This document shows positions 1-30,194 of a DNA stretch of 30,194 nt, one piece after another. Positions within the stretch are counted from its first letter, which is position 1, and each line of letters starts with the position of its first letter. A program made the position numbers and the translations under genes. The notes under the pieces were generated by a model. The model saw only the letters and a program-made list of their open reading frames with translations. It was not told where the DNA came from and did not search any database. Origin of the DNA: a virus; the IMG/VR virus record IMGVR_UViG_3300037296_000070, positions 1 through 30,194 of that record. One strand, given 5' to 3'.

Positions 1-2
1 GA

Positions 3-65
3 GCAAGCGAGTATTGCAAGACTGTTGAGGCGATGAAAATAACGCTTAGAGAGTTACAAAAGTGA
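3..65 (+). CDS. 3' end of an unknown gene cut by the window edge
   Basis: An open frame enters from the left edge and stops at the TGA at 63-65, leaving 20 visible residues ending TLRELQK. The stop overlaps the GTG start of the next gene (GTGA), as at many later junctions in this operon, which supports it being a real gene end. Too little remains to assign a family. Confidence 0.5.
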   Translation, partial: ASEYCKTVEAMKITLRELQK

Positions 66-367
66 AAAAATCCCCAGCCGACTATACCGCAGGCGAAGCT
101 AAGTACGCAGCTCGTAAGCTTGCGGTCAAGGCTGGCAAGCCAAATGCTATGACGTACTTTAAAAACGTCGCAGTGACGCTGGCAGGCGATTTTATCATCG
201 GGCTGTCGTACAACATCGAATTACAGCGTTACTCATGTAGCGCTATCGAGATAGACGGAGTTCGGTTTAATGATCCGTGTCGTTGGGATAAAAGTGGGAA
301 GGCGCTAGATGACGCTGTGAGCGATTTGAATATTGATTCGGTGCAAGTGGGTGTAAGAACAATTTAA
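62..367 (+). CDS. Phage protein of unknown function (101 aa)
   Basis: This 101-residue ORF starts with GTG, which overlaps the previous stop, and ends 23 bases before the resolvase gene. The first 25 residues are Lys/Ala-rich, and the rest is mixed polar with no membrane segment or catalytic motif I recognise. It sits in a co-directional early/middle cluster with recombination and nucleotide-metabolism genes, which is the only hint about its role. I do not recognise the family. Confidence 0.6.
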   Translation: MKKSPADYTAGEAKYAARKLAVKAGKPNAMTYFKNVAVTLAGDFIIGLSYNIELQRYSCSAIEIDGVRFNDPCRWDKSGKALDDAVSDLNIDSVQVGVRTI

Positions 368-390
368 GACAAACGTAGGGGTATATTTGA

Positions 391-915
391 ATGATTTTGA
401 TAGGGATAGACACAGGGGTGAGCACTGGTTTTGCGTGGAGCATCAACGGTAAGTTTCAAAGTATCGATACCGAGTCAATTTTGAGTGCTCAGGAGCGAGT
501 ATTAAACATCGCTAGTGATACGGCTAACGCTGGCATGGACGTTATTGTCTGTATTGAGGACGTGAGACTGCGTAAGTGGGTGCCAAAGGGCGTAGGCAAC
601 GAGCGTATGCAAGGCGTCGGCTCAGTAAAGCGTGATTGCTCGATATGGCAGGAGTTTTGCGAGCGTAACGGCCTACAGCATATATTTGTTGCACCAAAGG
701 CGATACAGACGAAGCTAAGCGAAAAAGACTTCAATATGATTACTCAGTGGCCTTACAAAACATCAGAGCACGCACGAGACGCTGGCATGATGATTTATAA
801 AGTCTATCGACTGTTAAAGCGCAAACATATCAATATTCCGGTTAAGTTCGAGCCAAAAATTAAAAAACCGCGCAAGCCAGCGCTATACAAAGCAAAAAAG
901 GAGAGGGGATTGTGA
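391..915 (+). CDS. RuvC-like Holliday junction resolvase (RNase H fold)
   Basis: This is probably a phage endonuclease of the RuvC/RNase H superfamily, which resolves branched DNA during recombination or before packaging. The N-terminal strand MILIGIDTG puts the first acidic residue at D7. A second acidic strand (VCIED, E56/D57) and a C-terminal SEHARDAG helix (H127, D130) complete the expected metal-binding acidic set. The length of 174 aa is normal for RuvC-type proteins, and a Lys/Arg-rich tail could bind DNA. A GTAGGGG ribosome site precedes the ATG. The stop overlaps the next GTG start, so translation is probably coupled. The fold call is confident; the exact substrate is inferred. Confidence 0.8.
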   Translation: MILIGIDTGVSTGFAWSINGKFQSIDTESILSAQERVLNIASDTANAGMDVIVCIEDVRLRKWVPKGVGNERMQGVGSVKRDCSIWQEFCERNGLQHIFVAPKAIQTKLSEKDFNMITQWPYKTSEHARDAGMMIYKVYRLLKRKHINIPVKFEPKIKKPRKPALYKAKKERGL

Positions 916-1784
916 GTGAGATTGAGATTGTGGTTGGTGATTTTTGGCAGACGAAAAAACCAAAGATTGATTGTGAGGTTACAAGTATTGAGGATATTGA
1001 CGGTATTACGTGGATTACAAGTTACTCAGCTATTGACCGTGAGACCGATAGTGATACCAAAGCTGATTTTTTGAGAGATTATGTATTTTTGAGAGCAGGT
1101 GAGCCGCTACCAGTAGTCACTGACGACACATTCAACGACGACACATTCAATGATGACACATTCGATGATGACACGCCAGCGCAGACGTTTGGTGATATCA
1201 CCCCACTTCATTTTAATAAGAGATACATGACCAGTGTACCGAATGTGTGGCGTAACGCAGGCAAGATGCGCCTTATTGGTATCGCAGGACCAGCACGCGC
1301 AGGCAAAGACACACTTTGCAGTTACATGCTCGATAACTTAGGCGGTATCTGGTTGCGCTCATCGTTCGCTGATCCGCTTAAAGAGATGCTACGCGCTATC
1401 GGAGTGGATTGCAGCGACGATGCCAAGGCAGTGGTAAGTGATGATTATGGCGTGACGCCACGGCACATGATGCAGACGCTAGGCACTGAATGGGGTCGCA
1501 ATCTTATTGATGGTGATATCTGGGTAAAAGCCTTTGCTCGCTTAAATGCTGGCAAGTGCGTGATTGTTCCTGATGTGCGTTTTGAGAACGAAGCCGACCT
1601 AGTGCGCGAGCATGGTGTGCTGATTCACTTAACTGGTCGCGGTGGTATCGAGGGTAATCATGTGTCCGAAAACGCTATTGAGTTTAAGGCTGGCGATATT
1701 GTCATTGATAACTCGCGTGACTTGGCTTGGTTGCATGGTCAGGTTGATGGTAATGCTGTGCTGGCTGGCTTGCAAACGACTTAA
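912..1784 (+). CDS. Deoxynucleoside monophosphate kinase-like protein with an extra N-terminal domain
   Basis: Residues about 119-290 look like phage dNMP kinases, which phosphorylate dNMPs to feed DNA synthesis. There is a P-loop GPARAGKDT at 126-134, a SSFADPLKEML segment, and the LGTEWGRNLID...DIWV signature near 190-205. VPDVRFENEAD near 219-229 is also typical. The first ~100 residues are a different, unrecognised segment, joined by an acidic linker built from 15-bp tandem repeats (DDTFN). The GTG start overlaps the resolvase stop and has AAGGAG at 898-903. Alternative starts at M106 or M119 would give the kinase alone. The kinase family call is firm; the N-terminal role is unknown. Confidence 0.78.
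   Translation: MSEIEIVVGDFWQTKKPKIDCEVTSIEDIDGITWITSYSAIDRETDSDTKADFLRDYVFLRAGEPLPVVTDDTFNDDTFNDDTFDDDTPAQTFGDITPLHFNKRYMTSVPNVWRNAGKMRLIGIAGPARAGKDTLCSYMLDNLGGIWLRSSFADPLKEMLRAIGVDCSDDAKAVVSDDYGVTPRHMMQTLGTEWGRNLIDGDIWVKAFARLNAGKCVIVPDVRFENEADLVREHGVLIHLTGRGGIEGNHVSENAIEFKAGDIVIDNSRDLAWLHGQVDGNAVLAGLQTT
1122..1174 (+). repeat. 15-bp in-frame tandem repeat (about 3.5 copies)
   Basis: Copies at 1122-1136, 1137-1151 and 1152-1166 read GACGACACATTCAAC with few changes, and a partial copy follows. They encode DDTFN/DDTFN/DDTFD/DDT, an acidic linker between the N-terminal segment and the kinase domain. The 15-bp unit keeps the frame, so copy number could vary by slippage without breaking the gene. 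Confidence 0.85.
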
Positions 1785-1824
1785 TGCTGTGGTGTCTGAC
1801 GAACTTAAATGGGTGAGGGATTAA

Positions 1825-1923
1825 ATGAATTATTCAAAATTGGTTTTTGCGGTTGCTGCATCAACAACGATTGTTATCGCTGTAAATATTATTGTTTTTA
1901 ACCATCTTTGGGAGCCAGTATGA
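1825..1923 (+). CDS. Small single-span membrane peptide (32 aa)
   Basis: The ATG at 1825 opens a 32-residue frame with a GAGGGA ribosome site just upstream. Residues about 6-26 (LVFAVAASTTIVIAVNIIVF) form one hydrophobic span with a short polar tail. Its TGA overlaps the ATG of the Q-like gene (ATGA), supporting translation. Function is unknown; it resembles the small membrane peptides common between phage middle genes. Confidence 0.55.
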   Translation: MNYSKLVFAVAASTTIVIAVNIIVFNHLWEPV

Positions 1924-2387
1924 GCGACGTAATCGATAGGGACGTGAAGGTTAAACTTGCTGCGTGGGGTGCATGGACTCGTAACACTGGCAGCGGTCAA
2001 GGTTGCTCAAGTCCAGCGCAAGCGCTTATCAACTGTGCACCAGTCTGTGACAGTGACTACAAGCGCTATGCTAAATACGAAGCGTTTGAGCACATAAGTG
2101 ATGAAGAAGCGTTAGAAGTAGAAGGTGCTATGGCAACACTCAAACGCTACTCAGCGCGATTAAACGTAGCATTAGGGCATATGCTAGACAATGAGCTTGA
2201 CGATGATAACTTGCTAATCTGCGTGTTAATGTACCCAGTGTTAGAGATGCACTTTCGATACGATGAATCGTTTAGTCGTATCGCAAGAGAAATGACTAAA
2301 GATTTAGGCAAGAAAATTACAGACGTTAAGATTAAAGCCATTATGGAGCGTGGCGCGGGATTTATAGAAGGTGTTTTAATAAAGTGA
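1920..2387 (+). CDS. Q: Q-type late antitermination protein
   Basis: This is probably the late-gene antiterminator, which loads on RNA polymerase at the late promoter so that it reads through terminators. It has the pattern of the phage 82/phi80-type Q family: an N-terminal AAWGAWTR motif, a middle DEEALEVEGAMATLK segment, then a RYDESFSRIA helix-turn-helix-like stretch and a C-terminal AGFIEGVL. I chose the ATG at 1920 over a TTG at 1908 because GGGAG at 1910-1914 is well spaced for it and it overlaps the preceding stop as ATGA. The protein is 155 aa, in the normal range. A consensus promoter followed by a terminator lies about 1.2 kb downstream. Confidence 0.75.
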   Translation: MSDVIDRDVKVKLAAWGAWTRNTGSGQGCSSPAQALINCAPVCDSDYKRYAKYEAFEHISDEEALEVEGAMATLKRYSARLNVALGHMLDNELDDDNLLICVLMYPVLEMHFRYDESFSRIAREMTKDLGKKITDVKIKAIMERGAGFIEGVLIK

Positions 2388-2415
2388 TTTATTTTAAATT
2401 AATTGCAAATAGTAG

Positions 2416-2444
2416 TTGCATATTTATAGTGGTCACTATATAAT
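2416..2444 (+). promoter_or_regulatory. Promoter with overlapping operator-like palindrome
   Basis: A perfect -10 TATAAT at 2439-2444 lies 17 bp from a weak -35 TTGCAT at 2416-2421. The spacer and -10 are covered by a 7-bp inverted repeat, TATAGTG-GT-CACTATA (2425-2440). Such a repeat would let a dimeric repressor block polymerase. It would drive the AT-rich gene starting at 2493. Confidence 0.6.
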
Positions 2445-2492
2445 AAACACATACCAAGCAAGATACTTAAACAAACCCCAGAGGGCGTTATC

Positions 2493-2831
2493 ATGAATAC
2501 TTCAGCTATCTTCAAAGCAGCACACGCATTAACTAAAGCAACTATCCAAACTAGCGATAACTACGCTGCAACTTTCGCAATTTGTTTAAAAGTTATCTAC
2601 GCAGAAAGCAAAGAAGAAACTATAGAGGCTAAACTTCTAGCAATGGGTTTAAAAGTTTGGGAAAAAGCTGAAATGAAACGCATCTATATGACTTGCGCTC
2701 AATTCAATCAAGCGACTGGCTTTAGCTTCAACCTTAACGATAAAAACAACAAAATATTCTTTGATTGTACGACAAATGCAATCATGCGTAGCTACAAAAG
2801 CAAAACCCCTTCAATCGAAGTTCAATTTTAA
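2493..2831 (+). CDS. Small AT-rich accessory protein of unknown function (112 aa)
   Basis: This 112-residue protein begins NTSAIFKAAHALTKA and has a KLLAMGLKVWEKAEMKRIYM core. It resembles small phage/plasmid proteins with an IFKxAHxL start, for which I know no function. Codons are visibly richer in A/T-ending forms (AAA, GAA, GCA, ACT) than in the flanking genes, and it has its own promoter/operator. Both suggest separately acquired cargo. GAGGG at 2481-2485 is the likely ribosome site. No catalytic motif, signal peptide or membrane segment is seen. Confidence 0.7.
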   Translation: MNTSAIFKAAHALTKATIQTSDNYAATFAICLKVIYAESKEETIEAKLLAMGLKVWEKAEMKRIYMTCAQFNQATGFSFNLNDKNNKIFFDCTTNAIMRSYKSKTPSIEVQF

Positions 2832-2857
2832 TTAAACATAAAAAAGGAATATATGTC

Positions 2858-3046
2858 ATGAGTCAATTTAAAATAAGTTATCAGCATCGCGAAGCAGATT
2901 TTGGTCAAGCTAAGCGAATTTGGTCTAGCAACTATCAGATAGTAGATGCAAGCAGCGAGGATGATGCTAAGTCTATATTTGAACAAGACTGGTCATCGAG
3001 CAATGAGTTTGAAATAAAAGAAATTAGCAAGTGTGGTGCTCAGTAG
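2858..3046 (+). CDS. Small hypothetical protein (62 aa)
   Basis: A 62-residue ORF begins MSQFKISYQHREADFG and ends CGAQ. AAAAAGGA at 2841-2848 gives a ribosome site for the ATG at 2858. The nearby ATG at 2853 runs into a stop at once, so it is not used. The sequence is acidic with no recognised motif. It lies between the AT-rich unknown gene and a DUF1456-like gene, probably on the same transcript. Confidence 0.55.
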   Translation: MSQFKISYQHREADFGQAKRIWSSNYQIVDASSEDDAKSIFEQDWSSSNEFEIKEISKCGAQ

Positions 3047-3124
3047 TCTTATAATCAGCGCATAGCTGGCTTAGAAAGTAGTTCTTATAATTTTATCCGC
3101 TGCGTAGGCGGTTTAAGGTGCAAT

Positions 3125-3391
3125 ATGAATAACAATTATGTATTTCAAAGACTACTAGCGACTTTCGATCTAAGTCGCAATCACGATCTGACCGCTAAGG
3201 TTTTCGAGCTTGGCGGTCAGCGCAGCGAGGTCAGCAAGTCTTTAGTTAAATCATGGCGTACTCATGATATTAATAGCAAGCATTACAAGCCGATGCGTGA
3301 TGATACGCTAAAAATATTCTTAGACGGGATTCAACAAGCGAGTAAAGACGGGTTAATAACAATCTATCTAAGCGAGGTGGGCGATGACTGA
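3125..3391 (+). CDS. DUF1456-like (YehS-type) small protein
   Basis: The 88-residue protein resembles one DUF1456 repeat. It has an N-terminal NNNYVFQRLLATFDLS helix, a LTAKVFELGG segment, a VSKSLVKSW helix, and a C-terminal DDTLKIFLDGI that matches the family's LxxFLDGLI ending. YehS-type proteins normally carry two such repeats, so this is a half-length form. The biochemical role of the family is not known to me. An AAGGTG site precedes the ATG. The stop overlaps the next ATG by eight bases, so the two are probably coupled. Confidence 0.55.
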   Translation: MNNNYVFQRLLATFDLSRNHDLTAKVFELGGQRSEVSKSLVKSWRTHDINSKHYKPMRDDTLKIFLDGIQQASKDGLITIYLSEVGDD

Positions 3392-3566
3392 GACAGCGCA
3401 AGCAAAAGCAAGCAGTCGTTATGAGTCTAAGACATACAGACCGCGAGTTGTGCTTAATCCCGATAACGATATTGAGCGGCAAATCATTGATGCGATAAAG
3501 TCTGATGATATGAGTTTTAGTGAACGATGCAAGCAGCTACTATCAAAGCACTATGATATAACTTGA
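3384..3566 (+). CDS. Small ribbon-helix-helix-like protein (60 aa)
   Basis: The last 40 residues (RPRVVLNPDNDIERQIIDAI, then a helix to KQLLSKHY) have the strand-helix-helix layout of Arc/CopG-type repressors. This is by pattern only. If right, it could bind a palindromic operator such as those at 2425-2440 or 3568-3580. The gene overlaps the DUF1456-like gene, and its own stop (3564-3566) lies inside the -35 box of the next promoter. A small non-regulatory protein is the alternative. Confidence 0.5.
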   Translation: MTETAQAKASSRYESKTYRPRVVLNPDNDIERQIIDAIKSDDMSFSERCKQLLSKHYDIT

Positions 3567-3592
3567 CAGCTCAATGAGCTATGTAGTAATAT
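3563..3592 (+). promoter_or_regulatory. Candidate late promoter (pR'-like) with palindromic spacer
   Basis: A consensus -35 TTGACA at 3563-3568 is followed at 18 bp by TAATAT (3587-3592). The spacer starts with the 13-bp palindrome AGCTCA-A-TGAGCT (3568-3580). A leader of about 100 bases follows and ends at a strong terminator (3694-3726), ahead of the packaging genes. With a Q-like gene upstream, this matches the lambdoid pR'-tR' layout. No transcription data support it here. Confidence 0.55.
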
Positions 3593-3693
3593 CCTTTTAT
3601 GCTCCGCATTTTATGTGTTGAGCGAACAAAATAGCACCGTAATCACTGCTCACTAAGCATGACTTTATGATGTAAATTGCGGTCATTAATTCC

Positions 3694-3726
3694 AAAGCCC
3701 TATCATTAATTTGATGGGGCTTTTTT
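3694..3726 (+). terminator. Intrinsic terminator (tR'-like)
   Basis: A 12-bp stem pairs 3694-3705 with 3712-3723 with one G-T wobble. The loop is TTAATT, and a T run at 3721-3726 follows. It ends the leader from the 3563 promoter and nearly repeats the terminator at 29954-29986. Confidence 0.85.
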
Positions 3727-3754
3727 ACGTCTACTTTTTGGCAGGGATGCTGAT

Positions 3755-3910
3755 ATGTGCGATCTGAGCAACGCTGAAGTCTTTAATCGTTGGAAGCAAT
3801 GCAAGAAGCAAACAGCCAAGGATTATTGGTATGACTTCTTAAAAAGCCGCGCTGATAGAAGCTATCCAGGCGCAAAAGATTACGTAGATAGAATGGATTT
3901 CTTTAAATAA
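3755..3910 (+). CDS. Small hypothetical protein (51 aa)
   Basis: The ATG at 3755 opens 51 codons beginning MCDLSNAEVFNRWKQCKKQ and ending VDRMDFFK. GGCAGGG at 3740-3746 is well placed as a ribosome site. An earlier ATG at 3747 stops after six codons. The peptide is rich in Lys, Tyr and Asp and looks helical and soluble. It lies between two terminators at the head of the late region. I do not recognise it. Confidence 0.5.
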   Translation: MCDLSNAEVFNRWKQCKKQTAKDYWYDFLKSRADRSYPGAKDYVDRMDFFK

Positions 3911-3916
3911 CCACTT

Positions 3917-3947
3917 TGACCGCTATTGATTTAGACGGTCATTTTTT
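3917..3947 (+). terminator. Intrinsic terminator
   Basis: TGACCG (3917-3922) pairs with CGGTCA (3936-3941). CTA/TAG may extend the stem with one bulged A, and TTTTTT follows at 3942-3947. It separates the 51-aa ORF from the metallopeptidase gene. Confidence 0.7.
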
Positions 3948-3973
3948 ATACTCGCTGATTGGAGGTGAGCATT

Positions 3974-4537
3974 TTGAAAAGACCAATGCCACCAACCAAT
4001 GATCTACGCCCATTAATGGCTGCGCCTGAAATATATGAATGGCTGCACGCTACGATACTCAACCCTGATCATGAGTGGTTTAACGAAGACCATAGACACT
4101 TGATGGAATACTCAGTAACTGAAATAGCGTTTATGTGGGCCCAAAGCGAATATGTCAAAGCCGGTAAGCAGATATTAGGCCAGTGTGAAAAAGTCATGAT
4201 GATGGCCGGAGGTTGGAAGAAGACACGTCAAGAAATGTGGTTTGAAGACACGTTGGGCGCGGTACCGGATTATCTAATCACTTTAGATGCTAATTATTGC
4301 CGTGATTGTACAGACGCTGAGTTTGCCGCATTGGTTGAGCATGAGATTTATCACATGAGGCATAAACCAGATATGTTTGGTGATCCATCGTTTAAAGCAG
4401 ACGGCAGACCACAGCTTGAATTGATTGCTCACGATGTTGAGGAGTTCTTTGGCGTCGTCAGAAGATACGGCGGTGATGAAGCGGTTATTAAAATGGCTGA
4501 GCTGCAAGATTGTGAGCCAACTATAAACATAAATTAG
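3974..4537 (+). CDS. Putative phage metallopeptidase (HExxH)
   Basis: This resembles the phage metallopeptidase family often encoded just before terminase genes. It has a zinc-binding HEIYH at residues 123-127 within LVEHEIYHM, and a downstream AHDVEEFFGVVRRYG segment whose H153/D154/E156 could supply another ligand. I place the start at TTG 3974 because a near-perfect GGAGGTGA (3961-3968) precedes it. A frame-compatible TTG at 3959 has no ribosome site. The protein is 187 aa with no signal peptide. Its target is unknown. Confidence 0.7.
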   Translation: MKRPMPPTNDLRPLMAAPEIYEWLHATILNPDHEWFNEDHRHLMEYSVTEIAFMWAQSEYVKAGKQILGQCEKVMMMAGGWKKTRQEMWFEDTLGAVPDYLITLDANYCRDCTDAEFAALVEHEIYHMRHKPDMFGDPSFKADGRPQLELIAHDVEEFFGVVRRYGGDEAVIKMAELQDCEPTININ

Positions 4538-4565
4538 GTTTACTTAGAGATACGAGAGAGCATTT

Positions 4566-5039
4566 ATGGCAACCCTTAACAATAAGGTTAAGGCCTTTAT
4601 TGTACAAGGGCTTGCAACCTATATGACGCCATCGGAAGTAGCGGAAGCTGTAAAACAAGAATTTGATATTGTCGTGACCCGTCAGCAGGTTTCATGTTAT
4701 GACCCGGGCAAAGCTGCTGGTATTAACTTATCGAAAACATGGAAGGACCTATTCAAGAAGTTTCGCGATGACTTTAACAACGACATTCAAGCGATACCAA
4801 TCGCTAATAAAGCGTATCGATTAAATATGCTTGACCGTATGGCGCGTGATGCTGAGAAGTCAAAAAATAGGCCGCTAGCAGCAGCATTGGCAGAACAAGC
4901 AGCCAAAGAAATGGGCGAGGTGTTCACCAATAAGCAGAAGGTCGATAACACATCTAGTGATGGATCAATGGCGACCAAGCCGACAGTAATTAGGCTGGTT
5001 GCACCAAAGGTAGATGAAAATGGGCGAGCAATTAAATGA
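4566..5039 (+). CDS. Terminase small subunit (DUF2280)
   Basis: The protein matches the DUF2280 type of phage small terminase, which recognises phage DNA and recruits the large subunit. Residues about 1-55 (NNKVKAFIVQGLATYMTPSEVAEAVKQ...TRQQVSCYDP) form the helix-turn-helix-like DNA-binding part. The middle LNMLDRMARDAEKS...LAAALAEQAAKEMGE is the helical oligomerisation part. The C-terminus is polar and ends VIRLVAPKVDENG. Length (157 aa) is usual. It overlaps the large subunit gene by 26 bases. Confidence 0.85.
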   Translation: MATLNNKVKAFIVQGLATYMTPSEVAEAVKQEFDIVVTRQQVSCYDPGKAAGINLSKTWKDLFKKFRDDFNNDIQAIPIANKAYRLNMLDRMARDAEKSKNRPLAAALAEQAAKEMGEVFTNKQKVDNTSSDGSMATKPTVIRLVAPKVDENGRAIK

Positions 5040-6285
5040 TGAAGTCTATGCTGACATAACGATACCGCCAAAACTTATACCGGTATTTGAATCTAAGTCT
5101 CGCTACAAAGGTGCTTATGGTGGTCGCGGTAGTGCTAAGACACGCACATTCGCATTGATGACAGCCGTAGAGGGTTATCGACTAGCTGAAGCGTCAGCAA
5201 GCGGCATAATCCTATGCGGCCGTGAGTATATGAACTCACTAGAAGAGTCATCGCTTGAAGAAATCAAGCAGGCTATACGTTCAGTCGACTGGCTTAATGA
5301 TTACTATGAGATTGGTGAGAAGTACGTTCGCACCAAGAATAGACGTGTTGCTTATGCGTTTACTGGTCTACGTCATAACCTAGACAGTATTAAGGGTAAA
5401 TCAAGAATACTACTTGCTTGGGTCGATGAAGCTGAGAACGTCAGTGAAAAGGCGTGGCAGAAACTACTACCTACCGTCCGTGAAGATGATTCAGAGGTTT
5501 GGATAACGTGGAACCCTGAGCACGAGGGCAGCGCCACCGACAAACGCTTTAGGCAGAAGTATAACGAATTTATCGTTGAGTTGAATTATAGCGACAATCC
5601 ATTCTTTCCAGATGTGCTTGAGCAAGAGCGACTTAATGATCAAGAAAACCTTGATGATGCAACCTACTGCTGGATTTGGGAGGGTGCTTATCATGAGGCT
5701 TCAGACGCTCAGATATTCAATGGTAAGTTCGTCGTTAAGGAGTTCGCAAGACACCCAACATGGAATGGTCCATACAACGGCTTAGACTTTGGTTTTTCTG
5801 CCGATCCAACTGGCGCGACAAACTCGTGGGAACATGATGGCATTCTTTACATCGAACATGAGGCATGCAAGGTTGGTCTTGAGATTGACGACACGCCAGC
5901 ATATTTGAAAGACAACATACCAGGTGTCGAGAAGTATGAGCTTATAGCAGATAACGCCCGTCCTGAATCAATCAGCTACTTAAAGCGTAACGGCATACCG
6001 AAAATTAAGGCATGCGTTAAGGGTAAAGGTAGTGTTGAGGATGGTATTACTCACCTCAAAGGTTATAAGCAAATTGTCATACATCCTCGGTGCGTAAAGA
6101 CTGCGCAAGAATTTAGGCTGTACAGCTACAAGACGGACCGATTAAGCGGTGAGATATTGCCTGAGATTATCGATAAGCATAACCATTTGATTGACTCACT
6201 AAGATATGCACACGAGCGCACTATGAAGCGTGGTGCTAATACTAAACGACACAGAGCCACTGCTGGCAAACGGACGTATAGATGA
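5014..6285 (+). CDS. Terminase large subunit (PBSX family)
   Basis: This is the DNA-packaging motor with an ATPase and a nuclease domain. The Walker A-like GGRGSAKT is at residues 36-43, Walker B LLAWVDE at 133-139, and the coupling region ITWNPE at 164-169. The nuclease domain shows the three expected acidic sites: D258 (GLDFGF), D313 (IADNARPES) and D394 (NHLIDSLRYA). The length of 423 aa is typical. The start could be ATG 5014 or 5020 (MGEQLND); both lie inside the small subunit gene. Its TGA overlaps the portal ATG. Confidence 0.95.
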   Translation: MKMGEQLNDEVYADITIPPKLIPVFESKSRYKGAYGGRGSAKTRTFALMTAVEGYRLAEASASGIILCGREYMNSLEESSLEEIKQAIRSVDWLNDYYEIGEKYVRTKNRRVAYAFTGLRHNLDSIKGKSRILLAWVDEAENVSEKAWQKLLPTVREDDSEVWITWNPEHEGSATDKRFRQKYNEFIVELNYSDNPFFPDVLEQERLNDQENLDDATYCWIWEGAYHEASDAQIFNGKFVVKEFARHPTWNGPYNGLDFGFSADPTGATNSWEHDGILYIEHEACKVGLEIDDTPAYLKDNIPGVEKYELIADNARPESISYLKRNGIPKIKACVKGKGSVEDGITHLKGYKQIVIHPRCVKTAQEFRLYSYKTDRLSGEILPEIIDKHNHLIDSLRYAHERTMKRGANTKRHRATAGKRTYR

Positions 6286-7805
6286 ATGATATAACTGAAA
6301 AGCCGCGCTACCGTGTAACAGCAGGTAAGGCGCTAAGCCAAGAGCAGGTGACAGACCTACGCGGTAAGACCTTTTACAGACACCTAATCCGCACTGACAC
6401 TGACGAGATACTTAAAAAAGCGGGTATCAGTCGTCATGCGCTAAAGACATTGCTTACGGACCCAGACATTGACCAAGCGATTGATAGACGTGAAGAAGAG
6501 TTAGGCAGTGCGATCTATACGATTACACCAAGTGAGGGCGCTCTTGCTGATTTTATCTATGAGCAGTTAGACCTGCACCTTGAGACGATATTACAAGGCT
6601 CATCGCTTAGTAAGTGGTACGGCTATGATGTCATTGAAATGCTATGGGGCAAAGATAGTAATGGGCGTAATGTAGTTACCTCAATGATGTCAAAACCTAT
6701 TCAATGGTTTGAGCCATTGTCTGGCGGTGCGCTGCAATGGTTTCCGAACGATGGTAGTCAGCCAAAAATGATTAGTGATCAAACTGACTTTTACTATCGC
6801 TATCTATACCAGCAGCATAAGCCGACATATCTAAACCCTAAAGGCAAATCATTATTAAGCCGCGTGTATTGGTTGCATTACTTCAAAACCAATGGCTGGC
6901 GTTTTTGGTCTAAGTTCTTGGAGCGTTTCGGTAGTCCACTACTGATTGGTAAGACTGACGCGTCTAGCGATTCTGACGCTCAAGACTTTGCCAATGCACT
7001 ACTAGCAGCGCACAACTCAGGTGTCGTCACTATCGGCATTGATGAGGATGTGAAAGCGGTAACCGGTGGTAGCAATGGTGAGGCATTTATTGGCTATGAC
7101 TCAGTGGTTAAGCAGAGTATTACGACTTACTTGCTAGGTCAGACACTTACCAGTGGCACGGATAAGGGCGGCACTTACGGCCAAGGCGTAGTACACCAAG
7201 AGCAGCAAGAGATTATCTTTAGCAGCGACCGTAAGCATGCGCTTAAGGCTGTCCAACATTTTATTGATGTGATCTGTACTGCTAATGGTTTTGAAGCGCC
7301 TGAGTTTAAGTGGGTGGCTAAGAAGTTCATCAACCAAGACCAGTTAGACGCTGACAAGAAAGCACACGACATGGGCGTTCGCTTTACCAAGTCATACTTT
7401 GTTGATGAGCATGGCTATAACGAGCAGCATATCGCTCACATGGATTATGGTGATGGCCAAGGCGCTGTTAAGTTGGCAACGTCGACACAAGCCAACCGTT
7501 ATACGTCAATGGCTAGCAAAACATGGTTGCCATTTAAAGCTGCTGACGGTGATAGTGAATTTACTGATGAGCAAATGGAGCTTGAATCGGTCGCAGATGA
7601 TGCGCTCAATGCAAGCGTACAGCCGTTTGATGCTAATGCGGTGCTATCGGCTATAAGTAACGCTACGGACGCTGACAGCTTACGTGAGTCGCTATTTAAC
7701 CTATGCGGTGAAGGACTGGCTGAGAGTGATTTTACCCAGTTGGTTAATACCGCTATACAGGTCGCTGATGTGCATGGTTTTGCTGATGAATCGAGTGAGG
7801 TTTAG
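6282..7805 (+). CDS. Portal protein (DUF935, Mu gp29-like)
   Basis: This forms the dodecameric ring at the capsid vertex through which DNA enters and leaves. It resembles Mu gp29/DUF935 portals in length (507 aa) and in segments: GKTFYRHLIRTDTDEILKKA near the N-terminus, DPDIDQAIDRREEEL, the YGYDVIEMLWG strand, and the FWSKFLERFGSPLLIGK core near residue 210. The C-terminus is acidic and variable. It starts as ATGA on the terminase stop. A Mu-type portal beside lambda-type capsid proteins shows the mosaic make-up of the head module. Confidence 0.9.
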   Translation: MNDITEKPRYRVTAGKALSQEQVTDLRGKTFYRHLIRTDTDEILKKAGISRHALKTLLTDPDIDQAIDRREEELGSAIYTITPSEGALADFIYEQLDLHLETILQGSSLSKWYGYDVIEMLWGKDSNGRNVVTSMMSKPIQWFEPLSGGALQWFPNDGSQPKMISDQTDFYYRYLYQQHKPTYLNPKGKSLLSRVYWLHYFKTNGWRFWSKFLERFGSPLLIGKTDASSDSDAQDFANALLAAHNSGVVTIGIDEDVKAVTGGSNGEAFIGYDSVVKQSITTYLLGQTLTSGTDKGGTYGQGVVHQEQQEIIFSSDRKHALKAVQHFIDVICTANGFEAPEFKWVAKKFINQDQLDADKKAHDMGVRFTKSYFVDEHGYNEQHIAHMDYGDGQGAVKLATSTQANRYTSMASKTWLPFKAADGDSEFTDEQMELESVADDALNASVQPFDANAVLSAISNATDADSLRESLFNLCGEGLAESDFTQLVNTAIQVADVHGFADESSEV

Positions 7806-7808
7806 GTT

Positions 7809-7985
7809 ATGCCAATAGAATCAGTAATGATATTTTTTCTTATTACTTTTATATTTTGGGTGTCTGTATTTTATTTTGTCATTCGAGATGGCGAGAATGG
7901 CAACAAAGGCGGTTTACGTTTTGTTGCTGATATACCGGAAAGCAATAAAAAACCACCCAAGCCGCCACATAATCCGCATAAGTAG
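7809..7985 (+). CDS. Small single-span membrane protein (58 aa)
   Basis: The ATG at 7809 follows the portal stop by three bases. Residues about 5-25 (SVMIFFLITFIFWVSVFYFVI) form a strong membrane span. A polar tail then ends in a Lys/Pro/His-rich stretch (KKPPKPPHNPHK). It sits between portal and minor head genes, where a structural role is unlikely. Host-membrane accessory functions are possible but unproven. Confidence 0.6.
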   Translation: MPIESVMIFFLITFIFWVSVFYFVIRDGENGNKGGLRFVADIPESNKKPPKPPHNPHK

Positions 7986-7994
7986 GCGTAACTA

Positions 7995-8795
7995 ATGGCA
8001 ACGACAACAGCAGGATTTGACGTACAGTTTATCGAAGCCATTGCTTACGCGCTTAATCGTGAGGTGGTGCTACCTGATAATTACTACAACGTCATGACAC
8101 CCATACAGCGCCAGCAAGCGGTATCTATCGCAGGGCTTGCACAGACTGAGCAGATAAAGCATGTGATGGGCTTGGTTAATGAGCAATTAGTTGATGGCGG
8201 TACGTTTGCGGACTTTCAGAACGCTGTTAAGAAGGGCGATATTGATATTAATCTACCAAAGCATCGGCTAGATAATATCTTTCGCACCAACATCCAAGGT
8301 GCTTATGGTCGTGGTCGATGGTATCAACAGCAGCAGAATAAAGATGAGCGTCCTTATCTGATGCGTGACGGTATTAATGATATTAGACAGCGCCCAGCGC
8401 ATAAGGTGCTAGATGGCGTTGTAAGACATATCGATGACCCACTTTGGGCGATACACTACGCTCCTTCAGGATATCGCTGCCGGTGCTTCTGTCGTTCTCT
8501 TACGAAGTCACAAGCTGAGGCTAAAGGTATAACCGTCGATGACGACTTGCCTAATGTGCCAAATGATGAAGGCTGGATTGGCGGCACGCCAGCACAGTAC
8601 ACAGGCAATATGAATAAGCTGGTTAATGACAAGATAGCCGAGCTTGCTATCACGTACTACAAGCAGTCAGATGCGATATTGGCAGCAAGACAGCGCATTG
8701 AGGCAGCTATCACGGTGATGTTAGCGCAACCAGTGCCGGAGCTTGCATTGATGATTGATGAGGCAAAAGAGCTGATTGAGGAAGAGAGCGAATGA
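7995..8795 (+). CDS. Phage head morphogenesis protein (Mu gp30/SPP1 gp7-like)
   Basis: This minor head protein family sits beside the portal gene and takes part in capsid assembly or DNA ejection. The diagnostic C-terminal part is clear: RLDNIFRTNIQGAYGRGRW, then RPYLMRDGINDIRQRPAHKVLDG, then DPLWAIHYAPSGYRCRCFCRSL with clustered Cys residues. At 266 aa it is near the short end of the family. The stop overlaps the next small ORF as ATGA. Confidence 0.85.
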   Translation: MATTTAGFDVQFIEAIAYALNREVVLPDNYYNVMTPIQRQQAVSIAGLAQTEQIKHVMGLVNEQLVDGGTFADFQNAVKKGDIDINLPKHRLDNIFRTNIQGAYGRGRWYQQQQNKDERPYLMRDGINDIRQRPAHKVLDGVVRHIDDPLWAIHYAPSGYRCRCFCRSLTKSQAEAKGITVDDDLPNVPNDEGWIGGTPAQYTGNMNKLVNDKIAELAITYYKQSDAILAARQRIEAAITVMLAQPVPELALMIDEAKELIEEESE

Positions 8796-8890
8796 ATAAA
8801 TCACGAATACTCAGAGCTATTGTGCTGATAGCTGATATAGCGATGACCGTCTACACCAAACGCAAGAAACACAAACAAGACCGCCGATAA
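8792..8890 (+). CDS. Tiny cationic peptide (32 aa)
   Basis: The ATG overlaps the minor-head stop (ATGA) and opens 32 codons. A short hydrophobic helix (ILRAIVLIADIAMTVY) is followed by a strongly basic tail (TKRKKHKQDRR). Its stop codon lies in the loop of the next terminator. This may be a real coupled peptide or only an open stretch; I cannot assign a function. Confidence 0.4.
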   Translation: MNKSRILRAIVLIADIAMTVYTKRKKHKQDRR

Positions 8891-8902
8891 GGGCGGTTTT
8901 TT
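8880..8902 (+). terminator. Intrinsic terminator
   Basis: ACCGCC (8880-8885) pairs with GGCGGT (8892-8897) around a six-base loop, and a T run at 8897-8902 follows. The linker TTAATGCCTATTTTTT then leads to the ribosome site of the Acb2-like gene. Confidence 0.85.
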
Positions 8903-8927
8903 AATGCCTATTTTTTAAGGATTCATT

Positions 8928-9152
8928 ATGGACAATCAACACAAGAAGATTAAAGGCTACCGCGAATTATCACAAACTGAAATTGACTTGATGAACAAGA
9001 TTAAAACTAAAGGCGCTGAGCTTGGCGAATTGGTTGATGATCTGCAAAACACTGATGGCTTAGACCAACGCGCTATTGCTATTGGAAAAACTGAATTACA
9101 GACAGGTACGATGTGGCTTGTACGTGGAGTGGCGCAACCTGAATCTTTTTAA
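8928..9152 (+). CDS. acb2: Acb2-like cyclic-nucleotide sponge (anti-CBASS)
   Basis: The 74-residue protein matches the Acb2/Tad1 hairpin-domain family. It has KIKGYRELSQTEIDLMNKIK at residues 7-26, a middle LGELVDDLQ helix, then DQRAIAIGKTELQTGTMWLVRGVAQP at about 46-71. Family members form hexamers that trap the cyclic di- and trinucleotide signals of CBASS, and some also block Thoeris signals. As I recall, Y11 and K26 of the Pseudomonas phage protein are binding residues; here Y11 and K26 fall at the same numbers. AAGGA at 8917-8921 is the ribosome site. It sits among head genes and has no promoter of its own that I can see, so it is probably expressed late. Confidence 0.85.
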   Translation: MDNQHKKIKGYRELSQTEIDLMNKIKTKGAELGELVDDLQNTDGLDQRAIAIGKTELQTGTMWLVRGVAQPESF

Positions 9153-9162
9153 TGGGTGAAAT

Positions 9163-10377
9163 ATGAACTTACAAGCAAAGATTAAGCGCGACATTGATAG
9201 TCATGCGCTCATGGCTTGCCACGATTTGAATGGTGAGCTTGCGTCTATCGACTTCAAAGCGTTATCACGTTATAGCGATGACGACAGTGAAGCGGCTTAC
9301 ACGGTCGAGAATGGTGTAGCGACTATTGATGTGCGCGGTCTGCTAGTGCCTGAGACCTCAAGCGATTATCGATCACGGGGTGTGACAGGCTATGCGAACT
9401 TAGCTGACTACATACAGCAAGCCAATGACGACTACGCGGTGACTAACATTGTCTTAGACATTGATAGTGTCGGTGGTTACGTTGCAGGTCTTGACGGTAT
9501 CACTGAGACTATCTACCAGTCTGCAAAGCCAATCGAAACGTTTGTCAGTGGCGATATGTATTCAGCCGCTTACTGGTTAGGCGCTAGTACAAGCAAGGTT
9601 ACAGCGTCTAAGCAATCAGGTATTGGCAGTATTGGCGTATTTGTCGTGCATAGCGAACAAAGCAAGATGTTAAATGACCACGGTGAGAAATACTCGCTGT
9701 TTAGATCAGGCAAGTGGAAAGCTGCATTTAATTGGTTTAGCCCGTTAACCGACGATGAAAAGACGCGCTTACAAGAAGGCGTCGATGAATCCGCAAGCAT
9801 ATTTTTTAATCATGTAGCAGCACAGCGCAATGTTGATGCCAAAACAGTCAAAGGCTGGGAAGGCGACGACTTCACTGCTACGAAAGCCAAAGAATTAGGT
9901 CTGATTGATGTGATTGCGGATAGCATTGCAGCCTCAAGCAGTACCGCACAGAGCAACAATAACCCCGAGGAGTACGAATTGAACGAGTTACAACTGGCGC
10001 AAGCCAAAATCAAGCAGCTAGAGGATCAGGCGGTGTCTGATAAAGCTGCATCTGATCAAAAAATCGCTGATGCCAAAGCTGAAGCACAAGCTGCCAAGCA
10101 AAAACTAGCAGAGTCTCAAGCATCAACACGCCAAGCCGCTATCGATAAGTTAGCTGCCGTCACTGATCGCGAGTTTACCGACGAGCAAGTGACCGAGCTT
10201 AAAGCAATGGATCAAGGTGCGTTCAATGTATTTATTGCATTCTCAGCGCCAGTTGCACCCAAAGCACCTAAGCTGCCAGATGGTTTGGATAAAGCTCAAG
10301 CAACCAATGGCCGCGAAGGTGGCGAAAGTAAAATTCTAGCAGCTGTTGAAGCCGCAAAAGCACAAGGAGCTAAATAA
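9163..10377 (+). CDS. S49-family capsid maturation protease with C-terminal scaffold part (lambda gpC-like)
   Basis: This SppA-type serine protease processes the prohead. The substrate strand VLDIDSVGGYVAGL is at about 97-110, the catalytic Ser is S134 in SGDMYSAAYWLGAS, SGIGSIGVFVVH is at 152-163, and K186 in RSGKWKAAF is the likely dyad lysine. After about residue 265 comes a long Ala/Lys/Gln-rich coiled-coil scaffold-like region ending in an acidic/Ala tail. Length is 404 aa, close to lambda gpC (439). The stop shares a base with the decoration gene ATG. Confidence 0.9.
   Translation: MNLQAKIKRDIDSHALMACHDLNGELASIDFKALSRYSDDDSEAAYTVENGVATIDVRGLLVPETSSDYRSRGVTGYANLADYIQQANDDYAVTNIVLDIDSVGGYVAGLDGITETIYQSAKPIETFVSGDMYSAAYWLGASTSKVTASKQSGIGSIGVFVVHSEQSKMLNDHGEKYSLFRSGKWKAAFNWFSPLTDDEKTRLQEGVDESASIFFNHVAAQRNVDAKTVKGWEGDDFTATKAKELGLIDVIADSIAASSSTAQSNNNPEEYELNELQLAQAKIKQLEDQAVSDKAASDQKIADAKAEAQAAKQKLAESQASTRQAAIDKLAAVTDREFTDEQVTELKAMDQGAFNVFIAFSAPVAPKAPKLPDGLDKAQATNGREGGESKILAAVEAAKAQGAK
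9979..10377 (+). CDS. Probable nested scaffold protein (Nu3-like, internal in-frame start)
   Basis: Inside the protease gene a GAGGAG (9967-9972) lies six bases before an in-frame TTG at 9979, codon L273. Starting there gives a 132-residue helical protein, MNELQLAQAKIKQLEDQ onward, without the protease domain. This mirrors lambda, where scaffold Nu3 is translated from a start within gene C. The site sits exactly at the domain boundary. Use of the start is inferred and has no experimental support. Confidence 0.55.
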   Translation: MNELQLAQAKIKQLEDQAVSDKAASDQKIADAKAEAQAAKQKLAESQASTRQAAIDKLAAVTDREFTDEQVTELKAMDQGAFNVFIAFSAPVAPKAPKLPDGLDKAQATNGREGGESKILAAVEAAKAQGAK

Positions 10378-10757
10378 TGGTTGATTTCAACTATACAACC
10401 GAGCAGCCATTGACGGTCGATGTTGCACCTATCACTGATAGCGTCGTACCTACAACTGGCACTGCATACAAACGCGGTGACCTATTGGTGATTGCTGCAG
10501 GCACCAACGTAGCGACTCACAGTGATGCATCAACAGGCGCACAAGCTGACTGGCATGTTATCTGCCTTGCTGATGTAACTGCTGAGCAAGCAACGGCCAA
10601 GATTGCCGCAGGTGTTGAAATGCCTGTCTATGTTGCAGGTAAGTTTGATGTTGCAGAAGTCAAACTAAAAGGTGTGGCACTTACCGCAGCTCAAAAACTG
10701 GCGGCGCGTGCATACGCTAATCGCTCAACCAAAATCACGCTTAGCGTAGTTAAATAA
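10377..10757 (+). CDS. Head decoration protein (lambda gpD-like)
   Basis: This 126-residue protein resembles the lambda gpD family, whose trimers cement the expanded capsid. Family features are the flexible N-terminus (YTTEQPLTVDVAPITDS), GTAYKRGDLLVIAAG near residue 30, WHVICLADVTA near 60, and a C-terminal VYVAGKFDVAEVKLKG strand pair. lambda gpD is 110 aa. It starts on the last base of the protease stop and sits directly before the capsid gene, as in lambda. Confidence 0.9.
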   Translation: MVDFNYTTEQPLTVDVAPITDSVVPTTGTAYKRGDLLVIAAGTNVATHSDASTGAQADWHVICLADVTAEQATAKIAAGVEMPVYVAGKFDVAEVKLKGVALTAAQKLAARAYANRSTKITLSVVK

Positions 10758-10769
10758 GGATAAATATTT

Positions 10770-11864
10770 ATGGCTACTTTTAATATTGAAGGCGCTGAAA
10801 TTGAAACAGCATCTTTCGAAGAACTTGGCGCGGTTTACGATCATAGTAAGCCGGTCGACACTTTTTTCCGTGACCGTTACTTCAGCGATGAAGAATACTT
10901 AAACAACGAAGACAAAGTGCCTGTAGGTGATATCAAAACCTATATTCCGCTAGCTCCTGCCGTGGTGCCAACAGCTCAAGGCCGTGTCATCAAAGACAAG
11001 GTTGAATTGAATGTTAAATACATTCCAGCGCCTTACTTTAAACCTGCCTGTGTTGTAGAGCCTAGCAGCAAAATCAAAGCAAAAATGCTCAAGCTATTGC
11101 AGACAATGCGCGTGATTGCTACCAATGCTGCGGGTGTGCCTCCTACCATGCAAGATGAATGGGAAATGGCAGCAGCCGTGTCTTACTGGACTATCCGTGA
11201 GTCATTGTCTGCCCGTATCGCTATTATGTGCCGCGATGCTTTGCTGTATGGCAAGGTCGTTGTTGAAGGTGATGACAATGCAGGTGTGACGGTTGATTAT
11301 GATCGTCATAGCGATTTGACGTTTAGCCCGCTTATTGCATGGGATCAGGTTGGTGCTACGATTTACGCCGATATTCGCAATATAGTTAAAAACCTAGTCA
11401 AGCACGGTAAGCGCCGCCCAGTTGATGCGTTAATGTCTAGCCGTGTCTTTGACGTACAGTCAGATAACGAGGATTTTAATAAAAAATTTACAGCGTCAAA
11501 AGATACCAATATCACTCGTGTGTTTGATGGCGGGTTTGGCGGTGAGACTGAGGCGACCTTGCGCGGTACTTTAGATGGTATCGAGTGGTGGACGTATGAC
11601 GTTGAGTTCGACAAAGAAGATGGCACAAGCGAGCTGATGATTCCAGAAGATGGTTTTTGGTTAATCTCTGAGCGTGCTAACAAGTTGTACTTCTGCATGA
11701 TTAAGCATCGTAAGAACCCTGCTAAATTAGCAATGGAATTGATGCCGTACCATGTATTTAGTGATGATCCGTCAGTCGATAAGTTTATTGCCGATTCAAG
11801 CCCATTGCCTGTACCAATCAATAAAAACGGTGCCTGTGGTGGTACTGGTTTTATCACTCTTTAA
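10770..11864 (+). CDS. Major capsid protein (lambda gpE family)
   Basis: This is the main shell protein. It shows the lambda gpE-type pattern: FFRDRYFSDEEYLNNEDKV near residue 33, a VPTAQGRVIKDK segment near 66, VKYIPAPYFKP near 83, the central AWDQVGATIYADIRNIV near 190, and a C-terminal region ending near CGGTGFITL. Length is 364 aa versus 341 in lambda. An AAGGAT ribosome site and a single-gene position before a terminator fit high expression. Confidence 0.95.
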   Translation: MATFNIEGAEIETASFEELGAVYDHSKPVDTFFRDRYFSDEEYLNNEDKVPVGDIKTYIPLAPAVVPTAQGRVIKDKVELNVKYIPAPYFKPACVVEPSSKIKAKMLKLLQTMRVIATNAAGVPPTMQDEWEMAAAVSYWTIRESLSARIAIMCRDALLYGKVVVEGDDNAGVTVDYDRHSDLTFSPLIAWDQVGATIYADIRNIVKNLVKHGKRRPVDALMSSRVFDVQSDNEDFNKKFTASKDTNITRVFDGGFGGETEATLRGTLDGIEWWTYDVEFDKEDGTSELMIPEDGFWLISERANKLYFCMIKHRKNPAKLAMELMPYHVFSDDPSVDKFIADSSPLPVPINKNGACGGTGFITL

Positions 11865-11882
11865 TATCAACTAAATTTAATC

Positions 11883-11909
11883 GCCCTGTCTAATCGCAGG
11901 GCTTTTTTT
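11883..11909 (+). terminator. Intrinsic terminator after the capsid gene
   Basis: GCCCTG (11883-11888) pairs with CAGGGC (11897-11902) around TCTAATCG, and seven T follow. The run leads straight into the GGAG ribosome site of the next gene. It probably helps keep capsid expression above that of downstream genes. Confidence 0.85.
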
Positions 11910-11919
11910 GGAGCAAATT

Positions 11920-12201
11920 ATGTCTAAGTATATCGCAAAGCAATCGGTAGGCCGTTTTAAGACTGGCGAAGTCGTCGAAGGCTTGACCGAAGATCGTGCC
12001 AAATTTTTATTAGGTAAAGGCGCTATTGTAGAAGCTGAAGCCGTTGAAGACGAAGATGTTAATACTGGTGAAGGTGGTGATGTGGTTGAACTAGAAAAGC
12101 TCACCAAAGCCGAGCTAACAGCGTTACTTGATGAAGAAGAAATCGACTACAACGACTCAGATACCAAAGCTGAGCTAATCGCACGTTTTCCAAAGGACTG
12201 A
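11920..12201 (+). CDS. Small head protein with C-terminal HeH/SAP-like motif
   Basis: The 93-residue protein has an N-terminal beta-rich part (RFKTGEVVEGLTEDRAKFLLGKGAIVE), an acidic middle, and a C-terminal helix-extended-loop-helix motif LTKAELTALLDEEEIDY...TKAELIARFPKD. That motif occurs in small phage head proteins and other nucleic-acid-associated proteins. I use ATG 11920, with GGAG at 11910-11913, not the TTG at 11908 inside the terminator T run. Its place between capsid and connector genes suggests a head-completion role, which is inferred. Confidence 0.7.
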   Translation: MSKYIAKQSVGRFKTGEVVEGLTEDRAKFLLGKGAIVEAEAVEDEDVNTGEGGDVVELEKLTKAELTALLDEEEIDYNDSDTKAELIARFPKD

Positions 12202-12203
12202 TT

Positions 12204-12641
12204 ATGTACGCGACTCGTGATGATTTGATCGGTCACTTTAGTGAGTTGGAAATTGGTCAGCTTGAGTCGTTGCATGAAGATCCTTTTGCTGCGACTGCTA
12301 AAGCACTAAAAAGCGCAAGTGGCAAAATGGACAGTTTCTTATCTACACGTTACAACACACCCATCGCCAAGACGGACAACTTGGAGCTTGTTTGCTGCAA
12401 TATCGCAAGATACTTGCTGTATAAAAACGATGCATCAGGTGAGCCAGAAGACCGCTACAAAGAAGAGATTGCTTGGCTAAAAGATGTTAGCGCAGGTCGC
12501 GCCAACGTCACATTTGCTGAGCCACTAAGTGCCGCTGAGCAGCAAAGCACCTACGTCAAACCTGCTGTACCAATTGGCAGCAGTTACCCCGGTCAAATCT
12601 TTGGTGATGATGTCTTCGCCAAGATGCCGGGCATTAAGTGA
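12204..12641 (+). CDS. Head-tail connector protein (DUF1320, Mu gp36-like)
   Basis: This resembles the DUF1320/Mu gp36 family of neck proteins that bind below the portal. The start YATRDDLIGHFSELEIGQL and the following ALKSASGKMDSFLSTRYNTP and LVCCNIARYLLYKN segments are diagnostic. Length of 145 aa is usual. It follows the HeH protein by two bases and precedes the tail-completion gene. Confidence 0.85.
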   Translation: MYATRDDLIGHFSELEIGQLESLHEDPFAATAKALKSASGKMDSFLSTRYNTPIAKTDNLELVCCNIARYLLYKNDASGEPEDRYKEEIAWLKDVSAGRANVTFAEPLSAAEQQSTYVKPAVPIGSSYPGQIFGDDVFAKMPGIK

Positions 12642-12648
12642 GGTGACT

Positions 12649-13086
12649 ATGTTTGATGCCAATCTATCGGGCGGTGACGAGATAATCAGACGGCTAGGCG
12701 ATTTGTATTTTGACAGTAAAAAAATGCAGAAGTTTAGCCGGTTGGCTGGCGCTGAGATGGTCAATCAAACTGAGGAGCGTTTCTACAATCAGCACGATTT
12801 GCAGCGTCAACCGTGGCTACCTTCTAAGCGAGCAATAGAGCAAGGCGGTAAAACGCTACGTGATACTGGTCGTTTAATGGCCTCGCTAACCTACATTGCG
12901 CTACCTGATGGCGTTAAGTGGGGCACAAACGTTATCTACGCTCGCATGATGCACTACGGCGGTAAAAAGGCGTTATTCCCTCACTTGTGGGGCGATATTC
13001 CAGCTAGACCATTTTTAGGTATGAACGACAACGATAGAGCCTCAGTGCTTAATATTATTAATCGAATTATGGACGTAGACTTATGA
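12649..13086 (+). CDS. Phage virion morphogenesis / tail completion protein (gpS/Mu gpG family)
   Basis: The family finishes the tail or joins it to the head. Diagnostic parts are the basic helical N-terminus, QPWLPSKRAIEQGGKTLRDTGRL near residue 58, SLTYIALPDGVKWGTNVIYARMMHYGG near 81-108, and the C-terminal IPARPFLGMNDND. The start is ATG 12649 with GAGGTGA just upstream. A longer open frame back to 12529 only overlaps the previous gene and lacks a ribosome site. The protein is 145 aa and ends in an ATGA overlap. Confidence 0.85.
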   Translation: MFDANLSGGDEIIRRLGDLYFDSKKMQKFSRLAGAEMVNQTEERFYNQHDLQRQPWLPSKRAIEQGGKTLRDTGRLMASLTYIALPDGVKWGTNVIYARMMHYGGKKALFPHLWGDIPARPFLGMNDNDRASVLNIINRIMDVDL

Positions 13087-13505
13087 GTAATTACTTTGCG
13101 GTAGGTCTTGGCCTAATCGAGCACTTAGAGGCGAAAGCTGACGAGTGGGGCGTTAAGCATGTCGGTACGGTCGCTAGCATCAGCAAGATTAATAAGCAGA
13201 TCACACCAGCTCTGTATGTGGTCAATACTTCGAATAATCCGACAGCTAATCAGCACATAGACAGCCAAGACAGTCAGCAGTGGACGGTTGTAGTAGCAGT
13301 TAGTAATCAAGCCTCACAAACAGATGTTAAGGCGCTTATGGAGTCGTCAGGCGACTTGATAGGCAAGGTTATTAATCATGTGCAAGGTTATCAGTTAGCA
13401 CCACGCTATCAGCCGCTACAGCGCACATCAACAAGCGGTAGTCCTGATTATTTCAGCACGTTCGCGCTTTACCCGTTAACTTTCAATACAAAATTTAAGC
13501 CTTAG
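13083..13505 (+). CDS. Putative tail terminator / Mu gp37-like protein
   Basis: Order and size (140 aa, between tail completion and major tail protein genes) fit a tail terminator that caps the tail tube. The protein has an N-terminal helix (GLGLIEHLEAKAD), an ITPALYVVNTS strand, a QQWTVVVAVSNQ strand and a C-terminal SPDYFSTFALYPLTF strand, the mixed alpha/beta layout of that family. Direct sequence similarity to a named family is modest by eye. Confidence 0.6.
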   Translation: MSNYFAVGLGLIEHLEAKADEWGVKHVGTVASISKINKQITPALYVVNTSNNPTANQHIDSQDSQQWTVVVAVSNQASQTDVKALMESSGDLIGKVINHVQGYQLAPRYQPLQRTSTSGSPDYFSTFALYPLTFNTKFKP

Positions 13506-13516
13506 AGGAATTAATC

Positions 13517-14269
13517 ATGGCAGATAACTTAAACCAATCTCACGCCTTTATCGGTAGTGGCAAAATTTACTTAACCCCAGTCAAAGGTGGCGTACGTGGT
13601 GCATCATTTTGGGTGGGCGTAGCATCAGCTATGACATTCAGCCATAGCACAGAAAACGAAAAAGAATTGCGTGAGTACCACACTGGTAAAAACCAAGTGT
13701 GGGATAAGTACGCAGGTGACATCAGCACTACTGCATCATTGACCATTCATGAGCGACGCGATGCTGCAATGGCTGCTGCATTACAGGCGACTATGACCGA
13801 GGTAGCGGCTGACAGTGTAGTAGGTGAAACGCATACCTTCAATGAAGTGGGCGAAGTCATCTTTTTAAAGCATAAAAACGTATCTAACGTAGTTATCAAA
13901 GATAGCACTGCTGGTACAGCACTCGACTTAGTTGAAGGCACAGACTACACGATTGAGCCTATCTATGGCACTATCGAAATGACGCACACGCAGACGTTAG
14001 TATCACCAATGGTTGTTGATTATGATTACGGTGTCTCTAAAGTCACCAAGCCGATGACCGATACTGTAGACTTTTACGAGCTACGTGTTAATGGACTCAA
14101 CACTCAAGGTCAAGGTGAGAAGTACGTAGTCACAGCACCACGCGCTAAGATCACACCAGCCGATGCACTCGACCTAATCAGTGAAGATTTTGCTGAGATG
14201 ACAATTGAAGCTGAGATTCTATATGACGAAGGTATTAAAGCGCCTTATCAGTTAGAAAAATTCGCTTAA
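13517..14269 (+). CDS. Major tail (tube) protein
   Basis: This 250-residue beta-rich protein follows the terminator-like gene and is probably the tail tube subunit. The N-terminal SGKIYLTPVKGG...WVGVASAMTFSHSTENEKELRE is typical of siphovirus tube proteins. A C-terminal DALDLISEDFAEMTIEAEIL completes the fold. A good ribosome site (GAGGAA) and an intrinsic terminator right after it fit a highly expressed single structural gene. No sheath gene follows, supporting a non-contractile tail. Confidence 0.8.
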   Translation: MADNLNQSHAFIGSGKIYLTPVKGGVRGASFWVGVASAMTFSHSTENEKELREYHTGKNQVWDKYAGDISTTASLTIHERRDAAMAAALQATMTEVAADSVVGETHTFNEVGEVIFLKHKNVSNVVIKDSTAGTALDLVEGTDYTIEPIYGTIEMTHTQTLVSPMVVDYDYGVSKVTKPMTDTVDFYELRVNGLNTQGQGEKYVVTAPRAKITPADALDLISEDFAEMTIEAEILYDEGIKAPYQLEKFA

Positions 14270-14275
14270 AGTTTT

Positions 14276-14306
14276 ACCCTAGTCAGAGTATCGGCTAGGG
14301 TTTTTT
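14276..14306 (+). terminator. Intrinsic terminator after the major tail gene
   Basis: ACCCTAG (14276-14282) pairs with CTAGGGT (14295-14301) across a 12-base loop, with T at 14301-14306. It follows the tail tube stop by seven bases. Confidence 0.85.
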
Positions 14307-14359
14307 ATTTAACTAAGTCATTGCGTGTCGATGGCTTACTCAAATAAAAAGGACTCATT

Positions 14360-14791
14360 ATGCGTACTAATGCACAAACCAAGCTGACGAATACAGCGAC
14401 CAATGACGTTATCGTCTTGTCAGATAGTCTTTACCCAGAGGGCGAACACGACTGGTCAGCTATCGTATCGAGTACCAAGTACGCGCTTGATGGCACAATG
14501 ATTGTCGAGCAGTCAGTCAGACAAGCGGGCAGACCGTACACAATGCAAGCACCTGACGGTCACGGCGTGCTATCAAGAGCAACGGTTAATGCGCTAAAGG
14601 CTGAGCGTGACAAGCTAGGCGCTACGTTTTGGCTAGACTACTTAGCAGATGGTGCGGTAAGGCGCGTGAAGGTTATTTTTGATACGACACAAGAGGCGAT
14701 TGAAGCAAGTCCTATTAAGGGTACGACAAGCCCGAATTTGACCGATTATTACAATGTGACGCTTAAATTTTTAGAGACACCGAGCGTATAG
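14360..14791 (+). CDS. Probable minor tail protein (143 aa)
   Basis: This 143-residue protein has alternating strand-like segments (MIVEQSVRQAGRPYTMQAPDG, FWLDYLADGAVRRVKVIF, YNVTLKFLETP) and no membrane segment. AAAAGGACT precedes the ATG. It lies between two terminators, after the tail tube and before a very large tail protein, so it is probably a virion or tail-tip component. I do not recognise a named family. Confidence 0.6.
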   Translation: MRTNAQTKLTNTATNDVIVLSDSLYPEGEHDWSAIVSSTKYALDGTMIVEQSVRQAGRPYTMQAPDGHGVLSRATVNALKAERDKLGATFWLDYLADGAVRRVKVIFDTTQEAIEASPIKGTTSPNLTDYYNVTLKFLETPSV

Positions 14792-14807
14792 CAATGTTCA
14801 CCTATTT

Positions 14808-14831
14808 AGCCCTTTATTTAGGGCTTTTTTT
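14808..14831 (+). terminator. Intrinsic terminator
   Basis: AGCCCT (14808-14813) pairs with AGGGCT (14820-14825) around TTATTT, with T at 14825-14831. The linker AATGCCTACAATTTGA follows and is shared in related form with other terminator junctions. Confidence 0.85.
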
Positions 14832-14850
14832 AATGCCTACAATTTGACGG

Positions 14851-17800
14851 ATGACAACAATGGCGATTACTCAAAACGATTTAGAAATCCTCAAATCTGA
14901 GGTAATGAACGACACAGACGAGGGTGGCGGATTGCCAACTGGTGTTGCCGTCATTGATGGCGTGTCAAATAACTTATTTCCCGATGTATCGGATATTGAC
15001 CGCTTACTTGGTCGAGTTCGACTGCGTAAAGTATCGTTGGCAGTCAAGACGGCTAATGCCGAGCTATTGCAAGCCACTCGTATGTTATTCACTGAGTTGC
15101 CTGACAATCCAAATATCAGCGTGTTTGCTTTTAAAGCGACCTCGTTTGCTGATCGTCGCTCAGATGCTCAGAACAAGACTGAGTCATACCTTGCTTTTGG
15201 TACTAAATGGGCAGGTCATTTACTAGAGACACAGCTTTCAGGACAGCGCGTTATCCAAGTGTCGCTTGATAAAGGCGATCAGATACCAGCCGTCGGTCAG
15301 CCGCTTGTACTCGTACAAAACGAGGGGCAGTCAGATGAATTTTATCAGTACATTAGACCGCTAAAAGTTGACACGGTTGAAAGACGTTTCCAACAAAATG
15401 CTAGTACAACTGTAACACGCACGATTGCCACGATTGAATTTGGTGATACGTTAAATGAAACCTTTAATGGGCTAACGGTGCCAGAGTTTTACCTTAATGC
15501 GTCAACAACTAGACGCGCTATCTTGCGTGAGGCTCGCATTGCTGATGCTGCTAAGTATTGCAGCGCGTCACGTTTAGCTGAACCAGTAGTAGCTATGCAG
15601 TCGCGCCAAGTTAAACTTAATTCTATTTATACTCAGGTTGTGCCAAGTACGCAAGTTGAGACACCTATTTTACAGCGTGATCCAGCTAACCAAGTTGCTA
15701 CTCAGGCGCGTGGCGATGGTGTGATTAATATCAATCAATCAGTTAATGTAGCAACCAATACGGCATTTAGTTTACCAAGTGGTATTGCGGTCGGCACGTT
15801 GAGCATGTCGGTTGGCAGTCGCTCATTAACTGACAGAGACGGGCAGTTAGTTGATGGTAATAACGTAGCATATGCGTCTATTAAATACGGTGTCGGTCAA
15901 ATCACATGGTATAGCATACTTAATTTAGGGCAAACAACAATTACAGGGAGCTATAAACCTGCTAGTGAATTTACCCGTGTATCGCAGACAGATTATCAAG
16001 TCGTCGATGACAATGCAGGTTACAACTATGTGCGTGAGCTTGGTGCTGAGCCAGTCCCTAATAGCCTTAAGGTAACTTACACGGTGCAGGGTAATAACTA
16101 TCTCGTGCATGATGACGGGCGCGGTAACTTAGTTGATGACGACGGTAACGGGCGCGGTACAGTGCAGGGAAAAACAGTATTGCTTACGACGGCTGCTATC
16201 CCTGATGCAGCTAGCTACATCATTTATAGTTTTGGTGTTGACCTAGATACGATTAAGTATGGCGCTCAAGTGTTGCCTGCTGCTTATCACGTAATCAACG
16301 TAGCAGACAAAGTAAGCGGTTCTATCACTGTTACATGGGCAACCGATAAGACTGCAACGGTCAGCAATGGCGTTGTCACAGGTGATGCGACAGGCACGTT
16401 TATTGACGGTAGATTAAGTCTTGCACCAAACACAACAGTTGCAAAAGATACGGTTTTTGATTTGTCTTATCAGCGTGTCATAGAGTCCAATGTTTTAACG
16501 ACAACATACAAAGATTCGCCTGATATCAGCGACGGAATTTACGAAAAAACCATTACTTTTGACCAATCGGTTACTGGTGTTGAGTTTAGCCTAGTGATGG
16601 GTAGAGACGATATAAGTTATGCAGGCCATATCAATATCATACTAAGTGATAATGGCACGTCGCTAAAAATAGATAACGTCTTATATCCGTCATACTCTGA
16701 TAAAGCATTTTATTCGGGTAATACTGTAAGTCGCAGTAGTGACTTTGTTTGGCAGCCATTTAACGGTCTAGTCGCGCAAAAGTGGAATGTTGAACTATTG
16801 AGCAGTACGCTTAATAAGTCGGCAGGTACAGCCAGCTTTAAAGTTAAGGTGTCAAAACAAGTTAGCGGTGTTGATGTATTGGCGCGACCAGGTGTCTCAC
16901 CAGTATTTAAAATCACCCAAAAAACTGAGCCGTTTAAAATTGGCAGTGTTGATTTTTTAGCCAAATCTATAACCGCGCCTACAACGGAGGCAGCCACTAC
17001 CACAGGTCAAGCAAGCAGTCTTAATCTAGCATTGCCGCAAGATGCTTTAGCGCCTGTTGTTAGCGGCTCTGTGTTTGTTGATGCAATCGGCGTTAGCTTA
17101 AAAGACGTAAGCGGAAAAATGTACTCAGGCAGTACACAAGTCGGTGTGATTGACTATAGCTCAGGCGCGGTAGCATTAACAGCGTGGCAAGCAGACGTTG
17201 CCAACTTGGTTAATCTCAAATCAATGCTACGTGAGAATGACCCAGTACCACTTGCTAATTTGATATTCAGAACGCCAGTAGCGCCGCTTAAAGAAGCGTC
17301 TTTGCAAATCAGTGCAGAGCTTGCAGACGGTACGCCCATATCACTATCGACTGATGAGCAGGGCAATATCACTGGCAATACATTTGCACATGGTACGGTT
17401 GATTTTAAAGCGGGTGTTGTTGCGCTGTATTTTTATCGCAAGCATACGGTTGCTGAGTTAAGCGGCGTTACTGACATAGCGTTTGAGCCTTGGTATGACC
17501 CTGAGTATTACTATATGGATGGTGGCGTTCAATACGTCAATCGCCCTGTTTATGTTAAGCCAGACAGCATCCGATATAACGCGATTGCATACAGCTACTT
17601 GCCACTTGATAAAGAGCTTATCGGACTGGATCCGGTACGTCTGCCTACTGATGGTCGCGTCCCGTTTGTCCGCAAAGGTGACAGTATTGCAATCACTGAG
17701 CTTAAGACGATGCAATTACCAACCAATGCGCCTAATGATACGTTTGATTTAGGCTTTGAGCGATTGTCTGATGTGAGTGTGGTTGATGCCAATGGCTTGA

Positions 17801-18489
17801 AGGTTAGCTTTGATTATCTTGATATTGACCTTGATGCTGGTACTTTGACGCTCAACGGTATGTTTGATATGTCGTTTTATGCAGCGCCATTGACTGCTAA
17901 ATATCGCATCATGGACATTGCGCTGGTCATTGAGACTGACATATCAGGTCGCGTAACACTATCGACAGTCATTACTCATGACTACAGCACAGCAGCAGTT
18001 TTTAGCTCAATGCTACTCGCTGGTGATATGCAAGCACGGGCTTATGGCGTGCTTGGTCAAAAATCATGGGGCGGTATATTTAGCGACACACTTATTGGTG
18101 ATGCCACAACGTCACAGTTGCAAGTTACCAATAATCCTATTGTCGTGACTAATCGTGATGCGATTGAAGAAAGGTGGGCGCTCGTCTTTACTAGCCCAAC
18201 ATCATTTAACATTATTGGTCAAACAGTCGGTCAAATCGGCACAGGCTCAACAACAACGCTAACAGCGCCAATTAATCCAATGACAGGTTACGCTTACTTT
18301 ACAATACCGTCAGCAGCATGGGGCAGCGGTTGGTCGGCTAATAATGTGGTGCGTATTAATACCGCCGCCGCTAAATATCCGATATGGATTGGCAATGCTA
18401 TTCAGCAGCACCAAGGTAGCAGTAGCGATAATTATGATTTCACTATTGGCTATCATGCCAACATTGACCGCGAGCGAGGTGAATTATGA
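14851..18489 (+). CDS. Large virion/tail structural protein (1212 aa)
   Basis: This is the second-largest gene in the window. The first ~280 residues look alpha/beta (LLGRVRLRKVSLAVKTANAELL, YCSASRLAEPVVAMQSRQVKL). The rest is long beta-rich sequence with repeated Val/Thr/Ser strands (for example around 400-560 and 680-830) and acidic turns such as HDDGRGNLVDDDGNG. It has no signal peptide, membrane span or catalytic motif I can see. The start is ATG 14851 or ATG 14860 (MAITQND). Its place with tail-tip proteins suggests a large tail or adhesion component; the family is not recognised. Confidence 0.65.
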   Translation: MTTMAITQNDLEILKSEVMNDTDEGGGLPTGVAVIDGVSNNLFPDVSDIDRLLGRVRLRKVSLAVKTANAELLQATRMLFTELPDNPNISVFAFKATSFADRRSDAQNKTESYLAFGTKWAGHLLETQLSGQRVIQVSLDKGDQIPAVGQPLVLVQNEGQSDEFYQYIRPLKVDTVERRFQQNASTTVTRTIATIEFGDTLNETFNGLTVPEFYLNASTTRRAILREARIADAAKYCSASRLAEPVVAMQSRQVKLNSIYTQVVPSTQVETPILQRDPANQVATQARGDGVININQSVNVATNTAFSLPSGIAVGTLSMSVGSRSLTDRDGQLVDGNNVAYASIKYGVGQITWYSILNLGQTTITGSYKPASEFTRVSQTDYQVVDDNAGYNYVRELGAEPVPNSLKVTYTVQGNNYLVHDDGRGNLVDDDGNGRGTVQGKTVLLTTAAIPDAASYIIYSFGVDLDTIKYGAQVLPAAYHVINVADKVSGSITVTWATDKTATVSNGVVTGDATGTFIDGRLSLAPNTTVAKDTVFDLSYQRVIESNVLTTTYKDSPDISDGIYEKTITFDQSVTGVEFSLVMGRDDISYAGHINIILSDNGTSLKIDNVLYPSYSDKAFYSGNTVSRSSDFVWQPFNGLVAQKWNVELLSSTLNKSAGTASFKVKVSKQVSGVDVLARPGVSPVFKITQKTEPFKIGSVDFLAKSITAPTTEAATTTGQASSLNLALPQDALAPVVSGSVFVDAIGVSLKDVSGKMYSGSTQVGVIDYSSGAVALTAWQADVANLVNLKSMLRENDPVPLANLIFRTPVAPLKEASLQISAELADGTPISLSTDEQGNITGNTFAHGTVDFKAGVVALYFYRKHTVAELSGVTDIAFEPWYDPEYYYMDGGVQYVNRPVYVKPDSIRYNAIAYSYLPLDKELIGLDPVRLPTDGRVPFVRKGDSIAITELKTMQLPTNAPNDTFDLGFERLSDVSVVDANGLKVSFDYLDIDLDAGTLTLNGMFDMSFYAAPLTAKYRIMDIALVIETDISGRVTLSTVITHDYSTAAVFSSMLLAGDMQARAYGVLGQKSWGGIFSDTLIGDATTSQLQVTNNPIVVTNRDAIEERWALVFTSPTSFNIIGQTVGQIGTGSTTTLTAPINPMTGYAYFTIPSAAWGSGWSANNVVRINTAAAKYPIWIGNAIQQHQGSSSDNYDFTIGYHANIDRERGEL

Positions 18490-18830
18490 TATTGAGTATT
18501 GATGCAAAAAACGCAGCCTTACAAGGTATTGCTGATCGCTTAAACGTAGGTACTAACTCGGTGTTGTCGCTTTATGTGGGGGCGACACTAGCGGCTGAGT
18601 TTGCGCTACTCAATCCAGCGCAACTATCAATAGATGGGGCGGTCATGGTGTTTAAAATACCGCCTAAAGTCTTAGCTACTGCGTCAGGTGTTTTAACTGA
18701 TGCTAAGATACTGGCGGCAGACGGTACGCTCATTGCTACGCTAGACGTAGCAACTGAGATAACGCTAGACAAGCAGCAAGTTTATACAGGCGGCTATGTC
18801 AGTATAACGTCACTACAAATAGGCATCTGA
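18486..18830 (+). CDS. Small tail-associated protein (114 aa)
   Basis: It starts as ATGA on the previous stop. The protein is hydrophobic-rich but strand-like (LSLYVGATLAAEFALLNPAQL, GYVSITSLQIGI), without a clear membrane helix pattern, and probably forms a beta-domain. Coupled translation with the 1212-aa protein suggests a partner in the same tail-tip structure. No named family recognised. Confidence 0.55.
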   Translation: MILSIDAKNAALQGIADRLNVGTNSVLSLYVGATLAAEFALLNPAQLSIDGAVMVFKIPPKVLATASGVLTDAKILAADGTLIATLDVATEITLDKQQVYTGGYVSITSLQIGI

Positions 18831-18831
18831 T

Positions 18832-19056
18832 ATGGCTGTGGTTAATGGTAGAGCTAAGCGGTTTGATGGCACAGCGATTGATTACGTGTCTATTTTTCAG
18901 TGGAAAACAGGCAAATGCCTTGCTCAAATAGTGCCAGACAGCGCGGGTAATTGGTCGTTTGGCTACGACACGAATATGATAGTTGGTATCACTTACGTGT
19001 CAGATGGGTGCGAGCCTATTACACATGGCGCTTACGAACTTGTACTAAATAAATAA
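18832..19056 (+). CDS. Small virion beta-domain protein (74 aa)
   Basis: The 74 residues read as one small beta-sandwich: VVNGRAKRFDGTAIDYVSIFQW, a GNWSFGYDTN turn, and a closing ITYVSDGCEPITHGAYELVL. This resembles carboxypeptidase-regulatory-like domains often found as small phage virion proteins. It starts one base after the previous stop. A related layout recurs in the 19967 gene. Confidence 0.55.
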   Translation: MAVVNGRAKRFDGTAIDYVSIFQWKTGKCLAQIVPDSAGNWSFGYDTNMIVGITYVSDGCEPITHGAYELVLNK

Positions 19057-19065
19057 GGATAGATT

Positions 19066-19965
19066 ATGAGTTTTTTAAATCCAGTAAATGAGCCGGTATT
19101 AAGGTTTAGCAGTACAGACTCAAGCGCACCTCAGATAAGCTACGGTACTCGAACTATTGGCGATGTAAAGGCGATTATTAAGGCTTGCCTAGTCACAGGT
19201 TATGGTTCTAAAGATAGCGCAGGGTGGTCTATAACAAACGAGGTGGGAGGTGTAGCTGAGTTCACTAGCCCTAGTGCTGAAATGTCTAATTACAGCATAG
19301 GTATTGATGATAGCAGCACCTCAACCACTACTTGGTTTTATCGATACAATGGAACAAGAGTTAATCCAAGCTCAAACGCACTAACCAAATCGCACTCAAA
19401 TATTAATTTAACTAGCGTTAAAAACGGCTGGCAATTGCTTGTTACTAAGCAAGGTTTTACATTTATTGAAATACTTGATGACACCATTGCTTTAGGGTTG
19501 GTTACACGAGTTACGTATTTTGGCAGAATTAAATCAGCGTTAAAAAACACCAGTGGCGCGAACATTGCCTTTTGGTCAGTTGGGCATAGTAGTTCTGATC
19601 CAACTAATTTTTGGGCAGCAAGCTCAAGCCCTAATAAATACTTTATAACTGGTGATTATACATCAGCTAGCATTGTTGTTATTAACTCAGTTAGAACAAC
19701 CACTTATATTGATAACGATACAACGTCAGCAGTCGAGCTAGTATCAGCTTGGTACCTATATAATTTTGCAAACTTTATGGGCGAGCAGCCTGGCATTCTT
19801 TTGACAGTTAGCAATATCAATGCAGATCGATTCAAGGTTGAAAATATCGTATCGAATGGTAGGCCAGTGCTATCCGTTCCAGTCAGTTATGCTACTGGCG
19901 ACTTAGATAGATATAACAAATACACTCGAACTCTTTTGATTTACACTGATTTTTGGGGGTATTAG
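19066..19965 (+). CDS. Tail-tip virion protein (299 aa)
   Basis: This resembles a family of phage virion proteins with PVLRFSSTDSSAPQ at the start, then a DVKAIIKACLVTGYGSKDSAGW signature at about 31-52. It continues as beta-rich sequence with SIVVINSVRTT and a C-terminal GRPVLSVPVSYATGDLDRYNKYTRTLLIY. The KACLVTGYG...GW pattern is what I recognise from siphovirus tail regions; its exact role is not known to me. An AAGGAT ribosome site precedes the ATG. A receptor-contact or tail-tip role is inferred from position. Confidence 0.6.
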   Translation: MSFLNPVNEPVLRFSSTDSSAPQISYGTRTIGDVKAIIKACLVTGYGSKDSAGWSITNEVGGVAEFTSPSAEMSNYSIGIDDSSTSTTTWFYRYNGTRVNPSSNALTKSHSNINLTSVKNGWQLLVTKQGFTFIEILDDTIALGLVTRVTYFGRIKSALKNTSGANIAFWSVGHSSSDPTNFWAASSSPNKYFITGDYTSASIVVINSVRTTTYIDNDTTSAVELVSAWYLYNFANFMGEQPGILLTVSNINADRFKVENIVSNGRPVLSVPVSYATGDLDRYNKYTRTLLIYTDFWGY

Positions 19966-19966
19966 T

Positions 19967-20296
19967 ATGTTAGCAATGACCAATGTTTACGTCTCATTAT
20001 CTCTGAAACATAGTGGATATATCGCAGGCGCTGGCGATGGTATTGTCACCGTCAAAGGAAAGCCAGCATCTAGGAAAATATGGTTGCTTAATGCTCTCAC
20101 TATGGAGGTTGAGCGATCTGTTGTGTCGCTAGATAATGGACATTATCTATTTAAAGGTGTTGACCCTAATAGCGAATACTTAGTAATGGTTAGAGATTAC
20201 AAAAAAGAGCTTGAGCCTTTTGCTTGGGATTATGTACAACCTGCTGATGACTTAGCATTATCAGATCAAAGTGAGTTATGGTTGTCTTGGCAATAG
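19967..20296 (+). CDS. Small virion beta-domain protein (109 aa)
   Basis: The core VKGKPASRKIWLLNALTMEVERSVVSLDNGHYLFKGVDPNSEYLVMVRDY looks like a carboxypeptidase-regulatory-like beta-sandwich, found in small phage virion proteins. A GGGGGT ribosome site lies about eight bases before ATG 19967; ATG 19976 is a possible alternative. It follows the 299-aa protein by one base, so both probably belong to one tail-tip assembly. Confidence 0.55.
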   Translation: MLAMTNVYVSLSLKHSGYIAGAGDGIVTVKGKPASRKIWLLNALTMEVERSVVSLDNGHYLFKGVDPNSEYLVMVRDYKKELEPFAWDYVQPADDLALSDQSELWLSWQ

Positions 20297-20312
20297 TATA
20301 GTGAGGTGGTAA

Positions 20313-22838
20313 ATGTCAAACCAATTGCGCCTTATGCTTGAGCGCTATAATTCATCTCAAACAAATTCAAACGCTTTATCATTTCCTCTTGATAGAAATG
20401 CAGGTGATTTAACACGCTACACTTATGTTTTTTCTAATGTATTGCCATTACGTATTGAGCGCTTATCTAGCGACCAACCAAATGCCAATGCGCTGACTTT
20501 ATCAATGAGTCAGCCATTAGGTACGATAGCGCCACCTATTTACTTTATATCAAACAGCTTACCGTTACCGATTACGTTATTAGTGAGTGAGCAACCAGCG
20601 TCTAATTTATTACCGCTTGGTATGACGCGCAAGCTTGGCACCGCTGTTGGTATACCAGTTGAACCACATGTTGATAATAATGATGTATCTGTAGCGGTTA
20701 GTGCTGTAGCAAATATAACGCCCACGGCATCCGTCAATGTGTCGGTTGTTATAGATGACGATGTAACTTTAACGGTTTCAGCGATTGCTGATGTAACGCC
20801 TTTTGCAAGTGCAGTTGTATCTGCTGAGCTGGTAAATGTCGCTCTTGCAGTAACAGCTCATTGTGATTTAAATACTACTGCAAGCGTAACCGCAAGCTAT
20901 GACGCTAATAACCCACGTCTGGCAATGCTTGGTGTGTCCAGCGACATACAAAACGCTAAGTTACAAGGTATTGATAGGCAATCAGGTTTTGAAGCTAACG
21001 ACAACTTAATACATCAAGTCAGCGCCGATTGGCAGCAATCAAAGCTGATAGGTGCTGATAATCAAGCGCAATTTGAAGCTAACGAACAATTAACATCAAG
21101 CAGTCAATTGTCGTTTGAGCAAGCAAAGTTAATCGGTGATAGCAGTCAACAGCTTTTAGAGAGTCAGACTTTTATTGCTAGTAAGTCAACTTTGAAAAGC
21201 GAGACTGCAAAGCGTATTAGTCATGCTCAGTGGTACGGTTTTGAGGCAATGGCCAAGCGTCAAATCGAGCGAGCCATAAGTGGTGAAAACAGCAGATTAT
21301 TAGCGGATAAATTAAGCTCATATAACGAGTACAGCCGTTTATTAAATACCCGTACCGATTTTTTAATCGAAACAGCAAGGCTGCCATTTAGCAAGCTTAG
21401 GTATGTACCACCGCCATTATCACAAACCGTCATCCTTAAAGAGCAGATCATCGAAGGCTGGGAATGTGGCAGCGGTGCATTACGGCATTATGTTTACAAT
21501 GACGAGCTAGCGTTACCGATGACAAGGCGTATCGCTGATAGGAGTGCGTCTAGCAACTTAGCTATGCCAATGACAGTGCCTCGCGGTATTTTGATGCTAT
21601 CAACTATTGACGCTGACGCAATGGAAAATCGCATATGCAAGCGTAAAACATTAGCGGTTAATCCTACGCTTGACGTGACGATGTGCAAACCTAAAGTGTT
21701 TGGTAAGTCGTCAGATATGGCAGTAAGCGCAAACGCTTTGTTTGATGCTATTGCATGGCTTGAATTACTCGCTGAGGAAAAAGACAGCGCCTATAACAAA
21801 GGAGTTATATTTGTGACAAATAGTGTGTCATTAACGCGCTCAGATGATGGGCGTGATATTAAAATGCTAGGCTTTAGCGTTGGCATTGATAGCAACAGCT
21901 ATACATGGTCATTTAGTGCTACTGTGCCATTGTCTGAGCTATCAAAAGTTGATACGGCGCATGAGCAGCAGATAGGCCTTGACTTTACGTGTAACGGCAA
22001 TCTGTGGCGATTCATACTTGATAGCTGCGAGGACTCTATCCAGTTTGGTGAAAGTAGCTTAACGATCAAAGGTAAGTCACGTGCTATGCTTTTAGCGAAT
22101 CCTTATTCAGCCCAACGTGGCTTTAAGTACGACACAATAATGAGTGCTAGGCAGATTGCAGAGGACGAGTTAAACCGTGGTGGCGTACCGTCAGGCTTTA
22201 CACTTGATTGGCAGCTTGCAGGCGTTAATGGCTGGCAAGTACCAGCTAATACTTATAGCTACTCAAACAAAACGCCTATCAACTCATTGCAGTGGATAGC
22301 AGAGGCAGCAGGCGGGTTTATCAACGCTGATATGAGTGCTGATATTTTGCATGTACTGGCACATTATCCGATGCCCAGTTGGGAATGGGCAGCGCAAACG
22401 CCTAGCATTAACTTGCCAATGTCGCTTATCACCAGCCGCAGCCGTGGACGTGTTAATAAACCTGCATACAATGGCGTGACGATATACGGTGAAAATGATG
22501 GCGGTATTGGTGCTTTAATCAAGCGCACAGGCACAAGCGGAGGTTATCAGCCGCCTATGGTCACGAGTGACTTAATAACCGATCAGGACGCCGCTATCAG
22601 TCGCGGTAAGATGATATTGAGCGACACGGGCGATATTGGCAACATAGGTATATCAATGCCCTTACATAACGATATAGGCGTGTTAAAACCATCAACATTG
22701 ATCGGTGTTAATGATGGTGAATCATGGGTTGGCATGGTCAGAGGCACAACTATCACAGGTCGCTTGTCTAGCAATCGTGCGTTAGAGATTGATCAGAGTA
22801 TCGATGTTGAGCGTCATTTTGATAAGGAGATTGTTTAA
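20313..22838 (+). CDS. Tail hub-like virion protein with repeat-rich N-terminus (841 aa)
   Basis: Three parts are visible. Residues ~1-115 hold three ~38-aa repeats ending in LxLxMxxxLGT-like text; a fourth related copy lies near 390-430. Residues ~125-200 hold three beta repeats (VSVAVSAVANITPTASV type), followed by KLIG-D...FEAN helical repeats to about 290. The C-terminal half (~440-841) looks like a tail hub: a SLTIKGKSRAMLLANPY motif, ARQIAEDELN, SLQWIAEAAGGFINAD...HVLAHYPMPSWEW, and late-control-like strands. GAGGTGGT precedes the ATG. Hub function is inferred from pattern. Confidence 0.65.
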   Translation: MSNQLRLMLERYNSSQTNSNALSFPLDRNAGDLTRYTYVFSNVLPLRIERLSSDQPNANALTLSMSQPLGTIAPPIYFISNSLPLPITLLVSEQPASNLLPLGMTRKLGTAVGIPVEPHVDNNDVSVAVSAVANITPTASVNVSVVIDDDVTLTVSAIADVTPFASAVVSAELVNVALAVTAHCDLNTTASVTASYDANNPRLAMLGVSSDIQNAKLQGIDRQSGFEANDNLIHQVSADWQQSKLIGADNQAQFEANEQLTSSSQLSFEQAKLIGDSSQQLLESQTFIASKSTLKSETAKRISHAQWYGFEAMAKRQIERAISGENSRLLADKLSSYNEYSRLLNTRTDFLIETARLPFSKLRYVPPPLSQTVILKEQIIEGWECGSGALRHYVYNDELALPMTRRIADRSASSNLAMPMTVPRGILMLSTIDADAMENRICKRKTLAVNPTLDVTMCKPKVFGKSSDMAVSANALFDAIAWLELLAEEKDSAYNKGVIFVTNSVSLTRSDDGRDIKMLGFSVGIDSNSYTWSFSATVPLSELSKVDTAHEQQIGLDFTCNGNLWRFILDSCEDSIQFGESSLTIKGKSRAMLLANPYSAQRGFKYDTIMSARQIAEDELNRGGVPSGFTLDWQLAGVNGWQVPANTYSYSNKTPINSLQWIAEAAGGFINADMSADILHVLAHYPMPSWEWAAQTPSINLPMSLITSRSRGRVNKPAYNGVTIYGENDGGIGALIKRTGTSGGYQPPMVTSDLITDQDAAISRGKMILSDTGDIGNIGISMPLHNDIGVLKPSTLIGVNDGESWVGMVRGTTITGRLSSNRALEIDQSIDVERHFDKEIV

Positions 22839-23071
22839 TGGCTAGCGGTAACTTATGGCAGCTATTCAAAAACGTCACTGAGCAAGGAGCTAAGCAATTG
22901 GCAACCGTCATTGATCGTAATGGCTCAAACTATACCGTCACCATGCAGGGCGGCGGTAATACGGTCGTGCAATCAAGCGCAGCTTACGATTTTGCCGATA
23001 AAGTATTCATACGTGATGGGCAGATAGTCAGTGAAGCACCTGATTTGCCATTCGTGGAGATTGAAGTATGA
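22838..23071 (+). CDS. Small tail-associated protein (77 aa)
   Basis: It starts on the last base of the hub gene stop and ends in an ATGA overlap with the chaperone gene. The protein has an N-terminal helix (NLWQLFKNVTEQGAKQLATVI) and a beta part (NYTVTMQGGGNTVVQSS, DKVFIRDGQIVSEAPDLPFVEIEV), like small OB-type tail-tip domains. Family not recognised. Confidence 0.6.
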   Translation: MASGNLWQLFKNVTEQGAKQLATVIDRNGSNYTVTMQGGGNTVVQSSAAYDFADKVFIRDGQIVSEAPDLPFVEIEV

Positions 23072-23523
23072 CAGATGACATTGATTACAGCTTTGAGCTG
23101 ACATATAGCGTGTGGAACAAAGACACGAAAAAATTAGAGAATAAAAAAAAGGATGTTGGCGTTAAGCGCGTCAAAGTTAAAAACTTAAATGAGGTGACAC
23201 GAGCTTTTACGCCTTTTGTCGCCGAGTTTGAGCGTATCATCAAAGCAAATAATGGTATGCCTGAAAGCGAGCTGTTATCACTTATTGGCAGCTACACAGA
23301 TGAAACTGTCATATTGGCATCGGTGCTAACAGACCAATCCCCTGCATTTTACCGAGAGCTTGAGCCGCTTGAAATGCTACAAGTGATGCAGGAGGTCGTC
23401 GCCCATTCGGGTGATTTTTTTATGCGTCAGATTTTCATGCCCCTAAAAAGTCTGGGGGCACAGTTAGCCTTACTTGGTTCGACAGCTTACTACCATTCTA
23501 CAAAATCGGACTTAGAGAAGTAG
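23068..23523 (+). CDS. Tail assembly chaperone, zero-frame product (gpG-like)
   Basis: The 151-residue protein has the size and two-gene arrangement of lambda gpG. It keeps the tape measure protein soluble during tail assembly and is not in the virion. The N-terminus is beta (YSFELTYSVWNKDTKKLENK) and the rest helical (EVTRAFTPFVAEFERII, EMLQVMQEVVAHSGDFFM). A second open frame, shifted by -1, overlaps its end (23415-23669). The tape measure gene follows about 1 kb downstream after two inserted genes. Confidence 0.7.
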   Translation: MTDDIDYSFELTYSVWNKDTKKLENKKKDVGVKRVKVKNLNEVTRAFTPFVAEFERIIKANNGMPESELLSLIGSYTDETVILASVLTDQSPAFYRELEPLEMLQVMQEVVAHSGDFFMRQIFMPLKSLGAQLALLGSTAYYHSTKSDLEK

Positions 23524-23669
23524 ACGTTTTAGATATGGCGTTTGGCGAATGGTGGGAATTATCTAAGGCTATGGCTAAAGATAAGCGGCAGAGCATCAAA
23601 GACATGGCGCTTGCAATGCGAGTATCACAAGCAGATGCGAAAGGCTGGAAAGAGTTTATGAAAGACTAG
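23415..23669 (+). CDS. -1 frameshift extension of the tail chaperone (gpT-like part of gpG-T)
   Basis: The -1 frame is open from 23415 and encodes a convincing helical protein with no start of its own before 23535: TWFDSLLPFYKIGLREVDVL, then GEWWELSKAMAKDKRQ and WKEFMKD. In the zero frame, GAT TTT TTT ATG gives a perfect slippery heptamer T TTT TTT at 23415-23421. A second candidate is G GGG GCA at 23454-23460. A slip at either yields a G-T fusion, as in lambda and many long-tailed phages. Efficiency and site are not known. Confidence 0.75.
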   Translation, partial: FFYASDFHAPKKSGGTVSLTWFDSLLPFYKIGLREVDVLDMAFGEWWELSKAMAKDKRQSIKDMALAMRVSQADAKGWKEFMKD

Positions 23670-23680
23670 CGTAACAATGC

Positions 23681-23709
23681 TTAATCAACTAAAATTGAGT
23701 AAATATAAT
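23681..23709 (+). promoter_or_regulatory. Promoter for the lipoprotein gene
   Basis: A perfect -10 TATAAT (23704-23709) lies 17 bp from a weak -35 TTAATC (23681-23686), just after the chaperone extension stop. The ATG of the lipoprotein follows 13 bases later, so the leader would be very short. This could allow expression from the prophage without late activation. Confidence 0.5.
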
Positions 23710-23722
23710 TTTGGTGATGATT

Positions 23723-24301
23723 ATGAAGAAGTTATTGATAGTGAGCTTGGTATTGGCAGTGTCTGGATGCGGTGGCGGTTATGATAGTTTGCCGCCACAA
23801 GTAAGCAATGGCGCTGGCGGCACTATTGGCGCGGGTAGCACATTTCCCGCAGATAAGGGTAATTGGAAGTATGGTAGCACCAGTAATGAGAACGGCTTGT
23901 TTTCTTTAACCGCTAGAATAGATGCGACCAATACATATACGGTTCCGAAATATCCAAATCTCAACCAACGATCATGGATTGAACTAGAAAAGCGAAAGTC
24001 ATCTGACAGCTCTGTATCAAAAAGATTTACTATTTTTGCACCTGAAGAAGTTAAATGCGCACCCAATTGCGAGATAAGAATTAAATTCAATAGCAGTATA
24101 TCGTCTTATGGTTTTGTACAAGGAAGTGAAGGGGTATTAACGCCAGCCAGCGATCAAATATCAGATGAATTGTTTGATAAAACCACGCGATCTAACAGCG
24201 CCACCATTTATCTATCTATCGTGGGATTGTCTGACGATGTTGAATCTGAGTTCAATCTTAGAGGGTACGATGAGGATAAAATGGCGTTTACTGACGAATA
24301 A
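23723..24301 (+). CDS. Phage-encoded lipoprotein (candidate superinfection-exclusion or conversion factor)
   Basis: The protein begins MKKLLIVSLVLAVSGCGGG, a short type II signal peptide with lipobox V-S-G-C (C16). Gly follows, so outer-membrane sorting is likely. The mature part (~177 aa) is beta-rich, with a second Cys pair (KCAPNC) that may form a disulfide. I chose ATG 23723 because it gives a compact signal peptide and has GGTGA upstream; a longer reading from 23711 adds only four residues. It has its own promoter and sits between tail chaperone and tape measure genes. It has no C-terminal membrane span, so it is not a unimolecular spanin. Function unknown. Confidence 0.75.
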   Translation: MKKLLIVSLVLAVSGCGGGYDSLPPQVSNGAGGTIGAGSTFPADKGNWKYGSTSNENGLFSLTARIDATNTYTVPKYPNLNQRSWIELEKRKSSDSSVSKRFTIFAPEEVKCAPNCEIRIKFNSSISSYGFVQGSEGVLTPASDQISDELFDKTTRSNSATIYLSIVGLSDDVESEFNLRGYDEDKMAFTDE

Positions 24302-24320
24302 TAAATAAATAGGATAGACC

Positions 24321-24635
24321 ATGAGTGCTGCGACAGAAAAAACGCTAGACATAAATTACATGACGCTAGAGCAATGGCCTAAAGCCTATGAAGTTTGGGG
24401 TGACGATGGGTTTGAGCGCATCAATCAATTGCTAGATAAGGCTGTGCATTTAGTCGGTAGAAAAGCGCCAAATGAAGTTATTATTTACGCTGGCTTGTCC
24501 GAAAACAAAAGCCGAGCAGGTAAAACGCCAGTCGTCTTTATCGATTGCGATAGCTTAAATCGCTACCACATTAACGAGCGCCATATTAAAGCAGGTAAAT
24601 TACCAAAACACGATAGGGCAAGCGCCTTTAAATAA
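24321..24635 (+). CDS. Hypothetical protein between lipoprotein and tape measure (104 aa)
   Basis: The 104-residue protein begins MSAATEKTLDINYMTLEQWP. It has an N-terminal helical half (AYEVWGDDGFERINQLLDKAV) and a compact KTPVVFIDCDSLNRYHINERHIK segment. A TAGGATAG ribosome site precedes the ATG. It ends just before a terminator. It has no signal or membrane segment and no family I recognise. It may be a partner of the lipoprotein or an unrelated insert. Confidence 0.55.
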   Translation: MSAATEKTLDINYMTLEQWPKAYEVWGDDGFERINQLLDKAVHLVGRKAPNEVIIYAGLSENKSRAGKTPVVFIDCDSLNRYHINERHIKAGKLPKHDRASAFK

Positions 24636-24654
24636 CAAAACGAATAGATCAACA

Positions 24655-24682
24655 AGCTCACTTTAATCGGTGGGCTTTTTTT
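24655..24682 (+). terminator. Intrinsic terminator
   Basis: AGCTCAC (24655-24661) pairs with GTGGGCT (24670-24676) with one T-G wobble around TTTAATCG, and T at 24676-24682 follows. ATGTCCAAAATTTGAGG follows and supplies the tape measure ribosome site. Confidence 0.8.
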
Positions 24683-24707
24683 ATGTCCAAAATTTGAGGT
24701 GCGCCAC

Positions 24708-27700
24708 ATGGCAAGTGATTTAGATTTTAACGTGCAATTGCGTGTGCTCAACGAGCAATTCAACAACGGCATCAATCAAGCGCGTGATAAGTTCACAGAA
24801 TACGCCCAGTCTGTGCAGCGTAACGTACAGCAGATGAATACTGATACTGAGCGAGCGTCTACAATGCTTGCAGGACTTGCCAATGTTGATGCCAGTCGTT
24901 TAACAAGTGAGATTCGCGCCACGGCTGACCAGTTAAGACAGATGGGTGCAGGTGCTAATCTATCAGGCGAACAGATTGAAGCCGCCATGCAAGCGTCAGC
25001 ACTACAAGTAACTCGACTTGGCAGGCAATTAGAAGTAGCAAGAACCGAGGCATTACGATTAAGTCAAACCAATGCAAGTCCTGCTGATATCGAGCAAGCA
25101 GCGGCCAACGTCAATCGTTTAGAGCAAGAATTAAACAGCGCTCGAAGTGCTAGTGTTAGCTTGGCAAACGAGTTGTCAGGTGCAATGAATAGAGCTGCTA
25201 GCACTGCCGATAATGCGCGTAACGCTCTGTATCGCATGGCAAACATTCGAGTACCTGAGACGATACGTGGTGAGATTGATAGTATTAGCCGAGCACTGGT
25301 AGATTTTCAGAACAACAGTGGTCGCCCTGCTGCTGAGATTGAACGAGCTACGCGAGCAGCAGAGGAGCAGATCAGACGGCTTGAGCGTGAGCTTAACGGT
25401 GTTGATGATACGATACGTCGAACAGATACCAGTACAAACAACTTTAGCAGTAATGTTGGCAAGCTCAGATCAGCTATGGGCGGATTGGCAGGGCTTTTGG
25501 CTGCCGCTGGCATTGGTATCGGTGCCGCTGAGATCATCGAGCTGTCAGATGCTTTTGTTACGCTGGAGGCGAGAGTAAAACTTGCTACAGGCGAGGGCGC
25601 GGCTTTTATCACAGGCTTTCAGGGTGTATCAGATATTGCAAAGGCAACGTTCAGCAGTATAGAGAATACGGGCGAGCTATTTTCGCGTATTACTCAAGCG
25701 TCCGAGTCATTAGGTTTGGGGCAAGAGCAGATATTAAGCGTCACCAAGACAATCAACGAGGCTATCAAGCTATCGGGTGGTAGTGCTGCCAGTGCTGACG
25801 CCGCAATCATTCAGCTCGTACAAGGCTTGCAATCAGGCGTAGTACGTGGTGAAGAATTTAACAGCATCATGGAGCAAGCACCAAGATTGGCACAAGCAAT
25901 GGCTGACGGTCTTGGCGTGACTCGTGGTGAGTTAAGAGCGATGGCAGCCGAAGGCAAGCTAACATCTGAGGTCGTGATTGAAGCTGTGCGCTCGCAGACT
26001 CAAACCATTAGTGATGAATTTGCAACACTACCAACGACGTTTGGTAATGCTGTTCAGAACATGAAAACCACGGTGTTTGAGTTGATTGGTAGTCTAAACG
26101 ATACGGTCAATCAATCAGGGCGATTGGCGCAAGGTATTCAGTATATTAGCGATGCTATTGACAATATCGACCCCGCGACGATGGCAGCCATTGGTCAGTC
26201 ATTTGATTTTGTCTTAGAGCAGTCTGCTGCTTTATTCACTCTTGTTAAAGACATTTACGGCGCGTTTAGTGACTTAACCTCTATCATCAATGGCACAGTC
26301 GACGCTGGTAATGATGTTGGTCTTATTACCAAATCAATGCAGCAATTCGCAGTGGTAACGGGCGTAGCTATTGACGGCATACGCGGCTTATCAATCGCAG
26401 CTGATAGCGTTTTTGGCACAATCAGCGGCATTATTGGCAGCGTGTTGATCGGTATTGCTAAGCTCAACGGTGAAAGCTCGACGATGGGCGAGGCGTTAAT
26501 TGCCAAGCAAGAGGAGTTATACGCACGTTCAGAACAAAAGATGCTAGATTTTCAGTCTAAGTCCGGTGAAGCATGGGCGGAGATGAATAAGACAGCCCAA
26601 GACAGACTTGATGAAACCGTAGTCGAAGTCGTTAAGAATTACGATGAAATGGTTACCAAAGGCAGCTATGCCGCCGAAGCAATGGAAGAACAATACATCA
26701 AAGTTGCCAAAGCTAAGATTGCCGCTAATGACATGGTTATCACTGACGATATGCGGCTTGAGTTAGCTGGTAAAGAACTGCAAGCATCAATTAGTGAAAC
26801 AGGCGATATCATCATTGAGTCGTCTAGAGGTGTGCAGGCGGCTTATCTTGGTGTCGGTGAGAGCTTTGCTGAAGTTGCAATTAAAGCAGCGGAGTCTGGC
26901 ACATCAATGCGCGAGTCATTAACTGACGCAGTACCGAAAGCGCAGACGATAGGTGCAGTTGATGACATTATATCGTCTCTTAGTGCGCTTGGCAGACAAG
27001 GCAAGATATCTGGTGAAGATATGGCGTTTGGCATCAACCTCGCCAATGAACGCTACAAAGAGATTGAGGCAAACTTTGCAAGGTATGCGGCCAAAAGTAT
27101 TGCTGATAATAAGGGCATAGTAACATCGGAGCTTGAGAAGATAGCAGCATTGCAGGGATTGGCGGTACAAGCAGATGAAACTGGCAACGTGCTAGTAACG
27201 CAGCTTGATAAATCGACAGTCGCCAGTGGCCGCACCAAAGAGCAGATTGATGAGCTGGCAGGTGCCGTTGGTATCGGTCTATCAAAGGAGTTTATCAAAT
27301 CCAGTGCTGGTCTTGATGATCTGATTGATGGCTTTGACGACTTGACCGATGCAGGTTATGACGCAGGTGGTGCACTCGTTGACTCGCTTACTGCAATGTC
27401 TGAAAAGGCCGGTAATACCACTGAGATTGAAAACCTAACGCTCAAATGGAATGAGCTATACAAAGAGGGAAAAATCACGGGTAAAGAGCTTGCCGAAGGC
27501 TTGGAGGGCGTGCAAAACCGAGCTGACATACTCAAGGATGGCATCAATGGCGTAACTGAGGCTTACGGACTTTTGGGTCTAAAGACTCGTGAAGAGCTAG
27601 CCAAAGATGCAGGTGCCTACACCGATGCTTATAACATTGTCAAAAGAGACGGACAAGCCACCGCGCAGCAGCTAGAAGAATCGTTTGAAAAGACGGCAAA

Positions 27701-28532
27701 GGCTAACATTGCGTCCAATAATGGTGTCATTGATGCTGTCACTAAACGTATGGCTGCTGAGCGCGGTGTAACGATTGCAGTCGATGAGCAAGGTCGTGTC
27801 ACGTTTGAAAAAATGGATCAGGCCAAGACAGCAAACGACAAAGTAACAACGTCGGTCAACAACATCCGCACAGCTTATGATGGGATATCTACTAGCGCAG
27901 GCGGTGCAGGTAATGCCATGGTACGCGCTGCAAATAAGGCGTCATCCGCTTACGATAAGTTGCAGCAGAAAATAAAAGCGGTCAAAGAAGCTCAGGCGGT
28001 AACTGATGGTGATGAAACGCTCAAAAACTTGCGGATATATGGCACAGAGGACGCACCCGTCGAAGGCAATCAGTTTGGCAGCCGCTTAGGTGTTGAGAAC
28101 TTCTTAAAGTCGCAAGGATTGTCAGAGGCATCAGCGATTGAGGAAGCACGAAAACTATATGCTAAACAAGGCGCGAATGGCGGTGCGCTGAACGTTGGTG
28201 ATCTGCAAGGCTTTAGTGATGGTCAAAAGCTAACAGCAGCCGACCTCAATCGATATAAGTCAGCGTCAGTCTATCTAGCCGAAATCGCAGATAAAGCAAA
28301 ACAATCTGATAGGCAGCGCGACAATTACGAAGCAGCAAGGACGGCAACAGCTCAAATCACAACGCAAGAGTACAACCGATTTGACAGCCAGCCGTCGTCA
28401 TCAAAAACTATTGATGTTAATTTTAAACTTGGCGGTGCAACAGCATCAATGAGTATGCCGCAAAGTCAAGAAGCGTCGCTCACAGCGTTATTGCAGCAGC
28501 TACAAGACAGTAAAGCAATCGCAGGTTACTAG
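24708..28532 (+). CDS. Tape measure protein (1274 aa)
   Basis: This sets tail length and helps DNA entry. Residues ~1-245 are a Gln/Arg/Ala-rich coiled coil. A hydrophobic GGLAGLLAAAGIGIGAAEII segment follows near 255. Then comes the conserved tape measure N-terminal domain (FSRITQASESLGLGQEQIL, QLVQGLQSGVVRGEEFNSIMEQ, ALADGLGVTRGELR-like text) to about 460. The last third holds diverged repeats with an IAxN-G-V-I core. I use ATG 24708 with GAGG at 24696-24699, not the GTG at 24699. By the usual ~0.15 nm per residue, the tail would be about 190 nm (inference). No peptidase domain was noticed. Confidence 0.95.
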   Translation: MASDLDFNVQLRVLNEQFNNGINQARDKFTEYAQSVQRNVQQMNTDTERASTMLAGLANVDASRLTSEIRATADQLRQMGAGANLSGEQIEAAMQASALQVTRLGRQLEVARTEALRLSQTNASPADIEQAAANVNRLEQELNSARSASVSLANELSGAMNRAASTADNARNALYRMANIRVPETIRGEIDSISRALVDFQNNSGRPAAEIERATRAAEEQIRRLERELNGVDDTIRRTDTSTNNFSSNVGKLRSAMGGLAGLLAAAGIGIGAAEIIELSDAFVTLEARVKLATGEGAAFITGFQGVSDIAKATFSSIENTGELFSRITQASESLGLGQEQILSVTKTINEAIKLSGGSAASADAAIIQLVQGLQSGVVRGEEFNSIMEQAPRLAQAMADGLGVTRGELRAMAAEGKLTSEVVIEAVRSQTQTISDEFATLPTTFGNAVQNMKTTVFELIGSLNDTVNQSGRLAQGIQYISDAIDNIDPATMAAIGQSFDFVLEQSAALFTLVKDIYGAFSDLTSIINGTVDAGNDVGLITKSMQQFAVVTGVAIDGIRGLSIAADSVFGTISGIIGSVLIGIAKLNGESSTMGEALIAKQEELYARSEQKMLDFQSKSGEAWAEMNKTAQDRLDETVVEVVKNYDEMVTKGSYAAEAMEEQYIKVAKAKIAANDMVITDDMRLELAGKELQASISETGDIIIESSRGVQAAYLGVGESFAEVAIKAAESGTSMRESLTDAVPKAQTIGAVDDIISSLSALGRQGKISGEDMAFGINLANERYKEIEANFARYAAKSIADNKGIVTSELEKIAALQGLAVQADETGNVLVTQLDKSTVASGRTKEQIDELAGAVGIGLSKEFIKSSAGLDDLIDGFDDLTDAGYDAGGALVDSLTAMSEKAGNTTEIENLTLKWNELYKEGKITGKELAEGLEGVQNRADILKDGINGVTEAYGLLGLKTREELAKDAGAYTDAYNIVKRDGQATAQQLEESFEKTAKANIASNNGVIDAVTKRMAAERGVTIAVDEQGRVTFEKMDQAKTANDKVTTSVNNIRTAYDGISTSAGGAGNAMVRAANKASSAYDKLQQKIKAVKEAQAVTDGDETLKNLRIYGTEDAPVEGNQFGSRLGVENFLKSQGLSEASAIEEARKLYAKQGANGGALNVGDLQGFSDGQKLTAADLNRYKSASVYLAEIADKAKQSDRQRDNYEAARTATAQITTQEYNRFDSQPSSSKTIDVNFKLGGATASMSMPQSQEASLTALLQQLQDSKAIAGY

Positions 28533-28553
28533 CCACTCATTGAGTGGTTTTTT
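28533..28553 (+). terminator. Intrinsic terminator after tape measure
   Basis: CCACTCA-T-TGAGTGG (28533-28547) forms a short hairpin directly after the stop codon, with T at 28548-28553. ATTATCTAAAATTTAGGAGGG follows and gives the holin ribosome site. Confidence 0.8.
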
Positions 28554-28577
28554 ATTATCTAAAATTTAGGAGGGCAT

Positions 28578-28970
28578 ATGCCAAACAACACACCATTTAT
28601 AGATCTAATTATATTAAAACTGTTGGCGTTCATGCCAAAAATACTGATCGCTGTGGTAGGTGCGGTATTTGGCTTGATGCTATCGGGGGACATTGGTAAA
28701 GATGGCAACATCAAGGTCAGCCTGCCAGTTATCATTAAATTTACCATTGCGGTGACTATCTCGCTTGTTGGTGGTAGTGCACACATTGAGATTATGGGGT
28801 GGCAAAATTATACAATCATGGTGCATGGACTGATTATGTTGATGTGGGCAGTGTTCGGTATGCTCGCAATCGGCATTGTTTATCAAGCAGTTGCAATGCT
28901 GCAAGGTAAGCCGCTGTCGGCGATCATTAAAGAAGTGAAAGATGCCGCATTCGCAATATTTGGCAAATAA
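28578..28970 (+). CDS. Putative holin / lysis membrane protein
   Basis: The 130-residue protein has three predicted membrane spans: about 20-36 (MPKILIAVVGAVFGLML), 49-65 (LPVIIKFTIAVTISLVG) and 80-106 (IMVHGLIMLMWAVFGMLAI onward). A polar basic tail (SAIIKEVKDAA) follows. Three spans, small size and direct position before an endolysin are the usual marks of a holin, which opens the inner membrane at lysis time. Family assignment is by topology and context only. A strong AGGAGGG ribosome site precedes the ATG. Confidence 0.6.
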   Translation: MPNNTPFIDLIILKLLAFMPKILIAVVGAVFGLMLSGDIGKDGNIKVSLPVIIKFTIAVTISLVGGSAHIEIMGWQNYTIMVHGLIMLMWAVFGMLAIGIVYQAVAMLQGKPLSAIIKEVKDAAFAIFGK

Positions 28971-28989
28971 CAATCAGCGTTAAACCCAA

Positions 28990-29011
28990 CCCCTTAATCG
29001 GGGCTTTTTTT
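28990..29011 (+). terminator. Weak intrinsic terminator
   Basis: CCCC (28990-28993) pairs with GGGG (29000-29003) around TTAATC, with C and seven T following (29005-29011). The stem is short but all G-C. GGAG right after the T run serves the endolysin. Confidence 0.65.
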
Positions 29012-29023
29012 GGAGCTAAATAA

Positions 29024-29773
29024 ATGAATGTAAAAGATAGTGTAAAGGCATTGCAAGCTGCCATAGGGATTGATGCCGATGGTTACTGGGGCGGTCTGTC
29101 TCAAGAAACTTTGGAGGACGGTTATAAACTAGACTTTGATTTTGCTGAATTTAAAAAGGTGTTTAAAGTCAGCTCGATCAGTCAGGGATTCGTAGATGGC
29201 GTCAATGGCTTGTTTGCAGCGTTCAACGAGTACAAAGAGCTAGACTCAATAAATCCCTTATACGTGGCTTACATGCTCGCCACAGCGTATCATGAGACAG
29301 CATTTACAATGCAAGCCATTACTGAGTATGGTGGTGTTCGCTACTTTGACAAATACGACACAGGGCGACTAGCTGAGCGCTTAGGTAACACGCCCGAAGC
29401 GGACGGTGACGGTTATAAGTATCGTGGGCGCGGTTATGTCATGATTACAGGCTATGGCAACTATAAAAAGTTTACTGACATACTGGGCATTGATTTAATT
29501 AACAGCCCCGACTTAGCTTTAGACTCTATTGTCAGCGCAAAAATATTAACTATCGGCTCATTGAAAGGTACGTTTACGACACGTCGATTAAACCAGTACA
29601 TCAAGTACGGGCTTGAGCGCAACGAGTGGATCAACGCTCGTAGAGTTATTAATGGCGTTGATGACAATAAAGACATTGCAGATTATGCTATTAATTTTTT
29701 ACAGTGCATCAAAGTTGTTGCAGCGAATGTACAAGACAGCGTTGTTTGCGAGTGCTGCGGACAATCTGTTTAG
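29024..29773 (+). CDS. Endolysin, glycoside hydrolase family 19 (chitinase-like)
   Basis: This degrades peptidoglycan for lysis. Residues ~4-30 (VKALQAAIGIDADGYWGGLSQETL) look like a peptidoglycan-binding start. The GH19 catalytic domain follows: LYVAYMLATAYHETAFTMQAI with E91 as the likely general acid, ITEYGG near 99-104, and the YRGRGYVMITGYGNYKKF signature at about 133-150. C-terminal NEWINARRVINGVDD is also typical. There is no signal peptide, so release would depend on the upstream holin. I see no spanin gene nearby. Length is 249 aa. Confidence 0.9.
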   Translation: MNVKDSVKALQAAIGIDADGYWGGLSQETLEDGYKLDFDFAEFKKVFKVSSISQGFVDGVNGLFAAFNEYKELDSINPLYVAYMLATAYHETAFTMQAITEYGGVRYFDKYDTGRLAERLGNTPEADGDGYKYRGRGYVMITGYGNYKKFTDILGIDLINSPDLALDSIVSAKILTIGSLKGTFTTRRLNQYIKYGLERNEWINARRVINGVDDNKDIADYAINFLQCIKVVAANVQDSVVCECCGQSV

Positions 29774-29778
29774 CCGCA

Positions 29779-29820
29779 TTTAGCTAACTTTAGCTATCTG
29801 TAGCTGCTATAATAGCTAAA
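29779..29820 (+). promoter_or_regulatory. Extended -10 promoter with phased TAGCT repeats
   Basis: TTTAGCTA occurs at 29779-29786 and 29789-29796, and the variant TGTAGCTG at 29799-29806, each spaced exactly 10 bp. An inverted copy TAGCTAAA lies at 29813-29820. An extended -10, TGCTATAAT (29805-29813), overlaps the third and fourth sites. The layout suggests repressor or self-regulator binding on one face of the helix. It would drive the small ORF at 29838. Confidence 0.6.
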
Positions 29821-29837
29821 CAAAATAAGGAGTTATC

Positions 29838-29942
29838 ATGAAAACCGTATCATTCGATGAATATATAGCATCACTACCTATCGAGCGTCAAAAGCGCATT
29901 AATGATAGAGCCGATAATCTGATCGCTAAAATCAAAAAGTAA
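29838..29942 (+). CDS. 34-aa peptide resembling an antitoxin N-terminus
   Basis: The ATG at 29838 has a perfect AAGGAG six bases upstream. The 34 residues (SFDEYIASLPIERQKRINDR, then ADNLIAKIKK) resemble the N-terminal helix of HTH-type antitoxins, which often carry an LPxERQxRIxxRA-like text. No HTH part follows, so this is either a real micro-protein or the surviving front end of a lost antitoxin gene. The strong promoter, repeats and terminator around it argue that it is expressed. Confidence 0.5.
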   Translation: MKTVSFDEYIASLPIERQKRINDRADNLIAKIKK

Positions 29943-29953
29943 TTTATTATTAC

Positions 29954-29986
29954 AAAGCCCGTCTATTAATTTAGATGGGCTTTTTT
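29954..29986 (+). terminator. Intrinsic terminator at the end of the late region
   Basis: A 12-bp stem (29954-29965 with 29972-29983, one wobble) encloses TTAATT, with T at 29981-29986. It closely matches the terminator at 3694-3726 in arms and loop. AATGTCTAAAATTTG follows, the same linker type as at other junctions. Confidence 0.85.
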
Positions 29987-29997
29987 AATGTCTAAAA

Positions 29998-30017
29998 TTT
30001 GCGTTCATGAACGCAAA
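29998..30017. repeat. 20-bp perfect palindrome
   Basis: TTTGCGTTCATGAACGCAAA is its own reverse complement over all 20 bases. Its right half is the first copy of the following 10-bp direct repeats. It is a likely protein-binding site. Confidence 0.85.
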
Positions 30018-30048
30018 AGAACGCAAAAGAACGCAAAAGAACGCAAAA
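30009..30048 (+). repeat. Four perfect 10-bp iterons (GAACGCAAAA)
   Basis: GAACGCAAAA is repeated without change at 30009, 30019, 30029 and 30039. The 10-bp period puts all copies on one side of the helix. No ORF crosses the array, so it is not a coding repeat. Confidence 0.9.
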
Positions 30049-30104
30049 TTTGAGAGAAGTGAGCGAGTTTTGAGAGAAAGAGTGAGAGAGAAGGTAACTA
30101 AACG
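30049..30104 (+). repeat. GA-rich tract with TTTGAGAGAA direct repeats
   Basis: TTTGAGAGAA occurs at 30049-30058 and 30069-30078, exactly 20 bp apart, within a purine-rich stretch that runs to about 30094. It directly follows the iterons. No gene is visible here. Confidence 0.6.
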
Positions 30105-30136
30105 TCCTTATATACCACCCCAAAAACCAAGATCAG

Positions 30137-30163
30137 CACCTCAACTGGGGTGATTTTTATTTT
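30137..30163 (+). terminator. Possible terminator near the right edge
   Basis: CACCTC (30137-30142) can pair with GGGGTG (30147-30152) around AACT, with a T-rich run after. An upstream CACCCC (30116-30121) can pair with the same GGGGTG instead, so two folds compete. No gene is visible between 29943 and the window end. Confidence 0.5.
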
Positions 30164-30194
30164 CTTTTATGGTAGTTGCTTTATAAGTGAACTG

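Follow-up and report, generated by a model that had tools for sequence, protein, structure and literature searches.

The locus and its 74-residue product

The window, the whole stretch of viral DNA analysed here, is 30,194 nucleotides long. Among its head genes lies an ORF of 74 codons with an ATG start, which we call acb2. It stands between the gene for a Mu F-like minor head protein (headF) and that for an S49 head maturation protease, as shown in Table 1. The table also lists a 32-aa ORF that the first-pass annotation left out.

Table 1. Positions of acb2, of its neighbours and of the features that may govern late transcription.
Feature	Position	Strand	Evidence
Putative antitermination protein Q	1908..2387	+	PF06530 E=4.3e-4 with 20.6 bits (cut-off 26, not reached)
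Candidate late promoter, TTGACA-18-TAATAT	3563..3592	+	10/12 consensus bases; consensus match only
Leader terminator (tR'-like) before the late operon	3694..3723	+	fold -18.5 kcal/mol, z -6.1
Minor head protein (Mu F-like), bordering the cargo site on the left	7995..8795	+	PF04233 E=5.4e-17; phrog_220
32-aa basic/hydrophobic ORF, overlapping the head gene stop, own TAA in the hairpin loop	8792..8890	+	homologues in relatives
Intrinsic-terminator-type hairpin directly before acb2, ACCGCC-GATAAG-GGCGGT-TTTTT	8877..8900	+	fold -14.5 kcal/mol, z -4.2
AAGGA, Shine-Dalgarno-like, 6 nt before the acb2 ATG	8917..8921	+	read in sequence
acb2, 74-aa Acb2-family putative cyclic-nucleotide sponge	8928..9152	+	PF24729, PDB matches, Y11/K26, model
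Head maturation protease (S49), bordering the cargo site on the right	9163..10377	+	PF01343 E=2.2e-25; phrog_53

The first-pass annotation had called the product Acb2-like and had quoted the segments IKGYRELS...MNKIK and IGKTELQTG...RGVAQP, whose letters are exact. In a Pfam search the protein matched PF24729 (Acb2_Tad1_hairpin) over positions 1-58 of the 58-position profile with 70.6 bits (E=1.2e-19), against a curated cut-off of 27 bits. A sequence search of the PDB gave E=1.7e-19 for the Acb2 chain of Pseudomonas phage PaP2, named p26 (8H2J and others), and E=1.5e-4 for T4 Vs.4. With tblastn, homologues were found in 504 phage records, near full length in 502, and the closest phage homologue (73% identical) was that of Acinetobacter phage Ac42. 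The NCBIfam search of the protein assigned no family, and in the literature library searched there was no paper linking Acb2 and Psychrobacter. These matches confirm the ORF at 8928-9152 as a genuine Acb2 family member, and chance is excluded. The family itself is ordinary and already described; only the position in a late capsid operon adds to what is known.

Seven columns (M1, G10, Y11, K26, M62, R66 and P71) are invariant among 59 aligned homologues, including PaMx33 Acb2 and a T4-type Vs.4. Y11 and K26, which the first-pass annotation had placed at ligand-contact positions, are thus kept in 59 of 59. The corresponding residues are also Y11 and K26 in PaMx33 Acb2, and Y8 and K23 in a T4-type Vs.4. 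K26 is a residue that we take to be a ligand contact in Acb2. In T4 Acb2, Y8A abolishes dinucleotide binding and F82 stacks on the ligand (PMC12657218). The position of F82 is Ala69 in our protein and is alanine in nearly all homologues too. Most of the codon differences between acb2 and seven relatives leave the amino acid unchanged (26-35 synonymous against 18-20), the pattern expected of a protein under selection.

The AlphaFold2 monomer is a helical hairpin with a mean pLDDT of 88.7. Its helices, at residues 11-13, 16-40 and 47-69, correspond to the short N-terminal helix and the two long antiparallel helices expected of Acb2. The nine best PDB fold matches of the model are all Acb2/Vs.4 chains, several with cGAMP bound, and are headed by 8h2j, 8h2x and 7uq2. 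The best matches in sequence and fold together were the cGAMP complexes of Acb2 (8H2J) and T4 Vs.4 (7UQ2). Sequence, residues and predicted fold thus give the Acb2 identity good support, and the biochemical function is a prediction from them.

Exactly 74 residues is the commonest length among the collected homologues (46 of 59), in a sample biased towards the query. Crystallised PaMx33-type Acb2 has 93 aa, and the 74-aa form is without 19 residues of the hairpin tip, where the two long helices are joined. We found solved structures of longer members and none of a short one. Because of this and the shorter tip, the hexamer geometry and the trinucleotide site discussed below are assumed.

Host, CBASS and the likely ligand

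Four Psychrobacter genomes encode relatives of the major head protein, with identities of 85-93%. Among 105 Psychrobacter species genomes, 8 contain a protease relative. Judged by these two genes, the host is a Psychrobacter, within the Moraxellaceae that had been thought probable from the sequence.

CD-NTases are the cyclases of CBASS. A CD-NTase domain scored over the cut-off in 14 of the 105 Psychrobacter species genomes, and all seven CD-NTases tested were CBASS cyclases by PADLOC. E1-E2 genes (type II CBASS) often lie beside them, and some neighbours encode 2TM or 4TM effectors. Two genomes (G002 and G044) carry both a backbone prophage and a CD-NTase, and six Psychrobacter genomes encode an Acb2 homologue. 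A characterised family of anti-CBASS sponges is thereby extended to the phages of Psychrobacter, a genus with CBASS in about one-seventh of its species.

The CD-NTase genes directly adjoin a ribonucleotide reductase large-subunit gene in L141 and L144, and do so by ORF layout in L138-L143 and L145. This suggests that the ribonucleotide reductase neighbourhood is a recurrent site of defence insertion in several Psychrobacter species.

We considered whether an Acb2-fold sponge of this kind might serve mainly for a ligand other than a CBASS dinucleotide, for example cA3 (of CBASS or type III CRISPR) or a Panoptes product, the short hairpin having shifted the preference. The tip, 19 residues shorter than in PaMx33 Acb2, would allow this, and Acb2 homologues do differ in ligand range (PMC12043709). 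One Psychrobacter genome also has a strong match to mCpol, a Panoptes-type gene (L173; G070:C12:463431-463766). However, Y11 and K26 of the dinucleotide pocket are both kept, and the neighbours of Psychrobacter CBASS cyclases are mostly type II-like. We therefore regard a different main ligand as unlikely, and a CBASS dinucleotide is the preferred reading. The compact 74-aa form would make a useful test of the part played by the hairpin tip in ligand range. Panoptes is triggered by Acb2 (PMC12657218), and given the mCpol match acb2 may carry a cost.

Probable late expression

The putative Q gene, the promoter match and the leader terminator resemble, by analogy, the pR'-tR' layout of a lambdoid late leader. 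In a Psychrobacter prophage, a Q-like homologue just before the late leader matches PF06530 over the cut-off (1.8e-9), and relatives have a hairpin with a T-tract at or near the place of the leader terminator. The region 1908-3730 thus has a late leader of lambdoid type, and the portal and F proteins of the phage are Mu-like. The ORF at 3959-4537 is a transposase by PHROG 513 and a phage metallopeptidase by Pfam (PF18894, 1.3e-33), and the PHROG label looks misleading. A Mu-like phage, as the portal, the F protein and the PHROG transposase label might indicate, was dropped on account of the Pfam result and the lambdoid leader layout.

The hairpin before acb2 was missed on the + strand by the terminator scan because its stem pairs with the T-run, and was revealed by folding. 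Its exact core recurs at the headF-protease junction in 7 relatives, with near variants in others. The exact string occurs once in the 105 Psychrobacter genomes, in the same prophage context. Between the hairpin and the ATG of acb2 there are 27 nt, in which no sigma-70-like promoter was matched, and we rejected a late promoter at this place for both reasons. The gene accordingly lies behind a terminator and has no evident promoter of its own, as had been read from the sequence.

Since the protease and the major head protein are encoded downstream, the hairpin must be passed efficiently late in infection, and acb2 is then probably made at near capsid-gene levels. In the first-pass annotation the dose would depend on late antitermination. 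For this part the support is indirect: it comes from the Q-like gene, itself below the cut-off, and from the leader terminator, which together suggest expression with the capsid by antitermination. This phage may be peculiar in its late timing, as most IMG/VR homologues lie near replication genes.

The 32-aa ORF has homologues in most backbone relatives and no Pfam match. A form ending in KQDRR, with its stop in a GC-rich hairpin loop, was seen in seven related loci. The ORF and the hairpin recur either before or after the variable gene, and ORF variants with other endings (e.g. KRRKRK) are without the hairpin. Such an arrangement might make the hairpin an attenuator governed by translation of the 32-aa ORF: the TAA stands inside the loop, and the hairpin and this end of the ORF recur together. 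However, the differently ending variants without a hairpin still precede the protease, so that such control would be non-essential, and the capsid genes downstream need strong expression anyway. Attenuation seems to us improbable, and we retain Q antitermination as the likely way past the hairpin.

Acb2 proteins are compact homohexamers that take up cyclic di- and trinucleotides and let them go intact. As such a sponge works stoichiometrically, strong late expression would suit it. According to a review, phages lacking acb2 escape CBASS through mutation of the major capsid protein (PMC10419184). A sponge made together with the capsid could thus match supply to the time of signalling.

A cargo site in the head operon, and known relatives of the sponge

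In about 20 distinct relatives that have both headF and the protease, the interval between the two genes ranges from 65 to 1336 bp and holds different small genes; in one more distant relative it is about 1.76 kb. No acb2 was found at this junction among the about 20 relatives recovered, a set from which very near records were possibly missed. The site (8793-9162 in the window; L082-L131 and L163-L166 among relatives) holds small genes of 80-95, 127, 84-88 and 260 aa, and others. Pfam and PADLOC returned almost nothing for these alternative genes, apart from a weak DUF1947 in one and a below-cut-off crAss001_48 match in another. The interval between the portal gene and headF (7803-7994 and the same place in relatives) varies from about 10 bp to more than 1 kb; cargo may be inserted here as well.

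A related prophage in genome G046 has a 49%-identical acb2 elsewhere, upstream of the small terminase. In L163 (reverse complement, 4025-4249) the acb2 of a related Psychrobacter prophage is followed by a ParB-like gene, with the small terminase downstream of the two. The other homologues in IMG/VR are mostly near replication genes, yet acb2 lies directly before the protease in Acinetobacter phage Ab9, and in three Psychrobacter loci it is followed by a head-tail adaptor-like gene. These placements mark acb2 as mobile cargo, which has entered head operons on more than one occasion. A role for the small product in head structure or assembly, instead of in defence inhibition, might be implied by the location between headF and the protease and by the placement in Ab9. 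It is very improbable, since acb2 is absent from the site in about 20 relatives whose head genes are the same, and homologues occur in the replication regions of unrelated phages.

The headF-protease junction might be a counter-defence slot of the late operon, where other, unrelated small genes could be inhibitors made together with the capsid, which has a link of its own to CBASS escape; we hold this tentatively and think it rather doubtful. Such a slot would give a short list of candidate inhibitors.

Our preferred reading, to which we give a probability of about 0.9, is that acb2 of this temperate-type Psychrobacter siphophage encodes a predicted hexameric sponge for CBASS dinucleotides, carried in a cargo slot and probably transcribed by Q-dependent read-through. 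By the published sponge mechanism of Acb2 (PMC12657218, PMC12043709), the product most likely assembles as the Acb2 homohexamer, in which CBASS cyclic dinucleotides, e.g. 3',3'-cGAMP, would be sequestered by paired protomers, with Tyr11 and Lys26 on either side. The trimer interface may in addition take up cyclic trinucleotides. CBASS effectors would thereby stay inactive during virion production, with acb2 transcribed along with the capsid genes, probably by a Q-modified polymerase that passes both the leader terminator and the hairpin.

Thoeris had also been named as a possible target, and this finds no support. Tad1 (Thoeris anti-defence 1) has the hairpin domain in common with the 74-aa protein, and one Pfam model describes it in both. 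Its hallmark is an N-terminal antiparallel beta-sheet domain, and sequestration of gcADPR has been published for Tad1 and Tad2 (PMC12043709). Unlike Tad1, which has this domain of its own and binds gcADPR, the 74-aa protein is without it, and its model has helices only. We rejected Thoeris as the target on these grounds, the missing domain and gcADPR binding being a property of Tad1 and Tad2. A search for STALD (ThsA) gave zero matches in the 105 Psychrobacter genomes, and zero in the controls likewise.

Closer comparisons are with the dinucleotide sponges. Vs.4 (Acb2) of T4 and its relatives (7UQ2) shares the IKGY motif, the equivalents of Tyr11 and Lys26 and the two-helix hairpin. However, Vs.4 is longer, the RB14 copy is 39% identical, and F82 is replaced in our protein. 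Ac42p014, the Ac42 homologue, is likewise 74 aa long, whereas its gene is found close to that for a topoisomerase in a T4-like phage and its function is unannotated. Acb2 of Pseudomonas phages PaP2/PaMx33 (8H2J, 8H2X, 8IXZ) is 54% identical over the alignment, with the first 12 residues identical, Y11 and K26 in place, and the C-terminal block IGKT..QTG..R..AQP.SF in common. It differs in its longer hairpin tip, and its gene lies outside the head operon slot and adjoins a convergent structural gene.
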